Part shown: in pieces, positions 1 to 64,000 of the stretch | Layout of the letters: each line of letters begins with the position of its first letter | How positions within the stretch are numbered: position 1 is the first letter of the stretch | IMG/VR virus record: IMGVR_UViG_3300014501_000001 | Span: 1 to 64,000 of that record | From: a virus | Strand: one strand, 5' to 3' | DNA length: 64,000 nucleotides | Made by a program: the position numbers and the translations under genes | The notes under the pieces: generated by a model | Seen by the model: only the letters and a program-made list of their open reading frames with translations | Told to the model about the DNA's origin: nothing | Databases searched by the model: none

Positions 1-146
1 GCCGAGTCCGGGCATCCGTCCTCATGCGTGATCACTCCCTCGGTAAGGGGAGCCATGCAGGCTGAGCAGCACCAGATCCCGTCCGGGTATCCGCCGCTCA
101 GGGTGAGAAGCCAGCGTCCGGCCTCGGGCGGCAGTGGCTCAGCCAC
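1..146 (-). CDS. hypothetical protein, N-terminal part only
   Basis: The reading frame starts at a GTG (146-144) and runs off the left edge after 48 codons. It overlaps the stop of the upstream gene (139-141) by 8 bases, as elsewhere in this operon. The visible part has a CC-x2-C cluster near residue 32 and another Cys further on, which suggests a small zinc-binding protein. Function unknown. Confidence 0.55.
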   Translation of the reverse strand, partial: MAEPLPPEAGRWLLTLSGGYPDGIWCCSACMAPLTEGVITHEDGCPDS

Positions 147-438
147 GGTAATCCCACCTGAACAGGTCGTCGTAGTGGGCAAGGATGGCGTCCCAGGTCC
201 GGTCGCCGTCTGCGACGGACTGGATAGCGGACTTGCCGCCCCACGCTGCCAATGGCCTGCTGAGCGCGTCGGCCGGGTCAATGGCGAAGTACCGCTTCAG
301 GCGGTCGATCACGAGATCCGGTATCACCAGCGGATAGCGGCTGGCTATGCGCGCCAGCGTCTCCGGGTTGAGTTCGTCTTTCCGCAGGCCGGCCCGCTCT
401 AGCGCGGTGACGGCCTCTGGCGGTAGTGGCTCGCTCAT
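139..438 (-). CDS. hypothetical protein, 99 aa
   Basis: I chose the internal ATG at 438 because it makes a 4-base ATGA overlap with the stop of the preceding gene (435-437). The longer frame to 474 would run into that gene. The product is acidic and mostly helical, with no membrane segment and no motif I recognise. Confidence 0.65.
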   Translation of the reverse strand: MSEPLPPEAVTALERAGLRKDELNPETLARIASRYPLVIPDLVIDRLKRYFAIDPADALSRPLAAWGGKSAIQSVADGDRTWDAILAHYDDLFRWDYRG

Positions 439-746
439 GCCGCACGCCGCCTCTCCGTGATCACCCTGCGCCACTCGTCCTCAAGGTCCGCTATGAAGGC
501 GTGGGAACTGAACCCGGACCCGAAGCCGGCAGACGGCCACGTGAACCCGTGCCGGGCGGCACCGAAGTCGTCAAGGCGGAGTGCCCGGCATCCCTTCGCG
601 TAGGAGCCGAACGTCTGGCCGAGGGGGCAGTCGCATGAGGATGCGATCCGCATCTCAGCCGGGTCGAGCAGGGCTACCGCGCCGGGCCGCTTGTCCTCGA
701 TGAGCGCCACCCCGGCGGCGACGAGGGGCGCAACATCGGCGCTCAT
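435..746 (-). CDS. hypothetical protein, 103 aa
   Basis: Overlaps both neighbours by four bases, so translation is probably coupled. It has a C-D-C motif near residue 39 followed by CPLGQTFGSYAKGC-like spacing, which may bind a metal. The C-terminal quarter is Arg-rich. No family recognised. Confidence 0.7.
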   Translation of the reverse strand: MSADVAPLVAAGVALIEDKRPGAVALLDPAEMRIASSCDCPLGQTFGSYAKGCRALRLDDFGAARHGFTWPSAGFGSGFSSHAFIADLEDEWRRVITERRRAA

Positions 747-949
747 GCCGCACTCGCCGGGTGCCGGTTCGCGATTCCCTTAACCTCTGCGGGCTCCAAA
801 ACAGCAGCCCTTTCCCTCGGCGGATTCGGCTTCGCAATGGCGAAGGATGCGGTAATCCGGTATCCTTGGTGCATGGCGTCGCGGAATACGTATGCGATCG
901 TGAGAATGCCTATAACGGCAGCGGCGCTGACGGCGATAGTTGCGATCAC
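743..949 (-). CDS. small membrane protein, 68 aa
   Basis: Residues 2-23 form one hydrophobic segment right after the start, so this is a single-pass or signal-anchored peptide. The rest is a Pro- and Ala-rich soluble tail. It lies between ATGA overlaps in the early operon. Role unknown. Confidence 0.65.
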   Translation of the reverse strand: MIATIAVSAAAVIGILTIAYVFRDAMHQGYRITASFAIAKPNPPRERAAVLEPAEVKGIANRHPASAA

Positions 950-1284
950 GGCTGCCCCCTTTCATCGGTGCGGTCAGGGTCGTAGTCGGCTGCGTACGGG
1001 GCACCGAGGATGTCGGTCACCCGTCGCCAGTGCGGGTCATCTTCAAGGCCGCTGAAGGCATCCAGCTCGGCCCACAGCAGGCGGCTGGCGGAATCCATCA
1101 CCTGCCCCGAGGGGTGGCGGGAGCGGGCTTCCTGGCGGCGTTCCCGGCAGTCACAGCACCACGGGTGAGAGCGGCGGTCCCTGCGCGCGGCGAGCTTTCC
1201 GGTCAGCCATGCAAAGAGCAGCGGGGAAGTGAGGATGGCAATGGCGGCGAGGAGGGCCAGGAAGGTGCCCAGGGCGTGGTTCAT
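946..1284 (-). CDS. membrane-anchored hypothetical protein, 112 aa
   Basis: The start at 1284 gives the ATGA overlap with the upstream gene; the frame is open to 1338 but that would intrude on the neighbour. Residues 5-26 are a hydrophobic helix. It is followed by a basic stretch and a CC-x-C cluster. A soluble domain with several Trp and Asp residues ends the protein. Confidence 0.65.
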   Translation of the reverse strand: MNHALGTFLALLAAIAILTSPLLFAWLTGKLAARRDRRSHPWCCDCRERRQEARSRHPSGQVMDSASRLLWAELDAFSGLEDDPHWRRVTDILGAPYAADYDPDRTDERGQP

Positions 1285-1523
1285 GCGGGCACTCCCTCTG
1301 CGGGAACGTCGCCAATCCGCACGAGGTTGATCGGGCATTCGTGGCCGTCGAAGTCATGGCAGGTCTGGCACAGCGCGGCCTCGGTGAACATGGCGTGCAG
1401 CTCGCACAGCCAGCCGTCGCGGACGTGCTCATGGACGCACGCGCGTCGGTACTGGCCTTCTGCCGGGGCGCCGCAGATGAAGGGCAGCATTTCCCACTGC
1501 GCCTCGCAGGCGAGCGCGCTCAT
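1281..1523 (-). CDS. Cys/His-rich hypothetical protein, 80 aa
   Basis: Start at 1523, four-base overlap with the HNH gene upstream. At least seven Cys and six His residues occur, including a CELH and a CQTCHDFDGHEC cluster. This strongly suggests one or two zinc sites. Such small zinc proteins are frequent in actinophage early regions; no specific role can be assigned. Confidence 0.65.
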   Translation of the reverse strand: MSALACEAQWEMLPFICGAPAEGQYRRACVHEHVRDGWLCELHAMFTEAALCQTCHDFDGHECPINLVRIGDVPAEGVPA

Positions 1524-1975
1524 GCCGCGCCATCCCACGAATGAACAAGAAAGCCAAGGTCATACATCCAGGGCTGCTCGTCGGCGGCGAACATGAAGTT
1601 GCACGGGTTGCAGACCTTGCGGATTGCGTCGCGGTCGAGAATGTCGCCGCCCCGTGCCCGCGTTAGCGGCTCATGCGGGTCGGTGGCGATGTTCGTGCAC
1701 CACGGCACTTCGCAGATGGACGGCTCGGCGAACATCTCGGCGACGATGGCGCGGCGCGTCACGTACTTGCGGGCTGTCTTAGCGCTGCGGAATCGCAGTC
1801 CCTTGCTGCGGCCTTGCGAGAAACCCGTTTCCCTGCGCGTTTTCCGTTTCTGCGCTCCGGACGCCCCTGCAACTTCGGGCAATTTTCCGCGCGCATTAAG
1901 GCCCGTCGCCCTCCGTAGCGGCCTGGTGCCCTTGGGCATCTCCGCCTTGCGCTGGAGGTTCCCGCCGCGCTTCAA
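1520..1975 (-). CDS. HNH endonuclease-like protein, 151 aa
   Basis: The basic N-terminal half (residues 1-75) probably contacts DNA. The C-terminal half has the HNH pattern: C-E-V-P-W-C, then D-P-H-E-P-L with the conserved His, then an Asn/Cys pair in VCNPCN. Two CxxC-type pairs would hold the zinc. HNH nucleases make metal-dependent nicks or breaks. In phages they serve packaging, replication or homing; here the early operon position argues against a packaging role. Start at 1975 overlaps the upstream stop by 4 bases; an internal ATG at 1939 is possible. Confidence 0.7.
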   Translation of the reverse strand: MKRGGNLQRKAEMPKGTRPLRRATGLNARGKLPEVAGASGAQKRKTRRETGFSQGRSKGLRFRSAKTARKYVTRRAIVAEMFAEPSICEVPWCTNIATDPHEPLTRARGGDILDRDAIRKVCNPCNFMFAADEQPWMYDLGFLVHSWDGAA

Positions 1976-2475
1976 AATCCCTCACCCCTCTGGCCCCGGT
2001 AGGCGTCCGCCACGGACTTTGTGAGCGTCTGCTGGAAGCTGCCCTGCTTGCCGACTTTCCGCAGGTGATCGGATGCCGCCTGCCGTGCCACCTTCGCCAG
2101 CCGGTAAGCGCGCTCCTCGTCCTTGATCTGGTCCTCAACCCAGGCGGTGACATAGGCGACCGTGATCCGGACGCCGTTAAACACGCCGGCTGGCGGGCAA
2201 TCGGGCGACATCTGTGCCCGGCGGCGTGCGGAGTCGCGTGCCTCCTCGGCTTCGAGCTCGGCGTTGCGGGCGCGCGCGAGCAGTTCGCCCGCCTCCTCAA
2301 GCGCGTCGGAGTAGGACTGGAGGTCGCGCTCGGCACCGGGCGGCGTCTGCGGGTCGCGGCTGCCGGAGATGTGGCGCTTGCAGTCACAGAGCCGGCACTC
2401 GCCGATCTCATCGGGCCGCGCCCAGTGGCCGCATTCGCAGCGGCCGGCGGGGATGGTCTCGTGACGGGCGGGCAT
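1972..2475 (-). CDS. hypothetical protein with N-terminal zinc ribbon and coiled coil, 167 aa
   Basis: I used the ATG at 2475, which avoids overlap with the next gene upstream; an ATG at 2493 is also possible. Residues 10-35 have a C-x-C-x12-C-x2-C-x-C zinc ribbon. Residues 50-95 are an Ala/Glu/Arg-rich helix that could form a coiled coil. The rest is helical. No catalytic motif. Confidence 0.6.
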   Translation of the reverse strand: MPARHETIPAGRCECGHWARPDEIGECRLCDCKRHISGSRDPQTPPGAERDLQSYSDALEEAGELLARARNAELEAEEARDSARRRAQMSPDCPPAGVFNGVRITVAYVTAWVEDQIKDEERAYRLAKVARQAASDHLRKVGKQGSFQQTLTKSVADAYRGQRGEGF

Positions 2476-2477
2476 GC

Positions 2478-2651
2478 TCACGGCGTCTCCCACCCTTCAG
2501 GCTGGTGACGTGGCGGAAGCTCGTCCACGGCTGCCGCCAGGTCCCTCGCGGGAAGATCCAGGGCTTCCGGGGTGGCGTCGTGGGCCAGGACTTCCCTCGC
2601 TACCCGCAGGAGTTCCCGGCGGGCGTTCACGGCTGCCTGAAGGGCGCTCAC
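2478..2651 (-). CDS. small helical protein, 57 aa
   Basis: The GTG at 2651 overlaps the stop of the preceding gene in a GTGA arrangement, which favours it over the ATG at 2672. The product is a short Ala/Leu/Arg-rich helix with an acidic tail. No motif recognised. Confidence 0.5.
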   Translation of the reverse strand: MSALQAAVNARRELLRVAREVLAHDATPEALDLPARDLAAAVDELPPRHQPEGWETP

Positions 2652-3700
2652 GCTGCAGCCTGCTTGCGCCACAGGTCTTGCAGGTAGGGCTTGAGCGGTT
2701 CCCAGGTGTCGTTCTGGCGGTCGGAGCAGACGTGCTCGTCGCCCAGCCCCTTATCCTCGGCCTCGGCGGCGCACGCCTCGATCCCGCGCCGTGACGTGGC
2801 GTTCCTGGCCTTCGCCGCGATCTGCTCGGCGCGCTCCCAGTCCTCAAGGCCGGGCTCGTCCGCTGGCACATCTGGCAGCGGTGGCGCGGGCTGCGCTACA
2901 GACTCAGCAGCAGGGACGGGCGGCGGCGCTGCGGCGATGGCCTTCGGCTGCTCTCCGGGAGCGGGCGGAAGCTGAGCCATGATCCCCCGGCCTTCGAGCG
3001 CCCCGGAGGCGATCTGGCGGAACGTGGCCAGCACTTCCAGCACGGGGACCGGGTAGTTGGTCGTCTTGCCCCCGGCGATCCGCTGCCGCTGCTCGATGCG
3101 CAGGATGGCGGGCAGCAGGACGCCCTTGTCGCGGGCTGCCTGCATGAGGATCGCCGCGTCGCCTATCTCGCTGGCGGCGTAGTAGCTGCCTGAATCCAGG
3201 CGGAAGATTCCCAGGCCGGGCAGGTCGGGGATCATGACCGAGATGCGGGTGACGAGCTTGCACGCCTGCGGCGGGTTCAGCTTGGCCAGCCCGGCGCGCT
3301 CCAAGGCGCAGCGCGCAACCTCGTCCTCGTCGCCAGGGTCAGCGGCGTGCGGGCACAGGCACGGACCATTGCTTATCTGCTCGTGCCGGGAATCGCAGCG
3401 CCTCTCCGCTCCCCCCTTGTTCCACTTCTCATACCATTGCGAGATCACCTGATCGCGCGGCGGCACGGTCACGCCGATGGCCGACTCTTTGGTGATGACC
3501 TCAAACTGCCCGCGCTGCCAGTCGCGCACTTCGCCGCCGTAAAGCTCGGCGATGGCGTCGGCAGCGACTCGCGACGCAGTAGTGAATCTGAAGGTGCTCA
3601 GCTTGTCGGGTCGCATCTTTCCGTTGGACGCCTGGACTAGCTGGCCAAGGCGTATCCGTCCGATCTGCTGCCCGCGTCTTTGGATATCCAAGATGGCCAT
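2648..3700 (-). CDS. Gp3-like recombination directionality factor family protein (tentative), 350 aa
   Basis: The first 120 residues follow a pattern I associate with actinophage Gp3-like proteins. There is RRGQQIGRIRLG near the start, then a KLSTFRFTT block, an ELYGGEV block, and a QWYEKWNKGG-x2-RRCD block with a later CLCP that may hold zinc. In phiC31, Gp3 binds the serine integrase and turns it towards excision. Residues 250-300 are a Pro/Ala-rich linker before a helical C-terminus. It directly precedes a Cas4-like nuclease on the transcript, a pairing usual in such phages. The integrase seen here is of the tyrosine type, so the RDF role is doubtful and a role in recombination or replication is possible. 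Confidence 0.5.
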   Translation of the reverse strand: MAILDIQRRGQQIGRIRLGQLVQASNGKMRPDKLSTFRFTTASRVAADAIAELYGGEVRDWQRGQFEVITKESAIGVTVPPRDQVISQWYEKWNKGGAERRCDSRHEQISNGPCLCPHAADPGDEDEVARCALERAGLAKLNPPQACKLVTRISVMIPDLPGLGIFRLDSGSYYAASEIGDAAILMQAARDKGVLLPAILRIEQRQRIAGGKTTNYPVPVLEVLATFRQIASGALEGRGIMAQLPPAPGEQPKAIAAAPPPVPAAESVAQPAPPLPDVPADEPGLEDWERAEQIAAKARNATSRRGIEACAAEAEDKGLGDEHVCSDRQNDTWEPLKPYLQDLWRKQAAA

Positions 3701-4872
3701 TACGCCGCCTCCCCCGATGCGGTGGCTTCCCCGGCAAGGCTCAGCCCGTGATCGGCGAGCATTACCCGGATGGTTTCGATCAGCTTCGGCCCGACGCCCT
3801 TGACGGCGAGCACGTCGGCCACGGTGAACCGGGCCAGGTCTTCCAGTTCCGTCGCCGGCCCGAGTGCCTTGCCGAGCGGCGACAGTGCCCGGCCGTAGCC
3901 CTCGCCGGCCAGGTCGCAGATCCGCGGCCCCGGCATGGTGCCGTCAGCCCGCAGCGGGCGCACGGCGTAGCCCGGCTTGGCCTTCTCCACCTGCCGGTCC
4001 CGGTAGACCCCGGCGGCGTTCCGGAACCGCTCCCACGCAACCTCGTCCTTCGGCCCGGCCACCAGCATCAGCAGGTAGCCGTCCGGGTACTCGGGCCGCA
4101 GGTGCAGGACGGCTCCGGCGTCGGTGCGCGGCATCGGCTGCAGGTCGCCCATCGGCAGCAGGCATTCCGTCATCCGCCGGTACGCGGCAAGCTGCTCTTT
4201 CCAGGTGCCTTCCTGGTTGCGGCCCGTCTTGGTGTCCACGCAGACCGACACGACGCTGCCGGGGCAGGCGATGAGCCGGGAGCCATCCGGGTGAATCGCG
4301 TACCCGGTCAGGACGATGATCATGTCGAGCGTCCCGGCGATGCCGAGAGGCTGGTTGTAGACCGCCATCTCCGTCGCCTCGAAAACCGGGTTGAAGTGCG
4401 CGACGAAGCTCAGGAACCCCTCGATCATGAAGTCCGCGACATCCTCGACGGGCTCGCCGTCATACAGGGCGTCCCGCAGGTGATCCGGCAGCACGGGGAT
4501 GGCGATGTCGGCCCCGGTGCGGCCCGGCGACGCGGCCCAGAGGATCAGGGCCTCCTGCACGTCGTGCACGTAGGTCCCGGCGTCGGCCTTGACCGCGCGT
4601 AGCTGCTCGGCGGCGTCCTTCCCGAGGTCGATCGCGGCCTGGCGCCGCTCGTCCTGCGGTATCCGCTCATCCCGCAGCGTCTGCGCCAGTAGCGTCATGT
4701 GATCGACGGCCCACGCCATTGACGACGTGCCGTACCACTTCTTGATCCACGGCTTGCTGTTGGTCGCGCTGATGACCGTGGTGACGGAATCAAGCTGCTC
4801 GCCGGTCGGCGGGTACGGGTAAAACCTAGAGTCGTCCTCGCGCGTCGTCCGCACTTCCGTCGCGGCGGTCAT
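3700..4872 (-). CDS. Cas4/RecB-like PD-(D/E)XK exonuclease with C-terminal helix-hairpin-helix, 390 aa
   Basis: Residues 170-235 carry the nuclease core: an LGIAGTLDMI strand (Asp), then VDTKTGR (D-x-K) and later WKEQLAAYRRM with the conserved Gln. This is the layout of RecB/Cas4-type nucleases, which digest DNA ends in recombination or repair. Near the C-terminus FTVADVLAVKGVGPKLIETI is a helix-hairpin-helix DNA-binding motif. No Cys cluster for an iron-sulphur centre is evident. The stop/start overlap with the Gp3-like gene supports joint expression, probably in phage recombination. Confidence 0.75.
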   Translation of the reverse strand: MTAATEVRTTREDDSRFYPYPPTGEQLDSVTTVISATNSKPWIKKWYGTSSMAWAVDHMTLLAQTLRDERIPQDERRQAAIDLGKDAAEQLRAVKADAGTYVHDVQEALILWAASPGRTGADIAIPVLPDHLRDALYDGEPVEDVADFMIEGFLSFVAHFNPVFEATEMAVYNQPLGIAGTLDMIIVLTGYAIHPDGSRLIACPGSVVSVCVDTKTGRNQEGTWKEQLAAYRRMTECLLPMGDLQPMPRTDAGAVLHLRPEYPDGYLLMLVAGPKDEVAWERFRNAAGVYRDRQVEKAKPGYAVRPLRADGTMPGPRICDLAGEGYGRALSPLGKALGPATELEDLARFTVADVLAVKGVGPKLIETIRVMLADHGLSLAGEATASGEAA

Positions 4873-5192
4873 CTAGTGCCTGCCATCAGGTAGCGCAGCG
4901 CATCGTCAACCTCAGCGCACGCGAGCTGGAGCGCCTCCTCTTGCCGGCCTGCGCACGTGAGTTCGGGCCAGACTTCTGCCCACGTCACCAGCCCCGTAGC
5001 CAGCCCGTTCCGGACCCGGACGGCTTCGGTAAAGTCCATCCACGCAAGCGCCAGTTCTTCCTCGCTGAGGCTTGCGCTTGCCCACGGCCGGACCTCGAAC
5101 AGCGGGGCGTCCCGCTCAGCCATCGCGTCGAGCACGTCCGCTGCCGTCTGCTCTGAGACCGGGAGGGTTATCACGTCTGCGGTGGTGGTCAT
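4869..5192 (-). CDS. hypothetical protein, 107 aa
   Basis: ATGA overlaps on both sides. The product is acidic and Trp-containing, probably all-helical, with no transmembrane segment. It sits just ahead of the Cas4-like nuclease gene on the transcript. No family recognised. Confidence 0.65.
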   Translation of the reverse strand: MTTTADVITLPVSEQTAADVLDAMAERDAPLFEVRPWASASLSEEELALAWMDFTEAVRVRNGLATGLVTWAEVWPELTCAGRQEEALQLACAEVDDALRYLMAGTR

Positions 5193-5389
5193 GAGGCACG
5201 CTCCACGCTGTCAACCCACGCCTCAGCCGACAGGTCCGCGAACCCGTCCAGGAAGCCGGCATCGCGCAGGTTCGCGCCGCGAAGGGCGACTTCCGCGTAA
5301 TCCTCTAGCGACCTGTCGCCCCAGCCGCCGGGCTCGGCCTCCACCGATACCGTGACGAGGAACTGCACCTCGGCTTGCCTGGTGCTCAT
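5189..5389 (-). CDS. hypothetical protein, 66 aa
   Basis: Short acidic protein; four-base overlaps at both ends. The N-terminal 20 residues look like alternating beta strands (VQFLVTVSVEAEP) and the rest is helical. No recognised motif. Confidence 0.6.
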   Translation of the reverse strand: MSTRQAEVQFLVTVSVEAEPGGWGDRSLEDYAEVALRGANLRDAGFLDGFADLSAEAWVDSVERAS

Positions 5390-5523
5390 CTCGCGGCCTC
5401 CTGCTCATCGACGTAGCGGCTCATGCCACGGCAGTACGGGCAGACGGCGAGGTGCCAGCGTCCATTACCGAAGGCGAGGGATTCCCGGAGGCAGTAGAGC
5501 CGGGTCCAGCGCGGGCGCCTCAT
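5386..5523 (-). CDS. small Cys-containing protein, 45 aa
   Basis: A short frame with ATGA overlaps to both neighbours (stop 5386-5388, start 5523), exactly the spacing used throughout this operon. The peptide has a single Cys near residue 11 and a CPYC pair near residue 33, so it may bind zinc as a minimal knuckle. Arg-rich N-terminus. Confidence 0.55.
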   Translation of the reverse strand: MRRPRWTRLYCLRESLAFGNGRWHLAVCPYCRGMSRYVDEQEAAR

Positions 5524-6152
5524 GCCGCCGCTCCGTCGTCCTCAACCGCGTCAATCACGGTCGTGTGCATGTCCGCTGCCGGCATGATCACGGTCCCCGG
5601 AGCGTCCTCGTCAGGCTCCAGAACCGGGTCGGCGGGCATCGGCTCCGAGTCGTGAAGCTCAAGGAACTTCGTCACGCCTTCATCGCGGCGCTCGTCTGCC
5701 TCGGTGCGGGGACCGAAGATCTCGTCAAAGGGATCGGGCGACACGTCATCGCGGGGTACGGGAACGAACTCGTACCCGGCTGCGGCAGCCTCGGCTAGCG
5801 TGACGGGCGCCAGCCCGAACTCCGCGCGGTCGGCCTCTGCTGCCGCTGCCAGCGCGTCCAGTTCCGGTGCTGGCCCGGCGTCCACGGCGACTACGGGCAG
5901 GAGCGCCACGTCCTCTCCCCTTAGTGCCTGCTCGGACAGGGCGTAAAGGGCACCGAACGCGGGGTCGGTCAGCCGGCGTTCCTCGTAGCGGGCCTTCTCC
6001 TCGTCGGTGGCTTCCCGCGGCTCGCCGATGCCCAGCACCCAGGCGAGGTCGGTGCGCTCACGCAGGAGTTGCGCAGCGAAGTCAACGGATAGCGGTCCAT
6101 GGTCCATGGCCCGTGGCTTGGCGGCAGGCTTCGGCTTCGTTGCTGTAGGCAT
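5520..6152 (-). CDS. acidic hypothetical protein, 210 aa
   Basis: A short basic N-terminus (residues 1-15, Lys/Pro/Ala) is followed by a very acidic body. There are Ala-rich helices at 95-115 and an Asp/Glu/Pro-rich tail. It resembles no family I know; acidic proteins of this kind may mimic DNA or bind a basic partner, but this is a guess. Confidence 0.65.
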   Translation of the reverse strand: MPTATKPKPAAKPRAMDHGPLSVDFAAQLLRERTDLAWVLGIGEPREATDEEKARYEERRLTDPAFGALYALSEQALRGEDVALLPVVAVDAGPAPELDALAAAAEADRAEFGLAPVTLAEAAAAGYEFVPVPRDDVSPDPFDEIFGPRTEADERRDEGVTKFLELHDSEPMPADPVLEPDEDAPGTVIMPAADMHTTVIDAVEDDGAAA

Positions 6153-6153
6153 G

Positions 6154-6345
6154 TCAGTGGTCCCCCTCGTTGCAAGTCAGTCGCGGCAGCAGCCGGGCGC
6201 GTATGCGGTCCTCGACGTCTGCCCGGTGCTGGATAGCGGCGGCAAGCCGCTCGTAGGCGCTAGCGATACGGTTGCGGGCTGCCTGGTCCTCGGTGATGTG
6301 GTCCCGCTCTGCGATGGCGCGGAGCGTGGCCTGCATGCCGGTCAT
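6154..6345 (-). CDS. small helical protein, 63 aa
   Basis: Overlaps the stop of the upstream gene by four bases. Almost wholly helical, with many Arg, Ala and Glu residues, so a small coiled coil is likely. Function unknown. Confidence 0.6.
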   Translation of the reverse strand: MTGMQATLRAIAERDHITEDQAARNRIASAYERLAAAIQHRADVEDRIRARLLPRLTCNEGDH

Positions 6346-6758
6346 GACGCCTCCCGGCAGGCGCGAGGCAGAACGGATGCCAGGAACTCGCGGGCCACGT
6401 CAGCGGCCCGGTGCGCGGACGGCTCGGCTACGCAGTAGCAGCCGTCACGGTCCTCGTTCGCGTCATGCTCGATGCCCTGCGCCGTGCCCTCCAGCCAGGC
6501 GGCGACGGCGAGCGCGACTGCTGGCTGCATAGCTGCCACGTAGCGGGCGTCCGCGTGGTCCGCCTTCCACTCCTTCCGGCCGAACATCGCGACCCGCTTG
6601 CGGTCCCGCAGGTGCCCGTCGTTGAGTACCTGGCAGCCCTCGAAGCCCATGCACAGGTGATCCCAGTTGCCGGAGGTTGCGCCCTCGGCGAGTCCCCGCA
6701 TCATTCGCGCGGCTTCGCGCAGGCTGGCCATGACCTCGGCGGATTCGGTGGCGCTCAT
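6342..6758 (-). CDS. hypothetical protein, 138 aa, paralogue of the 15957-16415 product
   Basis: I placed the start at 6758 because the codons upstream lie over another gene and look non-coding. Residues 30-70 share a clear block with the protein at 15957-16415: HxCMGxEGC, then NDGHLR, a short gap and GRKEWKADH. The conserved Cys, His and Asp residues suggest metal binding. It is a two-member family inside one element, present in both early operons. No known domain recognised. Confidence 0.65.
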   Translation of the reverse strand: MSATESAEVMASLREAARMMRGLAEGATSGNWDHLCMGFEGCQVLNDGHLRDRKRVAMFGRKEWKADHADARYVAAMQPAVALAVAAWLEGTAQGIEHDANEDRDGCYCVAEPSAHRAADVAREFLASVLPRACREAS

Positions 6759-7054
6759 CGCCCGATCACCGCCCTGCCGGTCCCGCTGCACTCCGTACCG
6801 GGGCACAGCACGTGGCTGTGAGTGCCTACCGTCCCGTTGTCCACCCGGACCTGACGGAGGCACTGGGGGCAGTAGACGAGGCCGTGGCGGGCTACGGGCC
6901 GGTAGTCCTCGCAGCTTGCGCGGTGGGTTTCGTGGCGCCCGGTGCCGCTGCCGACCCCGAAGCATTTGGGGCAGACGTAGCCGATGCTCACCGGCTGGGG
7001 CATGGCCAGGGTCACGTTCCGGCCTGTCACCGGGAGGGCTGCCGGGGCGCTCAT
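6755..7054 (-). CDS. zinc-ribbon protein, 99 aa
   Basis: Start at 7054, with ATGA overlap to the gene upstream. Several Cys pairs are visible: CPKC near residue 28, a single Cys near 48, CPQC near 62, and CPGTEC near 85. Glycine-rich turns lie between them (GVGSGTGRH). The pattern recalls DnaJ-type Cys-rich modules. A role in nucleic-acid or protein binding is likely but unproven. Confidence 0.6.
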   Translation of the reverse strand: MSAPAALPVTGRNVTLAMPQPVSIGYVCPKCFGVGSGTGRHETHRASCEDYRPVARHGLVYCPQCLRQVRVDNGTVGTHSHVLCPGTECSGTGRAVIGR

Positions 7055-7248
7055 GACGCACTCTCCGTCTGCTGCAGCGCCTCGCGGCGGGAAGCGCACC
7101 ACGCGGAGAACTCAGCGACGTGATCGCGTATCCGCTGCTGCTGCCCGTAGGCGGTCCTGACGGTGCGCGCGTGGCGTCCCCGGCTGGTCAGCCCGCGCCA
7201 TGCGTGGCGCTGCTCGCGCCTCAGCACGCGCGTTCCCTGGGGCCTCAT
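7051..7248 (-). CDS. basic small protein, 65 aa
   Basis: Arg-rich throughout (about one residue in five) with a helical C-terminal half. Probably binds nucleic acid. Four-base overlap with the next gene and with the 14-codon leader ORF upstream. Confidence 0.55.
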   Translation of the reverse strand: MRPQGTRVLRREQRHAWRGLTSRGRHARTVRTAYGQQQRIRDHVAEFSAWCASRREALQQTESAS

Positions 7249-7289
7249 AGCGCGCCCTCGTCAGTGACAAGGGGTGCTTTGGTGGACAT
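7245..7289 (-). CDS. 14-codon leader peptide ORF
   Basis: A 14-residue frame (MSTKAPLVTDEGAL) with a very good ribosome site (GGGAGG, 6 bases before the ATG). It ends in an ATGA overlap with the 65-aa gene. About 75 bases separate it from the gene upstream, so it marks the start of a sub-operon. It may serve only to load ribosomes onto the transcript. Confidence 0.45.
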   Translation of the reverse strand: MSTKAPLVTDEGAL

Positions 7290-7364
7290 TGCGGTTCCTC
7301 CCTGTATCGTGGTCGTGCGGTTCCTTCCGGGGCGTCAGTGGTAGCTGGCGCCCCGTTTCACGTC

Positions 7365-7556
7365 TCAGGCCGCGTCGGCGCCCTTCTTGCCTGCCGCTTC
7401 CGCTAGCCCCTCGTCCAGCAGCCGCACTGCCCGTTCCAGGGGAGCCGGTGACCGTCCGGGAGATGCGGCGAGGGCGTCACGTGCTGCCTTCTCCCCTGCC
7501 GCGCGGACCGCGTGCTGGCCGGGGCAGGACTCGCGGGGAGCGGTACTGGCGGTCAT
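7365..7556 (-). CDS. hypothetical protein, 63 aa
   Basis: Ala-rich, charged and helical. Overlaps the stop of the HTH gene upstream by four bases. No motif recognised. Confidence 0.55.
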   Translation of the reverse strand: MTASTAPRESCPGQHAVRAAGEKAARDALAASPGRSPAPLERAVRLLDEGLAEAAGKKGADAA

Positions 7557-7804
7557 GCGGCACCGCCCGTTCCGGGAAGCTCGATCTCGCCGCGCTCGGC
7601 CGCCTGATACCAGCGCTCGTACTTGCTGCCGGTCCTGTCCCAGTGGACGCCCAGCAGGCCCGCAGCCTCGATGGCGGTTGCGCCCTTGTGCCGGAGGTCG
7701 GCGTACTGACGCACGCGCTCAGCGAAGGCACCGCGCAGTGCGGCTCCTGCTCCCGGCACGTTCCCGGCTGCCCTGTTGCGGGCTGCCACGTCGGGGCGCT
7801 TCAC
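7553..7804 (-). CDS. HTH-containing hypothetical protein, 83 aa
   Basis: The GTG at 7804 overlaps the repressor stop (GTGA), so I prefer it to the longer frame starting at 7834. Residues 40-65 read as a helix-turn-helix (GATAIEAAGLLGVHWDRTGS), followed by an aromatic helix. It follows the XRE gene directly and may be a transcription or excision factor. Confidence 0.6.
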   Translation of the reverse strand: MKRPDVAARNRAAGNVPGAGAALRGAFAERVRQYADLRHKGATAIEAAGLLGVHWDRTGSKYERWYQAAERGEIELPGTGGAA

Positions 7805-8037
7805 GCCGCTGTCCCCGCCGTGAGCGGGTCGCACTCCGGGTCCTGCATCAGGCTGGCCACTGGCGCTTCTAGCGCGGCGGCCAGCCGGTGCAGTACCTCG
7901 ATGCTCGGCGCGTAGTTCTCCTTCTCCAGCTCCGCTACGTAGCGGGCTGAGATGTCGCAGGCGACGGCAAGCTGGGACTTCGTCATGCCGCGCCCGACGC
8001 GCTGTCGCCGTAGCTCCAGACCCTTGATATCAGGCAT
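7801..8037 (-). CDS. XRE/Cro-CI family repressor, 78 aa
   Basis: A single HTH_3 domain fills the protein. Helix 2-turn-helix 3 is TKSQLAVACDISARYVAELE and the following PSIEVLHRLAAAL helix is typical. At 78 residues it has no dimerisation domain beyond the HTH. It is the first gene of the minus-strand operon and is divergent from another HTH gene at 8200, the layout of a phage immunity switch. It probably controls both promoters in 8038-8199. Confidence 0.85.
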   Translation of the reverse strand: MPDIKGLELRRQRVGRGMTKSQLAVACDISARYVAELEKENYAPSIEVLHRLAAALEAPVASLMQDPECDPLTAGTAA

Positions 8038-8199
8038 GGACCCATGGTGGAAGTGAATGGAAGCAAAGTCAAGTCAATTGACCTGGATTCCCTGATTCTT
8101 TACTCAGGGTGGAAGGTGATCGCGCGTGCTGCGGCTGGGGTCACTGGTAGTTCTGCGGTCAGGGTGGATTCTTCCTAACCCTTCCGGCATAGTGTCTGC
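8038..8199. promoter_or_regulatory. divergent control region between two HTH genes
   Basis: This 162-bp gap lies between the XRE gene (minus) and the HTH gene (plus). It is AT-richer than its surroundings. A perfect 10-bp palindrome GTCAATTGAC (8073-8082) is a candidate repressor operator and overlaps a TTGACT-like -35 for the minus strand. On the plus strand TAGTGT (8190-8195) ends four bases before the ATG at 8200, which suggests a leaderless transcript. Confidence 0.6.
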
Positions 8200-8532
8200 A
8201 TGGCGCAAGAGGACTGGAAACGCCTTGCCAGCTACGTGGTCGCGCGCAGGGTGAAGCTCGGCTACCGCGACCGGCTGGCCTTTGCCGACGTCTCCGGCGT
8301 GACGGCACGGACTCTCGGCAAGCTGGAGAAAGGGCTAAAGGTCGGCGCGGTCACCCTGGCGGACGTTGAGATTGCGCTGGGCTGGGAGCCGGACTCGGCG
8401 CGGAGCATCCTGGCCGGCCGCGAGCCGGTGATCAAGGCAGCGCCTGCCCTTGCGCCGCAGATACCGGAACTCACCGAGGACGAGCGCCGCGCCGTCCTGG
8501 CCTACCTGGAAGTGCGCCGCGCGGGCGGCTGA
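8200..8532 (+). CDS. HTH transcriptional regulator, 110 aa
   Basis: Residues 10-60 form an HTH: RDRLAFADVSGVTARTLGKL, then a helix rich in Ala and Leu ending GWEPDSARSIL. This is the XRE-like regulator layout found in small Streptomyces proteins. The C-terminal 30 residues (LTEDERRAVLAYLEVRR) are helical and may dimerise. It is divergent from the XRE repressor, so it probably acts as the lytic-side partner. The start has a -10 box at leaderless distance. Confidence 0.7.
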   Translation: MAQEDWKRLASYVVARRVKLGYRDRLAFADVSGVTARTLGKLEKGLKVGAVTLADVEIALGWEPDSARSILAGREPVIKAAPALAPQIPELTEDERRAVLAYLEVRRAGG

Positions 8533-8753
8533 TCGCGCACGAGATGCAGCGAGGGGACCGGGGCCGCAGCCTGATACCAGGCGAGCCGCTCGGCAAGCGC
8601 GCACTCCCGGCCGCGGGAATCTGCCAGGTCGCCGGCCAGCCGGGTAACCAGGACGTCCCGTCGCTGCCGTGAGCGCATCGCCACGACGACTCCTGCCGCC
8701 ACGGCTGCCGCTGCCGCCAGTGCCGCCGTCCATGCCAGGCCCCGTCGCCGCAT
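8502..8753 (-). CDS. small membrane protein, 83 aa
   Basis: From the ATG at 8753: an RRR motif, then a long Ala/Val hydrophobic helix (residues 7-26), then a charged helix that may be a coiled coil. It converges on and overlaps the 3' end of the HTH gene by about 30 bases. The topology (short N-in, single TM) is plausible, but the call rests on composition only. Confidence 0.45.
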   Translation of the reverse strand: MRRRGLAWTAALAAAAAVAAGVVVAMRSRQRRDVLVTRLAGDLADSRGRECALAERLAWYQAAAPVPSLHLVRDQPPARRTSR

Positions 8754-9205
8754 ACCACTATCCCCGCTATCTGCGCACTGCCGGGGGCGGCAGCGCGGGA
8801 CAGATGTTAACGCCGCTGACCTGAGAGGCAGCGGCGGGTCTAGTGGCCGGAGACTACCCGCGTGGCGGGTGAACGCACTCCGTAGCATACAGTGATGGCC
8901 AAGTCACGCACCGTGAACGGCGGTTTGCGTAAAAAGGCCGCGACGGCGGGCCGGCATCCACCACGCGCTGTCTCCGGCCAAGGAAACGTTCGCGCAGGTT
9001 GCCGGCCACGCCGTCGCGGCGCTTGGCTCCCGGTACCGGAGGGGGCGGCCGGGAAGCTATACACCATCGTGCACTGCCGCGCGGGCGACTTCTCACGATG
9101 AGACACTCTTGTCTGAAATACCTTGGCATGCCGGGCGCCACCCCAGTAGTGACCAGATGCCTGCGCCCTTCCCTCCCGTAGCGCTAGCCTCCGCACCGGA
9201 GGGGA
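8754..9205. other. no convincing gene
   Basis: Open frames exist on both strands but their products are rich in Arg, Pro and Ser and look like frame shadows. Only a 68-codon plus-strand frame from 8895 starts plausibly (MAKSRTVNGGL), without a good ribosome site. I leave this stretch unassigned. Confidence 0.4.
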
Positions 9206-9302
9206 GTCACGGCGGCGCGCTGCCTTAAAGACCGCTCGCAGCGTTCCCTGTCGGGGTCGATAGGAATCTCCTCTGCATGCAAGCCTGACGCGCCGCCGTG
9301 AC
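9206..9302. repeat. 97-bp element bounded by 14-bp perfect inverted repeat
   Basis: GTCACGGCGGCGCG (9206-9219) is matched exactly by its reverse complement at 9289-9302. The 69 bases between have no gene. It could be an RNA hairpin, a tiny non-autonomous mobile element or part of a terminator for leftward transcription. Confidence 0.55.
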
Positions 9303-9309
9303 AACTAAG

Positions 9310-9348
9310 GCTGCCGTGCCGGAGGCGGGGGACAACCGGCACGGCAGC
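9310..9348 (-). terminator. terminator of the 9353-10039 operon
   Basis: A 13-bp perfect stem (9310-9322 with 9336-9348) with a 13-base loop. It starts five bases after the stop of the last minus-strand gene at 9353. There is no T run, as is usual for GC-rich actinobacterial terminators. Confidence 0.7.
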
Positions 9349-9352
9349 CGGC

Positions 9353-9580
9353 TCAGCCCCAGGATGCCCCTTCCTCCTTGGCCACCTCGATCAGCTCCAG
9401 CAGCTCGTCCGGCCCTTCCGCCTCCAGCGGCGGCTGGGGCCTGGTGGCGCGCTCATGCTTCGTCAGTTCCCCCGTGCGCCGCGCGAACCACTTTCCGCCG
9501 GCTACGTACGATGCCCAGCCAGGGTTAGCGGCGTCGATGCGCGCAATGGCCTCGGTGACGGTCTCGAGCGCGTCAGCCAC
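9353..9580 (-). CDS. hypothetical protein, 75 aa
   Basis: The GTG at 9580 overlaps the previous stop by a few bases and is preferred over the ATG at 9619. Helical and acidic towards the end, with a GWASYVAGGKWFARR segment in the middle. Last gene of a three-gene minus-strand unit that ends at a strong hairpin. Confidence 0.5.
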   Translation of the reverse strand: MADALETVTEAIARIDAANPGWASYVAGGKWFARRTGELTKHERATRPQPPLEAEGPDELLELIEVAKEEGASWG

Positions 9581-9773
9581 GGCCGACCTCCGCGTAGGCC
9601 GCGCTGACAAGGGCGTCATCGAGGAAGCAGCGGAGCACCTGCGCGCTGCTGGCCGTCAGCGTGTCGCCGTCGCCTCGCGGGACCGCGGTGAAGACGCCGT
9701 CTCCCTCGGTGATGACCCACGCCCCGCCGTAGCGGGCCTGCAGGCGTGCCAGTTCCCAGCCGCCGCCGTTCAC
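9573..9773 (-). CDS. hypothetical protein, 66 aa
   Basis: Alternating strands and turns (GGAWVITEGDGVFTAVPRGDGDTLTA written in part) suggest a small beta domain followed by a helix. ATGA overlap with the next gene upstream. No family recognised. Confidence 0.55.
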   Translation of the reverse strand: MNGGGWELARLQARYGGAWVITEGDGVFTAVPRGDGDTLTASSAQVLRCFLDDALVSAAYAEVGRG

Positions 9774-10039
9774 CGGGAGCCCCTGTCCACGGGCGCGGCC
9801 TGCCGGAGCTTGGCCCGGAGAGCTGCCGCACTGTCCGCCGTGATGGGCGTGCCGCCGTCAGCGGGCCGGGCTTTCCAGATGGCACCAGCGCGGCGGTAGT
9901 CGATCGAGAACGTGTAGCACGGCTGCCATTGATCCTCCAGGTCTGCCAGGTCGTGCAGGTCCCTGGTGCCCTGCGATTCCTGTAAGCGCGCTCGTTCCTC
10001 AGCCATGCCCGTCCCCGCTTCCGGTAGCCGTTCGCTCAC
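9770..10039 (-). CDS. hypothetical protein, 89 aa
   Basis: First gene of the small minus-strand unit, transcribed away from the GntR gene at 10149. A helical N-terminus is followed by a WQPCYTFSIDYRR strand region. The second half, ending in a helix with Ala and Lys, resembles the preceding product in layout. Function unknown. Confidence 0.55.
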   Translation of the reverse strand: MSERLPEAGTGMAEERARLQESQGTRDLHDLADLEDQWQPCYTFSIDYRRAGAIWKARPADGGTPITADSAAALRAKLRQAAPVDRGSR

Positions 10040-10110
10040 TCACTGCTCACCATACGCCGGGTATCCCTGGACATCTACTGTTATGCACATGCGCATTAGG
10101 ATGCCCCGGA

Positions 10111-10141
10111 TTGTGCACATGTTACTCCGGGTGCCTAATGT
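10111..10141 (+). promoter_or_regulatory. promoter of the short GntR gene
   Basis: TAATGT (10136-10141) is a fair -10 and TTGTGC (10111-10116) a possible -35 with 19-bp spacing. The GTG at 10149 would then be at or next to the transcript start, as in leaderless genes. TGCACAT occurs twice (10085 and 10114 areas) and could be an operator. Confidence 0.45.
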
Positions 10142-10148
10142 TGATCTT

Positions 10149-10400
10149 GTGACGCTCGACTATGAAGGGGAGATACCCCTTTACCGGCAGCTGGCAGCCA
10201 TCCTGCGGGCTCAGATCGAGGCTGGGGAGATAGCGCCGGGGCGGCCGATCCCGAGCAAGAAGCGCCTGTGCCAGGAGTTCGAGGTGAGCGCCGGCACAGC
10301 CGAGCACGCACTTAGCCTGCTCAAGGCGGAGGGCCTGATCCGCCCGGCCCCCGGCAAGGGCCTGTACGTGGTGCCGGAGGACCAGCGACACGCACCGTGA
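10149..10400 (+). CDS. GntR-family HTH regulator without effector domain, 83 aa
   Basis: The pattern is that of the GntR winged helix: IPLYRQLAAILRAQIEAGEI, then PGRPIPSKKRLCQEF, VSAGTAEHALSLLKAEGLI and a final wing GKGLYVV. No UTRA or FCD ligand domain follows, so this is a DNA-binding domain only, as in some AICE and plasmid regulators. A GTG start fits the leaderless promoter; starts further upstream are possible. It faces away from the 9353-10039 unit, which it may control. Confidence 0.8.
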   Translation: MTLDYEGEIPLYRQLAAILRAQIEAGEIAPGRPIPSKKRLCQEFEVSAGTAEHALSLLKAEGLIRPAPGKGLYVVPEDQRHAP

Positions 10401-10495
10401 CCAGCGGTTACGTGCGCCCCGTCGCTGCCTTGTTACGCTACGGAGCGCGACCTTCTACCCTGTCGGCCGCCTGGTGGTCTTTGCGCAGACTGCCC

Positions 10496-10540
10496 GCGAG
10501 GCCGTCCGCTTTCCCCCCGGGAGCGGCGGCCTCGCTTTTT
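10496..10540 (+). terminator. rho-independent terminator after GntR gene
   Basis: GCGAGGCCG (10496-10504) pairs with CGGCCTCGC (10527-10535) and is followed by TTTTT. It is a classical terminator, unusual in having a T run in this GC-rich window. Confidence 0.85.
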
Positions 10541-10556
10541 CCGCGCCTGGACGCCA

Positions 10557-10593
10557 AGATGCCCGGCCAGTCTTCGCAAATGGCCGGGCATCT
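10557..10593. terminator. symmetrical hairpin, possible bidirectional terminator
   Basis: AGATGCCCGGCCA (10557-10569) and its exact complement at 10581-10593 form a 13-bp stem with an 11-base loop. It would insulate the GntR gene from the transposase region. Confidence 0.6.
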
Positions 10594-10967
10594 CGTGGCG
10601 AGAGTCCCGGGATGCGATCGGGAACCTCTGAACCCCCGCGCAGGATGCTAGCGCAGGGTGAGCGTGAGAGCACTCAGCGACACGAGGGGAAGCTGGGCCT
10701 GCCGCCGAGATTCACGGTTCGCCATCCAAGAACTGCGGCCGGATATCCTTGCTGCGGATGCCGCCGCTAGGAGGGTCCGGCGTTACGAACGGCGAAACCC
10801 GCTAGATCAAGGCCCCTGATCACGGCATCTAGCCTATCTACCTGCGGATTGCCGCCGAAAACCGGCGTAGTGGCCTCTTACCGGCCGGATGATGGTCTCA
10901 GGAGCCGGATTTCGCTGTCCGGGCATGGCGAAGTGCCCGCCTGCGGCGGGCTGCGGAGCAGGAAGCC
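10594..10967. other. no gene recognised
   Basis: About 370 bases between the hairpins and the transposase stop. No frame with credible protein composition and no ribosome site. I looked here for the left end of an insertion sequence and could not match an inverted repeat with the region beyond 12071. Confidence 0.4.
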
Positions 10968-12071
10968 CTACGCTCGCGTGACAGCGAGCGCGCTGGCGAG
11001 CGTGGCCAGGATGACCAGGTCAACATGCAGCCGGACGCGGGGCAGGCGTCGCACCCGTAGCGGGAGCATCCCCCACTCGTGCTTGAGCCGGCCGAACTCG
11101 CGCTCGACCGCGCCGCGCTGGTGATACAGATCCTTGTACCGCTCGGTCTCGCGGGGGATCAGCGGGTGCAGCCGGGATGCCTTAACCCATACCGACGCGG
11201 GCTGGCATTCACCGGAGGGACACCTCCACTTGGACGCGCCCCGCTTCGTGTCGGAGCCGGCGAAGGTCCACGTGCCGTGCTCGCACTGCGGCGGGTTTGC
11301 CTTCCCGGCCTTGACGGCGGGAGTCATCCGCAGCGGTATGACGGGCCGGATTCCCCGGCTCTCGGCTAGCTCGTAGATGTCCTCAGCGTCGTAGCCACGG
11401 TCCATGACGGCCACGGCGGGAGCGAAGCCACGCCCGGCGGCGGCGTCCAGCAGGACGGGCACGAGCGGCAGTTCGGAATCCTTCGCCGTCTCCACCTGCC
11501 ATGCCACCGGCAAGCCCGTAACGGTGCAGACGGCGGCATGCACCTTGTAGCCGTAATAGCCACCTCCGGAGCGAGTGGAAATGGATGAGCGGTGACCCCA
11601 GGTGGCGTCCGGGTCGGAGAACCGCTTACGCAGCGCACCGCCCCGTGAAACGTATTTCTGGCCATTCGCGTAGGCCGGAAGGTCGCTTCCGTCAATGGCG
11701 ACGGTCTGGCCCATTCCCGGCTTGACGGCGCGCAGTGAGGCGAGAACCGCATCGATGCACGCGGTGAGCATGTCGCCGTGCAGCCGGAGCTTCGCCCCGA
11801 AGCGGTAGGCGGCATCCACGGACGGGACCGCCCCCAGCACGTCGCGCAGCGCGGCGTGGTCACGGACCAGCGCGACGGTTCGGGTCCAGGTCGGGAGCGT
11901 GTACAGGCTCTTGACCAGCGTCAGGCCGACCATCGCCCGCAGCGGGTAGCCGGGTCGCCCGGTCCACCGGGTCGTCTCAAGCTGAGCGATCAGCCCGGCA
12001 ATCTCAGGGCTGTCCAGCAGCAAGCGGACCTGTGCAGCGTCGCGGGGCAGTGATACCGTGGTAGCGGCCAT
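10968..12071 (-). CDS. DDE transposase, 367 aa
   Basis: The N-terminal 100 residues are a DUF772-like helical DNA-binding region (GYPLRAMVGLTLVKSLYTL). The catalytic core shows Asp127 in VAIDGSD, Asp224 in VMDRGYD and a Glu near 323-325 in VEREFGRLK, the DDE triad of IS5/IS1182-like enzymes. A Cys pair near 263 and CPSGEC near 284 form an inserted zinc knuckle. Full length with no frameshift, so possibly active. I found no terminal inverted repeats or target duplication, so the borders of the element are unknown. It separates the phage-like early region from a chromosomal-looking cassette. Confidence 0.85.
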   Translation of the reverse strand: MAATTVSLPRDAAQVRLLLDSPEIAGLIAQLETTRWTGRPGYPLRAMVGLTLVKSLYTLPTWTRTVALVRDHAALRDVLGAVPSVDAAYRFGAKLRLHGDMLTACIDAVLASLRAVKPGMGQTVAIDGSDLPAYANGQKYVSRGGALRKRFSDPDATWGHRSSISTRSGGGYYGYKVHAAVCTVTGLPVAWQVETAKDSELPLVPVLLDAAAGRGFAPAVAVMDRGYDAEDIYELAESRGIRPVIPLRMTPAVKAGKANPPQCEHGTWTFAGSDTKRGASKWRCPSGECQPASVWVKASRLHPLIPRETERYKDLYHQRGAVEREFGRLKHEWGMLPLRVRRLPRVRLHVDLVILATLASALAVTRA

Positions 12072-12093
12072 GGGGTCCTATCCCTTGGTCCAA

Positions 12094-12124
12094 GCCCCCG
12101 GAGTGTTGACGCACTCGCGGGGGC
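12094..12124 (-). promoter_or_regulatory. leader hairpin with CGUCAA loop before the transposase
   Basis: Read on the minus strand: GCCCCCG, a bulged C, GAGTG, loop CGTCAA, CACTC, CGGGGGC. It ends 22 bases before the transposase ATG. The same loop recurs in hairpins before two other mobile-type genes (18120-18153 and 28646-28672). Confidence 0.6.
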
Positions 12125-12185
12125 GCCTGTCATTTACTTACAGGCTCATTTTATCCAAGGGGTCTGACAATCCCTGCTGCCTAAG

Positions 12186-12629
12186 CTATGCAACAGCGAA
12201 ACGCACTGACTCATTTCTGACGAAGGCTATATTCAAGGAGTCGAAAACTCCCATGCGACCGAGCAACGGCATGGGGCAGGCTTCGGAGAAAAGGGCCAGT
12301 ACCTCTATCCCCTTGCCGAAAATGTGGGCGACGAGATCTGCTGCGGGTAGCTTTATCTTCTCCCCTCCAAACGCATGGGCAGCATCCTTTTTTGGCAGGT
12401 CGTCCGCCGACAAATGGAATACCTGAAGAAGTGAGGTGGGAAGAAAAGTACAGTCGGAACCCGAATCTACCAGGCAGCCGAGACGCTTATGGCCGAGAAG
12501 CCGCCCTGCTGCGTCAATGGCCGCAAACTCCACATAAATTGCTGGCTCAGGTAAGCCCGCACCAAACATAAAGCTATATGGCTCGCCGTGCGTGAACGTC
12601 AAAACGTGAGGCTTTCGGAGGCGGTCCAA
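12186..12629 (-). CDS. retropepsin-like aspartic protease domain protein, 147 aa
   Basis: GCLVDSGSDCTFLP (Asp55) is the active-site signature of single-domain, dimeric aspartic proteases. PLLGRMGVFD near residue 125 matches the second conserved region that precedes the C-terminal helix. It would cleave peptide bonds as a homodimer. Base composition is clearly less GC-rich than the phage genes. It is the last of three genes with DUF5678 and DUF3467 proteins, a set that looks like host chromosomal cargo. Confidence 0.75.
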   Translation of the reverse strand: MDRLRKPHVLTFTHGEPYSFMFGAGLPEPAIYVEFAAIDAAGRLLGHKRLGCLVDSGSDCTFLPTSLLQVFHLSADDLPKKDAAHAFGGEKIKLPAADLVAHIFGKGIEVLALFSEACPMPLLGRMGVFDSLNIAFVRNESVRFAVA

Positions 12630-12633
12630 TTAC

Positions 12634-12969
12634 TTACCCCGCCAGGCGCCCTGAAGATCGCACAAAGACCAGGGTAGCGCCGCGCGTCTCGTCCTCGTCA
12701 AAGTCGGTGGGCGAGCCTTCCACGGCGATTACGCGCCCGCTTGCCTCATCCAGCGCTACCCAGCGACCCCTGTATGCGGCGGCCTGCCGGGTCCGTTGCC
12801 ATGCGACCACGGGATCAGCGCTCGCAGGGGACTCATCTGGACCTGATGCTCCAGGAACGACCGTGGACCCGACGGACTCGTACGGTACAGGGCTCTGCGC
12901 CGCTTCCTGATCAGGATCAGGTTCAACAGTCGTTGACAAGAACCGGCGCGTCTTATCCTCGTCAGGCAT
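12634..12969 (-). CDS. DUF5678-like protein, 111 aa
   Basis: From the ATG at 12969 (overlapping the upstream stop by 8 bases). The first 60 residues are disordered, rich in Asp, Pro and Ser. Residues 65-105 match the DUF5678 pattern: YRGRWVALDEASGRVIAVEG then acidic spacing and a TLVFVR strand. These domains occur beside retropepsin-like genes; their role is unknown. Confidence 0.6.
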   Translation of the reverse strand: MPDEDKTRRFLSTTVEPDPDQEAAQSPVPYESVGSTVVPGASGPDESPASADPVVAWQRTRQAAAYRGRWVALDEASGRVIAVEGSPTDFDEDETRGATLVFVRSSGRLAG

Positions 12970-13321
12970 CTTCCCCTCCAGACGGAGTTTGGCCCGCTTC
13001 CACTTCAGGTAGCATGCGAGGCGCAAGCTGCTCTACGCTGGGAAGCGGGCCAAATTTAGACTCCCAATCCGATACAGCCTTGGTGAGCAAGTTGGCCAGT
13101 ACCTTCGCGTGCGTAGGCGAAACGAGAATCCGAACAACCGTCTGTGAAGTGAGGCGCTGATTCTCGACAGTGCTGTCAGGTGCCGGAAATGAAAGAGTGA
13201 AGGCGACAGCTAGATCCCACTGCGTCATGCCTATTTGTGCGCCGTTCACATATTGCGCAGTAGCCTCAACCGAGTCCTGGGGCGATGGCGACGTAGTCCC
13301 CCATGGCAGCGTATAAGTCAC
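12962..13321 (-). CDS. DUF3467-like protein, 119 aa
   Basis: The core fits DUF3467: an N-terminal strand set with YVNGAQIGMTQWDLAVAFTL, then RILVSPTHAKVLANLLTKAV and WESKFGPLP. It is the first gene of the three-gene cassette. Its function is not known. The 254 bases upstream hold no gene and probably its promoter. Confidence 0.7.
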   Translation of the reverse strand: MTYTLPWGTTSPSPQDSVEATAQYVNGAQIGMTQWDLAVAFTLSFPAPDSTVENQRLTSQTVVRILVSPTHAKVLANLLTKAVSDWESKFGPLPSVEQLAPRMLPEVEAGQTPSGGEDA

Positions 13322-13575
13322 TAAGAGCCCCCTCCTGCTGATTCGGGGCTACCCTCGGCCCAGCGGATCACAGCGGCGCCCCGCCGAACGCGCGTGCGTA
13401 AGCGATCAGGCATAGGCCAAACGATACAGCTTACTCCTATGATCAGTTGATCATCTGTATCCCCTCCCTTCCACTACAGGATGGGTCTGACTCCGCGCGC
13501 CTAGATTACCCTTACTGCCGGGCGTGGGGTAATGATCAAGGAATCGTGGGGTCTAGCATGATCACCAAGCCGGCC

Positions 13576-13938
13576 TTACCGCAGGTCAGGTGAGTTTCGC
13601 CGGACCCTCCTAGTGGCTGACGGGCCTCTCATCGCCCGCTGCACGGAAACGATGGCACCGAGGCGGGAGCCGTCTTTGCCGATGATCCAGACTGTCTCGC
13701 CGTGGCCGGCTGAGCGGACCGCCTGCCGCAGGGCATCGCGCACGGGCTGCGGGGCGATCCTGTCAATGTGCAGCTCACCCGTCACGACTTCCTCGCCAGC
13801 CACCCACGGCAGCAGCCCGCTCCCGCCGCAAGGATCGTAGTTCCTCGCGGATCCGCAGTACAGGTAGTGGGTCTGCACCGTGCCGTCTTTGCGCAGCCGG
13901 AACGAGTAGCGGCAGCGGGAGCACCGGCCGCGCTTCAC
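13576..13938 (-). CDS. zinc-ribbon protein, 120 aa
   Basis: CSRCRYSF near residue 6 and a later YCGS...CGG pair form a probable zinc ribbon. The second half (DALRQAVRSAGHGETVWIIGKDGSRL in part) has the look of a small antitoxin-like or Phd-like fold, but I am not sure. Four-base overlap with the upstream gene. Confidence 0.55.
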   Translation of the reverse strand: MKRGRCSRCRYSFRLRKDGTVQTHYLYCGSARNYDPCGGSGLLPWVAGEEVVTGELHIDRIAPQPVRDALRQAVRSAGHGETVWIIGKDGSRLGAIVSVQRAMRGPSATRRVRRNSPDLR

Positions 13939-14096
13939 GGGGGCGGCACTCCCGTCCTCCGCGCCTCCGCGAGCGACAGCGCATCCACGTTAGCACCGCC
14001 TACCGCGGCTTCATGGCAGCGGTCCTTGTGGTCCTGGCCTGCGAGCCGTCCGCAGTGCGGGCACCTTTCCGTGAGGCTGGGGCAGTCGCAGGCCAT
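13935..14096 (-). CDS. Cys-rich small protein, 53 aa
   Basis: From the ATG at 14096: a C-x-C pair near residue 3, CPHC near 13 and a further Cys near 25, probably one zinc site. Overlaps neighbours at both ends. Confidence 0.55.
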   Translation of the reverse strand: MACDCPSLTERCPHCGRLAGQDHKDRCHEAAVGGANVDALSLAEARRTGVPPP

Positions 14097-14431
14097 CAGG
14101 CCTCCGTCTCGCGGAGTTTGCGCTCGAGCCGTTCCGCCCGGACCGGATCCGTGGTCAGCCCCGGATGGCACAGGAAGTCGCACACGTCGCTGCCTGCACC
14201 GAGCACAATGCAGTCACCGTTGCAGCCGTGGCGGCAGTCGGACGGGTCGATCAGCGGCACGATGGACGCCAGCCACTCATCGTCAGCGACCGGGGCCAGC
14301 TCGCGTGCCAGCTCGCGCCGCTCGATCCGCCGCCGCCAGCGGGTCGTGTCGTCATCCCGGCAGCACCGGCACTTGTAGCCGCCCGGTCCCCGGCAGTAGC
14401 GGCCGAGCATCTTGCGCTGGCTGACGGCCAT
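14096..14431 (-). CDS. Cys-rich basic protein, 111 aa
   Basis: Residues 12-30 contain C-x8-C-x-CC, and residues 65-90 a second set of four Cys. Between them is an Arg-rich helix (RRRIERREL). Two metal sites on a nucleic-acid-binding scaffold is the simplest reading. No family recognised. Confidence 0.55.
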   Translation of the reverse strand: MAVSQRKMLGRYCRGPGGYKCRCCRDDDTTRWRRRIERRELARELAPVADDEWLASIVPLIDPSDCRHGCNGDCIVLGAGSDVCDFLCHPGLTTDPVRAERLERKLRETEA

Positions 14432-14721
14432 CACGCCACCTCCAGCCTGTCAGGATGCACCCTGCCGCCTTCCAGGTAGCCACCCGGCAGGTAGTCGGCC
14501 CGCGCCTCGTCGTCCAGCAGAGCCCAGCATTCATCGCACGGGAAGTCGCGCAGGGGCCCGTGGAACACGATGAAGGACCCGAGGAACGGCAGGTCTAGGC
14601 AGACGGACGGGTTGTCCCATTCATCGCTGCCGGTCCAGATCCACAGGCGCCACCAGTGCGTGCAGGACCACGGCGGCCACCACATGAAGCGGCGGCCGAT
14701 GTTCACCTGACCGCGCGCCAT
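14431..14721 (-). CDS. Trp-rich hypothetical protein, 96 aa
   Basis: Nine Trp residues, most in residues 14-36 (MWWPPWSCTHWWRLWIW). That segment may insert into membrane or bind sugar. A CDEC pair is near residue 63. One-base overlap with the next gene upstream. Confidence 0.55.
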   Translation of the reverse strand: MARGQVNIGRRFMWWPPWSCTHWWRLWIWTGSDEWDNPSVCLDLPFLGSFIVFHGPLRDFPCDECWALLDDEARADYLPGGYLEGGRVHPDRLEVA

Positions 14722-14945
14722 CAGGGACTCATCTCCCGCGCTTCCACCACCGCGTTGTGAGCCCGGCAGGCATCCTGCGCCAGTTCCCGCGCGAACATGA
14801 CCCCGATGAAAGGATCACGCCCGGGGTCCGGCTCCGCGCCGAGCTGGGCGTAGATGGTCTGGCCGGCGCCGGGGAATCCCCGCTTGGTGCCGGTGCGCCA
14901 CGGGAGCTTCATCGCGGCGTGAGCGTCGCGGTAGTCCATGGCCAT
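14721..14945 (-). CDS. hypothetical protein, 74 aa
   Basis: Contains an IYAQLGAEPDPGRDPFIGVMF strand/turn region and a helical end with QDACRAHNAVV. Small phage proteins with a DPFIG-type turn and final HNAVVE are common, but none has a known role. Confidence 0.6.
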   Translation of the reverse strand: MAMDYRDAHAAMKLPWRTGTKRGFPGAGQTIYAQLGAEPDPGRDPFIGVMFARELAQDACRAHNAVVEAREMSP

Positions 14946-15103
14946 CAGATCGAGCTGTTGAAGGCCGCCACGGGAACCGGCTGCGGCACGACCAGCCTTC
15001 TCAGTGCCTCATCCAGCACGTCGTCTGACAGCGAGGGGAAGTCACCGAGGGGGACGGAGCGGAGATCCGGCAGTGCGGTCCCGATCACGGCTGCTGGTGC
15101 CAC
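14945..15103 (-). CDS. hypothetical protein, 52 aa
   Basis: A GTG start at 15103 with a GGAGGAG ribosome site just upstream. The stop (14945-14947) touches the next ATG. The product has a Leu/Asp-rich helix in the middle (SLSDDVLDEALRRL). No motif known. Confidence 0.55.
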   Translation of the reverse strand: MAPAAVIGTALPDLRSVPLGDFPSLSDDVLDEALRRLVVPQPVPVAAFNSSI

Positions 15104-15134
15104 GGCTCCTCCTCGGTGCGCTCTTGCTGGCGTT

Positions 15135-15374
15135 CTAGTGCAGGTACACGGGCCGCAGGGTCAGTTCCTCATCGCCGCCCGGAAGCTCCTGCTCGTCCGC
15201 GACCTGGACGCCGCCCATCGTGAACAGGCCAAGCTCCGGCTCGCACGGTCGCAGCAGCGCGAGCACCGCGCCGGCAGTGCCGTGGCCGGCCGCGAACGGG
15301 ATCTCAAGGATCCCGCCGTTATAGATGATCTTCTGCCTGTCGATGGCGCTCACCCTCAGCATTCTACCGCTCAC
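15135..15374 (-). CDS. hypothetical protein, 79 aa
   Basis: A beta-rich protein with strands such as KIIYNGGILEIPF and GLFTMGGVQVADE. An ATG at 15362 is an alternative start. No Cys cluster or membrane segment. Confidence 0.5.
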   Translation of the reverse strand: MSGRMLRVSAIDRQKIIYNGGILEIPFAAGHGTAGAVLALLRPCEPELGLFTMGGVQVADEQELPGGDEELTLRPVYLH

Positions 15375-15386
15375 GCCCTGCTATCC

Positions 15387-15515
15387 CTAGTGCCTCCGGT
15401 GCTTCCTGTGCCGCCTGTTCATCATTGGCGGCTCACCCGAGCAGAAGGCCGCGTAGCCGGCACCCAGGGCGACGACAGCGGCGATGCCCAGGCGGATCAG
15501 GTGATCATGCAGCAC
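15387..15515 (-). CDS. possible small membrane peptide, 42 aa
   Basis: From a GTG at 15515: a 20-residue hydrophobic helix with GIAAVVALGAGYAAF, then a basic His/Arg tail. The ribosome site is weak, so I hold this loosely. Confidence 0.35.
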   Translation of the reverse strand: MLHDHLIRLGIAAVVALGAGYAAFCSGEPPMMNRRHRKHRRH

Positions 15516-15562
15516 GCGCCGATCATGGCACCTGACCGGGTTTGCACGCGGTAGCCACACCG

Positions 15563-15751
15563 TCACCGCTGCCACCACAGCCACATCACCGCATCGAAGG
15601 CCACGATGCCGGCCAGGGCAGCGAAGACGGCAGGGCGCAGCCACTCGTCCCGGAACTCGCGCAATGCCTTGCGGAGTGCCTTCAGGGGCTGCGGGCGCGG
15701 TGCCGGGTATCCCGCTTGCTGCGGGTGCCAGTGGCGGCCAGGGCCGGTCAC
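15563..15751 (-). CDS. small membrane protein, 62 aa
   Basis: The GTG at 15751 overlaps the upstream stop as GTGA. A basic amphipathic helix (KALRKALREFRDEW) is followed by a C-terminal hydrophobic helix ending LWWQR. It is a tail-anchored type peptide. Confidence 0.5.
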   Translation of the reverse strand: MTGPGRHWHPQQAGYPAPRPQPLKALRKALREFRDEWLRPAVFAALAGIVAFDAVMWLWWQR

Positions 15752-15960
15752 GGGCTTACCTCCAGAAGTTCGCATGCCCGCAGGTAGACCGAGTGGGACA
15801 TCTCCGCGCACACGCAGGATGACGGATCCGGGCACTGGCCGTCCGGGTGCAGCGGGATGTCGAGTTCCCCCATGGCCTGCCAGAAGGCGCGGATGACGCT
15901 CTGGTCATGCGGCGGCAGGGTGTTGAGCCGGGCCGCGATGGTCGCGTTAGCGGCGCTCAC
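15748..15960 (-). CDS. hypothetical protein, 70 aa
   Basis: Helical N-terminus, then a His-Pro-Asp segment and a C-x5-C-x-C cluster near residue 45. A helix closes the chain. Overlaps its neighbours by four bases on both sides. Confidence 0.55.
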   Translation of the reverse strand: MSAANATIAARLNTLPPHDQSVIRAFWQAMGELDIPLHPDGQCPDPSSCVCAEMSHSVYLRACELLEVSP

Positions 15961-16415
15961 CGGGACTCATCCCAGTCACCCTGAGCGGGCCCGCGCCACG
16001 GCTCTCCGGTCTCCACGGGGGCAACGTACTGCCGCGGCCCCTCCGTAGTCCCGGTAGCTGTCACCCTGTCAGGGACGGCGGAGAGCGTGCCAAGGTAGGC
16101 GCGGGCGACCGCAAGAGCCTGCGGAAAGCGCAAGGGGAATATGCGCGCGTCCTCAGCCTCAGCGTCCAGCCAGTCAGCGACAGCAAGGGCGGGCTCGCGG
16201 CTCCAGCCCGCGATGTGCTCGGCGTCGCGGTGGTCGGCTTTCCATTCCTTCCGGCCGCAGAACGTGACCCTGACGCGCTCCCGCAGGTGCCCGTCGTTGT
16301 GGACCGCGCAGCCCTCCGAGCCCATGCACATGTGCGCCCAGCGGCCCTGCGATGCCCCCTCGGCGCGCTCCCGGATCAGTGCTGCGGCTTCACGCAATTC
16401 GTCGGCGTCGCTCAT
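15957..16415 (-). CDS. hypothetical protein, 152 aa, paralogue of the 6342-6758 product
   Basis: Shares the ordered motifs HMCMGSEGC, HNDGHLRER and CGRKEWKADH with the 138-aa protein of the first early operon. Identity over some 70 residues is about half. Invariant Cys, His and Asp residues suggest a metal site. The C-terminal third differs and is Pro/Thr-rich. The paired occurrence suggests duplication of an operon segment or acquisition from a related phage. Confidence 0.65.
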   Translation of the reverse strand: MSDADELREAAALIRERAEGASQGRWAHMCMGSEGCAVHNDGHLRERVRVTFCGRKEWKADHRDAEHIAGWSREPALAVADWLDAEAEDARIFPLRFPQALAVARAYLGTLSAVPDRVTATGTTEGPRQYVAPVETGEPWRGPAQGDWDESR

Positions 16416-16606
16416 CTCTCAGCCGCCCTGTCTGCCGGGTCACTCAGGGTAATGACGTGATGCTCCACATGGGATACCACCATCACCCGCTCTGGTCCCT
16501 TGTCGGGGATGATGCGGACCGTATCCCCCTTGGTAACGGTCACGAGTGCGGCGTCTCCTTCGAGCACGCGGACGGGCTTCGCCTTTTCTGCCCAATAGTC
16601 GCTCAT
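16412..16606 (-). CDS. small beta-barrel-like protein, 64 aa
   Basis: From the ATG at 16606. The sequence alternates strands (ALVTVTKGDTVRIIP, then ERVMVVSHVEHHVITL), typical of an SH3-like or KOW-like small barrel. Overlaps the gene upstream by four bases. Confidence 0.55.
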   Translation of the reverse strand: MSDYWAEKAKPVRVLEGDAALVTVTKGDTVRIIPDKGPERVMVVSHVEHHVITLSDPADRAAER

Positions 16607-16803
16607 CGGTCCTCCCCTGCAGGTGGCTGGCCGTACAACTCCGGATGGTCGGCCATGTAGAGCGCTGAGCAGAACGGGCAGCTGACATCCTCGGCCGAGT
16701 CGGATCGCGGCTCGGCCATGCCGATCACTCCGCAGTAGGCGCGATGCCGACTTGAGCCGACTAGGTGGACGCGCTCGCTCAGCGGGTATGGCCTCGGCCT
16801 CAT
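16603..16803 (-). CDS. zinc-finger-like protein, 66 aa
   Basis: HxVGSSRHRAYCG near residue 13 and CPFC near residue 42 give a His/Cys set that could hold one zinc. HRAYC followed by CPFC is a pattern often seen in short actinophage proteins. Confidence 0.55.
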   Translation of the reverse strand: MRPRPYPLSERVHLVGSSRHRAYCGVIGMAEPRSDSAEDVSCPFCSALYMADHPELYGQPPAGEDR

Positions 16804-16982
16804 CGTTCCTCCTGTCCAGTCTCACGGGTATCCGGGGATAGCTGGGAACGGAGACGGGAGAGTGCCTCAGCGAGGATGGCGTTGACAGCCTGCCCGGTTG
16901 CCTTCGCGTGCGCGAGCAGCCATGCCCGGTCGTCAGGCGCGGGCCGGAAGCACACGGGGCGCTCGGCGTGACGGTCAGGCAT
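16800..16982 (-). CDS. short ribbon-helix-helix-like protein, 60 aa
   Basis: From the ATG at 16982. RPVCFRPAPDDRAWLLAHA then GQAVNAILAEALSRL has the strand, helix, turn, helix layout of CopG/Arc repressors. One-base overlap with the first gene of the operon. It is a candidate autoregulator for the operator at 17265-17299. Confidence 0.55.
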   Translation of the reverse strand: MPDRHAERPVCFRPAPDDRAWLLAHAKATGQAVNAILAEALSRLRSQLSPDTRETGQEER

Positions 16983-17245
16983 CAGGAAATCCCGAGCAGT
17001 CCCGCCAGCGGGTCCGAGCGCCGCTTGGCCACGAACATGGCGCAGACCTGGATGCCCGTGAGGAACCCAACAATCCCTTCCTTGGTGACGAACTTGAGGA
17101 TCTGGCCGTTCCAGCCGACGATCCACTGCTCTCCGAGCGGCTCAGTCGGCAGCACGTACTCGATGAGGCCACCGTCCTGGTAAGCCTTCAGGTCTTCGTA
17201 GATCCGCTCGTCTGTTACTTCTGGAGGATCGGCAGTGACGTCCAT
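16982..17245 (-). CDS. hypothetical protein, 87 aa, first gene of the 13.6-17.2 kb operon
   Basis: First gene behind a strong promoter. The C-terminal half has a hydrophobic stretch (GIVGFLTGIQVCAMFV) that may be a membrane segment or core helix. A GGGAG ribosome site in the leader is preceded by CTAG, as in the 32-35 kb genes. Function unknown. Confidence 0.6.
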   Translation of the reverse strand: MDVTADPPEVTDERIYEDLKAYQDGGLIEYVLPTEPLGEQWIVGWNGQILKFVTKEGIVGFLTGIQVCAMFVAKRRSDPLAGLLGIS

Positions 17246-17264
17246 CTCGTGTCTCCCTCGCTAG

Positions 17265-17305
17265 GTGGTAGACCCCACGCTAGTCCCGTGGTCTACCACT
17301 GTCAA
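17265..17305 (-). promoter_or_regulatory. strong promoter overlapped by a 10-bp inverted-repeat operator
   Basis: On the minus strand TTGACA (17305-17300), an exact 17-bp spacer and TAGCGT (17282-17277) form a near-consensus promoter. GTGGTAGACC (17265-17274) and GGTCTACCAC (17290-17299) make a perfect inverted repeat over the spacer and the start point. A repressor bound there would block the operon. Confidence 0.75.
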
Positions 17306-17339
17306 GCCGGGCCGCCGTACCTGTGCCCGTACACCTCCG

Positions 17340-18092
17340 TCAGGCAGCGGGGAAGTTGAGATGGGCCGCCGCTCCCCAGCAAGCAAAGGCTGCCGCGTCG
17401 TAGGCCCGTGCAGCATCTTCCTCGTTGCTGAACCAGCCGAGGTACTGATCAGGCTCGTAATCCACGGGGCATATCAGCGCGCGCCATCGCTTCTGGGTGC
17501 TGTGCCAGGACACACCCCGGAACCGCGAGGTCTTGCCGCGCCGTAGCCGCTGGTTTCGCGACTGCTGTGATTGCGTCGCCCACCGGCAGTTCCCTGGTTC
17601 GTAGCTGCCGTCATTATCGAGGCGGTCGATGGAGGTTCCTTGCGGGCGCGCGCCCATGTCCGCATAGAAGTTTTCAAAACTGGTGAGCCAGCGTTCGCAG
17701 ACGGTGATCCCGCGACCCCCATAGTCGTCCCACCCTGGATTCTTAGGGTCAATACAACGGCGCTTCATGGACATCCACGACCGGTATTCCGGCGAATCCG
17801 TCATGCCGTGCTTTGGGTGCGCCCCCGTCAGCACGATCTCCGGGTCGCCGTGCTTGCGCCAGCGCGCATAGTGCGTTCCGCACAGCCCTCGCGCAACGGC
17901 GTCCTTGCCGCATCCGTCGAATGTGCATGTGGGGATGTGCTCGCCGCGCACGCGCTCCGCTGGCCCAGGATCACCGTGATCACGAAGGCGCCGGAGATGC
18001 ATGTTGCAGTACCCGCGCCCCTTGTGCTTGCGGTCGCATCCTTCGACGCTGCATTTACGCTCAGCCGGGGTATCGTCTCGGGCTAGGGTCAT
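17340..18092 (-). CDS. HNH-AP2 homing endonuclease-like protein with zinc fingers, 250 aa
   Basis: Residues 12-80 hold two C-x4-C...C-x2-H-type zinc fingers. Residues 95-180 are an HNH nuclease: YRSWMSMKRRC, GRGITVCERW, then SIDRLDNDGSYEPGNCRW with the catalytic His replaced by Asp-type spacing seen in this family. Residues 190-250 are an AP2 domain (RFRGVSWHSTQKRW, then NEEDAARAYDAAA) that contacts DNA. Such proteins are mobile homing endonucleases. It is free-standing between two operons with no intron around it, and its leader holds a hairpin like that of the transposase. Confidence 0.85.
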   Translation of the reverse strand: MTLARDDTPAERKCSVEGCDRKHKGRGYCNMHLRRLRDHGDPGPAERVRGEHIPTCTFDGCGKDAVARGLCGTHYARWRKHGDPEIVLTGAHPKHGMTDSPEYRSWMSMKRRCIDPKNPGWDDYGGRGITVCERWLTSFENFYADMGARPQGTSIDRLDNDGSYEPGNCRWATQSQQSRNQRLRRGKTSRFRGVSWHSTQKRWRALICPVDYEPDQYLGWFSNEEDAARAYDAAAFACWGAAAHLNFPAA

Positions 18093-18119
18093 TTCCAGCT
18101 CCCACTGGTAGTGATCTCA

Positions 18120-18153
18120 GGCCCCGTTTGGTGTTGACGCACCGGACGGGGCC
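18120..18153 (-). promoter_or_regulatory. leader hairpin with CGUCAA loop before the HNH-AP2 gene
   Basis: On the minus strand: GGCCCCGT, a 2x2 internal loop, GGTG, loop CGTCAA, CACC, ACGGGGCC. It ends 27 bases before the ATG at 18092. It could also end transcription of the GntR gene that stops at 18197. Confidence 0.6.
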
Positions 18154-18196
18154 GCTTGCCCTGCAATTCTACTCGCCTGACCTCGGGTAATGCCGC

Positions 18197-18937
18197 TTAG
18201 TCGTCATCGGGAGCGAGGGAATATCTATAAGAGACGACCCTATCCGGCGGCATGGCCGATTCGGTGTACAGCAGCGGGCCGTCGTCATCGGAGAAGATCG
18301 CCACTGGCGCGAGGATGGGCGACCCGATCCGCAGCCGCAGGTGGTCAGCTTCACGTCCATCGGCAGCCCGGCCTCGCAGGTGCTCCTCGACGTAGGTTGC
18401 CCTGCGCCGCGTGGCCCGCTCGATGAAGGCCAGGACGCCGCCGGCGACCGGCAGCGGTGCGAGCAGCGACCCCGCGTCCATCTGGCCCATGCCCGGTATC
18501 CAGTCCACGGTCAGCCGCACGGGCCGGTTCTCCTGTGACCCGACTTCCTCGCGGCGGATCACTAGGCCGCCCGGCGTGATCCCCAGCAACTCGGACACGT
18601 AGACCGGGGGCACCTGGATTGCCGCACCCGTGACCACGACCGTCTCCCCGGTGAGTTGCGACGCCGAGCGGGCCATGTCCAGCCGCTCGCGGGCTGTCGG
18701 CGCTATCACGTCGTTGCCCGCGGCGAACGTTCCCTGCGGCGAGGTCCACACCGCGCCCTCCACCTGCAGCTGCCCGATGGCCTTCGCCGCGGTCGCGCTT
18801 GAAACTCCCCAGTCCTTCGCCAGCGTGAGCACCGAGGGAAGCTGAGCGCCCGGCGGGAGTTCCCCGGACAGGATGAGCGCGCGGTAGTGGTTTGCAAGCT
18901 GCACGTAGAGCGGGGGCGGTCGCTCAGGCTGCGGCAC
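18197..18937 (-). CDS. GntR/HutC family regulator with UTRA domain, 246 aa
   Basis: The N-terminal winged helix reads LYVQLANHYRALILSGEL, PGAQLPSVLTLAKDW and VSSATAAKAIGQLQVEG. Residues 85-246 are a UTRA ligand-binding domain (VIRREEVGSQENRPVRLTVDW, then AFSDDDGPLLY-type end). The GTG at 18937 has a GGGAGG site. It is divergent from the transfer-like operon at 19.1 kb, the same position KorSA-type GntR repressors hold in actinomycete integrative elements. It probably represses that operon. Confidence 0.8.
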   Translation of the reverse strand: MPQPERPPPLYVQLANHYRALILSGELPPGAQLPSVLTLAKDWGVSSATAAKAIGQLQVEGAVWTSPQGTFAAGNDVIAPTARERLDMARSASQLTGETVVVTGAAIQVPPVYVSELLGITPGGLVIRREEVGSQENRPVRLTVDWIPGMGQMDAGSLLAPLPVAGGVLAFIERATRRRATYVEEHLRGRAADGREADHLRLRIGSPILAPVAIFSDDDGPLLYTESAMPPDRVVSYRYSLAPDDD

Positions 18938-19040
18938 TCCCGGCCTCCCCGCAATGTCGTGTCCTATGTGGCGGCAGGCTATCAGCGTGATAATCCGCGC
19001 GGTCAGTCTCCCGGCACCCATGCTAGTACGCGATTGCCAC

Positions 19041-19069
19041 TTGCACTATGGCACACATTTGCGTATGGT
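19041..19069 (+). promoter_or_regulatory. promoter of the 19.1-26.9 kb operon
   Basis: TTGCAC (19041-19046), a 17-bp spacer and TATGGT (19064-19069) match a housekeeping promoter well. The first ATG follows at 19117 after AAGAGGAG. It lies in the gap shared with the GntR/UTRA gene, the likely repressor. Confidence 0.7.
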
Positions 19070-19116
19070 CGCACTGACAGCACCCGGATTTGCTGACAGG
19101 GCCAAGAGGAGCGCGC

Positions 19117-19308
19117 ATGCCGACCTACAGCCGCCGCATAGCGACGCGCATAACCCCGGACGCCGACAACCGGCTCCGGCTGGCCGCCGTCGTCCTGCGC
19201 ATGCCGCTGTCGGCGCTCCTCACGCTCGCCATCGACAAGCAGCTTCCCCCGGCTGCCGAACTGGCCGCATCCCTGCGGGACGACGCAGATGAGGCGGTGG
19301 CGTCATGA
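19117..19308 (+). CDS. ribbon-helix-helix-like protein, 63 aa
   Basis: From the ATG at 19117 after AAGAGGAG. An N-terminal basic strand (SRRIATRITPDADNRL) is followed by two helices (LAAVVLRMPLSALLTLAI), a CopG-like layout. First gene of the plus-strand operon, so possibly a regulator. Confidence 0.6.
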   Translation: MPTYSRRIATRITPDADNRLRLAAVVLRMPLSALLTLAIDKQLPPAAELAASLRDDADEAVAS

Positions 19309-19457
19309 GCCGCTACGAGTCAGGTGCCCCGATGATCAGCGGTCCTCCACGCCGCAGGGCGCGGATCTGGGCGTGCGGCATCTGCGCTAAGCGGAAGTGG
19401 GCAGTGCGCCAGCCCCAGTGCCCGCGATGCCGCGTCCTGATGGAGGCCGAGTCATGA
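19305..19457 (+). CDS. zinc-ribbon protein, 50 aa
   Basis: A short frame with ATGA overlaps on both sides. CGIC near residue 25 and CPRC near residue 40 form a compact zinc ribbon in an Arg-rich chain. Probably a small nucleic-acid-binding protein. Confidence 0.6.
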   Translation: MSRYESGAPMISGPPRRRARIWACGICAKRKWAVRQPQCPRCRVLMEAES

Positions 19458-20152
19458 CCACCGACACTGCCGCTTGCGCCTACCTCGCCGAGACCGCTAA
19501 GGCATACGCCGAGTATGAGGCCGAGATCACCAGGGCGACGGCGGGGGCCGGCGCCCGGTGGCACGAGAAGCTCGGCGCCGCAGCGCGCCGGCTCGAACAA
19601 GCAACTAACGGGGGAACCACCATGACCGCACCCACTACCCGCACCCTGGCCGCTACCGCTGCCTGCGCCACTCTCATCGCCGCTTCCGTAGCCTGCGCCG
19701 CCATTCCGGCGTCAGCTTCCGCGCAGGCTCCCCGCTGCCGCACAGGGCAGGTAGCCGTCACCCTTGAGCACCCCGTCCGGCAGGGCGGCAACCAGGGCTG
19801 GACGATCGGGCTCCAGGACAAGGGCAACGCCGCCTGCACCGTCCACGGCTACCCGCGACTGGGGCTGGAGGGACGCCACGGCCAGCGCCTCCGCAGCACC
19901 ACGCAGGACGGCCCCACGTACTTCCACGGCGACCCCGGCCCGTCCTCGGTGCTCTTGCAGCCCGGCGGATTCGCTGTCGCGTGGCTGGCCTACGGGACCG
20001 TCAGCGGGCCCGGGAACGTCCGTGCCCATTCCCTCACCGTCCGCACCGAGGGAGCGGCATCGCACAAGACTGACGTACTCGCCAGCCGGTCCGTCACCAT
20101 CACGCGCGGAATGCTCGACGTGACCGCGTGGGCACCGAGAGGGAAGGGCTAG
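19454..20152 (+). CDS. DUF4232-like secreted or membrane-anchored protein, 232 aa
   Basis: Two starts compete. The ATG at 19454 overlaps the previous stop (ATGA). The ATG at 19622 has a strong GGGGGAA site and begins a textbook signal peptide (Ala-rich hydrophobic run then ASASA). Residues 100-225 of the longer form match a DUF4232 beta-sandwich: CRTGQVAVTLEH, NAACTVHGYPRLGL, WLAYGTVSGPG. If the long form is used, the signal would be an internal anchor. An exported product is more likely. Confidence 0.65.
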   Translation: MTTDTAACAYLAETAKAYAEYEAEITRATAGAGARWHEKLGAAARRLEQATNGGTTMTAPTTRTLAATAACATLIAASVACAAIPASASAQAPRCRTGQVAVTLEHPVRQGGNQGWTIGLQDKGNAACTVHGYPRLGLEGRHGQRLRSTTQDGPTYFHGDPGPSSVLLQPGGFAVAWLAYGTVSGPGNVRAHSLTVRTEGAASHKTDVLASRSVTITRGMLDVTAWAPRGKG

Positions 20153-20154
20153 CG

Positions 20155-20463
20155 ATGACCGCGCCCCTGCGCTTCGCTGCCGCCATTCCTGGCTGGCACA
20201 ATGCCGCAGCCTGCCGTCACGCGGACCCTGGCCTGTTCTTCGGCCCGGACGGCGAGAGCGACGATGGCCGCAGCCGCCGCGAGAGGCGGGCCGGCCACAT
20301 CTGCGCCGGCTGCCCGGTCCGCGCTGCCTGCGCCCAGTGGGCCGATGAGCACCAGCCCCGCGCCGGCATCTGGGCAGGCGTCAGCCACGACCGCTGGACG
20401 GCCGAGCACCGCCGGGAGAACGACCGTGCGCGGAAAGCCCGGCAGCGCGAGGTGGCGGCATGA
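20155..20463 (+). CDS. WhiB-like iron-sulphur transcription factor, 102 aa
   Basis: The four cluster Cys are at about 20, 50, 53 and 59 (C...CAGCPVRAAC), followed by the G-I-W-A-G-V turn and a basic tail. WhiB proteins occur only in actinobacteria and their phages and bind sigma factor to change transcription. Here it sits early in an operon with a transglycosylase and translocase, suggesting control of host or element genes. Start at 20155 by the AGCG spacing; upstream ATG at 20128 is less likely. Confidence 0.9.
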   Translation: MTAPLRFAAAIPGWHNAAACRHADPGLFFGPDGESDDGRSRRERRAGHICAGCPVRAACAQWADEHQPRAGIWAGVSHDRWTAEHRRENDRARKARQREVAA

Positions 20464-20897
20464 AGGCGTCATCGAAACTGGGTGCCGCAGCCGTCGCGTT
20501 CGTCGTGATGGCAGGCGTGAGCCACGGCAAGCACGGGCACCTCGGGCTGGGATCGCTGGATTCCTTCGGCGCTACGCCTGTTGGCTCCAGCACGTCCAGC
20601 GCTAACGAGCGGCTCGCCATGCACATGGCTAAGGACGCGGGCTGGCCGCGCTCGCAGCGCCGCTGCCTGGACTGGCTGTGGACCCGCGAGAGCGGATTCC
20701 AGATGGTGTGGAACACCGCAGGCAGCGGTGCCTACGGAATCCCGCAGGCGCTGCCCGCCTCGAAGATGGCGAGCGCCGGATCCGACTACATGACCAACCC
20801 GGCTACGGACATCAGATGGGGCCTGTCTTACGTGACCGGCCGCTACGGAGATGCCTGCCGTGCCTGGCAGCACGAGGAAGCCAACTCCTGGTACTGA
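20460..20897 (+). CDS. secreted lytic transglycosylase-like protein, 145 aa
   Basis: A short signal-like helix (residues 5-20) precedes a goose-type lysozyme fold: CLDWLWTRESGF with the catalytic Glu, then GAYGIPQALPASKMA, and DIRWGLSYVTGRYG near the end. It would open peptidoglycan locally. In conjugative operons such enzymes help the transfer machinery through the wall; in phages they help entry. Overlaps the WhiB stop by four bases. Confidence 0.85.
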   Translation: MKASSKLGAAAVAFVVMAGVSHGKHGHLGLGSLDSFGATPVGSSTSSANERLAMHMAKDAGWPRSQRRCLDWLWTRESGFQMVWNTAGSGAYGIPQALPASKMASAGSDYMTNPATDIRWGLSYVTGRYGDACRAWQHEEANSWY

Positions 20898-20937
20898 GCG
20901 GATCGCCCGCCCGGACCTAACCCGAGAGGAAAGCACG

Positions 20938-21120
20938 ATGAAGCCCGACAAGTTCGCACTCACCGCCGAACTCCACCGCACGCACTCGCTGCTGCACGGC
21001 AACGCGCTCCAGCACCAGATCGGCATCAGCACGACGGCGAACGAGATGACCGTGGTCATCATGATCGCGATCGTGCTCGTGGTAGTCGGCATCGCCGCCG
21101 CGCTGATCAAGGCCCTCTGA
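20938..21120 (+). CDS. single-pass membrane protein, 60 aa
   Basis: Start at 20938 after GAGAGGAAAG. A soluble helix of about 35 residues is followed by a C-terminal hydrophobic helix (VVIMIAIVLVVVGIAAALI). Tail-anchored; unknown role. Confidence 0.65.
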   Translation: MKPDKFALTAELHRTHSLLHGNALQHQIGISTTANEMTVVIMIAIVLVVVGIAAALIKAL

Positions 21121-21157
21121 CCGCGCTGACCCGTAACCACCGGAAGGGAGTCCCGCA

Positions 21158-21493
21158 ATGGCCGCCAGCCTCAGGGAGCGCGCCCAGCGCCGCTCAGCCG
21201 AGGTCTACCAGGCTGCCATCAGGGACGCCCTGGCCGAGGGGAATGGGCGGCAGGCGCTGCACCTCGCGATCCGGGCGCTCCTGTCCGAGTCCGCGAAGAT
21301 CCGGCGCCGCCGCCCCGCCAGCGCATCGCTGGCGGATGCGGAACTGGCCGGTTCGATCGCGGCAATCGCCGCCGGGCTGCACGCCTACAAGCCCCGCAAG
21401 CCGGCCGGGTGCACGAGGGTGCCGGGACCGCACCACCTGCTGTCCGTGTACGAGGCCAGCCTTGAGCAGGCCGAGGGAGCAAGCCATGAGTGA
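21158..21493 (+). CDS. hypothetical protein, 111 aa
   Basis: Preceded by GGAAGGGAG. Helical protein with an Arg-rich middle. No membrane segment and no motif known. Overlaps the next gene by 8 bases. Confidence 0.6.
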   Translation: MAASLRERAQRRSAEVYQAAIRDALAEGNGRQALHLAIRALLSESAKIRRRRPASASLADAELAGSIAAIAAGLHAYKPRKPAGCTRVPGPHHLLSVYEASLEQAEGASHE

Positions 21494-21974
21494 ACCGGGA
21501 GTTATCCTGCGATTGCACCGGGGAGGCGACGATGACGGCGCGTTCCCCGACGCTGAGGCACCCGCCGAGGCTCCCCGGGACACCGCAGCCGGCGGCGCGC
21601 TCGTGACCCTCAGCGGAGGCCAGATGGCCCTGCCCGATCAGGCGAAGGCTGCGCTCGCGCATGCCTTGCGGGCGGCACTGAGGCGGGCGAAGGACCTGTC
21701 CGAGCGCGAGGGCGGCATCGTCCACGGGCTGATCAATGCGAAGCCGCCATCGGTCGGGGACCAGCACCGCTACTCCGCGTCCCGCGCATGGGTTCCGCCA
21801 GGTCACGACAACGGGATCGCCGAGAGGGCAGGCGTGATCTATCACCTGCTGATCGGCCGGCCCGGCGTCGCGCTCGGGAACACCATCTCGGCGCTGGCGT
21901 CCCGCCCCCTGCGGTTCTTCCTGGCGCTGGGCGTCATCGCCATCGCAATCATCGTCGTTCTTTTCGCAGCCTGA
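21486..21974 (+). CDS. membrane-anchored hypothetical protein, 162 aa
   Basis: Start at 21486 with upstream GAGGGAG. Soluble Ala/Arg-rich helical part, then a C-terminal transmembrane helix (FFLALGVIAIAIIVVLF). It may be part of a membrane complex with its neighbours. Confidence 0.6.
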   Translation: MSEPGVILRLHRGGDDDGAFPDAEAPAEAPRDTAAGGALVTLSGGQMALPDQAKAALAHALRAALRRAKDLSEREGGIVHGLINAKPPSVGDQHRYSASRAWVPPGHDNGIAERAGVIYHLLIGRPGVALGNTISALASRPLRFFLALGVIAIAIIVVLFAA

Positions 21975-21985
21975 GAGCAGGACCC

Positions 21986-22597
21986 ATGCACGGCATCCAC
22001 GGATTCCCGGTGGCCCTCGCCGCCATCACGTTCTCGATTGCAGCGGGCCTGTGGAGCTACAGAAAGCTTCACCGCGTCACGGCGTGGGGCTTCGGCCTCG
22101 CCGCGTTCTTCCTGGCCGCTGGCCTGACGCCGTGGACCGACGCCCTGGCATCGCTGGTTGCTACGGGTGCCGGGATCACGGTCCTGGTGATCGTGGCCAT
22201 CGTCGGGGGCTTCGGGTTCCACTTCGAGGCCATCCTCAAGCACCAGCACCACCGCATCCGGACCCCGGTCATCGCCGTGACCTTCGGGACCGCGATCGTG
22301 CTGACCATCGGCAGCCTGTCCCGGCTGCTCCGCAAGGCCGCGGAAAGCCCGTCTAAGACCAGTGATGCGCTCGGCTCGGCCATCTCCCGCATCCAGTCGG
22401 GAAAGGCCGCTCACGCCGTGCCTGCGGGTCACGGGCTGTTCGTCCTCGCCATCGGTGCCGCCGTCCTGATGGCCCTGATCATGTTCGGCCACAAGATGGA
22501 GAACCGCCGGAAGGGCGGCGGCAGGGGCATGATCCCGGCTGCTGCCCGTCCCGCAGGGCGCCCGGCCCTTCCCGCTGGCAGGGGGCGCCGGCCATGA
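21986..22597 (+). CDS. multi-pass membrane protein, 203 aa
   Basis: Start at 21986. Four or five hydrophobic helices (around 8-24, 33-48, 58-80, 95-112 and 150-168) and a basic Gly/Arg/Pro tail. The arrangement, upstream of an FtsK-like gene, recalls Spd-type spread proteins of actinomycete plasmids, though similarity is by layout only. Confidence 0.6.
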   Translation: MHGIHGFPVALAAITFSIAAGLWSYRKLHRVTAWGFGLAAFFLAAGLTPWTDALASLVATGAGITVLVIVAIVGGFGFHFEAILKHQHHRIRTPVIAVTFGTAIVLTIGSLSRLLRKAAESPSKTSDALGSAISRIQSGKAAHAVPAGHGLFVLAIGAAVLMALIMFGHKMENRRKGGGRGMIPAAARPAGRPALPAGRGRRP

Positions 22598-22725
22598 AAT
22601 CCGACCTGATCCTGCTCGGCGCGGGAGCAGTTGCCCTGCTCGGCTGGTACCTGCGCTGCAAGTCGTGGGAGCGCGAGGAAGACGCATACGCCGCTGAGGA
22701 CGAATACGAGGATCACCTGTCATGA
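22594..22725 (+). CDS. small membrane protein, 43 aa
   Basis: One N-terminal hydrophobic helix ([16 protein letters not shown]) and an acidic C-terminal tail. ATGA overlaps with both neighbours place it firmly in the operon, directly before the translocase. Confidence 0.6.
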
Positions 22726-24770
22726 ACGAGTCCCGGCAGCCCGGCGAGCTGCGCGCCGTCGTCCGCGCCCACGATGCCATCCTCGCGCCGTATGCCTGGA
22801 TGCTCGCGGTGGACGCGGTGGCGCTGTTCGCCCGCTACGGCGTGCGCGGCTCCACTGCGCCCATCACGGATGCATGGTGGACCGTGCTGCTCGCCGCTGC
22901 CGCTGCCGGGATCTGGATCCTGCGGGCGCGCAAAGCCCGGCCGTTCCGCTTCATGACCGCCGTCATCTTCCGCCATCCGCTGCCCGCCCCGGCGCGCAAG
23001 CACGGCACCCGCTACGCCGCCTGGTGCTGGGGACTGGGCACGCTGTGGGCGCTCGTGTCGGTCACGTGGTCGCCCGGCTGGCTGATGCAGGCCATCCTCA
23101 TCATCGGCGGCACCTGCCTCGCCGCCCCGCACCTGTACCGCAGCCGCGTCAGCCATTCCGGCCCGCGCATCCTCGGCGGTCACCTGATGGGCGATGACGA
23201 CCCGGAGCCCGCTCACGTCGAGGACATGGAAGTCACCCAGACGGGACCCTATGACAGCCCGGTAGTGGGCGAGACCGTGACACCGGAGCCCGGCACGTAC
23301 GCCGCTCCCGGCTCGTCCGTGCTGCGGCCCGGCGCGAAGCCGAAGGGACGCACCGCGGCCAATGACGCCGCCCGCGAGGCCCTGGCCCGGGTTCTGTCGG
23401 ACTTCGCCGTCGATGCCGAGGTGACCGGCTTCACGCGCGGCCCGACCGTGACCCGCTACCAGATCGAGATCGGCAGCGGCACGAAGGTGGAGGCGGTCCT
23501 GCGGCTGCTGAAGAACATCTGCTACGCCCTCGGAACCGAGTCTGTGCGGATGCTCGCCCCCGTCCCCGGCATGTCCGCGATCGGCGTCGAGGTGCCGAAC
23601 GCGGACCCGGAAGTGGTCTCCCTCGGCGATGTCCTGCGCTCCCCGGCGGCGGCGAAGGACCGGCACCCGCTGACGGTCGCCCTCGGCGTGGACGTGGAAG
23701 GCCGGCCCGTGCTCGCCTGCCTCGCGAAGATGCCCCACGTTTTGATTGCGGGCGCCACTGGCAGCGGAAAAAGTACCTGCGTAAACAGCCTGATCACGTC
23801 GGTGCTGATCCGCGCCACCCCGGACGAGGTGCGGATGCTCCTGATCGACCCCAAGCGCGTCGAGCTGGCCGCCTACCGCGGCATCCCGCACCTGATCACG
23901 CCCATCGTCACAAGCCCGCAGAAAGCCGCCGAGGCCCTCCAGTGGGTCACGGGCGAGATGGAGCGCCGCTACGACGACATGGCCGCGTTCGGAGTCAAGC
24001 ACATCGACGACTTCAACCTCAATGCCGCCGCCGGGAAGCTGATCCGCCACGGCGAGCACTCGGCCGCCCTGCCGTACCCATACCTGCTGGTGGTCGTGGA
24101 CGAGCTGGCCGACCTGATGATGGTCGCCCCCCGCGATGTTGAGGACTCGGTAGTGCGCATCACGCAGCTAGCCCGCGCCGCCGGCATCCACCTCGTGCTG
24201 GCCACGCAGCGGCCCTCGGTAGACGTGGTGACCGGGCTGATCAAGGCCAACATCCCGTCGCGGCTGGCGTTCATGACGGCGAGCCTGACGGACTCCCGCG
24301 TGATCCTGGACATGCCGGGAGCGGAGAAGCTGATCGGCCAGGGTGACGCGCTGTTCGTCCCCATCGGCGCCTCCCGCCCGATCCGCATCCAGGGCGCCTA
24401 CGTGTCCGACCCGGACATCGCCGCCGTGGTCCGCCAGTGCCGCCAGCAGAACGGGCCGCACCTCGCGTCAGGCCCGGAGCCCGCGCCCGTGGTGATCAAC
24501 CCCACGGTAACGATCGCCCCTTCCGATGACGGCGATGACGCGGAACTGATCGTGCAGGCCGCCGAGCTCGTGATCCGCACGCAGTTCGGCTCCACGTCGA
24601 TGCTCCAGCGGAAGCTTCGCCTCGGGTTCGCCCGCGCGGGCCGCGTCATGGACCTGCTCGAAAACCGGGGCATCGTCGGCCCCAGCGAGGGATCGAAGGC
24701 CAGGGACGTCCTGGTCGGACCTGACGGGATGGACGCGGCACTAGCCGCGCTGAGCACGGAGGCAAGCTGA
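22722..24770 (+). CDS. FtsK/SpoIIIE-family DNA translocase, 682 aa
   Basis: N-terminal hydrophobic helices (about 18-70 and 100-135) anchor it. Residues 200-330 are the alpha/beta FtsK module ([18 protein letters not shown]). The motor has Walker [10 protein letters not shown] near 345, LLIDPKRVE, Walker [11 protein letters not shown] near 455 and [13 protein letters not shown]. The C-terminal 70 residues are a gamma winged helix ([21 protein letters not shown]) that in FtsK reads oriented DNA motifs. It is a shortened but complete chromosomal-type FtsK, not the TraB type. It would pump double-stranded DNA across the membrane. The last codons overlap the next gene. Confidence 0.92.
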
Positions 24771-25225
24771 TGGGGATCTTCAAGCGGGGCTTCGGCCGGG
24801 CGTCTAACGCCGCCAAGTCGGCGATCTCGCGCACCGACTGGCACCCCGATGGCAATGGCGTGTTCGAGGGCTACGACCGCACCGCCGACATCGTGGCCGG
24901 CGACGCCTGGAGCATCTGCTTCGCGCGTGACGATAAGCCCGGCTCGCTGATCACTGTCACGTTCTACCCGGTCGAGTATGACGAGAGCCCGGGCGAGTTC
25001 GTGGTTCAGCGCGAGGTCGAGTGGATGGTCTGCGAGAACCCGGCCGACCCCGGCGGCACCGAGGTCTGGTCAGACGCCTTCACGGACGACCCGATGCCGG
25101 AAACGTGGGCATCGGCAGCAGAGGCGGAAGCTGACTGCCGGTCGGCTGCCGAGGATGCGCTCGGCGTTGCCTGGGCGTACGGCACCTGGGACGGCGAGCC
25201 TGAGTGGAACGCGGAGGCAGTCTGA
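24770..25225 (+). CDS. hypothetical protein, 151 aa
   Basis: One-base overlap with the FtsK stop. An acidic, Trp-rich protein with alternating strands (SLITVTFYPVEYDE, EFVVQREVEWMVCEN). Probably a globular partner. No family recognised. Confidence 0.65.
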   Translation: MGIFKRGFGRASNAAKSAISRTDWHPDGNGVFEGYDRTADIVAGDAWSICFARDDKPGSLITVTFYPVEYDESPGEFVVQREVEWMVCENPADPGGTEVWSDAFTDDPMPETWASAAEAEADCRSAAEDALGVAWAYGTWDGEPEWNAEAV

Positions 25226-25338
25226 TGACCACTCCCCCGACCGGACCCACGCCCCCTCGAATTCGCACCCAACGTGCCTATACGCACACCCGTAACACCC
25301 GTATACGCGCCCGCGCGCGAGAAATGAGCCCGTCATGA
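25225..25338 (+). CDS. basic peptide, 37 aa
   Basis: One-base overlap with the previous stop and ATGA overlap with the next gene. Thr/Pro-rich then Arg-rich. Coupling supports translation, but it may only link the neighbours. Confidence 0.4.
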   Translation: MTTPPTGPTPPRIRTQRAYTHTRNTRIRARAREMSPS

Positions 25339-25718
25339 CCCGGATACTCGCCATGCTGGTGCCGGCGGTTGCCATAGCGGCGCTGCCCTGGCGCTTCGCC
25401 CTGCTGATCGCCGGCGGCATCGCCCTGCTTGCCGCCCTCGTCGCGGTGGGATCCAGTACGCGCCGGACCGGCGCGGTGATCGTGGCAGCCCTGGCGGTCG
25501 CGGCGCTCACCGCCGGGCGGGACGCCTTCGACGCCAGCCACATCGGCGCTCCCATCCACGCCTGGACCGCCAGCTACCACTGCCCGGCCAAGAGGCAGAC
25601 GCTCTCCACCAACGACTGGGTGAAAGCCCCGAACCCGAACGTCCAGTACTACTACAACGGCTGGCAGGACCTGATCGGCTGCCAGGAGAGCATCCAGCTA
25701 GGTATCGGCTCCCGCTAA
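25335..25718 (+). CDS. membrane protein with extracytoplasmic Cys domain, 127 aa
   Basis: Two or three N-terminal hydrophobic helices within residues 3-60. The C-terminal 60 residues hold two Cys (CPAKR and GCQES) and aromatic residues, likely outside the cell with a disulphide. Confidence 0.6.
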   Translation: MTRILAMLVPAVAIAALPWRFALLIAGGIALLAALVAVGSSTRRTGAVIVAALAVAALTAGRDAFDASHIGAPIHAWTASYHCPAKRQTLSTNDWVKAPNPNVQYYYNGWQDLIGCQESIQLGIGSR

Positions 25719-25742
25719 GCGGGTAGCGCGGCACGGACGGAA

Positions 25743-26957
25743 ATGCAGCGATTGATCAAGCTACGCACGGAGGATGACCAGATGACCGCAATCCCGTGGG
25801 AAGCGCCCGCCGCGCTCGGCGCAGGCGCGGTCCTGCTGCTGTCGCTGCCCCGTGCTGTCCGCTCGCTGCGCCCCGGTCGCCGGCAGCGCAAGGCCAGCGA
25901 CTGGACCCGGCCGCAGCGGTTTCTGGCTGGCGTCCTGATCGTGCTCGGCGTCGGGATCACGATCCCGGCCTTCACTGAGATCTACCTTACGGTCACGCAC
26001 CTGATCCGCCCGGCGTTCGGCGCCTGGTCGTGGACGGTCCCGGTGTCCGGGGAGATTGCGTTCACTTACCTGTTCCTCAATGGCGTGCTGCTGGCGATGC
26101 GCCGGGCACCCGCCGGGGCGCTGCGCAGCATGCTCATCGCCGTGATCATCGCCGGCTCGGTGATCCTCAACATCTGGGCTTACCTCGGCTCGGTGCCCGC
26201 CATCACGGGTCACCTGATCGTCGTCGCCGCGTTCTTCGGCGTGCTGCTGGCCGGCAAGGAAACGGTGATGACCCTGCGCGGCGGCAAGGTCCGCGCGGAC
26301 CGGATCACCGCGTCCGCGTGGATCGCTCACCCGCTGCACTCGGCGCGGCTGTGGCGGTGGATGGCGACCTGGGGCGAGCCGTCCCGCGCCGTGGCGCACG
26401 CCCGGTACATGCGGCTGCTGTTCGCCATCACGATCGCGCAGGCAGACGACCGGATCGGCAGCCAGCGGCGGCGCTGGCGCCGCAATCTTCCGGAGATCCT
26501 GCGCTACCAGATAGCCATGGGGGAACTGCCGGATCCGCCGAGGTACGGCGACTGGCAGGAGGCACTGGCGGGACACGTCACGGCGCAGCTTGAGAGGCTC
26601 CCTGCGGCGCAGTCCGGTGACACCGATGAGCGCAGCGGCGGTGACACGGAAAGTGGCAGCGGTGGTGACAGCGATCGGCGCAGGCAGGATGACAGCGAGC
26701 GTGGCACGCGCCGGCGCAATGACAGTGACACCGCGCGTGACAGCTGGCCCGAGACCAAGGACGTGGACCCGGCGGTCATGCGCCGCATGATCCGCACGGC
26801 CATCGGCCGCTACGAGCGGGAACACGAGGGTGCCCGCGTGCCCGACGCGAAGCTAGAGGAACTCATCCAGGTCCGCATGAGCCGGGTGACGGCCAAGAAG
26901 CTGCTGACCGCCGCGTATGGCGCCGAGGGCGCTAGGCAGCGCGCCGGGGCAAGGTAG
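25743..26957 (+). CDS. DUF2637-like (SpdB-type) membrane protein, 404 aa
   Basis: Residues 15-175 contain about five hydrophobic helices with the block AFGAWSWTVPVSGEIAFTYL and LRSMLIAVIIAGSVILNIW typical of DUF2637. The C-terminal half is cytoplasmic and charged, with an Asp/Ser/Gly-rich low-complexity stretch (residues 285-335) and a final helical domain. In plasmids and integrative elements of actinomycetes such proteins help the element spread through mycelium with a TraB/FtsK translocase. It closes the transfer-like operon. Confidence 0.75.
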   Translation: MQRLIKLRTEDDQMTAIPWEAPAALGAGAVLLLSLPRAVRSLRPGRRQRKASDWTRPQRFLAGVLIVLGVGITIPAFTEIYLTVTHLIRPAFGAWSWTVPVSGEIAFTYLFLNGVLLAMRRAPAGALRSMLIAVIIAGSVILNIWAYLGSVPAITGHLIVVAAFFGVLLAGKETVMTLRGGKVRADRITASAWIAHPLHSARLWRWMATWGEPSRAVAHARYMRLLFAITIAQADDRIGSQRRRWRRNLPEILRYQIAMGELPDPPRYGDWQEALAGHVTAQLERLPAAQSGDTDERSGGDTESGSGGDSDRRRQDDSERGTRRRNDSDTARDSWPETKDVDPAVMRRMIRTAIGRYEREHEGARVPDAKLEELIQVRMSRVTAKKLLTAAYGAEGARQRAGAR

Positions 26958-27015
26958 TGCCCGTTCCTCTGCCGGGATACCCGGGCACTCACTGATTGCG
27001 GGAGGATGAACGACC

Positions 27016-27537
27016 ATGGCCCTCTATGACATCGCGGTAGGAGACGGGCAGCAGCTGGAGCGAGGCGCCATCCTGCTGACGATCCTCGGCAATCCGACCG
27101 TCAAGCGGTTCCGTGACGCCTGGACGGAGAAGGGCAGCGACGGAGAGCCGGTGATCGCGATCTACACCCGGCAGGGCGGCGGCTACCGCGAGTGCTACTG
27201 CGACACCGTGGACATGCTGGCTTCCAGCACGCATAACCCGGAGGGCTGCAACGCCGCGTGCAATACTGCTCTCGCCGCGCATCCGCTGTACCTGCGGGAT
27301 GCTGACGACGACTTTGACCGGACTTACGCCACGTTCTACTTCCGCGTGCCGCCTGAGTACCGTGATGCTCTCGCTGCCAGCGCGGTTGACCCGGTGAACA
27401 TGTCCGAGGTCTGGCAGCAGGAGATCGACCGCATCGGCAGCGGCGAGATGAGGCCGGCCGAGGTCGCGCTAGGTGATCAGCTAGGCGCGTTCCTGTCCGA
27501 CCCGGCGCCAGACGGCCCGAGGATCATGGAGGTTTAA
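27016..27537 (+). CDS. hypothetical protein, 173 aa
   Basis: Preceded by GGGAGG. The central part is Cys-rich (REC-YC-D and CNAAC, about residues 57-85). The rest is a mixed alpha/beta protein with aromatic strands (YATFYFRVPPEY). No family recognised. Confidence 0.65.
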   Translation: MALYDIAVGDGQQLERGAILLTILGNPTVKRFRDAWTEKGSDGEPVIAIYTRQGGGYRECYCDTVDMLASSTHNPEGCNAACNTALAAHPLYLRDADDDFDRTYATFYFRVPPEYRDALAASAVDPVNMSEVWQQEIDRIGSGEMRPAEVALGDQLGAFLSDPAPDGPRIMEV

Positions 27538-27614
27538 CCCTCCGCGCTTGGCTAGTCGCTCTCCGTGTTGCACACTAGGGCCATCCAATCCCGCGAGGTC
27601 TCAGGGGTGACGGC

Positions 27615-28622
27615 ATGGCGGATCGCGGAAACTACTGGCAGACCTCGTTTCAGGCCAGTGATAGCTTCCGCGAACGGCAGCGGATAAACGGGCACCAGCC
27701 CGCGAGGACCGTGCCGGTGCAGGCTGATGAGGCGGGCCCGCATCGCTGCGAGCGGCGGGAATGGTGCGCCTCCGGTGAGCGCACCGAGCGCGAGGACGGC
27801 AGCCACGGCAGGATGCCCGCGCTGACGCCGCAGCCGTTCTGTGATGCGGACGAGTCGATCATCTACGCCTGCCTGGAGGAACTCGCCGGCCTGCACTCCC
27901 GTCTCGCCGCCGCCATGCTGTCCGGAGTGACCGGCGAAGTCCTGATCCGGCTCCCGTTCGGCCCCTCTGTGCCGCTCCGGGTGGACATTGACGAGCTGCA
28001 GCGGTTGCTAGTCGAGACGGCCCTGTCGTGGCATGAGCGCGTCGCCACGTCCGACCGGCTGTCGGTGATTGACACGCAGGCCACGCATAAGCAGGCGCTC
28101 GGCGCGCGGTCCGGAAAGATGCTGGCGCACTCATCCGACGTGCTGAAAGAGCATCTGGGCACGCTGCTGTACCTAGCTCCCGGCGTGATGACCCGCATTC
28201 CGTCGCCGCTGATGGCCGCGATCACGCCAGACGCGCCTGTAGTCGGCCAGGGCGCCGGCGGCACCGTGCTGGTGATGCTGTCGGGCGCCGACGCGGGCAA
28301 CGAGATCATGCGGCTGGAGTACGCCGGGCGAGCCACGCTGCTGGAGACCGACCCGGCACCGGAGAAGCTTCTAGGCGTCCAGTGCCGCTCGTGCGAGCGC
28401 CGGTCACTGCGCCGGGCAGCGCGGCCCCAGCACGACGGCGACCCCGTGTACGCCTCGGAGTGCGCCGACTGCGGGCATCTCATGACTCCGCTTGAGTACA
28501 AGCAGTGGACCGCGATGAACGCCCGTTACTGGCGGCTGCGCGTGACCCCGGCTCAACTCGCGGCCAAGGCTTCTATCAGCGAGGATGCCGCCGCGCGGCT
28601 CATGGCCGCAGTCGTTGCGTAA
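27615..28622 (+). CDS. hypothetical protein with C-terminal zinc ribbon, 335 aa
   Basis: Residues 80-240 are alpha/beta with a long helix. CRSCERRSLRR and CADCGHLM (residues about 255 and 288) form a zinc ribbon. The end (LRVTPAQLAAKASISEDAAARL) reads as an HTH. A zinc ribbon followed by HTH suggests DNA binding, as in phage helicase loaders or regulators, but I cannot place it. Confidence 0.6.
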   Translation: MADRGNYWQTSFQASDSFRERQRINGHQPARTVPVQADEAGPHRCERREWCASGERTEREDGSHGRMPALTPQPFCDADESIIYACLEELAGLHSRLAAAMLSGVTGEVLIRLPFGPSVPLRVDIDELQRLLVETALSWHERVATSDRLSVIDTQATHKQALGARSGKMLAHSSDVLKEHLGTLLYLAPGVMTRIPSPLMAAITPDAPVVGQGAGGTVLVMLSGADAGNEIMRLEYAGRATLLETDPAPEKLLGVQCRSCERRSLRRAARPQHDGDPVYASECADCGHLMTPLEYKQWTAMNARYWRLRVTPAQLAAKASISEDAAARLMAAVVA

Positions 28623-28645
28623 CCCGCTCCTGCGATAGAATATGT

Positions 28646-28672
28646 CCCGCGGCCTGCGTCAACAGGCCCGGG
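28646..28672 (+). promoter_or_regulatory. leader hairpin with CGUCAA loop
   Basis: CCCG, a bulged C, GGCCTG, loop CGTCAA, CAGGCC, CGGG. It sits 39 bases before the ATG at 28712, after a TAGAAT box (28636-28641) that could be the -10. Same loop and same bulge as the transposase leader hairpin. Confidence 0.6.
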
Positions 28673-28711
28673 ACGTCGGCCACTGCTAAACCCTTTGCGA
28701 GGAGCAGCGAC

Positions 28712-29278
28712 ATGGGACAGGTTACCGTCCGGCCGGATGGGCTCATAACGTCCGCGCAAGCGGCCGAACTCTGCGGCGTCAGCGTCAAGACGATCTATGC
28801 CTGGGCGCACAGCGGACTCCTGCCGGTGAAGCGCTCCAGTCAGCGCAGGATCCTGCTCAACCTGCTTGACGTGCTGCGAGCGGATAACGCGACCCGGAAG
28901 GCTGCCCGGCGTACAGCCGTTACCTATCCGGCGTGGGAAATCGACGGCGAACCGGATACGGACTACGCGGCAATCCTCCGCGCCTGCCGTGACGGTGCAG
29001 CTAGCACTCCCGTCCTACGGCAGTCGGTGGTTTACTACCTGCGGTTCGCGGATCGCATCAAGATAGGAACCTCAACCCGTTATCTTGCTCGCATGCGCGA
29101 GTTGCCTAAGGATGAGCTTCTAGTGACCGAACCCGGTGGTGACGATCTGGAGCGAGCGCGCCACCGCCAGTTCGCCGCATTGAGGATCCGGGGGGAATGG
29201 TTCCGCGCGGAAGCGCCGCTGCTGGCTCACATCGTCAGACTGCGCGCCGACCTTGCCCCGGCTATACCTGACATGTAA
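28712..29278 (+). CDS. HTH plus T5orf172/GIY-YIG-like nuclease domain protein, 188 aa
   Basis: Residues 10-60 are a MerR/excisionase-type HTH: SAQAAELCGVSVKTIYAWAHSG followed by LLNLLDVLR. Residues 108-180 fit the T5orf172 (Mug113) family: VVYYLRFADRIKIGTS, RMRELPKDEL, then ARHRQFAALRIRGEWF. That family is related to GIY-YIG nucleases, which cut DNA. Start at 28712 after GCGAGGAGC. It may be a mobile nuclease or a regulator. Confidence 0.75.
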   Translation: MGQVTVRPDGLITSAQAAELCGVSVKTIYAWAHSGLLPVKRSSQRRILLNLLDVLRADNATRKAARRTAVTYPAWEIDGEPDTDYAAILRACRDGAASTPVLRQSVVYYLRFADRIKIGTSTRYLARMRELPKDELLVTEPGGDDLERARHRQFAALRIRGEWFRAEAPLLAHIVRLRADLAPAIPDM

Positions 29279-29296
29279 GGTCAGTTCCGGACCACC

Positions 29297-29326
29297 ATGC
29301 CCGCCGCCAGCAAGTGCGGCGGGCAT
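29297..29326 (+). terminator. hairpin terminator after the 28712 gene
   Basis: ATGCCCGCCG (29297-29306) pairs perfectly with CGGCGGGCAT (29317-29326), 18 bases after the stop. No T run. Confidence 0.65.
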
Positions 29327-29351
29327 TCGCGCGCCCTGGGGGTGATTTGCC

Positions 29352-29594
29352 CTGGACGAGACCGAGCAGATCAGCCCGAGGCCCGGAGACGGGCGCATCA
29401 GCCGCGCTGATGCCGCGCACCTCGCGCGTGTCGAGCCCGACACGATCTCAGCGTGGATCAACCGCGGTCACCTGACCGACGTCCGCCGCGAGGGCAGGCG
29501 CGTCTGGCTCATGCCGGCCGAGGTCATCGAGACCGAGCACCGCGTGCACGCCGCCGAGCGGGAGCGCATGCGCCGCGTGCTGTCGGCCGCGTGA
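29352..29594 (+). CDS. excisionase-like HTH protein, about 80 aa, start codon unclear
   Basis: The frame is open from 29346 and shows an Xis/MerR-type HTH: ISRADAAHLARVEPDTISAW, INRGHLTDVRR, then VWLMPAEVIETE. No ATG, GTG or TTG lies ahead of the HTH; CTG at 29352 with GGGGG nine bases upstream is the best start. Its stop overlaps the next GTG (GTGA). An Xis helps integrase excise the element, and the integrase gene is 0.5 kb away. Confidence 0.6.
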   Translation: MDETEQISPRPGDGRISRADAAHLARVEPDTISAWINRGHLTDVRREGRRVWLMPAEVIETEHRVHAAERERMRRVLSAA

Positions 29595-29767
29595 GCGACC
29601 AGCCGCCCGCCGGGCCTGCGGACCCGATCACGCCCATACGTGAGGGCCTGATCGGCCTGCACGAGCTTTACCGCAGACTCCGGGAGGCCGGCTGGCCGGT
29701 CCTGGCCGCGTGCTGTTACCTGGCGGCGTTCTCGAAGATCAATAGCGAGGATCCGCCCAGCACCTAG
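29591..29767 (+). CDS. small protein, 58 aa
   Basis: GTG start coupled to the Xis-like stop. Helical, with PVLAACCYLAAF near the end, weakly hydrophobic. Converges on the minus-strand gene at 29764 with a 4-base overlap. Confidence 0.5.
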   Translation: MSDQPPAGPADPITPIREGLIGLHELYRRLREAGWPVLAACCYLAAFSKINSEDPPST

Positions 29768-30078
29768 CGCCTCTGCCGTGCCTGGTTCCGCGCGACCGCA
29801 CCGCGCCGCCACTTGCAGTAGACCCCGAACGTCGCGCATACCCCCATCCCGGCGATGAACTGGCAGCAGATCCAGAGCGCTCCCCAGTAGGTAGCGTGCT
29901 CACGAGGGGCCAGGACCGCTGCCAGCCCGAGCACGAACGCGGCGAGGACAAGAGCGCACGTCACGTTGACGGCGGGGCTGGCGGAGAACGTGCGGCCGGT
30001 CGTGCGCTGTGGTGGTGCCATCCCGGCGCGCAGCTCGCCCATGAGCCGGTCGTACTCGGCCTTGCTGGTGCTCTCCAT
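29764..30078 (-). CDS. membrane protein with two TM helices, 104 aa
   Basis: From the ATG at 30078, one base after the integrase stop. Two hydrophobic helices (about 38-55 and 65-88) and a basic C-terminal tail. It looks like a DUF-type phage membrane protein; role unknown. Confidence 0.6.
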   Translation of the reverse strand: MESTSKAEYDRLMGELRAGMAPPQRTTGRTFSASPAVNVTCALVLAAFVLGLAAVLAPREHATYWGALWICCQFIAGMGVCATFGVYCKWRRGAVARNQARQRR

Positions 30079-30079
30079 G

Positions 30080-31006
30080 TCAGTGCCTCCTGGCGGGGTC
30101 ACGATCGGCCTGCCACGCCGCCAGCGCATCGGTTCCCACCCTGGCGTAGATCAGCAGGCTCTTGACGTTCCTGTGGCCGCTCAGCGCCATCATCATCGCG
30201 GTCGACGCTCCCGCCTCCGCAGCGTCGGTAAGCGCCCGGTGGCGGATCTGGTGCAGCGTGTACGGGCCGCCGGGGAAGTCCCGGGTTGCCTTCATGAACG
30301 TGTCCTGCGCCTGCCTCGCTGACAGCCTTCCCCGGCCGTCAGGCGCAACGTCAGCGCGCGGCGTGCCTGCCGGTGCCTTCCGTGACGTGACGAACAGCGG
30401 GCCGCTCTTGCGCCCTTTCAGCAGCCGGGGAAGCGCCGACGCCGTGCCCGACTGCCACACGATCGCGGTAACGTCCGAGCCCTTCCTGACTACCCGTGCA
30501 CGGTGGTGCGGCAGGTCCAGGTCGGCGACGTCGAGCCGCAGCAGCTCCGATTCCCTCGCGGCGGTCTCCAGCATCATCCGCCAGAGCGCGCGCTCCCGCA
30601 GCGGGATCTTCTGGTCCGCCAGCAGCGCCTCGAGCACGTCCGCCGGGATTGCCCGGTCACGGTCCTCTGCTACCTTGCGCGGCGGGATGCCCCGTGCAAC
30701 CTCCGGGCCGGCCCATCCTTCCTGCCCGAAGTATGACCATGCGGACCGCAGGCATACGCGGGCCAGATTCCACGTCCTGGGAGCGCGATCCCCGGACGTG
30801 GCCTTCATCCACGCCGCGAGGTCGGCGGCGGTGACGGCCTGCACGTCCCTTTCCTCGCCGATGCCCTTTGCCATGCGCCCCAGGATCGAGCCGTACTGCT
30901 TCCTGGTTCCCGCGCTCTCGGGGTGGTCCAGGGTGGCCAGGTAGCAGGCCACGGCGTCCCAGAGCGGCATGCTGGTGCTGGGGACGGCATGCAGGGCGCG
31001 GGTCAT
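30080..31006 (-). CDS. int: tyrosine-family site-specific integrase, 308 aa
   Basis: N-terminal SAM-like core-binding domain (residues 15-95: TRKQYGSILGRMAKGIG). The catalytic domain has Arg151 (ARESELLRL), a Lys near 175, His252 and Arg255 in LHQIRHRALTD, His278 in SGHRN and the nucleophile Tyr287 in LLIYARVG. It would join attP and attB and, with an Xis, excise the element. The start overlaps the stop of the upstream ATPase gene. No arm-binding domain is obvious, so it is short for a lambda-type enzyme. Confidence 0.9.
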   Translation of the reverse strand: MTRALHAVPSTSMPLWDAVACYLATLDHPESAGTRKQYGSILGRMAKGIGEERDVQAVTAADLAAWMKATSGDRAPRTWNLARVCLRSAWSYFGQEGWAGPEVARGIPPRKVAEDRDRAIPADVLEALLADQKIPLRERALWRMMLETAARESELLRLDVADLDLPHHRARVVRKGSDVTAIVWQSGTASALPRLLKGRKSGPLFVTSRKAPAGTPRADVAPDGRGRLSARQAQDTFMKATRDFPGGPYTLHQIRHRALTDAAEAGASTAMMMALSGHRNVKSLLIYARVGTDALAAWQADRDPARRH

Positions 31007-32019
31007 AGCTCAGCGTCCCACGCTGCCATGATGCGGTCCATCTCGTCAGCGGTCTCGGCTGCCTCATCGGGCATGCCGCCCGTGAATACCAGTTCCTCGC
31101 ATGCCTGCCTGGCAGCCTCCGGCCACCTGCCGCCGGCAGCATCGGCCACGGCCAGCAGCGGCTCCCACAGCTCGGCCGGCCTGTTCCCGATGCCTTCCGG
31201 CACTTCCGGGACCGCATCCTCCATCTCGCCGATGACCTGCGATGCCCACAAGGTGAGCCGCTCGCTGATCCTCGCGGCGACGAACGCGGCGTCACGGCCG
31301 AACCTCGGCGGCCGGTAGCCTTCCGGTCCCCTGGCCATCCTGACGCGGATGCCGCGGTCAAGCAGTGCCTTCAGGTGGCTGCCGGTGCCGGTCTCCAGCA
31401 CGTCCAGGCCGGCGATGGCCAGCGCGCCGAACGTGGGCAGGGATTCCACCTTGCCCGAGCGAACGCGGGTCCACGAGCCGTCCGGGGTATACCCGTCGTT
31501 CACGATGGCCCGGATGGCTGACTTGCGCTGCCCCTGGCCGAACAGGACATCGCTTTCATCGAGGAACACGGTCCGGTGCTCCTTGCCGATCGAGTGCGCG
31601 AGCGCTGCCTCTGACGGCTCAAGGAACACGCGGCCCTGCGGCGTGATCTTCGAGAGCAGCCGCAGAACATGCGACTTGCCGCTGCCGGGCTCGGAACTGA
31701 GCAGCATCAGGCGCGGCGTCGAGGGGAACACGAGCATCCCGCCTGCGTCGCGCGCATGGGCGTGAGCTGCCCACAGGGTAAGGGTGTCCAGCACGGCCTC
31801 GCTGGGGTAGATGCCGAAGTAGCCCAGGAACTTCCGGGCGTACCCAAGCTCGGCTTCCCCGTCCAGTTCAGGGCGCCGCGAAGAGACCACGGTGCCGCTC
31901 TCGCGGACCGCTACCTGCCCGGTTCCGCCGGCTATCCTCGCTGCCCTTATCGCCCGCCCGGTAGCGCTCTTGTGCGTGCACGAGTCATCTACGTGCAGGC
32001 ATTCGGTGTCAGTGGTCAT
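31003..32019 (-). CDS. DUF3631-like P-loop ATPase, 338 aa
   Basis: Walker A SSEPGSGKSH near residue 105, Walker B RTVFLDESD near 147, then GYTPDGSWTRV and sensor-like FGALAIAGL. The C-terminal third is helical (ISERLTLWASQVIGEME). Such ATPases resemble the helicase part of DUF3631 and replication-initiation proteins of phages and integrative elements. I used the ATG at 32019, coupled to the 62-aa gene, though the frame stays open to 32604. Confidence 0.7.
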   Translation of the reverse strand: MTTDTECLHVDDSCTHKSATGRAIRAARIAGGTGQVAVRESGTVVSSRRPELDGEAELGYARKFLGYFGIYPSEAVLDTLTLWAAHAHARDAGGMLVFPSTPRLMLLSSEPGSGKSHVLRLLSKITPQGRVFLEPSEAALAHSIGKEHRTVFLDESDVLFGQGQRKSAIRAIVNDGYTPDGSWTRVRSGKVESLPTFGALAIAGLDVLETGTGSHLKALLDRGIRVRMARGPEGYRPPRFGRDAAFVAARISERLTLWASQVIGEMEDAVPEVPEGIGNRPAELWEPLLAVADAAGGRWPEAARQACEELVFTGGMPDEAAETADEMDRIMAAWDAEL

Positions 32020-32204
32020 GCTTCCTCCCCGAACAGGGAATCCTGGCCGGGCAGCTGCACTGCCGCCGGCGTGGCCTTGCGTGACGGCACGGGCAGCAGC
32101 CGGGGGAACAGGGTGGCCGGCGCGGTCTCGATGATCGCGCGCTCCCTCCTGCCCGCTGCCTGCCGGTCGAACTCCGCCGCCTGCATCTCGCTCCATGCGG
32201 TCAT
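32016..32204 (-). CDS. small protein, 62 aa
   Basis: ATGA overlap with the ATPase start. The C-terminal GQDSLFGEEA resembles PCNA/sliding-clamp binding peptides (Q-x2-L-F), so it might bind the host clamp. An ATG at 32240 is also possible. Confidence 0.5.
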   Translation of the reverse strand: MTAWSEMQAAEFDRQAAGRRERAIIETAPATLFPRLLPVPSRKATPAAVQLPGQDSLFGEEA

Positions 32205-32205
32205 C

Positions 32206-32604
32206 TTCGTAAACCTTTCTTTGCGCTGATAGCTGGTCATCGAAGCCCGTTGCGGTGATGCGAGGGTGGGTATCCCACCAGTCGCAAAGATCAGAGGTAG
32301 CGTTAGCGCGGGCAGTCGCCTCATTGCCTGACCAGAGCTGCCACTCGTCGCCGAGCTTCGAGCCGCGGGCTAGCAGGTGGCCCCTTAGCTCGGTCCTGGC
32401 CTGCGCGTACTGCGCTTCTGCGGCGTACACGAAATCGCCGGTGATCAGCTTGACGCGCCGCGCTGTCATGCGCTTCACGCGCTCACGGCGGGAACGCTCG
32501 GCGGCTACCGCGCCGGACCAGTCATCGGCGGCGACCGCGGCGAGCTCGGAAAGCTCGGCGGCTGACAGCGCCGACAGGTCCGGTCGTTCTAGCGTGATGG
32601 TCAT
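32206..32604 (-). CDS. helical hypothetical protein, C-terminus unclear
   Basis: Starts at 32604 (ATGA overlap with the gene upstream). About 130 residues have natural composition: SALSAAELSELAAVA, RRERVKRMTARRVKL, and LCDWWDTHPRITATG. The frame has no stop and continues into the ATPase frame, but the part after about residue 137 looks like out-of-frame sequence. Either the gene ends by a frameshift, or the whole 533 codons are one fusion. I give the credible part only. Confidence 0.45.
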
Positions 32605-32858
32605 TGCGATTTCTCCCCCTGGCTGGAGTTGTTTCTGAGTGCCCTCCCGCGCCGCGAGCGCGGATGCCCGGTCCTGCCGGTCCGAGGGCTTGACGTGCTA
32701 GCGGCTGATCGTGACTCTGCTGGTGACCTGCGCCGCGCTGGTGACTTCCCATGCCCCCGCAGGCCGGTCCTGACGGCACGCACGATCCTGCGGACGGTTC
32801 CCGCAGCCTGCGCACGGTGGAATCCGTGTGACCGGACCCCTGTAACGGTGTAGCTCAT
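32601..32858 (-). CDS. basic hypothetical protein, 85 aa
   Basis: From the ATG at 32858 after a GGGGGG site. N-terminal MSYTVTGVRSHGF then a GTVRRIVRAVRTGL helix and an Arg/Ser-rich tail likely to be disordered. Probably binds nucleic acid. It has the shared AGCCAGGG leader motif. Confidence 0.5.
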   Translation of the reverse strand: MSYTVTGVRSHGFHRAQAAGTVRRIVRAVRTGLRGHGKSPARRRSPAESRSAASTSSPRTGRTGHPRSRRGRALRNNSSQGEKSQ

Positions 32859-32946
32859 CGTTTCCCCCCTGGCTGGGATTTCACGGTGCCTTCCTGGCAC
32901 ACTGCCGGGCCGGCGCGGTAATGAGCGCGCTTGCCCTACGGCGATG

Positions 32947-33210
32947 TCAGAGCCCGGCTGCGACCTTGCGCAGCTCATCCGCGATGACCTGGTAAGAGGC
33001 AGCCCAGCGCGCGTCATGCTCGGCGCTCACGATCGGCTGCCCGAGCTTGCCGGCGTCGCGGAACTTCCGCGCGTCAGAGGCGTAGGACTCCGCGCGCTCG
33101 GTGAGCTGCCCTGCGCACTCAGCCCACACGCCTTCAGGATCGGTGTAGTACGTGACCGCCTCGCGGCAGTGAGGGCAGCTCTCCGGCCGCTTCGGCTTGC
33201 GCGCGGTCAT
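32947..33210 (-). CDS. zinc-finger-like protein, 87 aa
   Basis: CPHC near residue 12 and a Cys near 32 form part of a metal site; the rest is a helical domain with aromatic residues (DARWAASYQVIADEL). Overlaps the upstream stop by four bases. Confidence 0.6.
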   Translation of the reverse strand: MTARKPKRPESCPHCREAVTYYTDPEGVWAECAGQLTERAESYASDARKFRDAGKLGQPIVSAEHDARWAASYQVIADELRKVAAGL

Positions 33211-33608
33211 GACGCCACGCTCGCATGGTCACTGATCAGCGCCGAGCCGGTACGGATGACCGCCAGCGCGTCCCTGGCCGCCATGGCGATCCCGTCCGCG
33301 TAGAACAGGTAGCCGCGCTTCGGGCCGCCTGGCAGGCACGGCGTGAAGCCCTCGGCATCCATGCGCCGCTGGCAGATGCGCTCCCACCGTTCGAGCCACG
33401 CGATGACGCTGTCGCGTCCCACGGGGCAGTCGCGGAAGTAACGCGCCGTCATGCGGTTAAGCGCCGCGCGTCCCCGCCAGTAGCTCGCTTCCGTGCCGCG
33501 GACGCCGGCAGCATGGGCCGACGCGCTGTCTGCGGCCCATGCGAAGTAGCCGCCGGCCTGGTCAAGCTCGATCCGCCTGGCGGCGATCATGACGTCAATG
33601 GTGCTCAT
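33207..33608 (-). CDS. hypothetical protein, 133 aa
   Basis: Wholly helical, with conserved-looking aromatic and Arg residues (ASYWRGRAALNRMTARYF, AWLERWERICQRR). Leader carries the exact 11-mer TAGCCAGGGAG. Function unknown. Confidence 0.6.
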   Translation of the reverse strand: MSTIDVMIAARRIELDQAGGYFAWAADSASAHAAGVRGTEASYWRGRAALNRMTARYFRDCPVGRDSVIAWLERWERICQRRMDAEGFTPCLPGGPKRGYLFYADGIAMAARDALAVIRTGSALISDHASVAS

Positions 33609-33677
33609 TCCGGTAAACCTCCCTGGCTAGGTTCCTGCTGAGCTTTCCAGCGCAAGCGACGCGCGTTACCGCGCCGC

Positions 33678-33989
33678 TCACGCAAGCAGCTCAGGAGCTG
33701 CTATCACTGCGGCTGACAGCGCGTTGACCGCTGCGGCCAGATCCGGGAACTTCCCGAGCGGCTCCCACCGCACGCCGGACGCGCGCCAGTGCCCGCAATA
33801 GAATTCGAGCCGGCCGGCGTCACCGTTGCGGTACGACGCGCGCACCGTGCCTGCCTCGTCCCCCTCATCGATCACGAGCGTGAAGTCACCGAACGCCGGT
33901 GACCTGACAACGCCCAGGTCATCGATCATGAGAACCTCGGCCATGCCTGGCATCGTGACCGGCCGCAGATCCGTGCTTACGAACGTCAT
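33678..33989 (-). CDS. hypothetical protein, 103 aa
   Basis: Beta-rich (FGDFTLVIDEGDEAGTV, RLEFYCGHWRASG), then a C-terminal helix. Own leader with TAGCCAGGGAG seven bases before the ATG. No family recognised. Confidence 0.6.
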   Translation of the reverse strand: MTFVSTDLRPVTMPGMAEVLMIDDLGVVRSPAFGDFTLVIDEGDEAGTVRASYRNGDAGRLEFYCGHWRASGVRWEPLGKFPDLAAAVNALSAAVIAAPELLA

Positions 33990-34069
33990 GTCTCGCTCCC
34001 TGGCTAGTCGCTACGGGCTCATCAGGACCGGCATAACCGGCCGACGCGGCATCGCTGCCACGTTTCGCC

Positions 34070-34231
34070 CTACCTGCGCTGGTCAATGACCGCCACGTGC
34101 CCGTAAACGTCCACCGAGCCATCCGGCCGCAGCACTACGGCAACCGGCTCAGTGACCGCGGCCAGTTCGCCTAGACCGCTCATGTCGTCGGACGAGTGGA
34201 ACCGCATGGTTGCCGTGTTCTCTCTACTCAT
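34070..34231 (-). CDS. small beta protein, 53 aa
   Basis: ATG at 34231 after GGGAGGCAAGGG. Contains PVAVVLRPDGSVDVYGHVAV, two or three strands. Probably a free-standing small barrel. Confidence 0.5.
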   Translation of the reverse strand: MSRENTATMRFHSSDDMSGLGELAAVTEPVAVVLRPDGSVDVYGHVAVIDQRR

Positions 34232-34273
34232 TCCCTTGCCTCCCGGGCTCATCAGCGCGGCCCCTTAGCCGCG

Positions 34274-34296
34274 GACTCCGCAACCATCGCGGAGTT
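34274..34296 (-). terminator. possible terminator hairpin
   Basis: ACTCCGC and GCGGAGT form a 7-bp stem around a 7-base loop, shortly after the stop at 34307. No T run, modest stem. Confidence 0.4.
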
Positions 34297-34306
34297 TCGC
34301 CCTGCC

Positions 34307-34447
34307 CTAGCTCGCCATATGCCGCAGGAACACTGCCCGCGTCACCTCGAAAGCCCCGTTCACCATCCGTGCTACCTCGCACAAGTGCCTGCCGCACGGC
34401 GCGAACAACTCGATATGCGCGATCGTGAAGCCGAGTACGTACCGCAT
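34307..34447 (-). CDS. small protein, 46 aa
   Basis: The ATG at 34447-34445 overlaps the upstream stop. The peptide has two Cys in APCGRHLCEVARM and a helical C-terminus. Coupled translation is the main support. Confidence 0.5.
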   Translation of the reverse strand: MRYVLGFTIAHIELFAPCGRHLCEVARMVNGAFEVTRAVFLRHMAS

Positions 34448-34767
34448 CAGGCAGCACTCGCCTTTGCGTGCATCTCACGGAGCGGCGCGGCCAGCATGCG
34501 CAACCGCACGTCGCCGGCGCTTGCCAGGCAGTTGCCCTCCGCGTCGTACTCACCGTGCGCGCCGTGAGTGTCCGCATGCCGGCAGTTGCCCCAGCGGTCG
34601 CACAGGACCGTGAACCTGGAGCCATCCGACGCGCACACATGAAACAGGCTGACGCGCGTCTGCGGGTAAGGCGTCTCGATCTCCTCGATGCGGTATCCGT
34701 AGTCACCCCACTCGCGGGCGATGTAGCTACCTGCCGCGCTGAGCTGGTCTGGCGTGATGCTGAGCAT
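34447..34767 (-). CDS. hypothetical protein, 106 aa
   Basis: ATG at 34767, five bases from the shared 11-mer leader motif. Three Cys and several His lie in the middle (HVCASDGSRFTVLCDRWGNCRH), a probable zinc site. Helical end. Confidence 0.6.
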   Translation of the reverse strand: MLSITPDQLSAAGSYIAREWGDYGYRIEEIETPYPQTRVSLFHVCASDGSRFTVLCDRWGNCRHADTHGAHGEYDAEGNCLASAGDVRLRMLAAPLREMHAKASAA

Positions 34768-34853
34768 GCGATCTCCCTGGCTAGATGATCTTCCCGAGTG
34801 CCCGTGCCACGCATCGAACGTGACAGCCTGCCTGTCAGGACGGGCCAACTGCC

Positions 34854-35063
34854 TCAGTCCTCGTACGGCACCTTGTTGCTGCCGTCGTCCTGGACGCCAT
34901 GCGCGATGTCGCACCGGCTGCAGAACACGCCATCCGCATCCCAGTCCATGGAAGCGTTACCGTGCACCGGGCAACCGACCGCCATGGCGAACCTCTGCGC
35001 GTCGCTCAGCTCATCCCAGCCTGCGAGTTCCTGAGTCCGTGCCCACGCTTCGGGTGTCATCAT
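34854..35063 (-). CDS. zinc-finger-like protein, 69 aa
   Basis: AGGAGG lies 11 bases before the ATG at 35063; a GTG at 35072 is closer. Residues 32-58 contain CPVHG and CSRC, giving a C-x-x-H...C-x2-C finger. First gene of the 30-35 kb leftward unit. Confidence 0.55.
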   Translation of the reverse strand: MMTPEAWARTQELAGWDELSDAQRFAMAVGCPVHGNASMDWDADGVFCSRCDIAHGVQDDGSNKVPYED

Positions 35064-35614
35064 CTGCACTGAAACCTCCTGGTAGTCAGACGGCAGCCGA
35101 CCTGTGCCGGAGTTACGATCCGGGCCGGTCTCGTATTCATACCGCATCTGCATACCGCAATGATGGGCCCTACCCGTGCCCCTGTCAACCCTGCCGCGTA
35201 AAGTTTCCGTAGTGATCTTGAAGCTAGCGCGCATGAGTGCAGGTCACGACCCTGCACCCTGCCTCCAGCCGCGTAAAGTGGTGCACTATGCGCGGCACTG
35301 AGAGCATGCCCGCGCGGGACCTGGACCGCGGCACCGATGGCAGCTCAGCGGCCAGGCCCGGCCCGGCCAGGTACATACGCGGGGTGGTCCTGCCGCCCCG
35401 GCCAGGGCAGGGCATGAGAAGACCCCCCCTGCTTCGCTCTGGGCGCGCGCCGGCGGCAAAGGGTACCTTCGGGAATTTCACGAGCGATGTCCCTTGTGCG
35501 CACATGGGACTCCGGTGCCCTCAAAAAATCTCGCGCTGCATGACTCGCGCGCATGGCACGGTAGCCGTATACCGTATACGGAAATGCCCCCTGGGGCGCG
35601 TAGCGGTATACGGG
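35064..35614. other. intergenic region with GTATAC sites
   Basis: No gene recognised in about 550 bases; plus-strand open frames there have poor composition. Features: CCGCGTAAAGT occurs twice (35191 and 35269 areas), and three GTATAC palindromes lie at 35567-35572, 35574-35579 and 35606-35611. It probably holds promoters for the 30-35 kb leftward genes. Confidence 0.5.
35567..35611. promoter_or_regulatory. cluster of three GTATAC operator-like sites
   Basis: CCGTATACCGTATACGG (35565-35581) holds two overlapping copies and CGGTATACGGG a third. The same hexamer marks the promoters at 36.2 and 40.6 kb. Confidence 0.5.
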
Positions 35615-35860
35615 TTACTCGTCCGGGCCGTCTAGCAGTTTCTGCTCAGCGGCGAAGGCTTTGGCCTCCTGCTTCATCAGCTCGCCGAACCGCTCAGGGT
35701 TCTCCCTGGCGAGCCGGCTGAGCGCCCGCGAGCGAACCATCGTCCGGTCGTAGCCATAGATCGCCCACGCTTCCTTGCATGCTTCGCAAGCCTGCTCCCC
35801 GGCCCTGCGGTGCCGGTGGTACCCGGAGATGGTCCCGCAGCCGGCCCGCAAGCGTGTCAT
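35615..35860 (-). CDS. hypothetical protein, 81 aa
   Basis: GYHRHRRAGEQACEACKEAWA near residue 13 is a motif common in short phage proteins, with two Cys. The rest is helical and basic then acidic. Overlaps the next gene by four bases. Confidence 0.6.
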   Translation of the reverse strand: MTRLRAGCGTISGYHRHRRAGEQACEACKEAWAIYGYDRTMVRSRALSRLARENPERFGELMKQEAKAFAAEQKLLDGPDE

Positions 35861-36195
35861 GGAGTTGCGGTGTACTTCGCCGCCTCGCGCTCAAGGTCCG
35901 GGGTGTCCTCGCCGGACTCCAGCACCAGGGATGCGGCACGCTGCAGCCGGTCCGCAAGCAGGAGGGCCTCGGCGGGGTCAAGTAGCGCGGAGACCATGTT
36001 CCCCTCCTCGGACATGATGAGGCCGATCATGCCGGGGTCGTGGGCCGCGTTGCCGCAGCCGTCGTGGTCGCAGGTGGCGGCGCCTTCGGGTTCGTAGACG
36101 TGCTCGACGGCGATTGACACGTCGTCGCAGGGATGCAGGCAGCCGATCATGCGGCTGCGGAGCGGGCCGGCCTCTGGCTCAGGGTTCGCTGTCAT
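35857..36195 (-). CDS. zinc-binding-like protein, 112 aa
   Basis: HPCDD, then CDHDGCGNAAHD (residues 20-55) look like a metal site. The second half is helical (ALLLADRLQRAASLVLE). The TATACT box lies seven bases before its ATG, suggesting a leaderless transcript from the divergent promoter. Confidence 0.6.
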   Translation of the reverse strand: MTANPEPEAGPLRSRMIGCLHPCDDVSIAVEHVYEPEGAATCDHDGCGNAAHDPGMIGLIMSEEGNMVSALLDPAEALLLADRLQRAASLVLESGEDTPDLEREAAKYTATP

Positions 36196-36201
36196 GGGTA
36201 T

Positions 36202-36232
36202 CAGTATACGGGAATCCGGTATCCGTATACTG
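36202..36232. promoter_or_regulatory. divergent promoters within a perfect 10-bp inverted repeat
   Basis: CAGTATACGG (36202-36211) is repeated inverted as CCGTATACTG (36223-36232). On each strand TATACT serves as a -10 located 6-7 bases before the ATG of the flanking gene (36195 minus, 36238 plus). One repressor dimer could shut both. Confidence 0.7.
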
Positions 36233-36237
36233 GCAAC

Positions 36238-36615
36238 ATGCCGAGGTCAAGGACCAAAGACGGGCGCCGCGTGATCGTCACCGCGCGGCTCAGCGAGACG
36301 GAAGCCGAAGCGATCGACGCGGCGCGCGGAAAGCAGCCGCGCTCCGAATGGCTCCAGTCCGCTATCCAGCAGGCGCTCGCATTCAGCGAGCGGCCAGATC
36401 CGGCCCGGCCACGGCGCGCGGCACCGAGGAAGCCGACCGAGGCCGAGAAGGACGCTGCGCGGATCGTCACGCGCCGCATGACCGGTGCGGAGATGCCGGC
36501 CGTCCCTGCCGCTGAGCCTTCACGCGGGCAGGACCGCGCCAGTGAGTGCCCGCCGCACCCGAAGGGGCGCGTTCTCAAGGGGCTGTGCGGAGCCTGCGGG
36601 ACGCACGTCGGCTGA
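36238..36615 (+). CDS. ribbon-helix-helix (CopG-like) DNA-binding protein with zinc-like tail, 125 aa
   Basis: Residues 10-45: RRVIVTARLSETEAEAIDAA then KQPRSEWLQSAIQQAL, the strand and two helices of an RHH repressor. After a basic linker, CPPHPKGRVLKGLCGACG may hold zinc. It is the best candidate to bind the GTATAC inverted repeat just upstream and so repress itself and its divergent neighbour. Confidence 0.7.
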   Translation: MPRSRTKDGRRVIVTARLSETEAEAIDAARGKQPRSEWLQSAIQQALAFSERPDPARPRRAAPRKPTEAEKDAARIVTRRMTGAEMPAVPAAEPSRGQDRASECPPHPKGRVLKGLCGACGTHVG

Positions 36616-36623
36616 ATCGCCAG

Positions 36624-36989
36624 TCAGCACGCCTCTGCCGTGACCGGGCAGATGGGGTTACCGCTGAGATGCACCATCTCGTAGCCGTCCACCCCGTCTG
36701 AGGGCTGGACGGGGCGGACCCACTCGCCGCATTTCATCCCGCACTCACGGACCCCTGCGGCCTTCTCCAGGGACCGGATGGCGCTGTTCAGTTCCGCCCT
36801 GAACCTCGCGATGCGCTCGAAGAACACGGCCGGGTCCGGGCTCGCGCCGATGATCCACTCGTCGCACTGATGCGGCAGCCAGATTGCCCAGTCACCGTCT
36901 TCCACGTCCATGGGGACGGCATCGCCGTCAGGCCATTCGGGTTCCGGCTGCCCGGGCTGGTGCGTCCCGAAGCCAAATGGCTCGCTCAC
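36624..36989 (-). CDS. hypothetical protein, 121 aa
   Basis: Acidic and Trp-rich N-terminal half (DGDWAIWLPHQCDEWIIG), helical middle, Cys in RECGMKCGEW. Convergent with the RHH gene. Unknown function. Confidence 0.6.
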   Translation of the reverse strand: MSEPFGFGTHQPGQPEPEWPDGDAVPMDVEDGDWAIWLPHQCDEWIIGASPDPAVFFERIARFRAELNSAIRSLEKAAGVRECGMKCGEWVRPVQPSDGVDGYEMVHLSGNPICPVTAEAC

Positions 36990-37237
36990 GGCTTTCCTCC
37001 TGCCTCCGGGTCGCAGGTGACCAGTTCGGCTACCTCGTAGCCGTAGCGGTCCGGCGGGTACGGGCTGCCGTCATCGAACAGCATCTCCACCTCGTAGTAG
37101 GCACGCTGCCTGTCGCGTGCCCGCTCGGCCTTGGCGTAGGTGCCGTGGACCTCGTTGAACTCCGTGCCCGTGCGCATCGTGCCATCTGGTGCGGTGATGA
37201 AGGTCACGACCACGAAGCCGATGTGATTGCCGCTCAT
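36986..37237 (-). CDS. hypothetical protein, 83 aa
   Basis: The start at 37237 is inside a much longer open frame whose upstream part is a shadow of plus-strand genes. The product has strands (GFVVVTFITAPDGT) and an Arg-rich helix. ATGA overlap downstream. Confidence 0.55.
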   Translation of the reverse strand: MSGNHIGFVVVTFITAPDGTMRTGTEFNEVHGTYAKAERARDRQRAYYEVEMLFDDGSPYPPDRYGYEVAELVTCDPEAGGKP

Positions 37238-37266
37238 CCCCTGATCGTAGCCACCCGCACCGTGGG

Positions 37267-37641
37267 TCACCCCTTGCGCCGGTTGCTCGTTACGGGCGTG
37301 CCTGCCTCTTTGAGGTCGATGCAGTAGGTGCCATCCACCTGGATCAGCGGCCAGCGGCGCGTCTGGCTGGCGTCGAGCTTGATGAACCGCAGGAATGCGA
37401 CAGCCGACGCTACGTGCTGCTTGCCCCGCACCCGGTGGGCGTTCTGGTGGGCCGCCGCCGTGCTCCGGAAGCCGGCGAGGCGCTCCTCGCGGTAGTACAG
37501 GAACGTGACGGCCGCGGGCGAGCCGAGAGCCTCCCAGGCTGCGCCGCTGAAGGTGATAACACCCCGGCGGGTGATAGTTACCGTCGCATGCGTGCTGCGC
37601 CTGCGCGAACCAGTGCGCTCGTAAATCTCGAAGTCCGGCAT
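37267..37641 (-). CDS. hypothetical protein, 124 aa
   Basis: Basic, beta-rich N-terminal half (ATVTITRRGVITFSG) and a helical second half with His and Arg. Last minus-strand gene before the virion module. The 61 bases to 37703 hold the promoter region. Confidence 0.6.
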   Translation of the reverse strand: MPDFEIYERTGSRRRSTHATVTITRRGVITFSGAAWEALGSPAAVTFLYYREERLAGFRSTAAAHQNAHRVRGKQHVASAVAFLRFIKLDASQTRRWPLIQVDGTYCIDLKEAGTPVTSNRRKG

Positions 37642-37702
37642 CTTCTAATGCTACATCTAAAGCGCGAAACGCGCATGCCACCCGCGCAGCAAGGAGACCT
37701 GA

Positions 37703-38374
37703 ATGAAGCGACTCCTCGCAGCCCTGCTCGCGGGCGCCGTGGCCCTGATGCTCGCCAGCCTCCCCGTATCGGCGGCAGCCTCCGCGCATCCCCGCGGCCA
37801 TGTCGTCACCCTTCCCGGCATCAAGGGCAACAACGACGGCAATGACCTGTGCTGGGATGAGGGCGGCGCCGACTGCCTGCATGTCTCCGGGCCCGCCACC
37901 GATGACGTGGTGCGCACCGACCCGTGGACCTACTCGGGCGGCTACATGGCGTTCGAGTTCGTGAACGCCATCGGCTGGTACCCCGGCGTGACCGTCTCCT
38001 CCTCCGGTGCCTACCCGTTCACCCCCGGCTCCGGCATGAACGCCACGTACAACGGTGACCTGATCGTCATCGGCGGCTTCACCAGCATCCTCAATAACGG
38101 CGGCAACGGCGGCTGCATCGGCGTCGATTCCGCCGATAACTACGCGGACGCGCTGGAGCGGCCCTGCCTGTTCGGCCGCGGCTCGACCCTGGTCCTGCAG
38201 CTGGACCCCTACGGGCAGGGCAACGAGGTGATCTCCGTCGCCTCCAGTGACCATTACGGCACCCCGATGTTCCTCAACGGCGCCGGGGACGGGATCGCCA
38301 CCGCATGGGTGCAGCCCCTCTCGTCGTGCGACGGATCTAATGCCACCTGCCTGTGGGCACCGGGAACGAGCTAG
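37703..38374 (+). CDS. secreted protein, 223 aa
   Basis: Clear Sec signal peptide: MKRLLAALLAGAVALML and an ASA/AHP cleavage region near residue 28. The mature part is beta-rich with two likely disulphide pairs (CWDEGG, DC, CIG, CLFG, CDG, CLW). Own ribosome site AAGGAG. It precedes the terminase genes but looks like cargo, for instance a secreted lectin-like protein; this is inference. Confidence 0.7.
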   Translation: MKRLLAALLAGAVALMLASLPVSAAASAHPRGHVVTLPGIKGNNDGNDLCWDEGGADCLHVSGPATDDVVRTDPWTYSGGYMAFEFVNAIGWYPGVTVSSSGAYPFTPGSGMNATYNGDLIVIGGFTSILNNGGNGGCIGVDSADNYADALERPCLFGRGSTLVLQLDPYGQGNEVISVASSDHYGTPMFLNGAGDGIATAWVQPLSSCDGSNATCLWAPGTS

Positions 38375-38378
38375 CGCC

Positions 38379-38984
38379 GTGGCCGCTGACCCGGAAGGCG
38401 GCGCCCTGGAGCACCGCCGGCGCAAGCGGGATGCGTTGCCGGCGCGGCAGCTTGACGCGAAGGCCCTGGAGCGGGCGAAGCGGGCCGCTGAGGCGATGAC
38501 GCTGCGGGCACGCGGCCACTCCATGCAGGAAATCGCCGACGAGCTGGGCTACGCGAGCAAGGCGGTCGCCGAGAAGGATATCCGCCGGGCGCTGCTGGAG
38601 ACCATGCAGCAGCCCGCGGACGAGCTGCGGGCGATGGAGTACAACCGGACCATGCTCGTGATCCGGGGAGCGTGGGACCTGATCGCCGACCCGCAGCCGC
38701 TGGTGGACAAGACGGGTCACCCGGTGACGCTCATCGGCGAGGACGGCAGCGAGTACGCGGTCCCGGACCAGGCCATCATCGACCGGCACCACCAGACGAT
38801 CCTGAAAGCGTCGGAGTCACTGCGGAAGCTGATGGGCCTCGACGCGCCTACCCGGTCGGTGAGCGCACGCGCGGCGATCAGCCTCCAGGAGCTTCAGCAG
38901 ATGTCCGCCGACCTCGGCATCCCCGCCGAGGAGATCTACCTGAACGGCGGGGAGCAAGGGGATGACGAGGACGCGCCCGGCTGA
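38379..38984 (+). CDS. terS: small terminase subunit-like protein, 201 aa
   Basis: GTG start. Residues 40-75 are an HTH (HSMQEIADELGYASKAVAEK), then a long helical region. A C-terminal part with SLQELQQMSADLGI follows. Position directly before the large terminase (23-base overlap) and the HTH plus coiled-coil layout are typical of TerS, which binds pac or cos DNA. Family similarity not verified. Confidence 0.7.
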   Translation: MAADPEGGALEHRRRKRDALPARQLDAKALERAKRAAEAMTLRARGHSMQEIADELGYASKAVAEKDIRRALLETMQQPADELRAMEYNRTMLVIRGAWDLIADPQPLVDKTGHPVTLIGEDGSEYAVPDQAIIDRHHQTILKASESLRKLMGLDAPTRSVSARAAISLQELQQMSADLGIPAEEIYLNGGEQGDDEDAPG

Positions 38985-40590
38985 GCCCCTGGAGCCCCTG
39001 GACATCGACGCGGAGATCCGGCGGCTCCTGGCCCTCAACGCGAAGTGGCTGGCCGCGAGGCAGGAAACGTCCCGCGAGTCGGTTGCCAGGTACCTGCACG
39101 ATCCGTCCGGATTCGCCAAAAATTGCATCAACTGGGACGCGGCGCCCGGCAGCAAGGACGAGGGCCACGGCGACGGCGCGCGGGGGCTGGCGGACTACCA
39201 GGCCGAGATCCTGGACCTGCTGGACAGCAAGAAGCGCGTAGCCGTCCGCGCGCCCCGCGGGACCGGCAAGTCCATGCTCGGCGCCGTCACGGTCCTGTGG
39301 TTCGCGCTGACCCGCGAGGCCGCGGGGATCGACTGGAAGATCGTCACCACCGCCGGCGCGTGGCAGCAGCTCAAGAACTACTTCTGGCCCGAGGTCCACA
39401 AGTGGGCCGGGCTGATCCGCTGGGACATCGTGCGGGACGGCCGGCCGCCGAAATCCGATGAGCTGATGCGCCAGGCCCTCCGCCTGCCCCACGGCCTCGC
39501 CCTCGCCGCCGCGCCGACTGACTCGGCGAAGATCGAGGGCGCGCACGCGAGCGCGATATTGATCATGTTTGATGAGGCGAAGCTGATCCCGGCGACGACG
39601 TGGGATGCGATCGAGGGCGCCCTGTCCGGCGGCGGCGAGGCCCTCGCGCTGGCCCTGTCCACGCCGGGTGACCCGCAGGGCCGGTTCTACGACATCCACT
39701 CCCGCCGTGAGGGCCTGGAGGACTGGACCGCCCGCCACGTCACCCTGGACGAGGCGGTAGCGGCGGGGCAGATCAGCCGCAAGTGGGCTGACCAGCGGAT
39801 CAGGCAGTACGGGCTGACCTCCCAGTTCGTGCAGTGCCACGTCCTCGGCGAGTTCCATTCCGCTGACGATGATGCGGTGATCCCGCTCGCCTGGATCGAG
39901 GAGGCGGTCGCCCGCTGGCACGCCTGGGCGGATGAGGGCAAGCCTGACCTGCCCGGCCCGCACTCGGTCGGCTGCGACATCGCCGGCTCCGGGTCGGACA
40001 TGACGGTCCTGGCGATCCGCAAGGGCCCGGTGCTGACGGAACTGCGTAAGTTCGGCAAAGCGGACACTATGGCGACAACGGGCAGAATTAAGGGCCTGCT
40101 CGATTCTGACGCCGAGATGACCGCCGTGGTGGACTCGGACGGCATCGGCAAGGGCGTCTACGACCGGCTCCGCGAGCAGAAGGCAAAGGCCGAGCCGTTC
40201 ACCGCCGCTAAAACCGCAGGCCAGCGGCGTGATGTCTCGGGAGAATACAGATTTTCTGACTGGAGAAGCTGGGCATGGTTCCGCCTGCGCGAGCTTCTGG
40301 ACCCCCGCAGCGACCCGGACATCTGCCTCCCTGATGATGATCTTCTGATCGGTGACCTGTGCGCCCCGAAGTACAAGATCGAGTCCGGGGCGCGGATCAA
40401 GGTCGAGTCCAAGGTCGATATCCGCAAGCGCCTCGGCCGGTCTACGGACGACGGCGACGCTGCCGTAATGGGGTATTCCTCCGAAGGCACGACATGGCTG
40501 GACGCTTACGGCGTAACTCGTTGTGAGTGTGGCAAAGCGTACATGGCGCGGCTCGGGAAGTGCCCCGCCTGCGGGGAAGTCGCCGCCTGA
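38962..40590 (+). CDS. terL: terminase large subunit with C-terminal zinc ribbon, 542 aa
   Basis: ATPase: Walker A RAPRGTGKS near residue 96, Walker B ILIMFDEAK near 205, and LALSTPGDPQG as coupling motif. RNase H-like nuclease: VGCDIAGSGSD near 336, VVDSDGIGKGVYD near 395 and STDDGDAAVMGY near 495 supply the acidic residues. An added CECGKAYMARLGKCPACG zinc ribbon ends the protein. It drives DNA into proheads and cuts the genome. Confidence 0.93.
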   Translation: MTRTRPAEPLEPLDIDAEIRRLLALNAKWLAARQETSRESVARYLHDPSGFAKNCINWDAAPGSKDEGHGDGARGLADYQAEILDLLDSKKRVAVRAPRGTGKSMLGAVTVLWFALTREAAGIDWKIVTTAGAWQQLKNYFWPEVHKWAGLIRWDIVRDGRPPKSDELMRQALRLPHGLALAAAPTDSAKIEGAHASAILIMFDEAKLIPATTWDAIEGALSGGGEALALALSTPGDPQGRFYDIHSRREGLEDWTARHVTLDEAVAAGQISRKWADQRIRQYGLTSQFVQCHVLGEFHSADDDAVIPLAWIEEAVARWHAWADEGKPDLPGPHSVGCDIAGSGSDMTVLAIRKGPVLTELRKFGKADTMATTGRIKGLLDSDAEMTAVVDSDGIGKGVYDRLREQKAKAEPFTAAKTAGQRRDVSGEYRFSDWRSWAWFRLRELLDPRSDPDICLPDDDLLIGDLCAPKYKIESGARIKVESKVDIRKRLGRSTDDGDAAVMGYSSEGTTWLDAYGVTRCECGKAYMARLGKCPACGEVAA

Positions 40591-40615
40591 GTTACTGTAC
40601 GCATTGCTGCATACC

Positions 40616-40622
40616 GTATACA
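40616..40622 (+). promoter_or_regulatory. -10 box overlapping a GTATAC site
   Basis: CCGTATACA: the TATACA box (40617-40622) ends eight bases before the ATG at 40631, so the message may be leaderless. Same hexamer as the 36.2 kb operators. Confidence 0.5.
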
Positions 40623-40630
40623 CTGCTCTC

Positions 40631-41023
40631 ATGACTGAGACCATGAGACCCGCGCCCCGCCAGGACCGCTGGAAGTCCTCCGTCCTGCTGCGCGGGGCGG
40701 CCCGCGCGCGTTACGAGGCGCGCGGGCGTTCCCTCGCCGCCCTGGTAGAGAAGGGCCTGGACGCCTTCGATGCCGAGGATGCAGCTGAAAAGCTATCCCT
40801 GGCTGCCGAGTCCGCCGCCGCCCTTGATCCCGTCAAGGCCATAGTGATCGAGTTCGAGCGCATGCTGCGGGCATCCCTGAACGAGCACGGCATGATCGCG
40901 TGGCCGGGGCTGCCGGAAGGCCACGTGCCCGAACTGGCTCAGCCCAGGACCGGCCCGGTGAAGATGCGTCCCGGCCGGCGCCCGAAGCTGCGCTACGTGC
41001 CGCGAGACGAAGAGCAAGCCTGA
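40631..41023 (+). CDS. hypothetical protein with RHH-like N-terminus, 130 aa
   Basis: KSSVLLRGAARARYEARGRS and LAALVEKGLDAF suggest a short RHH or helical DNA-binding part. The rest is helical then Pro-rich. Its promoter has a GTATAC site, so it may belong to the same regulon as the 36238 gene. Confidence 0.55.
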   Translation: MTETMRPAPRQDRWKSSVLLRGAARARYEARGRSLAALVEKGLDAFDAEDAAEKLSLAAESAAALDPVKAIVIEFERMLRASLNEHGMIAWPGLPEGHVPELAQPRTGPVKMRPGRRPKLRYVPRDEEQA

Positions 41024-41073
41024 GCCGGCTCCTTCGCGGGGCCGGCAACCCCGTCGTAAGGAGTGCATGACTA

Positions 41074-41283
41074 GTGACTGTCCCCGAAGGCGCTGCCGCT
41101 GAGCCCATGTCCGTGTGGCACGTCCACCTGCTGCTGCCGGACCTTCCCGGCATCGAGGTAACCTCCCGGCCGCCCCGCCGCACCCCGGAAGGCGCCTACG
41201 TGTTCCGCGACTCTGCGGGCCTGCTGATGGAGGTCCCGGCGGCGGTCGTCGCCTACATCCAGCGCTCGGATAAGCCCGCATGA
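41074..41283 (+). CDS. hypothetical protein, 69 aa
   Basis: GTG at 41074, 10 bases after AAGGAG; an ATG at 41107 is possible. Beta-rich small protein (WHVHLLLPDLPGIEV, AYVFRDSAGLLMEV). First of a run of overlapping small genes between terminase and portal. Confidence 0.55.
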   Translation: MTVPEGAAAEPMSVWHVHLLLPDLPGIEVTSRPPRRTPEGAYVFRDSAGLLMEVPAAVVAYIQRSDKPA

Positions 41284-41456
41284 CCGGGCAGCCGCCGGAA
41301 AGCACGCCCCTTGACCCGCTGACAGAACTCGTCAAGGGAGCCGTCCAGATCCACGAGATGTTCACGGCCTACGTGGAGGCAGGATTCACCCGCGCCGAGG
41401 CGCTCCAGCTCGTCCTCGGGGTCATGACGGCCGGGATCGGCAAGGGCAATGCCTGA
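41280..41456 (+). CDS. small helical protein, 58 aa
   Basis: ATGA overlap upstream and 8-base overlap downstream. Contains IHEMFTAYVEAGFTRAEAL then LVLGVM, a pattern often seen in small phage proteins of unknown role. Confidence 0.6.
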   Translation: MTGQPPESTPLDPLTELVKGAVQIHEMFTAYVEAGFTRAEALQLVLGVMTAGIGKGNA

Positions 41457-41709
41457 CGCCGCGCCGCGCCGGATAGACCCGGACACCGAGGCAGAGCGGA
41501 TCGTCAGGGAACGCGCCAGGGGGGCAATCGCCGCGTGGCCGCCCATCTGCGACGAGATAATCACCATCCAGATGCCGGATCACGGCGTCCGCCTGGTGCG
41601 GATCTGCGTGACCGCCGAGTACCCGCCGGCCCTGATCCCGGCGGACCTCGGGCAGCGGCTCGCTAACGTGGTCCGGGCATGCTGGCCGCAGGAGCCCGGC
41701 GGTGAGTGA
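41449..41709 (+). CDS. hypothetical protein, 86 aa
   Basis: Helix, then strands (EIITIQMPDHGVRLVRICVTAE). Overlaps the preceding and following genes by 8 bases. No motif recognised. Confidence 0.6.
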   Translation: MPDAAPRRIDPDTEAERIVRERARGAIAAWPPICDEIITIQMPDHGVRLVRICVTAEYPPALIPADLGQRLANVVRACWPQEPGGE

Positions 41710-42541
41710 GGCCCCTTGCAAGCACCGCTGCGAGTGGTGGCGTCCCCCGACGGGCGCCGAGGTCGATGAGGCGGAGCGTAACGGCACCTACGTGTCCGGT
41801 GCGCTTGTCTGCAATGCGTGCGGAGACTGGGCGCCGCTACCGGGCGAGCGCAGGCCGCTGGTCATGCCCGCTGATGAGTTCGCGCTGGTCAGGCGGGTCG
41901 CGGAGCAGATCGGCCTAGATCCCGCCGCGCCCATGACCCCAGCGCAGCACGAGGCGTGGCACGCCGCCATGGCCCCGGACCTCCCGGCGCTGACCATGAC
42001 CGACGAGGAAGCCGCCGAGTTCGCGGAGCGCTTCGCCGTCTACATGGCGGAAAACTCGCTCACTCACCGGGTGATCCCGCTGCCGCCGCCGCTGTCCCCG
42101 GACCAGATCCGCTCCCTCCTGCGGGAATGCGTAACGGTAGTGAAGCCCGGCGAGGTACTGGTGATCCGCGTGAGCGAGAACATGACCCCGCGCCAGTGCA
42201 GCGAGTACCAGCAGGCGGTTGATGGCTGGATCGCCCACGGGGACCTCGGCATCAAGGTGATGGTGCTGCCCGGCGAGGGCCTGGGTATCACGGAATCCGT
42301 GCCCGAGCGCGACCACGCGGCATGGCTACGGGACGTGCGCTACTTCATGAACGGGATACCGGGAGCGGTCAAGAGTGTCACGGCAACGCACCGGCCGACC
42401 GGACTGCAGGTCACGGCTCCCACGCAGGAGCAGGCGCTGACGGATCTCGCCGCGCTGCTGCAGGGCAAAGGCAAGATCACTATCAATGACGCGCGGGCCG
42501 CGATCGGCCTGCCGGCCTGGGATCCGGAGGCCGCGTCATGA
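41702..42541 (+). CDS. hypothetical protein, 279 aa
   Basis: GTG start. An N-terminal CKHRCEWW...CNACGDWA zinc site is followed by helices. A centre with GEVLVIRVSENMTPRQCSEYQ resembles a phage domain of unknown function. The C-terminal 50 residues (QEQALTDLAALL) form a small alpha/beta end. Position between terminase and portal suggests a head-assembly or accessory role. Confidence 0.6.
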   Translation: MSEAPCKHRCEWWRPPTGAEVDEAERNGTYVSGALVCNACGDWAPLPGERRPLVMPADEFALVRRVAEQIGLDPAAPMTPAQHEAWHAAMAPDLPALTMTDEEAAEFAERFAVYMAENSLTHRVIPLPPPLSPDQIRSLLRECVTVVKPGEVLVIRVSENMTPRQCSEYQQAVDGWIAHGDLGIKVMVLPGEGLGITESVPERDHAAWLRDVRYFMNGIPGAVKSVTATHRPTGLQVTAPTQEQALTDLAALLQGKGKITINDARAAIGLPAWDPEAAS

Positions 42542-42972
42542 CCCCGGAGCAGAACGGGCAGGCCGGCATCCCGCTCGCGCAGGACCCCGAAGCCTTCGCC
42601 CGCGCCATGCAGGCCCGCTCCATGATGCCCCCCCAGCCGCAGCAGCGCTGGCAGTGCGCCCTCTGCGTGGGCCTGCGCAGGTCGTGGGAGGAAGCCAACC
42701 GGGCCGTCCTGGAAGCCGCCCAGGCAGCGATGATGGCCGCCATGGCGAACGGCGGGCCGCCCCCGGACCCCCGCGCCTTCCTCGGTGATGATCTTGTCGC
42801 CTCCATGCCGCAGGTACAGGAAGCGGTCACGATGGCCACCATCCCGAACACCGGGCCCTGCTACGTGTGCGTGGCGCATGTCCCGCTGCCCGCTGACGGG
42901 AGCCGCCGCCCGCTGCTGGCGGCGACGGCAGGACTGAACCTCGCGGCGTTCGCGGCGGGACTGGTCAAGTGA
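42538..42972 (+). CDS. zinc-containing hypothetical protein, 144 aa
   Basis: Ala/Met-rich. CALC near residue 40 and CYVC near 110 are spaced to share one zinc. Middle helix of Ala and Met residues. ATGA overlaps on both sides. Confidence 0.6.
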   Translation: MTPEQNGQAGIPLAQDPEAFARAMQARSMMPPQPQQRWQCALCVGLRRSWEEANRAVLEAAQAAMMAAMANGGPPPDPRAFLGDDLVASMPQVQEAVTMATIPNTGPCYVCVAHVPLPADGSRRPLLAATAGLNLAAFAAGLVK

Positions 42973-43217
42973 GCGCGCCGCTCCTCGCCGACGTGCGCGC
43001 GGCAGCCGCCTGCACGGGCGAGGACGTCACCGAGTGGCAGCGCGGCTACCGGGCCTGCTCGGATCGCGTGCTAGCGGTCCTGGACGCCGCATCACCGCCC
43101 GTCACGGTCTCCCTCGGCGAGGTAATGATCGTCATCCATGACGCCATCATGACCTATGCCGCCGACCAGGTAGCGAAGGCGGTCACGCCCGTGCCAAAGG
43201 GCGGCACCAGTGGGTGA
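42969..43217 (+). CDS. hypothetical protein, 82 aa
   Basis: Helical, with a WQRGYRACSDRVLAVLD segment found in many small actinophage proteins. Overlaps its neighbours. Role unknown. Confidence 0.6.
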   Translation: MSAPLLADVRAAAACTGEDVTEWQRGYRACSDRVLAVLDAASPPVTVSLGEVMIVIHDAIMTYAADQVAKAVTPVPKGGTSG

Positions 43218-43638
43218 GCCCTACCCCGGTACTCCCGCAAGCGGACCCCAGTTCCTCGCCCGCGAGGTCATAGCGCAGGCAAGGCAGCGGGTAGCGCCGC
43301 AGAAGCCCCTGATCCCGGCGGCGCTGATGCCCAAGCCGGATCGGCCGGAACTCACCGACGCCGACAGGCGGGCGCTGGGCGAGGCCATCCAGGCTGGCGC
43401 GCTCTGCGCGTGCTGCGCCGGCGTCCATGCCGGGACCGAGCTGGCCTGCCCTCGCGTCGCCACGTTCGAGCGTGACGGGGACGGGAAGATCAAGGCAGGC
43501 TCCTACTGGCCGGACGGAACCTGGGATACATCCCGCGTGGTATTCGCCGAGGAAGCCTCTGCTCCCGCTGTTCCCGCCGGGCAGCCGGACTACGCGAAGA
43601 TCGCGGAGCTTGAGAAGGAAACCGGGCTGGCGCCGTGA
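43210..43638 (+). CDS. hypothetical protein, 142 aa
   Basis: GTG start, 8-base overlap upstream. CACCAGVH near residue 62 and a later Cys suggest a metal site. C-terminus has ATFERDGDGKIKAGSYW strands. Overlaps the next gene by four bases. Confidence 0.6.
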   Translation: MGEPYPGTPASGPQFLAREVIAQARQRVAPQKPLIPAALMPKPDRPELTDADRRALGEAIQAGALCACCAGVHAGTELACPRVATFERDGDGKIKAGSYWPDGTWDTSRVVFAEEASAPAVPAGQPDYAKIAELEKETGLAP

Positions 43639-43883
43639 CCTTCCCCGAGCAGGACGAGATTTCCTCTCTCGCTGCCGCCTCCGCTGACCCTCTGACCAGG
43701 GCACTCCTGCAACTGAGGATGATCGGCGAGGCCAAGGCACGGGGAGCATCCTGGAACCAGGTAGCCGCTACCCTCGGGGCACCGGACGGGAAAGCAGCCA
43801 AGGCAATGGCGCATAAGCTGGCGAGAACGGCGCAGCGGGCCGTGATCGCCCGCGACCTGGCGGCAGGAGGCGATGATGGCTGA
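43635..43883 (+). CDS. HTH protein, 82 aa
   Basis: GASWNQVAATLGAPDGKAAKAM is an HTH of the sigma-like or MarR-like short type. GTG start overlapping the previous stop. It may regulate late genes. Confidence 0.6.
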   Translation: MTFPEQDEISSLAAASADPLTRALLQLRMIGEAKARGASWNQVAATLGAPDGKAAKAMAHKLARTAQRAVIARDLAAGGDDG

Positions 43884-44073
43884 TGACATCGTGCACATGG
43901 CCCTCGGCGAGTCCTTCCGCTGGTCAATGTGCGGCAAGGGCGGCGGGATGACAAAGGCCGTCCTGACCACCATCCCGCAGGAGGTCACCTGCGGTAGCTG
44001 CATCAAGAGCAGCGACTGCCGGATGGTCAGCGAGCGGCGGCGGCGAGTGAAAGCCGAGTTGGCCGATGCCTGA
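43876..44073 (+). CDS. zinc-binding-like protein, 65 aa
   Basis: ATG at 43876 gives an 8-base overlap. Three to four Cys in WSMCGK and CGSCIKSSDC with basic tail. Short zinc protein, unknown role. Confidence 0.55.
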   Translation: MADDIVHMALGESFRWSMCGKGGGMTKAVLTTIPQEVTCGSCIKSSDCRMVSERRRRVKAELADA

Positions 44074-44551
44074 CGAGCCCGGCCTTCCCGCGCGCCGCAC
44101 CGAGCGCGCGGAGATGGACTCCCCGTTCCCGCCGGGTACTACCTTCGCTGATGCATTCAAGGCCCTGACCCCTCCGGGCGCTGACCCGAACGCGCTGATG
44201 GAGGCACTGAAGGCCGCGCGGCGGCCGGTGATCGCGCTCCCGGCCAGCGACGAGGACGCCCGCCACTACTCGCTGTGCCCCCGCTGCGATACGGTCCACG
44301 ACTCGCGGGTGCTCTGCGCGGATCAGCAGCAGAAGATCACCCTGGATGACCTGGACCCGGGGCGCGCGATCCGCCGCGGCGCGGCCGGCGCCCCTTCCCT
44401 GCCAGCCGATCCGTTCACCGCGGGTGACCTCCGCGCTACCGCTTTGTCCCAGTTCTGGCATGAGTCGGTAGAGGCGGGTATCCCGGTGGAATCGGTGGAC
44501 AGGATCATCGGCGTCATGCTCGCCGAGGCGCACGGAGGGAAGCAGGGATGA
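44066..44551 (+). CDS. hypothetical protein with zinc ribbon, 161 aa
   Basis: YSLCPRCDTVHDSRVLC (about residues 68-85) is a compact zinc site. Helices on both sides. Overlaps neighbours. No known family. Confidence 0.55.
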   Translation: MPDEPGLPARRTERAEMDSPFPPGTTFADAFKALTPPGADPNALMEALKAARRPVIALPASDEDARHYSLCPRCDTVHDSRVLCADQQQKITLDDLDPGRAIRRGAAGAPSLPADPFTAGDLRATALSQFWHESVEAGIPVESVDRIIGVMLAEAHGGKQG

Positions 44552-44712
44552 ACGGGCCGGCTCAGCAGGTGAACCTCTCTTGCTGTGGATACCAATGTCA
44601 CCAAGGGGTGCCCGCTCCGTGGACATGTCCGGGCTGCGGGAAGCTCTGGGCGCCGCCCGCACCAGCGGGAACCCCGGCTGAGGCCGGCGATGCGTCACCG
44701 TCCCGTCACTGA
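44548..44712 (+). CDS. zinc-ribbon protein, 54 aa
   Basis: CCGYQC near residue 12 and CPGCGKLW near 28 form a rubredoxin-like knuckle. ATGA overlap with the previous gene. Pro/Ala-rich tail. Confidence 0.55.
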   Translation: MNGPAQQVNLSCCGYQCHQGVPAPWTCPGCGKLWAPPAPAGTPAEAGDASPSRH

Positions 44713-44795
44713 ACGGCATCATCTACGTGCGCCGCAACGGGCGCGCGGTCTGGGCTGCCGGCTGACCGAATGAGCCGAGGGGAGCAGGATTCCCC

Positions 44796-47700
44796 TTGGC
44801 ATCTCCGGCCGCCATTATCGCCGCAGCGAAAGCCGCGCGCAGTGCGCCTTCCGCAGGCCAGGGCGGCATGTCACCCGCTGTTGCCGCCATGAACGATAGC
44901 TGGGGCGGCATTTACGGGAACTTCCTTCCCCGGCCTGCCCAGGACTTCACGCAGGGCGCGTTCGGGCCGCTGACACCCCTCCCGCCGATGCCGGTCGATC
45001 AGCCGCCGCCGGGCTTTGACCGCCCGATGCCGCGACGCTGGCAACCGCCAATAGGCTGGAATTTGCCGCAGAGCCCTCCGGGTAGCGAGGGGCTGAAGCT
45101 CTGCGGCTTCGGCGAGTTGCGCACCCTGAGCCGGCTCTACAGTGTCGCCCGCGCGTGCATCCAGCTCTTGAAGTCCGAGATCCGCGCCCTGGAATGGGAC
45201 ATCGTGCCCACGAAGGACGCGGCGAAGGCCATGCGCGGCGACCACAAGGCCATGCGGGACTTCGGCGAGCGCCGGTCCGAGTGCATCCGGTTCTTCAAGA
45301 ACCCGGACCCGGAGTACGGGTCGTGGTCCTCGTGGCTGGACACGCTGCTGGAGGAAATCTACGCGATAGATGCGCTTAGCGTATTTTTGCGCCCTTCGCG
45401 TGTCCGGGGACGCGGGCTAATGGGATCGGACCTGTCAGCGCTTGAGCTGATAACAGGTGATTCGATTCGCCCGATGGTGGATCTTCATGGTTCACGCCCT
45501 ACGCCCCCATCTGTCGCTTTTCAGCAATTTTTGTATGGGGTGCCCCGCAGCGACCTCATGACCATCATGATGGGCGCCGACCTGACCGACGACCTCAAGG
45601 CCACCCAGGTCCATGAGTACCGGGGGGATCAGCTTCTGTACCTGCCTTACACAAGGCAGACGGACAGCCCCTATGGCTTCCCGCCGGCGGAGCAGGCGCT
45701 AGTCCCGGTGATGTCGGGGCTGTCCAAGCAGGGTTACCAGCTTGACTTCTTTCGTGAGGGTTCGGTACCTGCTGTATATATTTCGCCTGGGGATGCCGCT
45801 ATGACCGCATCTCAGGTGCGGGAGCTTCAGGATGCATTGAACGTTATTGCCGGAGATGTCGGGTTTAAGCATAAGGTCATAGTGCTGCCCCCCGGCAGTA
45901 AGCCGTACCCGCAGAAGGACCCGCAGCTAGCCGACCAGTTCGACATGGTCGTGTCTACCGAGGTCTGCATGGCCTATCAGGTGCAACCCACCGAACTTGG
46001 GCTAATGCCGCAAGTAGCCACCGTGCAAAGTCCGTCAAGTATGAACCAGGCAGCCAAGGCGGACGCCGCGCGCCACCAGCGCAAGTCCCTCGTCCCGATG
46101 CTCCAGTTCCTCAAGCAGGGCCTGCTGGACAAGGTCATCCAGGTTGCCTGCGGGCAGACGGACATGCAGTTCCTGTTCGAGGGCCTGGAAGAGGACGAGG
46201 ACGAGGTCTCCCTGACGGGCCTGCTGGGAACGCAGATCGGCACCGGCCTGCGGTCGGTGGACGAGGGCAGGGGCGTCCTGGGCCTGGACCCGTGGGGCCT
46301 GCCGGTCACCCAGGACCCGCTGTGGGCATCCGCGAACGGCGTCATGCTGCTGGGGTCGGTGGACCCGGCGACGGGCCAGCCGGGCGGCCAGCTGGCGGGG
46401 CTGCCGTCCGTGACGCAGCAGATGCAGGGCGCGCAGGGCGGTGCCGCAGGCTCGCCGGGCGCGAACGAGGGCCAGGTGAACGGCAAGCCCGCGCTCGCGC
46501 AGGGCCACCTGCCGGGCACCACGCATGTCCCCCCGGCTCAGCCGCAGCGGGACCCGACACCCTCGCATTCGGCGGCGATAGCGGGAGCGGCGGAAGCAGC
46601 GGCAGCGGTCTCGGGCTCGTCCTCGAAAGCGGCAACGGCAGGGCAGGACGGGCTGCACCGCTACGAGCCGTTCGTCCCCGGCGACCAGTCCGCGTGCGTG
46701 AAGTGCAGCCTGCCGCGCAGCTATGCCGCCCACGCAGTGACGGCGATCGGGTCGCGGATGATGCTGAAGGCCATCGCGGCACCCGTTGCGCCAAGGCCGC
46801 CGGATCATGTCCTCGCGGAGATCCTGACCGCCCCGGACGCTGCGTCGCTGAGCAAGGCCGCAGCAGCCGCGCTGATGCCTGCCCTGCCGGAAACCCCGGC
46901 CGTGTCGTCCAAGGCCGCGCTGAGCGAGCTGGATGCGCTGGGCAGGCACGTCCGCAAGGGCCGCGACCCCGCAACCTGGCAGCCGGTCCACATCCCCGGT
47001 CACGTCATGGCCATGATCTGCGAGGACGTGACGAAGGGCATAGCCATTGCGGAAGTGCTGACGGCGGCGGCTGACCAGATCCCAAAAGCCTCAGCCGCCA
47101 AGAGCGGCCCTAGCAGCGGTCAGCGGCGGCAGGCGTGGCTTGCCTGGGAGCATGACCTCCAGCTGGCGGCGAAGTACGAGAAGCAGATCGGGGCCGCTTT
47201 CGCGTCGGTGATGGCCGAGGCGGGCAGGCTGTTCGCCGCGTTCCTCGCCGGGACCCTCGCGGTCACTGCGGCGGTTCTGGCGTCGATGATCGCGGACCTG
47301 ATCCGGCAGCGGCTCGCGCTGATCCTGGCTCCCTTGCACGCGGAGGGCCGGGAACTGGGCGCGGCGGCGGCCATGCAGGCAGTAGGGGCGTCCGCACGGC
47401 AGCGGCAGGGGATAGCGGCGGCGCAGCAGGCGGACACGTCCCAGATCGCCCAGCAGGCCGCGGTAAGGCAGATGGCCGGCACCGGGCTCGCCGGGTTCAC
47501 CGTCGCGCTCATGAAGCTGCTCCTCGGCGGCGCGGTCACCGTTGGGGCGCTGCTGGCGCTGCTGGATGCGTTCCTTAACGCTGAGAACCGCGCCGGGCTG
47601 ATCGCCCTGACGGAGATCGAGAAGGCCATCGCGGACGGGGCCTTCGGGGTCTACACCGAGCTAGGCGTGAGTTACGTCCGCTGGCACACCCGTAACGACT

Positions 47701-49337
47701 CAAGGGTCTGCGCCCGCTGCATGGCCAACCAGGACGCCGGCCCGGTTCCGCTGGGGAGCCTGTTCCCCGGCGGGGTCGCCCAGCCGTGCCAGCATCCAGG
47801 ATGTCGTTGCTGGCTGGCTCCGAGCGATCCGCCGAAGCAGGGTGTTGCGCCTCCCGCGCCGGGGACTGCGAAGGCGGCCGGGGCTCCGCTGCTCTACCAA
47901 GGACCCGTCCATGGGGGCCCATTGAGCTACCCGCCAACCATGGATGGCGAGGCGGGACTCGAACCCGCAACCTACGGAACCCCGGCCGCAGTGCACCTTA
48001 CCAAGGCCGACAAACCCTGGAAGCACCCGGACACGTCTCTCCCTGTCGCTGAGCAGGTCTACGCGCAACTGCTGGAGGACTACCCCGCCTCGGCGCTGAC
48101 CTGGGTAAAGGACGCTACCTGGACCGGCCCGCAAGAGGTCCCGCTCAGCGCGATCGAGTACACCCCGGACAAGTGGCAGGCCGGCCACGAGGACGCCAAG
48201 GTCGATCGCTTCAAGGCCAAGATCGAGCGCCGGCAGGCGGCAGGCAAGCCGGTCAAGCCGGCCGTCCTCATCGACCGGCCGGACACGAAGCCGGGAACGC
48301 ACCTGATCGTGATCGACGGCCACCACCGCACGATGGCCTTCCATGAACTGAATCGTCCCGTCGTCGCCTACGTCGGCAAGGTCACCACAGCAGGAGCGAG
48401 TGCGGCAGAGGAAACTCACGCCTCGCAGTTCAGCGACCGGAAGCCGGGCGCGGGCGACGACGGGCGCACCATGAAGAACTTCACGGCGGCGAACCTCGGC
48501 GACGGCTCGGTGCACGGCCTCGCGCCGTATGACCTGCGGGGCCAGGACGACGGCTGCGGCTGCTGCGCGGAGTGCAGCGGCCCGTCGTGCGGCTGCTGCC
48601 CGGACTGCGATGCGGCCAAGGCGGCACGCGGCTACAGCCTGAACCCGCGCTCGGGCATGATCTCCCTGGACCTGCCGGAAGGGCTGATCGAGCCCCTGCC
48701 AGGCGGGGTCACGGATCACCATGTGACCGTGGTTTACCTCGGGCCTGACGTGGATGACGACGCATTCAGCGCCGCGTGCGGCATGGCACGCGAGGTCGCG
48801 GCGGCCACGCAGCCGCTGTCCGGGACCATCGGCGGCATCGGCTCGTTCCCTGCCGGTGATGACGGGGTTCCGGTCTGGGCCGGCGTGAACCTGCCCGGTG
48901 CCGAGACACTGCACGAGGCGCTGGCTGAACTTCAGTCACCGGACGCGAAGGCCCGCGAGCACGGCTACAAGCCGCACTGCACCATCGCGTACCTCGAAGA
49001 GGGCGACCCGCTGCCGGATCCGCTGCCCCACATGCCGGTGACATTCACTCACCTGTCGGTACATCGCGGCGAGGACGTGAAGCGGTTCTCGTTCGGTGGC
49101 GGCTCAGCGGAGAAGTCAGGCAAGACCAGCGCCGAGATCCTCCGCGAGTACTGGACCCATGAAGGGCACCCCGGCCCCACGCAGTACGCCCTGGAAGAGA
49201 AGATCCGCTGGGGCGAGAAAGACGACTGGTACCGCTGCGTGGACGAGCTAACGCCCTACATCGGCGAGGGTGCGCGTGGCTATTGCACGCTCAGGCACCA
49301 CGAGGTCCTGGGTGCCTGGCCCGGACATCCGGTCTGA
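44796..49337 (+). CDS. portal-MuF-ParB-like-2H phosphoesterase fusion, 1513 aa
   Basis: TTG start after AGGGGAGCAGGA. Residues 100-560 are a phage portal (LSRLYSVARACIQLLKSEIR, GVPRSDLMTIM, STEVCMAYQVQPTELGLM). A long Ala-rich helical part leads to a MuF head domain (about 954-1010) with HTRNDSRVCARC and CQHPGCRCWL. A ParB/Srx-like domain follows (about 1115-1190; VIDGHHRTMAFHELN). Next is a Cys-rich stretch and a 2H phosphoesterase (HVTVVYL near 1308, HCTIAYL near 1394) and a C-terminal helical domain. The portal forms the DNA gate; MuF parts often travel with DNA into the cell. Codons 1032-1068 read antisense to tRNA fragments. Confidence 0.85.
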   Translation: MASPAAIIAAAKAARSAPSAGQGGMSPAVAAMNDSWGGIYGNFLPRPAQDFTQGAFGPLTPLPPMPVDQPPPGFDRPMPRRWQPPIGWNLPQSPPGSEGLKLCGFGELRTLSRLYSVARACIQLLKSEIRALEWDIVPTKDAAKAMRGDHKAMRDFGERRSECIRFFKNPDPEYGSWSSWLDTLLEEIYAIDALSVFLRPSRVRGRGLMGSDLSALELITGDSIRPMVDLHGSRPTPPSVAFQQFLYGVPRSDLMTIMMGADLTDDLKATQVHEYRGDQLLYLPYTRQTDSPYGFPPAEQALVPVMSGLSKQGYQLDFFREGSVPAVYISPGDAAMTASQVRELQDALNVIAGDVGFKHKVIVLPPGSKPYPQKDPQLADQFDMVVSTEVCMAYQVQPTELGLMPQVATVQSPSSMNQAAKADAARHQRKSLVPMLQFLKQGLLDKVIQVACGQTDMQFLFEGLEEDEDEVSLTGLLGTQIGTGLRSVDEGRGVLGLDPWGLPVTQDPLWASANGVMLLGSVDPATGQPGGQLAGLPSVTQQMQGAQGGAAGSPGANEGQVNGKPALAQGHLPGTTHVPPAQPQRDPTPSHSAAIAGAAEAAAAVSGSSSKAATAGQDGLHRYEPFVPGDQSACVKCSLPRSYAAHAVTAIGSRMMLKAIAAPVAPRPPDHVLAEILTAPDAASLSKAAAAALMPALPETPAVSSKAALSELDALGRHVRKGRDPATWQPVHIPGHVMAMICEDVTKGIAIAEVLTAAADQIPKASAAKSGPSSGQRRQAWLAWEHDLQLAAKYEKQIGAAFASVMAEAGRLFAAFLAGTLAVTAAVLASMIADLIRQRLALILAPLHAEGRELGAAAAMQAVGASARQRQGIAAAQQADTSQIAQQAAVRQMAGTGLAGFTVALMKLLLGGAVTVGALLALLDAFLNAENRAGLIALTEIEKAIADGAFGVYTELGVSYVRWHTRNDSRVCARCMANQDAGPVPLGSLFPGGVAQPCQHPGCRCWLAPSDPPKQGVAPPAPGTAKAAGAPLLYQGPVHGGPLSYPPTMDGEAGLEPATYGTPAAVHLTKADKPWKHPDTSLPVAEQVYAQLLEDYPASALTWVKDATWTGPQEVPLSAIEYTPDKWQAGHEDAKVDRFKAKIERRQAAGKPVKPAVLIDRPDTKPGTHLIVIDGHHRTMAFHELNRPVVAYVGKVTTAGASAAEETHASQFSDRKPGAGDDGRTMKNFTAANLGDGSVHGLAPYDLRGQDDGCGCCAECSGPSCGCCPDCDAAKAARGYSLNPRSGMISLDLPEGLIEPLPGGVTDHHVTVVYLGPDVDDDAFSAACGMAREVAAATQPLSGTIGGIGSFPAGDDGVPVWAGVNLPGAETLHEALAELQSPDAKAREHGYKPHCTIAYLEEGDPLPDPLPHMPVTFTHLSVHRGEDVKRFSFGGGSAEKSGKTSAEILREYWTHEGHPGPTQYALEEKIRWGEKDDWYRCVDELTPYIGEGARGYCTLRHHEVLGAWPGHPV
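47890..48000 (-). other. antisense tRNA gene fragments inside the portal fusion
   Basis: On the minus strand GCGGGTTCGAGTCCCGC then CTCGCC (about 47976-47944) is a perfect T-arm plus acceptor 3' strand. Nine bases later GCGGGTAGCTCAATGG and then TTGGTAGAGCA (47936-47890) are tRNA 5' and D-arm motifs. No complete cloverleaf: the first lacks its 5' acceptor and the second has a D-loop insertion and no 3' half. Confidence 0.65.
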
Positions 49338-49356
49338 CGGCTAGGCGGGGGGTTGC

Positions 49357-49746
49357 ATCGCCTATCAGGATGCTTACCCGCAATTCACCTACCGGATGGC
49401 CGCCGGCTCGCTCCAGGAACTCGCCTGCAACTTCGTGGTCAACTCCCCGGCTACGTCCGCACCGTGGCCGATCACCGGGGCTACCTGGGAGTATTGCGTC
49501 CGGAATACGGCCACGGACACCGGCTCCCCGGTCTTCTCGATCACCACGACGGCGAACGCCTCGGGCGTCATCACGATCACGAACTCCGCATCGGTATCCC
49601 AGGCGCTCCTGTCGATCTACCCGGCAGCAACAGCGGCCCTGACGCCGGGGACCTACTTTCACTCGCTCTGGCAAAACCCCTCGACCGTCAACGCATACGC
49701 CTGGTTTTCCGGCTCGCTGATCGTGTTCGGGACGCCGCAGCCGTGA
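49357..49746 (+). CDS. hypothetical beta-rich virion protein, about 129 aa
   Basis: The natural-looking frame begins AYQDAYPQFTYRMAAGSLQ; the ATG at 49396 would remove a well-composed 13-residue start. ATC at 49357, five bases after GGGGGG, is the best placed codon. The rest alternates strands (SGVITITNSASVSQALLSI). It lies between portal and fibre-like genes and may be a connector or decoration protein. Confidence 0.55.
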   Translation: MAYQDAYPQFTYRMAAGSLQELACNFVVNSPATSAPWPITGATWEYCVRNTATDTGSPVFSITTTANASGVITITNSASVSQALLSIYPAATAALTPGTYFHSLWQNPSTVNAYAWFSGSLIVFGTPQP

Positions 49747-49759
49747 GCGGGAGGCGGAT

Positions 49760-51748
49760 GTGAGCACCCCGTATGCGGCGAGCATCATCGTTTCCCCTGC
49801 AGGGAACGGGCAGGCCGGGGTAACCATCTCACCAGGAGGACTGCCAGGGCCGTCAGCGCCGGGTACGTACTACCTGGATTCCTACACCGGATCCGATGAC
49901 GCGAAGATGACGGCGGCCCTGACCGCCCTGTTCGCCGCCACCCCGGCGGGCGGGACGATCATCCTCGCGCCGCGTGCCTACAGCTGCTCGCTCCAGTCGT
50001 GGGCGACGGCCTACAGCGCGGGCGTTGCCACGGCGGTGAAAATCCAGGGCGCCGGCGCGGGCTTCAACGGGGCGTGGGGCGCCCCGGAGGGTGCCACGAC
50101 CGTCACGTTCACCTACTCCGGCAGCGGCGCCGCGATGATGGATTTCCAGCACATCGGCACTATCGAGATATGCGGGATCCAGTTCATCCAGGCGAACACC
50201 GGTAAGCCGTTTTTGCTGACCACGAACGCGACGCCGAACCTGCACGACAACGTGTGGTCCGGCGGCGGCACCGGGGTCACCTGCGCGACGGACGCGATCG
50301 TGCTCGGCGGTACCGGGACCACGGTCGGCTCCGGCGACACCGCCCCGTACCAGGGCTATCAGGGCGACATCTACCGCAACTTCTTCGACGGCATCCGCCG
50401 CCCGGTGCTGTTCCAGGAGTACGCGAACTCCGTCCAGGTCCACGGCAACACCATCTCGCTGACCTGCGGCAGCAACCTCTACCAGGGCTCCGCGTTCGAG
50501 ATGCTGGGGTCGGGCAGCGGCTCCTGCTCGGGCAACGCGGTGTACGGCAACTGCATCGAGTGCACGCACTATTCGTTTGCCGTCCGGGCGCAGTATGCCG
50601 TGGGCAACACGCTCGGCCCGAACGGGCTGTTCGACATGTCAACCCCGTGGATCGCCGGCTACTACCTGGGGCCGAACGCGGGCTCTAACGAGGTCATCGA
50701 CGGGGAGCGCACTACGGTCAGTGCCCCGCTGTGCTGGGACCTGAGTCCCGGCTCGAACAACCGGCAGCGGAACGCGGCGCGCGGCTCCGGGCAGTACGAG
50801 CGCTTCAGTACCCCGGTGGGCTTCTACGGCACGGCAGGACCGCCGCAGAGCTTCTACTTCGGCCAGGGCGTCATCGGGGTCGAGAAGACCGGCAACCAGG
50901 CTTACTGGGAGACCCTGCCGGGAGTCAATCCGTACCCGCAGGTGGCGCTGTTCACGATCGCCGCCACCCAGTTCACTGACGGTAACCTGGTCAGCGGCTC
51001 GCAGTGGGTCACCAGCCTGACCGCCGCTTTCGCCCTCGCCGACGTGGGCCAGGCCATCGGCGCGACCGGGATCCCGTCGCAGACCCAGATCATGCTGACG
51101 GTCACCGCGACCACCGCATTCCCGTGGCAGGCGTCCCGCGCCTACGCGGCCGGGGACGTGATCCGGCCGGCCAGCGCGAACGCTCACCTGTACCAGTGCG
51201 CCGTCGCCGGGACCACTGCTGCCAGCCAGCCCGTGTTCCCCGTCAACGGCAGCACGGTCACTGACGGCGGCGTGACCTGGCAGGATCTCGGCACCTCGGC
51301 CGCCTGCTGCATCAGCAACCCGGCGACCGCGACCGCTAGCGGCGTCACGATCGGCATCTCCCGGGCAGCCGGGACCAGTACCGAGGTCATCGCGTTCGAG
51401 CGGACCCACATCCGCAGTCAGGGCAGCGCGCCGTCCGGGGCTGCCGGTGCCGGGGCGGGCTCATCGCCGTCCGCGATATCGGCCACGGGCACTGACCTGG
51501 CCTTCACGTTCAGTATCACGACGGGCGGATCCGGGACCGCCGCCGGCGCGATGTTCTCGGTGGCGCCGGCGCTCGGCTGGACGGCGGCGCCGCACTTCAC
51601 CATGACGGCCGGGAACTCCGCGACGGCTTCCCTGATGGCGGGCGGGTTCTGGCTGACGACCACCGGCGGCGGCACCGTGACGGCGAGCTTCGTGAACGCC
51701 CCGGTGATCTCCACCGCCTACGTGTTCGCCTTCACGGCCATCCAGTAG
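49760..51748 (+). CDS. parallel beta-helix fibre-like protein, 662 aa
   Basis: GTG start. Residues 30-270 have Gly/Asn/Thr-rich short strands (IYRNFFDGIRRPVLFQ, VQVHGNTISLTCGSN) typical of right-handed beta-helix tailspikes or pectate-lyase folds. The C-terminal 250 residues are beta-sandwich-like repeats rich in Ala/Thr/Ser. A role in cell-wall or receptor binding is inferred. Confidence 0.65.
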   Translation: MSTPYAASIIVSPAGNGQAGVTISPGGLPGPSAPGTYYLDSYTGSDDAKMTAALTALFAATPAGGTIILAPRAYSCSLQSWATAYSAGVATAVKIQGAGAGFNGAWGAPEGATTVTFTYSGSGAAMMDFQHIGTIEICGIQFIQANTGKPFLLTTNATPNLHDNVWSGGGTGVTCATDAIVLGGTGTTVGSGDTAPYQGYQGDIYRNFFDGIRRPVLFQEYANSVQVHGNTISLTCGSNLYQGSAFEMLGSGSGSCSGNAVYGNCIECTHYSFAVRAQYAVGNTLGPNGLFDMSTPWIAGYYLGPNAGSNEVIDGERTTVSAPLCWDLSPGSNNRQRNAARGSGQYERFSTPVGFYGTAGPPQSFYFGQGVIGVEKTGNQAYWETLPGVNPYPQVALFTIAATQFTDGNLVSGSQWVTSLTAAFALADVGQAIGATGIPSQTQIMLTVTATTAFPWQASRAYAAGDVIRPASANAHLYQCAVAGTTAASQPVFPVNGSTVTDGGVTWQDLGTSAACCISNPATATASGVTIGISRAAGTSTEVIAFERTHIRSQGSAPSGAAGAGAGSSPSAISATGTDLAFTFSITTGGSGTAAGAMFSVAPALGWTAAPHFTMTAGNSATASLMAGGFWLTTTGGGTVTASFVNAPVISTAYVFAFTAIQ

Positions 51749-51756
51749 GGGGGCGC

Positions 51757-52005
51757 ATGGGCACTCTTGTCACAGGCGCCGGGGCGGCAAACACCGTCTG
51801 CGCGGTCCAGCCGGGGATGCACGTGAAGCCTGTTGTCCTGGTGAGCTTCGCGGGCGTGATGGTCACCGCCGGGACCGCTACCACGAGCGCGCCGGGGCTG
51901 GTCACGGGCGCTGGCGCGGCCAACGCGGCCGTCCAGGTCCAGCCCGGCATGAAGGTTCTCCCCGTGATCGTCGTGGATGGCACCGGGGCCTACGTCTACG
52001 CATAG
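51757..52005 (+). CDS. two-repeat virion protein, 82 aa
   Basis: Two copies of a module of about 40 residues: GTLVTGAGAANTVCAVQPGM and GLVTGAGAANAAVQVQPGM, each followed by V-x-PV-x-(L/V)V. A third copy starts the next protein. Start ATG after GGGGGG. Probably an oligomerising or attachment module. Confidence 0.7.
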   Translation: MGTLVTGAGAANTVCAVQPGMHVKPVVLVSFAGVMVTAGTATTSAPGLVTGAGAANAAVQVQPGMKVLPVIVVDGTGAYVYA

Positions 52006-52032
52006 CCCCCGGCCCGTCCTGCCCGTTCCCAG

Positions 52033-52049
52033 ATCCACGGAGGTGCATG
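52033..52049 (+). repeat. 17-bp leader repeat, copy 1
   Basis: ATCCACGGAGGTGCATG ends with the start codon of the 52047 gene; the identical sequence occurs at 53695-53711. It contains the ribosome site GGAGGTG. Confidence 0.75.
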
Positions 52050-53633
52050 ACAGGGAGCCTTGCCACGGGTGCGGGTGCACCAAATACCGTTGTTGAAATC
52101 CAGCCCGGAATGCTGGTCCAGGCTGTCACATTGGTTGACGAATCGGGCAACCCGGTCACCCCCGGCGGCGGGACCGCGACCGCGCTGGCCACCCTGACGA
52201 CGCCCGTTAACGTCTCGGGTGCGACCGCGCCGACAGCGAATCAGGTCCTGACCGCCGTCAGCGCCTCGGTGGCCACCTGGCAGGCGTCATCCTCGGGGTT
52301 CGCTAACCCGATGACGACCCAGGGTGACCTGATCTACGAGAACGCCACCCCGGCAGCGGCCCGTCTCGCGGGCCCCACGTCGGCGACGAGGCAGTACCTC
52401 CAGTCCACCGGCACCGGGGCAGCGCCGCAGAACCCGGCCTGGGGCACCATCGCCGCCGGCGACGTCCCCACCCTGAACCAAAACACGACGGGCACGGCGC
52501 TCAACGTGACCGGAACCGTCGCTACCACGAACGGCGGCACGGGCGTAGCGGCGGCAAGCGCTGCCGCCGCCTTCAACGCCCTGTCGCCGCTGACGACTGC
52601 CGGTGACACCCTCTACGGCGGCACGTCCGGGGCGGGCACGCGGCTGGCGGGGCCGGCTGCGGCAACGAAGAACTTCCTGACCAGCACGGGAACCGGCTCA
52701 GCGGCGCAGGCGCCAGCGTGGGCAACTATCGTCTCCGGTGACCTCCCCGGTGCCACCACGTCAGCCCAGGGCGCGGTCGTCTTCGACGGGACCGCAGGCG
52801 ATATCCAGCCGGTAGGCACCCAGGCAGCGGGCGCGGTCGGCAAGGCCGCCGACGCGGGCCATGTCCACGGCCCGGCGTTCTTCGCCCAGTACACCGCGAC
52901 GCCGGGCACGCAGCCCACCCTCGCGACGGGAACGTACGAGCTGACAGCCGTGGGCGCCGGCGGCGGCGGTTCCGGCGGAGGCACGTCCTCCAACGCGGCC
53001 ACCCAGTCGGGCGGCGCCGGCGGCGGCTCGGGGGCGACTGCCCGCATGATCGCCGTCCTGGGGTCCGCGACGACGCTGACCGTCACCATCGGGGCGGGCG
53101 GCGGCGGCGGGGCGGGCGGCGCGGCGAATGGCGCCCCCGGCTCGCAGGGCGCTAACGGCGCCAGCACCACCATCACCGGGACCGGTGTTTCCCTTACGGC
53201 TTTCGGCGGGTCGCCGGGGCGCCACGCGACCACCAACTCGGCTGCGGCGGCGAACGGCGGCGGCTGGGGCGGCGGCAGTTACAACACGCAGAACGTGGCC
53301 AATGCGTCGCCGCCTGGCAGCGGCCAGGCGTCGGCGGCAGGCGGCACCTCGGGCGGCGGCGCCCCGGTTGACCTCGCGGGCGGCGGCGGCGGCGCGGGCG
53401 GCTCCGCGAATGCCACGCTCGGCGGCGGCGCCGGCGGTCCCGGGCTGGCGAGCGCCGGCGGCCTGGTCGGCACCGACAACACGTCCGGCACCACGTCAGG
53501 CGGCACGGCTGCCACCGCTACCACGATCGGCGCCGGGGGCGGCGGCGGCGGTGGCGGCGCTAACACGACCGGCACGGGCGGCACTGGCGGTACTGGCGGT
53601 CCCGGCTTCGCGATGATCCGCCGCATAGCCTGA
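52047..53633 (+). CDS. glycine-rich tail fibre-like protein, 528 aa
   Basis: N-terminal copy of the GAGAPNTVVEIQPGM module. Residues 60-240 have repeats such as TNGGTGVAAASAAAAFNAL and TKNFLTSTGTG, typical of phage tail fibre and tail-fibre attachment repeats. The C-terminal half is extremely Gly-rich (GGGGGG runs, 53380-53600) like glycine-rich receptor-binding tips. It probably reaches the host surface. Good GGAGG start. Confidence 0.75.
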   Translation: MTGSLATGAGAPNTVVEIQPGMLVQAVTLVDESGNPVTPGGGTATALATLTTPVNVSGATAPTANQVLTAVSASVATWQASSSGFANPMTTQGDLIYENATPAAARLAGPTSATRQYLQSTGTGAAPQNPAWGTIAAGDVPTLNQNTTGTALNVTGTVATTNGGTGVAAASAAAAFNALSPLTTAGDTLYGGTSGAGTRLAGPAAATKNFLTSTGTGSAAQAPAWATIVSGDLPGATTSAQGAVVFDGTAGDIQPVGTQAAGAVGKAADAGHVHGPAFFAQYTATPGTQPTLATGTYELTAVGAGGGGSGGGTSSNAATQSGGAGGGSGATARMIAVLGSATTLTVTIGAGGGGGAGGAANGAPGSQGANGASTTITGTGVSLTAFGGSPGRHATTNSAAAANGGGWGGGSYNTQNVANASPPGSGQASAAGGTSGGGAPVDLAGGGGGAGGSANATLGGGAGGPGLASAGGLVGTDNTSGTTSGGTAATATTIGAGGGGGGGGANTTGTGGTGGTGGPGFAMIRRIA

Positions 53634-53694
53634 CCGCCCTCTTAGCGATCTTCGTTTCTTCCCTTCTGCCGCCACGGCGGTGTACCCGATCTGC

Positions 53695-53711
53695 ATCCAC
53701 GGAGGTGCATG
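53695..53711 (+). repeat. 17-bp leader repeat, copy 2
   Basis: Identical to 52033-52049; ends in the ATG at 53709. It suggests duplicated start regions or selection for a fixed leader. Confidence 0.75.
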
Positions 53712-56399
53712 GCAGCCACACTGACCGCCGGCAACGACCTTGCTTTCGCGAGTTTTCCCATCGAAAAGTGGGAGGACGGCCCGGACGGCTCGGTCTACGT
53801 CTACGGGAAGGCATCGACGCCCGAGATCGACACGGACGATCAGGTGGTCTCGCCCGATTTCTCGGGCCCGGCTCTCAAGCAGTGGATGGAAGCGCCCGCG
53901 CTCCGGGTGAACCATCAGGCCCGCCGCGACCCGGCCGGATCGGGCATTCACGTCGAGATTGACCGGGATGGCGACGGCGCCCACTGGGTGAAGTCGATCG
54001 TGGCCGAGAAGGAAGCGGTCCGGCTGGTCAAGGGCGGCCACCTGCGCGCCTACTCCATCGGCATCGCCCGGCCCGTCATCGAGCGCGACATGACCGGGAA
54101 GGCGCGCGGCGGCATCATCACGGGCGGCGTCATCGCCGAGGTCAGCCTGGTCGATTCGCCCGCGAACAGGTCATGTTTCCTAGAACTGGTCAAAGCGGAC
54201 AAGAACGGCGACGCGCAGTGGTCCGGCAAGGTGTTCGGCGCTGACGACTTCCTCGCCAAGGACGCCGCCCCGGACCTGATCAAGGGCACCGTCTCCTTCT
54301 CCCCTGATGACCTCGCCAAGCTTCTCCAGCACCGCAAGGTCGCCGAGGAGCGCGAAGCGGAAGTCACCAAGGCGGCGGCGGGAGCCGACGAGGCCGGCGG
54401 CGACAACGCTGCGGCTGACCAGGAGGACGAGTCCGGCAACGCCGACATGGAGAACGCCGACGACACGGACGCGCCGAAGGCAGCGGAGCCGGACGCGGCA
54501 GAGGTTGCCGTGGCCGATGCGGTGAAGGCGGTAGAGGTCGCCGTCTACAAGCGGGACGTCTCCGCAGCGGAGCGCAAGGAACTCGCCGGCAAGGGCCACG
54601 CGCTCAAGGACGGTTCCTACCCGATCGCCAACGCCGAGGATCTGGGCAACGCGGCGATCCTGGCCCGCTCCGGTCACGGTGACGTGGCAGCCGCGAAGGC
54701 GCTGATCGCCAAGCGCGCGAGTGAACTGGGCGTGGCCAACCCGCTCGACGACGACGCGGAGAAGGCCGCCACGGCCGATGACGCGCCCGCCGTTCCTGTC
54801 GCTGACAAGGCCGCGAAGCCGAAGATGGCGTGCCCGTCGTGCGGCAAGAAGTCCGGGGCGAAGAACCCGTTCTGCTTCAAGTGCGGCAAGAAGATGACCC
54901 CGGACACCGATGACAAGGCCGACAAGGCCGCATCCCCGACGCCCGCCGATGGCGTGAAGGACGCGCCGCCGGCCGAGCCCGTCACCCCGCACCGGGAGCC
55001 TGACGGGGTGGCGATGGAACAGCTCGAGGACGACGCGCACCTGGAGGGCGGCAACCCGGACGAGGGCGGCGAGCGCGCGGCCGAGGCCGCCGTAGCGCCT
55101 CCCGCAGCCGAGGACGCCCAGGTGGGCAAGACGGCCGGCTCCGAGGCCGCGTCGTGGCGGATCAGGGAGGCCGGCGCCTCGTGGGGCGAGGGGATCCTGC
55201 ATGATTTCCTGTGCCCCGCGTTCTCCCCGGACGCGACCGCGAAGTCCTACCCCGGCCAGACCCTCGCCGCCGTCGCGGACCCGGCGGAATGGCAGTCGAA
55301 GGCACTGTCGGCCGCGATCGACGCCCCGATCCCGGAGGCGGGCAAGGCGCAGCGCCGCTGGCAGGATGCCCTGACCATCGCCGGCACGGACGCCGAGACG
55401 GTCACGGGCCTGCGCTGGGAGGCGCACAAGGCGTTCGCCGACGCGAACCCCGGCCCCTCCGCGTACCCGACTCCGGGCGAGTTGCGCCCGCAGTCGTTCC
55501 GGCGCCCGATCCTCACTGACGGGCAGTCCCCGAGCCCGGCGGCGTCCGGCGCCAGCCCGTCGCACATCACGGCCGATCACATCTCGGCTACGGACTTCAC
55601 CCGCGGCCCGCTCACCGGAGGCCAGGAAGCCTCCAGCGAGCCAGAGGGAGACAACGGCTCCCAGGGCGTCCCGTCAGTGCCGGGGAAGCCGCAGCGGACC
55701 TTCTACCGCAACACGAGCCGCGACGGCGCCAGGGCCGCGATGGCGTCCATGCACGACCACATCGCGGGAACGTTCCCCGACCTGTGCCCCATGCACGGGC
55801 CCGGGATGGGCGGCCAGCCGCCGGCGGGCGCGCGTCCCGTCCCGGTGCCGGGAACCCGGAAGGCAGAGGACGAGCCGGAGGTTGTCAAGGCAGCGGCGCC
55901 GGCAGGCAAGCCGGCCAAGGTGGCGTGCCCGTGCGGCAAGAAGGCCCGTCCCGGCAAGTTCTGCCCCGGCTGCGGCGAGAAGATGCCGATGAAGGGCGGC
56001 ATGGCTGCCAAGGCAGCGGACCCGCTGCCCGCCGTCGCCGCGCTCCCGGTCCCGTCGCTGGACGCCGCGGCGCTCCAGGCAGCCGTCGAGAAGGCCATCG
56101 CCCCTCTCGCCGCCAGGCTTGAGCAGCAGGGCGATCTCATCGACCAGATGGCCTCTGCCCCTGACCCCCGCTATGCCCCGTTCAAGGCCGTGGCTGCCGG
56201 CGGGGTGCTCCCGAAGGCCCTCCAGCCGGCCCCGGCGGTACCTGAGCGGAGCGCCGTGGAGAAGGCAGCCAGCAACGTGCAGGAAACCCTCCTGCGCGAC
56301 CTCCAGTACCAGGCCCGCAACGACCCGGACCCCGGCAGGCGGGAAGTCGCCTGGCAGGAGCTGACCAGGCTGCTGAACGTCGCGGGCGGCACGCGGTAG
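53709..56399 (+). CDS. prohead protease fused to a long scaffold-like region with two zinc ribbons, 896 aa
   Basis: Residues 10-160 match HK97-type prohead proteases: VYVYGKASTPEIDTDDQVV, ALRVNHQARRDPAG with His, then LRAYSIGIA and ITGGVIAEVSLVDSPAN with Ser. The rest is low-complexity Ala/Asp/Lys, as in scaffolds, with helices. It holds CPSCGKKSGAKNPFCFKCGKK (residues about 375-395) and CPCGKKARPGKFCPGCGEK near 740. It would shape and then trim the capsid shell. Directly before the capsid gene. Confidence 0.85.
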   Translation: MAATLTAGNDLAFASFPIEKWEDGPDGSVYVYGKASTPEIDTDDQVVSPDFSGPALKQWMEAPALRVNHQARRDPAGSGIHVEIDRDGDGAHWVKSIVAEKEAVRLVKGGHLRAYSIGIARPVIERDMTGKARGGIITGGVIAEVSLVDSPANRSCFLELVKADKNGDAQWSGKVFGADDFLAKDAAPDLIKGTVSFSPDDLAKLLQHRKVAEEREAEVTKAAAGADEAGGDNAAADQEDESGNADMENADDTDAPKAAEPDAAEVAVADAVKAVEVAVYKRDVSAAERKELAGKGHALKDGSYPIANAEDLGNAAILARSGHGDVAAAKALIAKRASELGVANPLDDDAEKAATADDAPAVPVADKAAKPKMACPSCGKKSGAKNPFCFKCGKKMTPDTDDKADKAASPTPADGVKDAPPAEPVTPHREPDGVAMEQLEDDAHLEGGNPDEGGERAAEAAVAPPAAEDAQVGKTAGSEAASWRIREAGASWGEGILHDFLCPAFSPDATAKSYPGQTLAAVADPAEWQSKALSAAIDAPIPEAGKAQRRWQDALTIAGTDAETVTGLRWEAHKAFADANPGPSAYPTPGELRPQSFRRPILTDGQSPSPAASGASPSHITADHISATDFTRGPLTGGQEASSEPEGDNGSQGVPSVPGKPQRTFYRNTSRDGARAAMASMHDHIAGTFPDLCPMHGPGMGGQPPAGARPVPVPGTRKAEDEPEVVKAAAPAGKPAKVACPCGKKARPGKFCPGCGEKMPMKGGMAAKAADPLPAVAALPVPSLDAAALQAAVEKAIAPLAARLEQQGDLIDQMASAPDPRYAPFKAVAAGGVLPKALQPAPAVPERSAVEKAASNVQETLLRDLQYQARNDPDPGRREVAWQELTRLLNVAGGTR

Positions 56400-56423
56400 G
56401 CAATCACCAAAGGAGGAAGCGTG

Positions 56424-56660
56424 ATGACCATTCTCGATGGCGCCGAGTCGCCCCCGCGCGCCTGGAAGATCGGCCGCTACACGTTCCAGCACGAGGTCTA
56501 CCCTCCCGGCGCTCCCCGGCGCTCCTGGTCCTGCGGCGTCCGGTACGGCCCGGCGGGGCCTGTTGGCGCGGGCGGTCGCAAGTCGCCGCTCTCGGCGCTT
56601 CTTGCCGCTCGCCGCTTCGAGCGCGAATGCGTTGCCGCCACGGCGGCCGGTCATGCGTGA
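56424..56660 (+). CDS. hypothetical protein, 78 aa
   Basis: ATG at 56424 after GGAGGAAGCG. Basic, with a WKIGRYTFQHEVYPP strand region and a helical Arg-rich end. Overlaps the next gene by 8 bases. Confidence 0.55.
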   Translation: MTILDGAESPPRAWKIGRYTFQHEVYPPGAPRRSWSCGVRYGPAGPVGAGGRKSPLSALLAARRFERECVAATAAGHA

Positions 56661-56955
56661 GGGATGGCGCTGCCCGGCGTGCTCGCGGATCAACTCGCCG
56701 GACCTGGACTGGTGCCCGTGCTCGGGCGGCAGCGCAGGCGTGATGGCCCCCGCAACGCCCGTCTACCCGGGCACGTCAGGCGGCACGACGACCTTCACGT
56801 CCGGCGGGGCAGGCGGTTCCGGCGGCGGCGGCGTGCCGGGCATTACCGTCACCTACCACGTGGCCGGCAGCGTAGTCACCGAGCAGGAACTAGCCCGCCA
56901 GATCCGCAAGAGCGCGCTGGCGCGGACCCTGCGCAACACGGGCCGCGCAGCCTGA
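56653..56955 (+). CDS. zinc-finger protein with Gly-rich linker, 100 aa
   Basis: WRCPACSRINSPDLDWCPCSG is a RanBP2-like finger near the N-terminus. A Gly/Ser/Thr linker follows, then VTYHVAGSVVTEQELARQI strands. It precedes the capsid gene and could be a small head protein. Confidence 0.55.
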   Translation: MREGWRCPACSRINSPDLDWCPCSGGSAGVMAPATPVYPGTSGGTTTFTSGGAGGSGGGGVPGITVTYHVAGSVVTEQELARQIRKSALARTLRNTGRAA

Positions 56956-57073
56956 CCCGCAAACGTCCCTTTCAGCGGTGCTGAGAGGTAACGACTGCCC
57001 GAGCGCGGCGCGCACGGGCCAGACCCCATAGGAGACAACAAGAACGCAACTACCAGCACCCAATAAGGAGTGC

Positions 57074-57772
57074 ATGGCGGACATTCTCGAAGCAACGATC
57101 GCCCCGGCTGACCAGCTCAGCCCCACGGGCGCAGAGGTCGCCGGCAACGTCGCGCAGTTCTCCCGCACGGGGGAAATGCTGAAGGCCCGGCTCCCGAACC
57201 TCGTCAAGGGAGCAGGCTACGCCGGGACCGGCAACGCCCCCCTCACCGACGAGATCCAGATCATGACCAAGGCATCCCAGGCCGCTATCGACCTGCGGCA
57301 GGCAACCTGGGACGGCATCACCGACAAGCCGGCCGTGGTCAAGGGCATGAACCAGGGGTTCCTGAACCAGTTCGGGTACCTGAAGACGGCCCTGACGGCC
57401 CCGTCGCTGATGGACACCCTCGCGGGTGTCTTCGGGCAGATGCCCGGCGGCAGCGAGGCGTTCAAGAATTTCACGGCCGGCAATCTCGGGGTGGGGTCGG
57501 TGTACGGTTTGGTGCCGTTTGACCTCATGCGACCGAGTCGTCTGATCTACCCGGTATATACCGTTTTCCGCAACAAATTCCCACGGCCCCAGGGCCAGGG
57601 CACGAGCGCGCAGGAACGGGTCATCACCGGCATCTCTGGCAGCCAGACCGGCGGCCAGGGTGTCCTCGACGTGTCCATCACCGAGCTGGTTCAGAGCGGC
57701 GGTACGTTCTCGAACTGGCCCCTCAACCTGCCGCCTTCGGGCTCGCAGACTGAGGTCTTCCTCAATGTGCCT
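57074..57772 (+). CDS. major capsid protein, exon 1 (233 codons)
   Basis: Starts at an ATG after AAGGAGTGC. The protein has SQAAIDLRQATWDGITD near 80 and NFTAGNLGVGSVYGLVPFDL near 135, with alternating strands, as in HK97-fold capsid proteins. The unspliced frame runs into a stop at 57782, 10 bases past the predicted splice site. Joined to exons 2 and 3 it reads NVP, AASNNRYRFFGISEQ, then LAQFAGQG, FEDIAGLANL without a gap. About 610 residues in total. Position after the protease supports the call; the exact 5' splice site (after CCT) is inferred from frame and a GCCU/GGGC P1 pairing. Confidence 0.8.
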
Positions 57773-59102
57773 TGCATCCTGTAGGGCCGCCGCGCCGCGA
57801 GGCGCACGCGATAACCGCGAGAATTGCTGGAAAGCCCGTACCACATGCACATGCCACAACGTGGGGCGAAAGCCCGAGCGTGATGGCCTGAAAAATGTGC
57901 ATTAGGGGTAATCAGCAGCCGAGCCCGCCTGGACCGCGACACGCGGCACCGACGGGATGGTTCAGAGACTATGCACGCGGGTTCTGGTAATCTTTAACGA
58001 TGGAGATTAATAACGATGACTGGCAGATAATGGCCGGTCAGGAGCGGGAAGAGTTCATTCGGCGCTACGTGGCTGGCGAGGCCCTGACATCCCTCGCCAG
58101 GGAGTATCACCACGGGCCTGCCACGCTGAGGGCAATCCTCGTCAGCGTGGGGGTGCCAGTCCGGACAAGGCCCGGATACGCCAAGGGCAGGAAGTGGTCA
58201 GAAGCGCAGCGTGAAGCTCACAGGCGCACAACTAGCACCCCTGAGCACAGGCAGAAGATGCGCGCGATCATGCTGAAACGCCTCCCGGTCATGCGCGGAG
58301 CGGCGACGAACTCTCCGATCGAGCGCCGGATGCAAGATGCGCTCATGGCGGTCGGCATCGGCTTCACAACGCAGTCTGTCCTGCTGGACCGCTACCTGGT
58401 GGACATCGAGATCCACCAGGCACCCATCGTGATTGAGGCTGACGGCGCGCAGCACACACTGCGCATCCAGAAGGCCAAGGACGCCGAGCGCGACACGGCT
58501 CTCACTGCCGCCGGGTACCGGGTTTTCCGGTTCACGGGCAGCGAGATCAATGCCGACGCCGTGCTGTGTGTCCGGCGTGTTATCGACGCTTGCTTCCTGG
58601 TTCCCGACCAGGAGCCCATCTATGAAATCCGCACGGCTTTCACTGGCGAACTCCACCCGCTCTGGAAGGGCGGCAAGCGGGAGTTCACCTGCGAGATCTG
58701 CGGGGTCGTGTTCATGGCTCAGCCTGCGCACCGCAAGGGGCCGCACATCTACTGCAGCATGCAGTGCAATGGTGCAGCCAAGCGCGGCAAGACGGCGAGT
58801 GCTGAGACCCGTGCCAAGATCAGCGCCGCGAATAGGGGCAAGGAGCGCAAGCCCCCGCCACCGTTCACGGCCGAGCATCGCGCCAAGATCAGCGCAGGGC
58901 TTAAGGGCAGGCCAAAGACTGCGGAGCACGCCGCCAAGGTTGGTGCAGCGCAGGCTGGCAGGCCAAAGTCCGCCGAGACTCGGGCAAAGATCAGCGAAAC
59001 GCTCAAGCGTCGAAACGCAAACCAGAACAAGATAGAGTCCGCTCTGCATGGAGACATGCAGAGGCCGGCAGAAATGACCGGCCCCGCCACCCTGTTCTGA
59101 GG
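57773..59102 (+). ncRNA. group I intron 1 in the major capsid gene
   Basis: Core elements are in order: P AATTGCTGGAAAGCCC (57822-57837), Q AATCAGCAGCCGAGCC (57910-57925), R GGTTCAGAGACTATGCACG (57959-57977) and S AAGATAGAGTCC (59029-59040). GCUG in P pairs with CAGC in Q (P4), GACU in R pairs with AGUC in S (P7). Two perfect hairpins follow (59042-59063 and 59063-59083) as P9 parts, then a terminal G before exon 2. A 366-codon endonuclease fills the loop between R and S. The intron would splice itself from the message. Confidence 0.85.
58000..59100 (+). CDS. intron-encoded EDxHD/Vsr-like homing endonuclease with NUMOD3 repeats, 366 aa
   Basis: An N-terminal helical region is followed by a Vsr/DUF559-type nuclease (about 104-195): SPIERRMQDALMAVG, LLDRYLVDIEI, IVIEADGAQH and KDAERDTALTAAGYRVFRF, with the acidic, His and Asp residues of that fold. 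Next is a zinc finger (CEICGVVF, YCSMQC) and three NUMOD3-like repeats (SAETRAKISAANRGK type). Homing enzymes of this kind cut intron-less alleles so that the intron is copied in. Its last codons overlap the intron core (S and P9), leaving 2 bases before exon 2. Confidence 0.85.
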   Translation: MEINNDDWQIMAGQEREEFIRRYVAGEALTSLAREYHHGPATLRAILVSVGVPVRTRPGYAKGRKWSEAQREAHRRTTSTPEHRQKMRAIMLKRLPVMRGAATNSPIERRMQDALMAVGIGFTTQSVLLDRYLVDIEIHQAPIVIEADGAQHTLRIQKAKDAERDTALTAAGYRVFRFTGSEINADAVLCVRRVIDACFLVPDQEPIYEIRTAFTGELHPLWKGGKREFTCEICGVVFMAQPAHRKGPHIYCSMQCNGAAKRGKTASAETRAKISAANRGKERKPPPPFTAEHRAKISAGLKGRPKTAEHAAKVGAAQAGRPKSAETRAKISETLKRRNANQNKIESALHGDMQRPAEMTGPATLF

Positions 59103-59180
59103 GCGGCGAGTAACAACAGGTACCGTTTCTTCGGCATCAGCGAGCAGCTTTCCTGGCTCGCGCAGTTCGCAGGACAGGGT
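59103..59180 (+). CDS. major capsid protein, exon 2 (26 codons)
   Basis: The frame reads AASNNRYRFFGISEQ then LSWLAQFAGQG. It fits between exon 1 and exon 3, and the AQFAGQG motif followed by FED is a pattern of capsid proteins of large actinophages. The frame runs from just after the endonuclease stop and meets a stop at 59205 inside intron 2. It is flanked by G (intron end) and T (exon end before intron 2), as group I splicing requires. Confidence 0.75.
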
Positions 59181-59455
59181 CAACTTAGAGGCCCCCTCGC
59201 AGGGTGACCTGCGAGTTCACTCGGCACCGTAACGGTGAACCCCGCCAAGCCAAGGGGAATACCGTGGAAACCTCGCACTACAGGGTTCCGTAGAGAGCAA
59301 GCGTGCCGCGCCTGTGTCATGGGACCTGCCCCGAGTGCATCAGGGGCAGCGGACCGCAGGCGAAGTTGTGCTCCGGGCTCGCGCGATGGAAAAGCGCGAG
59401 AGGCGTCCAGAAATGAGGCGCCCGGCCGTCCCCAGTGGCGGCAGGTAACAGTTCG
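59181..59455 (+). ncRNA. short self-splicing intron 2 in the major capsid gene, class unresolved
   Basis: About 275 bases, no ORF. The upstream exon ends in AGGGU and GCCC lies a few bases inside (P1-like pairing with U.G). CTCGCAG/CTGCGAG (59196-59215 area) is a perfect hairpin, AATACCGTGGAAACC (59258-59272) resembles a P box, and CTCGCGC/GCGCGAG gives another 7-bp stem near the 3' end. R and S elements are not clear. The borders are set by the frame: GQG before and FEDIAGL after. Confidence 0.6.
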
Positions 59456-60511
59456 TTCGAGGACATTGCCGGCCTGGCCAACCTGATCATGCTTCAGGAG
59501 GCCATGCTCGGAGAGGAATATCAGTTCATAGCGGGCACTTCCGCTCCGCTGGCCGTTCCCGCAGCACCGACCTGCACTGTCCGCACCGCCGGCTCCAATG
59601 AGACGGCGCTCAACACGAACATCACCGCGGTCAAGGTGGCCGCGACCAACTACTTCGGCTCGACCGCCGTCTCGGCGGCCTCGTCCACGTTCGCCGTGGC
59701 GTCCGGCCAGGTCGTGGATGTCACGATCGCCCCGGTCGCGGGCACGATGACCTACTCGATCTACGCCTTCACGTCCGGTTCCAGCTACTACCTGCTGGCA
59801 TCGGGCGTCGGCGGCCAGAAGTACACCCTGCAGGGCTTCTCGTCCCTGCCGACCGCCGTCGTCCCCCCGGCTGCCGACACCGGCACCGGGAAGAACACCC
59901 GGATGGAAGGCGTCATCCCGACGCTCACCGGGGCGTCGGCCGCTGCGGGGGTCTACCCCAGCGGCTGGCAGGGCGGCTACGTCAACCAGTCCGTGGGAAC
60001 CCACCTGTCCTACAACGCCATCTACACGGCGCTGGACAGCCTGTGGGAGTCCAACTCCAACTCACCGGGCGCATTCAAGGCGGACCCGCAGGAGATCGTC
60101 GGCGACGGCGGCGACATCATGCGCCTGTCCAACGACGTGATCTCGGCGGGGACGGCGACGAACTACCGCCTGTTCCTGGAGCAGCAGGAAGTCGGGGGAA
60201 TGCGCGTCGGCGGCGCCGTCAGCGAGTTCCAGAACCCGATCACCCGGTCCATCCTCAAGCTGGTCGTCCACCCCTGGTTCACGCAGGGCACGGCGGCCTT
60301 CATGACCTACCAGCCGCCGATGACCTACTCCCAGATCAGCAATGCCTGGGAAGCCCGAATGGTGCAAGATTACGCCAGTATTGCCTGGCCTGTCATAGAT
60401 GCGACCTTTAGGTTCTCAATCTTCTGGTATGGGGCCTTGATCGCGAATGCGCCATTCTTCTCCGGTTTGCTCCAGGGGCTCCAGATTAGTGACGTTACGC
60501 CCTACTCCTGA
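59456..60511 (+). CDS. major capsid protein, exon 3 (351 codons)
   Basis: Begins FEDIAGLANLIMLQEAMLGEE. A fibronectin or Ig-like insertion rich in Thr/Ala/Val follows (CTVRTAGSNETALNTN...YSIYAF), then the main capsid fold resumes (GTHLSYNAIYTALDSLWE, PITRSILKLVVHPWF). An ORF caller would start it at a GTG at 59435, inside the intron. Ends 60 bases before a strong hairpin. Confidence 0.8.
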   Translation, partial: FEDIAGLANLIMLQEAMLGEEYQFIAGTSAPLAVPAAPTCTVRTAGSNETALNTNITAVKVAATNYFGSTAVSAASSTFAVASGQVVDVTIAPVAGTMTYSIYAFTSGSSYYLLASGVGGQKYTLQGFSSLPTAVVPPAADTGTGKNTRMEGVIPTLTGASAAAGVYPSGWQGGYVNQSVGTHLSYNAIYTALDSLWESNSNSPGAFKADPQEIVGDGGDIMRLSNDVISAGTATNYRLFLEQQEVGGMRVGGAVSEFQNPITRSILKLVVHPWFTQGTAAFMTYQPPMTYSQISNAWEARMVQDYASIAWPVIDATFRFSIFWYGALIANAPFFSGLLQGLQISDVTPYS

Positions 60512-60571
60512 GCATTCATCCTGTTATGTCCGATTAGGACAGGCAGGGTAGCCGGAGTCTCACAGCGGTGC

Positions 60572-60604
60572 CGGGCCGGGCGCTCAGCAAGGGCGCCCGG
60601 CCCG
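60572..60604 (+). terminator. terminator after the capsid gene
   Basis: CGGGCCGGGCGC (60572-60583) pairs perfectly with GCGCCCGGCCCG (60593-60604), a 12-bp GC stem. No T run. Capsid genes often have such a stop for high expression. Confidence 0.75.
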
Positions 60605-60676
60605 AGCCCGCTCCCCAACTTCCCGCACTACCCGCAACAGGGCGGCCATGCCGCCAGTCACCACTACAGGAGGCGC

Positions 60677-60961
60677 ATGGCTCTCTTCGGGCCCGGATCC
60701 GCAACCACCGTCAGCACCGTCGCGACCCAGGTTTACACGCCCACCTCGGGCGGGCTGCAGGTGAACCCGACCGTCATCAACCAGGGACCCAGCACGTTCG
60801 CGGTAGGAACGTCCTCGGTGACCTACGCCACGGGGCTGCTGGTGGCGCCGGGTGACCAGGTGACCCTGCAGGGGCTGGAGATCGCGATCTACGCGATCTG
60901 CAACACGTCGAAGTCGTCGCTGGCCCTGGCGGGGCTGGCGACCGTGGAGTCGGTGGTCTGA
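60677..60961 (+). CDS. small beta-rich head protein, 94 aa
   Basis: ATG after GGAGGCGC. Strands such as TQVYTPTSGGLQVNP and ITVAPGDQVTLQGLE-like segments; no Cys cluster. Small beta proteins beside capsid genes are often decoration or stabilising proteins. Confidence 0.6.
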   Translation: MALFGPGSATTVSTVATQVYTPTSGGLQVNPTVINQGPSTFAVGTSSVTYATGLLVAPGDQVTLQGLEIAIYAICNTSKSSLALAGLATVESVV

Positions 60962-61070
60962 CCGGGCTCGCGGTTCCCGGCGGCGCATGGTCTCGCCCGC
61001 CGGGGCCGCGCGCCCTCGTCCTGTTCCTTCCTTTCCCCTGCCGGGTGAGTCCCGGAAGCATTGGAGATGC

Positions 61071-61538
61071 ATGTCGCTTGCCGGAAAGAACCTCGCGCCC
61101 GGGACGGTCAGCGAGACCGCGAATATCACGTTCTCGGGGAACGTGGTCATCAGCGCCCAGGGCGGCGCCCTCGACGTCCACGGGGCGACGGGCTTCACCG
61201 CCGTTGCCCTGCAGGGCGGCGGGGCGCTGCCGACGATCACGGGGGTCACGCACTGCGTGGCGTCGGTGCCGAAGGGCCATGACCTGGGCGGGAACTTCAC
61301 GCTCACCGTCGATGCCTCAGGGGTCGCGTCGGGGACGATCGCCACGGTCGTGTTCGGGACGGTGCTGCCTGCTGCCCCGGTGGCGGTGTACGCCACCGCA
61401 TACGACTCGACTACCAGCGTGAACGTGACCACGGTGACGGCGACCTCGCTGGCTACCACGGGGTTCACGGTGTCGAACTCGGGGTCGGTCGCACCCACCC
61501 AGGTCATCAACGTGCAGTATTTCGTGGTCGCCGCCTAA
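61071..61538 (+). CDS. beta-sandwich virion protein, 155 aa
   Basis: I moved the start to the ATG at 61071 after TTGGAGATGC; the frame is open to 60987. Thr/Val/Gly-rich with Ig-like strand pattern (TANITFSGNVVISAQGG, TVSNSGSVAPTQVINVQYF). Likely head decoration or fibre protein. Confidence 0.65.
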   Translation: MSLAGKNLAPGTVSETANITFSGNVVISAQGGALDVHGATGFTAVALQGGGALPTITGVTHCVASVPKGHDLGGNFTLTVDASGVASGTIATVVFGTVLPAAPVAVYATAYDSTTSVNVTTVTATSLATTGFTVSNSGSVAPTQVINVQYFVVAA

Positions 61539-61556
61539 CCGGACAAGGGGAACACA

Positions 61557-62696
61557 ATTCGCATACTCGCCCACAGTAACGCGCCATGGGAGAAATCGGG
61601 CTACGGTACGCAAATCGCCCTGCTTGCCCAGCGGCTGCCGGAACTCGGCCACGAGGTCGTGCTGTCCGCGTTCCACGGGCTCGGCGGATCGCCGCTGGCG
61701 TGGAACGGGATCACGGTCCTGCCCGGCGCGTTCCCCGGTGACCCGTACGGCGCCGGGATCCTGCCGCAGCACCGGGCACGGCACGGCGCGGACCTGATCA
61801 TCACCCTGATGGACGTGTGGGTGCTGGACCCGGCACCGCTGAAAGGCCAGCCCCTCGCCTGCTGGATGCCATCCGACTCCGAGCCGCTCTCGTCAGTTGA
61901 CAGGACGTTCCTGGACGCCTCCGGGGCCATCCCGATCGCGATGTCACGGTCAGGGGAGGCACGGCTCAAGGATGCGGGCTACTCGCCGCTCTACGTGCCG
62001 CACGGCATAGATGTCCAGTTGTTCTCGCCGTCGCCTATCCGGGAGGAGACCAGGGAGATCCTGGAGGCCACCGGGAAGTTCACGATCGGCATCAACGCGA
62101 ACAACAAGGACTCCTTCCGCAAGGGCATGTACGAGCAGATGGCCGCGTTCGCGAGGCTGCACGCGGCGCACCCGGACACGCTGCTGCTGATCCACGGCCT
62201 GGTCCACGAGGTCGGCTCGGTGGACCTGGCGCAGGTGACCCGCAACCTGGGGATTCAGGAGGCGGTGAAGTTCTGCGGGCAGTACGAGTACCTGACCGGG
62301 ATGATCACCAGCCAGCAGGTCGCGAACTGGTACGGGGCACTCGACCTGTACTCGCAGGCGAGCTTTGGCGAGGGCTTCGGGATCACGGCGCTGGAAGCGC
62401 AAGCGTGCGGCGTGCCTGTGGTCACAACCGACGCGGGGGCGATGGCGGAGATGTGCGGCGGCGGCTGGAAGGTCGCCGGGGAGAAGTTCTGGAACCCGGT
62501 GCACAACGCCTGCTGGACCCGCCCGTCGATCGCCGGCATCCACCGGGCGTATGAGCAGGCGTACCAGCGGGGCAAGGCGTACGAGGCCAAGAAGGCTAAG
62601 TGCGTCCCGTTCGCCGCGCAGTACGACGCTGACCGGGTGCTGAAAGAGCACTGGGCTCCCGCGCTCGCCGAGCTTGAGCGGAGGATCACGGCGTGA
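61557..62696 (+). CDS. GT4-family glycosyltransferase, 379 aa
   Basis: The N-terminus reads IRILAHSNAPWEKSGYGTQ, the usual first strand and Gly loop, and starts at ATT (61557) after ACAAGGGG; the GTG at 61659 would cut off this core strand. Residues 125-340 hold GINANNKDSFRKGMY and the donor motif EGFGITALEAQACGVPVV (about 272-290) of GT-B enzymes. It would move a sugar from a nucleotide donor, here probably to virion, DNA or cell-surface acceptor. Confidence 0.8.
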   Translation: MRILAHSNAPWEKSGYGTQIALLAQRLPELGHEVVLSAFHGLGGSPLAWNGITVLPGAFPGDPYGAGILPQHRARHGADLIITLMDVWVLDPAPLKGQPLACWMPSDSEPLSSVDRTFLDASGAIPIAMSRSGEARLKDAGYSPLYVPHGIDVQLFSPSPIREETREILEATGKFTIGINANNKDSFRKGMYEQMAAFARLHAAHPDTLLLIHGLVHEVGSVDLAQVTRNLGIQEAVKFCGQYEYLTGMITSQQVANWYGALDLYSQASFGEGFGITALEAQACGVPVVTTDAGAMAEMCGGGWKVAGEKFWNPVHNACWTRPSIAGIHRAYEQAYQRGKAYEAKKAKCVPFAAQYDADRVLKEHWAPALAELERRITA

Positions 62697-62992
62697 GTGA
62701 GCGCGAACCCGAGGTCCACCTGCTCAAGGAGGACAGCGCCAAGCCGGGATTGCGGCACCTGCCCGAGGAACACGCGCCCGTTACCACGGTCGCCGCTGAT
62801 CACCCTGTCGCCGTCCGGGAGCCGGGACGCTGCCAGGCATGCCATGCGTTCGCCCTGCTTGAGCGGCACTGGCCGGGCGGGATCCTGCTGCCGGGCCGCC
62901 ACGTTGAGATCTGCGCTGCGTGCCGGGGTCTGGGTGACGAGGAGATCATGCGGAGGCTGCCGGACTGGAGACGGGACGGGGCGAGCACATGA
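62693..62992 (+). CDS. zinc-finger protein, 99 aa
   Basis: GTG start overlapping the GT4 stop. CQACHAF near residue 47 and CAACRGLG near 73 form a zinc site. A charged N-terminus precedes them. Coupled between two sugar genes but its role is unclear. Confidence 0.55.
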   Translation: MSEREPEVHLLKEDSAKPGLRHLPEEHAPVTTVAADHPVAVREPGRCQACHAFALLERHWPGGILLPGRHVEICAACRGLGDEEIMRRLPDWRRDGAST

Positions 62993-63876
62993 GGGTTCTC
63001 GTAACTGGGGGCGGGGGCTTCATCGGCCGCCACGCCTGTGACGCGCTGACGGCGGCCGGCCATTCGCCGCTGGTGCTCGACCGGCGGCGGGACCGCAACT
63101 GCGGGCATGACGTGATCCTCGGCGATGTCCGGGACGCGACGGCGGTCACGGAGGCGGTCGCGCACTGCGAGGGCGTCATCCACCTCGCCGGGGTGCTCGG
63201 GACGGCGGAGACGATCAGCAACCCGCGGCCGGCGGCGGAGGTCAACATCCTCGGCGGCCTGAACGTGGCCGAGGCATGCGCGCAGTACGGGGTGCCGCTG
63301 GTGAACATCGCGGTGGGGAACTGGTTCGAGTACAGCACCTACTCGGTCACCAAGAGCACCGTGGAGAGGTTCTGCGGGATGTACCGGCGGTACCGGGGCC
63401 TGCCCGTCGCGTCGGTGCGGGCCTTCAACGCCTACGGGCCGGGCCAGTCCGTCGCGGCGCCTTACGGCACGTCGAGGGTGCGGAAGATCATCCCGTCGTT
63501 CATCATGCGGGCACTGCACGGCGAGGCCATCGAGGTCTACGGCGACGGCTCCCAGGTGATGGACATGGTGTACGTCACCGATGTCGCCGCCGCGCTCGTC
63601 ACCGCACTGGAGGGCCTCGCGGCCGGGTGCGTGCCGGATGAGCCACTGGAGGCGGGCACCGGGCGGGCGACGACCGTGGCGCAGATCGCGGAGATGACCC
63701 GCGCCGAGGTGGAACGCCAGACCGGGGTCGCGGGCAAGGTGGGCTTCCTGCCGATGCGGCCAGGCGAGACCCCCGGCAGCGTCGTCCTCGCCAGCGCGGG
63801 CCTGCCCGGCTGCGTCCCGCTCGAGGACGGGCTCGCCCGGACGGTCACGCATTACCGGGAGGCGGCCGGGTGCTGA
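62989..63876 (+). CDS. NAD-dependent epimerase/dehydratase (extended SDR), 295 aa
   Basis: Rossmann motif VLVTGGGGFIGRH at residues 3-15. The active-site pair is in YSTYSVTKST (Y-x3-K, near 118-122). AFNAYGPGQ, EVYGDGSQVMDMVYVTDVA and a closing LEDGLARTV helix follow. Such enzymes change nucleotide sugars, for example 4-epimerisation. It probably supplies the donor for the GT4 or GT32-like enzyme. Confidence 0.85.
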   Translation: MRVLVTGGGGFIGRHACDALTAAGHSPLVLDRRRDRNCGHDVILGDVRDATAVTEAVAHCEGVIHLAGVLGTAETISNPRPAAEVNILGGLNVAEACAQYGVPLVNIAVGNWFEYSTYSVTKSTVERFCGMYRRYRGLPVASVRAFNAYGPGQSVAAPYGTSRVRKIIPSFIMRALHGEAIEVYGDGSQVMDMVYVTDVAAALVTALEGLAAGCVPDEPLEAGTGRATTVAQIAEMTRAEVERQTGVAGKVGFLPMRPGETPGSVVLASAGLPGCVPLEDGLARTVTHYREAAGC

Positions 63877-64000
63877 TCCACCGGATGTGGCTCGGCCCCC
63901 GCCCCATGCCGGCGCCGTTCCGCGGCTTCGGCAAGAGGTGGCAGGAGCTTAACCCCGGCGCGAAGGTCATCGAGTGGAGCTGGCACAACCTGCCGGAAGA
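63870..64000 (+). CDS. GT32-like glycosyltransferase, N-terminal part only
   Basis: GTG at 63870 overlaps the SDR stop. The visible start LIHRMWLGPRPMP, then GKRWQELNPGAKVIEWS, is the opening of the GT32/TcdA-like sugar transferase family (I-H-x-x-W-x-G). It runs off the right edge, so the DXD metal motif is not seen. Confidence 0.7.
   Translation, partial: MLIHRMWLGPRPMPAPFRGFGKRWQELNPGAKVIEWSWHNLPE

Follow-up and report, generated by a model that had tools for sequence, protein, structure and literature searches.

Introduction

Which known systems come closest to a phage head gene interrupted more than once? In the cluster J mycobacteriophages, an intron lies in the major capsid gene of LittleE and in the minor tail gene of BAKA and of Optimus, and RT-PCR on infected cells showed that the BAKA and LittleE introns are spliced (PMC3706429). 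In the Zeta group of the crAss-like phages, the sections of the report drawn on here describe a capsid gene in five fragments, with group I domains in three of the four gaps (PMC7886860). Among the Herelleviridae, the portions used of a further survey list three introns in Twort orf142 and multi-intron polymerase, terminase, and reductase genes in the Bastillevirinae (PMC11878797).

Here we analyze a window of 64,000 nucleotides, part of a 113-kb record from an uncultured, GC-rich tailed phage, in which a gene predicted to encode the major capsid protein is split by two group I introns. The locus resembles those of LittleE and BAKA, phages of about 110 kb with a high-GC Gram-positive host (PMC3706429), in that a group I intron occupies a structural gene, U precedes the 5′ splice site, and G ends the intron. 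The second intron is related in sequence to the BAKA intron, to which the LittleE capsid-gene intron is 92% identical. In contrast, LittleE and BAKA have one intron per gene where we find two, and the LittleE endonuclease gene is antisense and of a different kind; between the LittleE capsid protein and the capsid-like protein studied here, no relation was detectable. With the crAss-like Zeta group the locus shares a multi-intron capsid gene, as far as the cited sections go; the phages and hosts differ, those sections describe no micro-exons, and in the family studied here a single gene holds up to nine introns. The Herelleviridae, in the portions of the survey used, likewise offer several group I introns per gene, two introns flanking a small exon in phiNIT1, and skipped exons, whereas the genes are mostly those of DNA metabolism and at most three introns per gene are described. 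The sequence-only reading of this DNA, made before any comparison, had called the arrangement unusual. That is true of phage genes generally, although the arrangement has published precedents: introns in capsid genes, capsid genes with several introns, and short exons between group I introns.

Results

The predicted spliced gene and its borders

Three exons, all on the plus strand like every feature given below, join into one protein of 604 residues. Exon 1 (57074–57772; 699 nt, 233 codons) ends in AATGTGCCU; exon 2, a micro-exon (59121–59180; 60 nt, 20 codons), reads YRFFGISEQLSWLAQFAGQG; and exon 3 (59456–60511) comprises 351 codons and a stop, 1056 nt with the stop. Spliced alignment gave the borders, with the group I constraint that U ends the 5′ exon and G ends the intron; it places intron 1 at 57773–59120 and intron 2 at 59181–59455. 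The junctions predicted after splicing are AATGTGCCT^TACCGT between exons 1 and 2 and CAGGGT^TTCGAG between exons 2 and 3. Nineteen homologous proteins encoded on other viral contigs run uninterrupted through both LNVP-Y(K/R)FFG and FAGQG-FEDIS, and the nearest homologues align end to end at 60–66% identity with no interruption. In one relative, L008, whose coding DNA is 93% identical, intron 2 is missing entirely, and the counterpart of exon 2, 95% identical, is joined directly to exon 3. Because homologues are continuous, L008 lacks intron 2, and independent covariance models match both intron cores (see below), the split gene is not a chance arrangement of reading frames. A search of cellular genomes found no homologue, so no host can be assigned from the capsid-like gene.

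The sequence-only reading had recognized two introns flanking a micro-exon in a capsid-like gene, correctly, and its borders for exons 1 and 3 agree with the homologues. It had ended intron 1 18 nt too early, giving a middle exon of 26 codons (59103–59180) and a protein of about 610 residues. The exon is real; its first six supposed codons, AASNNR (59103–59120), belong to the 3′ end of intron 1, since intron-free homologues all read LNVP-Y(R/K)FFG. Of AASNNRYRFFGISEQ, which that reading expected at the junction, the 19 homologues lack AASNNR and retain Y(R/K)FFG.

Two introns of different ribozyme classes

Intron 1 (57773–59120; 1348 nt), of ribozyme class X, follows the U of exon 1 with TGCATCC and ends in ACAACAGG; an in-frame stop lies four codons past its 5′ splice site. 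A covariance model of its class, R1, built without the window introns, recognizes the core with 168.5 bits (E 1e-39). The internal guide gtaGGGC (57781–57787) pairs through GGGC with exon GCCU to form P1, and through gta with UAC of exon 2 to form P10. The catalytic core from P3 to P3′ (57812–57993) contains P-, Q-, and R-like elements (AATTGCTGG, AATCAGCAGCC, and TTCAGAGACTA), and an S-like element read from the sequence, AAGATAGAGTCC (59029–59040), provides the 3′ strand of P7 within the endonuclease frame. Read by eye, P7 forms with one A·G mismatch.

Intron 2 (59181–59455; 275 nt), of ribozyme class Y, carries no gene; it opens after U with CAACTTAG and ends in ACAGTTCG. Model R2, also built without the window introns, detects the core of this intron with 59.2 bits (E 2e-14). 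Its guide gagGCCC (59188–59194) pairs through GCCC with exon GGGU in P1 and through gag with UUC of exon 3 in P10, and its catalytic core from P3 to P7 spans 59218–59377, P3 and P7 making a crossed pairing in the class Y family. Identity to the BAKA intron is 81.5% over 81 nt, and R2 scores the BAKA intron at 42 bits. Both window introns have U·G in P1 at the splice site and a final G.

Across the family the assignment has statistical backing. In seven related introns, 93% of the P2–P9 structure cells are paired, with 47 co-varying pairs, a result equaled in none of 500 shuffles and one that includes the crossed P3/P7. At splice sites defined by homology, P1 and P10 together make a mean of 7.1 pairs in 56 introns, against 3.8 when exons are exchanged (0 of 1000). 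GTAAC, which also served as a search bonus for part of these introns, occurs within 22 nt of the 3′ end in 54 of the 56, against a background of 0.9%. Neither window intron matched Rfam RF00028, at the gathering threshold of 50 or permissively, which we attribute to the long insert within intron 1 and, for intron 2, to its divergent class; same-class relatives score 63.9 bits (L012, class X like intron 1) and 49.9 bits (L030b). No further introns of the two modeled classes were found in the rest of the window or of the 113-kb record. With high confidence we regard both insertions as group I introns predicted to splice themselves out in the cell.

A putative homing endonuclease in intron 1

I-Bth0305I is a Vsr-like (EDxHD) homing endonuclease encoded in a group I intron of a phage recA gene. 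Intron 1 encodes a predicted protein of 366 residues (58000–59100) of the same nuclease family, with a Vsr-like DUF559/MTES_1575 domain (IVIEADGAQH) and a NUMOD3 motif; its gene sits in the P8 region and overlaps the 3′ part of the core. Both Pfam matches exceed the Pfam cut-offs (DUF559, 3e-14; NUMOD3, 1e-7), and the PHROG match is to homing endonucleases (1e-8). Unlike I-Bth0305I, the endonuclease here is a prediction, its nearest PDB match being a weak one, at sequence level, to the endonuclease-like protein 3hrl. No close relatives of it occur in the viral contigs scanned. Intron 1 is probably mobile by way of this Vsr-like endonuclease.

The head module

The protein, which the sequence-only reading took for a capsid, has no Pfam match and falls in a PHROG of unknown function. 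A first AlphaFold model, from 18 sequences, was discarded at pLDDT 43. A second, from 55 sequences, reaches a mean pLDDT of 60 and is confident in part only. When it was compared with PDB structures for the HK97 fold of tailed-phage major capsid proteins, most of the best hits were phage capsids (Pa223, SPO1, SU10), at E values of 0.03–0.9. Exon 3 encodes an Ig-like insertion domain, a well-predicted beta domain at residues 280–390 of the homologue L003. Gene order gives the capsid assignment good support. The gene follows a portal fusion (44796–49337; portal, Mu F-like, and 2′-5′ RNA ligase-like domains; Pfam Phage_portal 1e-12, 2_5_RNA_ligase2 5e-12; PHROG portal 3e-56) and, directly upstream, a gene resembling a maturation protease or scaffold (53709–56399; PHROG 21715). 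The order is identical in phage THSA-485A, where PHROG 21715 is likewise the gene directly before the homologue. From gene order and weak fold similarity we infer that it probably serves as the major capsid protein of the phage.

An intron-rich gene family

Introns interrupt this gene in at least 29 of about 107 distinct contigs. Nearly all of the insertion sites, of which there are at least 32, fall within three conserved stretches, bearing out the earlier expectation that the introns occupy the most conserved part of the gene: mean column entropy at 32 sites is 0.57 bits, against 1.15 gene-wide (spacing-preserving shift test, p = 0.008). One gene, that of L164, contains nine group I cores, with splice sites settled for eight, and the shortest internal exon among the relatives is 16 nt, between two introns in L152; a similar pair in L026 encloses an exon of 21 nt. 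Three ribozyme classes occur at shared sites. The endonucleases follow the DNA site, not the ribozyme: a tree of 19 sequences clusters by insertion site, with nine changes, the minimum possible, against a shuffled mean of 14.0 (0 of 200). A single clade of site 232 endonucleases, seen in a ten-sequence tree, was dropped, as those of sites 140 and 229 fall inside it with 19 sequences.

Discussion

Comparison gives the borders, the group I structure, the guide pairing, and the presence or absence of introns in close relatives. We propose that the transcript folds and that each intron would excise itself by two transesterifications, the first initiated by an external guanosine, so that exons of 699, 60, and 1056 nt would be ligated into the mRNA for the 604-residue protein. 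The intron 1 endonuclease would cut alleles that lack the intron at this position, and the intron would be copied into them during repair. Being geneless, intron 2 may rely on its partner intron, on another endonuclease, or on inheritance. As a whole, the explanation that two self-splicing group I introns split a head gene, probably that of the major capsid protein, appears to us very probable.

Could the micro-exon often be skipped, yielding two capsid forms with and without its 20 residues, as in Twort and SIOphi? The exon is in frame at 60 nt, and skipping between adjacent group I introns is documented in the portions used of the Herelleviridae survey (PMC11878797). Those 20 residues, on the other hand, are some of the best conserved in the whole family, no aligned homologue is without them, and micro-exons of relatives, including ones of 16, 19, 28, 29, and 37 nt, would break the frame if omitted. 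Since such lengths are often not multiples of three, we reject conserved functional skipping and consider skipping here improbable. Slightly less probable still is that the gene has decayed, its introns dead and non-splicing, and that it now is a pseudogene or yields truncated products only. The A·G mismatch in P7 of intron 1 would fit such decay. Against it, the three exons are all in frame with conserved residues, the spliced frames of this gene and of L008 are both free of internal stops at 93% coding-DNA identity, the guide sequences still fit both exon ends, neighboring head genes are open, and a DNA search, which a diverged copy would escape, found no second copy of the gene in the 113-kb record. 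That the insertions are inteins, group II introns, or assembly errors is highly improbable, and nothing in favor of it was found: in-frame stops exclude inteins, the group I structure with its crossed P3/P7 speaks against this reading, and identical intron classes recur at numerous sites across many independent contigs.

The reading of two self-splicing introns places this gene among arrangements whose kind is already known from LittleE, the crAss-like phages, and Twort, while the density of introns and the micro-exons are extreme. Within the literature compared, the family may even be an unmatched group I hotspot, with at least 32 sites, up to nine introns per gene, exons as short as 16 nt that double as P10 partner to one ribozyme and P1 partner to its successor, and ribozyme classes and site-specific endonucleases swapped among sites; we advance this tentatively and think it on balance doubtful. 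If it is true, the splicing of several introns from a single, strongly expressed late transcript could time or dose capsid supply.

Because gene callers overlook such micro-exons and annotate the capsid genes as truncated, environmental phages of this kind drop out of searches and trees based on the capsid. Finally, a single gene offering dozens of intron sites, along with intron-free alleles, makes the family an uncommon natural experiment. Its shared sites, three ribozyme classes, and site-following endonucleases bring two old questions within reach of testing: the minimum length of an exon that two group I introns share, and the way ribozymes and endonuclease genes pair in evolution.

Exon and intron borders

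What is the structure of the interrupted gene? The record that holds the window, 113 kb long and from a collection of uncultured viruses, contributes its first 64 kb, with a G+C content of 68%. Positions 57074-60511 (+ strand) encode one protein in three joined frames, and the joined protein aligns over its full length and without interruption with homologues in other viral contigs (50–66% identity). Across the junctions all aligned homologues read LNVP-Y(K/R)FFG and FAGQG-FEDIS, with minor variation in the protein alignment, and this settles the exon borders. Spliced alignment under the group I rule, with U before the intron and G at the intron end, gives exon 1 (57074-57772), intron 1 (57773-59120, 1348 nt), exon 2 (59121-59180, 60 nt), intron 2 (59181-59455, 275 nt) and exon 3 (59456-60511), and thus a spliced protein of 604 residues without an internal stop. 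The sequence-only reading correctly joined three frames into one protein; its middle piece, 59103-59180, is six codons too long, since the homologues read LNVP-Y(K/R)FFG without AASNNR. This segment (59103-59120) is missing from every homologue, and judged by alignment its codons are the 3' end of intron 1.

One contig, L008, carries the same gene, 93% nucleotide-identical to that of the window in spliced form. Its exons 2 and 3 are contiguous, intron 2 being absent, and it carries an intron, with a different endonuclease that has an HNH-like motif, about 10 nt upstream of the intron 1 site. As judged from this comparison, intron presence varies between close relatives.

Group I identity and guide pairing

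Both introns were matched by covariance models trained solely on introns from other contigs, six for each model: R1 for the class of intron 1 (class X) and R2 for that of intron 2 (class Y). In scans of the window, R1 placed the intron 1 core at 57812-57993 (168.5 bits, E 1e-39; runner-up E 0.93) and R2 placed the intron 2 core at 59218-59377 (59.2 bits, E 2e-14; runner-up E 0.71). The structure of the intron 2 class, built on seven full-length introns, comprises P2, P3, P4-P5, P6, P7, P8 and P9 plus extensions, and its P7 crosses P3; 93% of cells are paired, and 47 pairs have changed on both sides. No shuffle out of 500 reached this degree of pairing, and shifting it by 1-3 columns left only about 40% paired. 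The Rfam group I model matched two introns of the intron 1 class at 63.9 bits (L012) and 49.9 bits (L030; threshold 50); neither intron 1 nor intron 2 reached it. A single A.G mismatch occurs in the P7 helix of intron 1, at a point that core and endonuclease frame share.

The guides pair with the flanking exons. In intron 1 the guide gtaGGGC lies 9-15 nt from the intron start; its GGGC pairs with exon GCCU, with U.G at the splice site, and gta pairs with UAC of exon 2. The guide of intron 2, gagGCCC, likewise pairs on both sides, through GCCC with GGGU and through gag with the UUC of exon 3. Among 56 introns of this gene family, guides form a mean of 7.1 pairs with their own exons versus 3.8 (s.d. 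0.2) when exons are swapped between introns (0 of 1000). Because the splice sites in this comparison came from homologous proteins and from the U/G rule, without using pairing, the pairing constitutes independent support.

Intron 2 is also related to introns whose splicing is established. Over 81 nt it shares 81.5% identity with an intron that mycobacteriophage BAKA carries in its minor tail gene; R2 matches the BAKA intron at 42 bits, and the two 3' ends are alike: GTAACA, a few nucleotides, then G. The LittleE major capsid gene contains an intron 92% identical to that of BAKA. Splicing of both was demonstrated by RT-PCR, and for the LittleE capsid protein also by N-terminal sequencing across the junction (PMC3706429).

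Endonucleases and insertion sites

The intron 1 frame (366 aa) combines a nuclease domain of the Vsr-like DUF559 type (3e-14) with a NUMOD3 motif (1e-7). On a tree of 19 endonucleases of this family from introns of the gene, the insertion-site labels require nine changes, the minimum; shuffled labels need 14.0, and none of 200 shuffles does as well. Contig L025 has an intron at the same site as intron 1 with a ribozyme of another class, and its endonuclease groups with the site-232 set and not with those found in ribozymes of the same class. These sequences are most simply read as endonucleases keeping to the DNA site, with ribozymes that can be exchanged. On this 19-sequence tree the site-232 set does not form one clade, so the result is clustering by site, and no single origin is claimed.

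Introns across the probable capsid gene family

We found 109 distinct contigs with the gene (two representing the homologue of Thermoanaerobacterium phage THSA-485A), 75 uninterrupted (L110 was so counted only at first) and at least 29 with introns; these counts are lower bounds, as two of the scans covered the best 80 loci. At least 56 introns have settled borders, at 32 or more sites that fall in three stretches, about residues 134-161, 229-271 and 550-604, plus one at residue 69. Intron-site columns are conserved (0.57 versus 1.15 bits; spacing-preserving shift, p = 0.008). Classes X, Y and a third, Z, were assigned from motif and model score, a few later introns (e.g. L164c) provisionally.

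Some genes hold many introns: five in L118, six in L152 and nine group I cores in L164, whose sequence is identical in a second assembly, L190. Removing eight introns from L164 leaves a clean capsid protein, from PVYTVFRNK through the stop; for the second intron none of the splice solutions tried fits. At 1880-2010 of L164, and likewise in L190, a 22-nt stretch coding VAPSRLI lies between GLVPFDL and the core of that intron; it resembles a protein segment absent from the exons and is preceded by a short stop-containing insertion. L164 repeats the layout of the window, with introns at 233 and 252 and a 59-nt exon between.

Shorter internal exons measure 16 nt (L152), 19 (L164), 21 (L026), 27 (L137), 28 (L030) and 29 (L028), and L096 (1-160) likely has a 16-nt exon, ACCCCGTGTACACCGT. 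The latter is flanked by a class X intron cut at the contig end and an endonuclease-bearing class Z intron. An intron of L152 (6044-6318) lies two codons before the stop, the last exon being part of Tyr, Ser and the stop.

Probable capsid identity and neighboring genes

The product of the three-exon gene is probably the major capsid protein. It belongs to PHROG 13692, of unknown function, and a Pfam search found no family for it. The gene follows a portal gene and a protease-like gene, and gene order is the same around the THSA-485A homologue, with terminase and portal ahead of it. An AlphaFold model of the L003 homologue (pLDDT 60) has as its top solved matches the capsids of phages Pa223, SPO1 and SU10, none significant.

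The portal gene (44796-49337) encodes a fusion protein of 1513 aa that includes a Mu F-like segment and a C-terminal 2'-5' RNA ligase-like phosphoesterase domain. Within it, 48474-48536 encodes KNFTAANLGDGSVHGLAPYDL, identical at 16 of 21 residues to KNFTAGNLGVGSVYGLVPFDL of the capsid protein (57464-57526), which sits directly after the helical N-terminal region; one possible reason is a head-protease processing site common to both proteins. Shortly after the capsid gene come a group 1 glycosyltransferase (61659-62696) and an NAD-dependent epimerase (62989-63876), which may hint that sugars are added to the virion or to the surface of the host.

Known parallels and proposed function

The kind of arrangement is already known, as capsid introns, multi-intron capsid genes and small exons have been published. 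LittleE has a single capsid intron (PMC3706429); a Zeta crAss-like phage has a capsid gene broken into five fragments (PMC7886860), and Bastillevirinae and Twort show small exons as well as exon skipping (PMC11878797). A literature search of partial coverage found no precedent for nine introns in one phage gene, nor for phage group I introns separated by exons of 16-29 nt, and we claim no first report of either. We infer splicing, homing and capsid function alike. Most likely, the capsid gene contains two self-splicing introns, of which the first would be mobile through its own endonuclease and the second would be carried along.

Follow-up and report, generated by a model that had tools for sequence, protein, structure and literature searches.

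A capsid-gene group I intron of a soil phage whose homing endonuclease ORF extends through the 3' half of the ribozyme

The window, a stretch of 64,000 nucleotides of soil phage DNA taken from an IMG/VR virus record of 113 kb (IMGVR_UViG_3300014501_000001), contains a homing endonuclease ORF whose last codons coincide with the 3' core of a predicted group I ribozyme. The questions raised by this locus are whether intron and overlap are genuine, how the same bases may have come to be used twice, and how translation of the gene and splicing of the RNA might be kept apart.

Analysis of the flanking ORFs indicated that 57074-57784 and 59435-60511 are pieces of a single capsid gene, both being matched by phrog_13692. 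PHROGs assigns no function to this family; its identity as major capsid gene is suggested by its position and by the parallel with cluster J phages. Sixteen relatives were found in viral contigs, the majority of them intron-less at the sites of the window (L004-L014 and L016), and the exon and intron ends were set by alignment to uninterrupted capsid genes together with the capsid reading frame. Exon 1 (57074..57772, ending GTG CCT; phrog_13692 and intron-less homologues), exon 2 (59121..59180, beginning TAC CGT; homologue alignment and spliced frame) and exon 3 (59456..60511; phrog_13692, homologues and spliced frame), all on the plus strand, join into one open frame of 604 aa. Exon 1 ends in T, so that U57772 precedes the 5' splice site, and the last base of intron 1 is G59120. 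Intron-less homologues, the capsid frame, this terminal G and the P10 pairing all place the end of intron 1 at 59120. The earlier note had put it at 59102, 18 nt too early, and had left 2 bases between the stop codon and exon 2 where the gap is 20 nt; the site at 59102 was discarded on the evidence of the homologues and of P10.

On the evidence of sequence comparison, the 1348 nt from 57773 to 59120 (plus strand) form a group I intron that interrupts this capsid gene, as homologue alignment, capsid frame, P1, P10 and covariation agree, and the observation is a real one. In P1 (57769..57787), GCCU (57769-57772)-UGC pairs with GUA (57781-57783)-GGGC (57784-57787), with the pair U57772.G57784 at the splice site, while P10 pairs UAC of exon 2 (59121-59123) with the same GUA stretch that is also used in P1. 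Pair counts located P3 (57815-57819 / 57976-57980), P4 (57824-57829 / 57913-57918), P5/P5a and P6 (57924-57927 / 57953-57956) within 57815..57980. R with the P7 5' strand is at 57965..57971 (P7 96% paired, four pairs changed on both sides), and the P8 5' arm (GTTCTGGT, 57981..57988) pairs with 59021-59028. P8 forms in all members despite their differing sequences. P7 forms between 57967-57970 and 59036-59039 as had been claimed, with the additional pair G57965-C59040; its last position is the mismatch A57971.G59035, which is tolerated, since the ORF-less introns L025 and L028 carry it as well.

The P element pattern GAGAATTGCTGGRAWRCCCG was used to search viral contigs and recovered 29 stretches, many of which belong to this intron family, are short and lack an ORF. 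After excision of the L8 ORFs, 21 introns were aligned, and a 48-pair structure was paired in 98.4% of cells of this alignment, as against 76.9% in shuffled and 28-40% in slid controls; 35 of the 48 pairs had changed on both sides, and covariation was 0.588 versus 0.166 (shuffled) and at most 0.083 (slid). The covarying helices are P3, P6, P7, P9 and P9.1, with P3 paired in 100% of cells and P4 invariant. The intron thus has the P3/P7 pseudoknot together with P4-P6, P8 and the conserved elements P, Q, R and S. A 3'-domain covariance model (R1), built from 19 introns with the window, L023 and L041 left out, matched the window at 59026-59115 with 83.5 bits (E 7e-21) and also found the capsid intron of phage LittleE (E 6e-13). 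With Rfam, no group I match was obtained on the region alone at gathering and E-value thresholds, while the genome search returned two halves of RF00028, at 57821-57974 (23.6 bits) and 58960-59061 (22.9 bits), both below the cut-off of 50. The lack of a group I match, named in the earlier note as a refutation, therefore applies only at the gathering score. RF00028 splits into two weak matches because an ORF of about 1 kb interrupts the structure, and its gathering score serves for detection and does not define a group I intron.

The ORF at 58000..59100 (plus strand) codes for 366 aa, and protein-family and fold matches identify a homing endonuclease with a Vsr/EDxHD-like nuclease and NUMOD3 repeats. 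The Vsr-type nuclease proposed earlier is borne out by DUF559 (E 3.2e-14) and by the fold, for which 3r3p_A (I-Bth0305I) ranked first (probability 1.00, target TM 0.79, E 3e-3), the sequence profile match to that enzyme being weak (E 0.007). NUMOD3 was likewise matched (E 1e-7), while of the proposed zinc finger two Cys pairs are present at about residues 231-256 and no zinc-finger family matched the protein of the window. Residues E108, D135 and E146, candidates for the catalytic EDxHD residues, are invariant in an alignment of eight members. An N-terminal helix-turn-helix region, HTH_58, missed in the earlier note, was matched in five of the eight members, that of the window not among them. 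Nucleases of the Vsr type have been described from phage introns before (PMC11878797; PDB 3R3P). The enzyme encoded here has its nuclease fold in common with I-Bth0305I (3R3P), though with only 21% identity. Compared with I-Bth0305I and the Vsr-type intron proteins of Bastillevirinae (PMC11878797), it differs in its NUMOD3 repeats, its Cys pairs and its location in a capsid gene.

Insertion of this ORF in L8 of intron 1 is supported by covariation and homologues. P, Q and R lie upstream of it, and its last 26 codons cross the 3' half of the ribozyme, an 80 nt overlap that starts in P8 and reaches the P9.2 loop. The coding part comprises the P8 3' arm (59021..59028, pairing with 57981-57988), S with the P7 3' strand (59029..59040, read as K I E S; alignment and covariation), the P9 hairpin (59042..59063; 98.4% paired, five pairs changed on both sides), the P9.1 hairpin (59063..59083; 100% paired, six pairs changed on both sides) and, of P9.2 (59084..59106; located by sequence and by the shared stop of L023 and L041), the 5' arm and the loop. 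The stop codon TGA (59098-59100) lies in the P9.2 loop. The claim that S and the P9 hairpins lie inside the ORF, the same bases serving ribozyme and C-terminus, thus agrees with both covariation and homologues; the P8 3' arm and the third hairpin, P9.2, had been missed. Most family members have T at the position equivalent to 59035, where it forms an A-U pair and S, read as AAG ATA TAG, closes the frame. In the extended ORFs the third of these codons is GAG, G59035 replacing the T of TAG, and L023 regains the pair at the end of P7 as C-G.

A direct search of viral contigs for close relatives of the endonuclease returned none; they were found by the ribozyme pattern followed by endonuclease alignment. 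L023 and L041 (the latter identical to L045 over the ORF) carry homologous endonucleases with 52-55% local identity to that of the window. Their introns occupy the capsid site of intron 1, and their ORFs share its extension and its stop (...KVESDLRGDAQRAAETTAPATLF). The endonucleases of L039 and L051, also at this site, stop at J8/7, and that of L053, at a different capsid site, stops in the P9 loop. The ORF of L074 crosses S and P9 in an intron at the second capsid site, and that of L017 runs from Q/R across S and beyond the 3' splice site. Here, then, an ORF extends from a peripheral loop into the core and varies in length among relatives, and the overlap fits core creep, a published phenomenon (PMC3073962); stops at successive points of the ribozyme are what that hypothesis predicts. 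We infer the order of the steps from the stop positions only, the nuclease-domain tree not resolving it.

Other members of the family are arranged differently. The ORFs of L015 (6899-7696), L017 (6523-7776) and L018 (7383-8240) begin upstream of R, and the 5' half of the core (Q/R and the P7 5' strand) is therefore coding too. L040 (8397-9490) harbors a LAGLIDADG-like ORF antisense within L8. L003, whose capsid protein is 97% identical to that of the window, carries a related intron 10 nt upstream (at 6593-7760) with an unrelated HNH-like endonuclease that stops before P8, so that site and enzyme both appear to have been switched between near relatives. Near 2993-3330 of L038, L8 holds a short remnant like the C-terminus of an L039-type endonuclease (LRNLGIPVRQQGGRRVKGGFYQ), which looks as though homing had been followed by loss of the enzyme gene.

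Analysis of the sequences upstream of the starts bears on expression. No Shine-Dalgarno sequence was found upstream of the start in the ten endonucleases examined, and in eight of them a TANNNT box precedes the start by exactly 6 nt, with gaps of 7 in L018 and 8 in L017. In the window this candidate -10 box is TAATCT (57988..57993, plus strand), 6 nt before the ATG. Among control ATG/GTG codons of the same sequences TANNNT occurred at gap 6 in 16 of 4483 (0.36%). The resulting binomial value of 1e-18 is overstated, given the partial relatedness of the ten and the higher AT content of the sequence upstream of their starts than of the rest; with local composition, the chance of TANNNT at the gap is 1-4% each. 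Among cases examined afterwards, L074 has a gap of 7 and the free-standing L015b a gap of 6, the antisense LAGLIDADG-like ORF of L040 has a gap of 7 at one of several possible ATG starts, and gp14 of LittleE has no TANNNT box before its start. The large genes of the phage at 49760, 52047 and 53709 have GGAGG-like sites instead.

This arrangement points to a separate leaderless mRNA for the endonuclease. Mycobacterial leaderless mRNAs likewise have TANNNT close to an ATG or GTG start, with neither leader nor Shine-Dalgarno sequence (PMC3898074); in the present phage the box is a putative promoter, and use of leaderless mRNA by the host is presumed. Portal and capsid homologues led to no host, giving only distant matches to phages of Arthrobacter, Brevundimonas, Thermoanaerobacterium and Alicyclobacillus, and the five matches from a scan of genome contigs, in mixed bacteria, named none either. 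Leaderless initiation was suggested earlier for hidden and intron endonucleases of mycobacteriophages, without a promoter being shown (PMC11855218). What is new here is the -10 box at a fixed gap before the endonuclease starts, a hint of separate expression. The odds are in our judgement slightly better than even that the intron endonucleases of this phage group have a leaderless promoter within the ribozyme, that their mRNA never holds the full ribozyme, and that this separation permits creep through P7-P9 without harm to splicing.

The intron, its structure, the overlap, the homologous series and the position of the -10 box are read from sequence, and the explanation that we prefer for them as a whole, with a probability of roughly 0.8, combines a mobile intron, creep of its ORF, a little-used tail and a separate leaderless transcript; splicing, cutting, the loss of an earlier stop and the separate transcript are its proposed steps. 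The ribozyme would excise intron 1 from the capsid pre-mRNA. The endonuclease, whose gene lies in the P8 loop, would cut intron-less capsid genes, into which the intron would then be copied. The ORF may formerly have reached no further than the P7 3' strand, as those of L039 and L051 do, and loss of that stop by the change of T to G in S would have let it creep across the 3' core until the next in-frame stop, that of the P9.2 loop. The tail gained in this way would probably be of little use to the enzyme, its bases being kept mainly as RNA with the frame just open. The enzyme itself would be made from its own leaderless transcript, with the -10 box inside L8 and the start at the ATG, while the capsid pre-mRNA has no ribosome-binding site ahead of the ORF. 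A transcript from 58000 could not splice, because P1 through the P7 5' strand would be missing, and translating S and P9 in it would therefore be harmless; conflict between translation and splicing would thus probably be avoided by a separate transcript that lacks most of the ribozyme.

Alternatively, the endonuclease could be translated from the capsid pre-mRNA itself, ribosomes in S and P9 unfolding the ribozyme and so regulating splicing, with a single transcript serving both purposes. Such competition has been discussed for the T4 td intron (PMC3073962) and is the usual worry with overlapping ORFs, but none of the ten starts has a Shine-Dalgarno sequence and yet TANNNT is fixed at a gap of 6-8, and we regard a single transcript as unlikely.

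More doubtful still is that the tail encoded by the ribozyme works in the enzyme, for example as a DNA-binding extension, and that the overlap is selected as RNA and protein at once. The tail is basic and comes after the NUMOD3 repeats, its frame, length and stop are shared by three phages (the window, L023 and L041) with 52-73% identity between their enzymes, and among these three all changes in the unpaired P9.2 loop are synonymous. Comparison of the window with L023 over the 26 overlap codons revealed, on the contrary, nine non-synonymous and two synonymous codons, with differences at positions 1/2/3 of 4/6/4 versus 82/66/136 in the ORF body (p 0.18 for the third-position share, not significant alone), and several of the differences are paired changes within stems. 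AlphaFold, run on a shallow alignment of eight sequences, assigned residues 342-366 a pLDDT below 50, and the close relatives L039, L051 and L053 do without the tail. The same frame is equally open in the ORF-less introns L018, L028, L035 and L038d, so that an open frame needs little selection. The overlap is probably mostly under RNA constraint, and the tail probably dispensable.

That the intron is a degenerate copy which has lost splicing, the overlap being decay of a once tidy layout, is very improbable: the A.G mismatch ending P7 could be read that way, but ORF-less introns share it, every helix is intact, both P1 and P10 form, the capsid exons join into one open frame and L023 and L041 have the same layout.

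Compared with known systems, the locus clearly exemplifies a phenomenon already described, and its relatives are unusually informative. In the core creep cases reviewed by Edgell, Chalamcharla and Belfort 2011 (PMC3073962), namely a 20 nt overlap in T4 td/I-TevI and 81 nt across P6-P9 in the LSU intron of Synechococcus lividus, an endonuclease ORF of a peripheral loop likewise enters the core up to the next in-frame stop. Enzyme family and intron are others, however, and core creep was proposed from scattered cases, whereas here several relatives of one intron family in one gene show successive ORF ends. The family includes a single base change, T to G in S, that removes an in-frame TAG and opens the frame, and such matched variants make the core creep hypothesis testable. 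The leaderless promoter, if true, would explain how a gene can cross the ribozyme core without translation and splicing contending for the same RNA. The cluster J introns (LittleE capsid and BAKA tail; PMC3706429) belong to group I as well and likewise interrupt virion genes of large phages, and that of the LittleE capsid gene splices in infected cells as determined by RT-PCR (PMC3706429), but its endonuclease is antisense and LAGLIDADG-related, and no comparable overlap with the 3' core was reported.

The capsid gene of the window harbors a second group I intron, ORF-less and of 275 nt (59181..59455, plus strand), separated from the first by the 60 nt exon. Model R1 matched its 3' domain at 59360-59450 (61.6 bits, E 9e-15), and blastn showed 81.5% identity over about 80 nt to the tail intron of a cluster J mycobacteriophage. 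Five 3'-domain matches were found in the contig of L038 (G002). The homologous capsid gene of L074 and L046 (contig IMGVR_UViG_3300027795_000039, G001:C1:56758-61271, minus strand) contains nine such matches; wherever the next capsid exon could be matched, it starts only a few bases downstream, one very short exon near residues 549-556 being unmatched. Nine group I introns thus appear to interrupt this gene.
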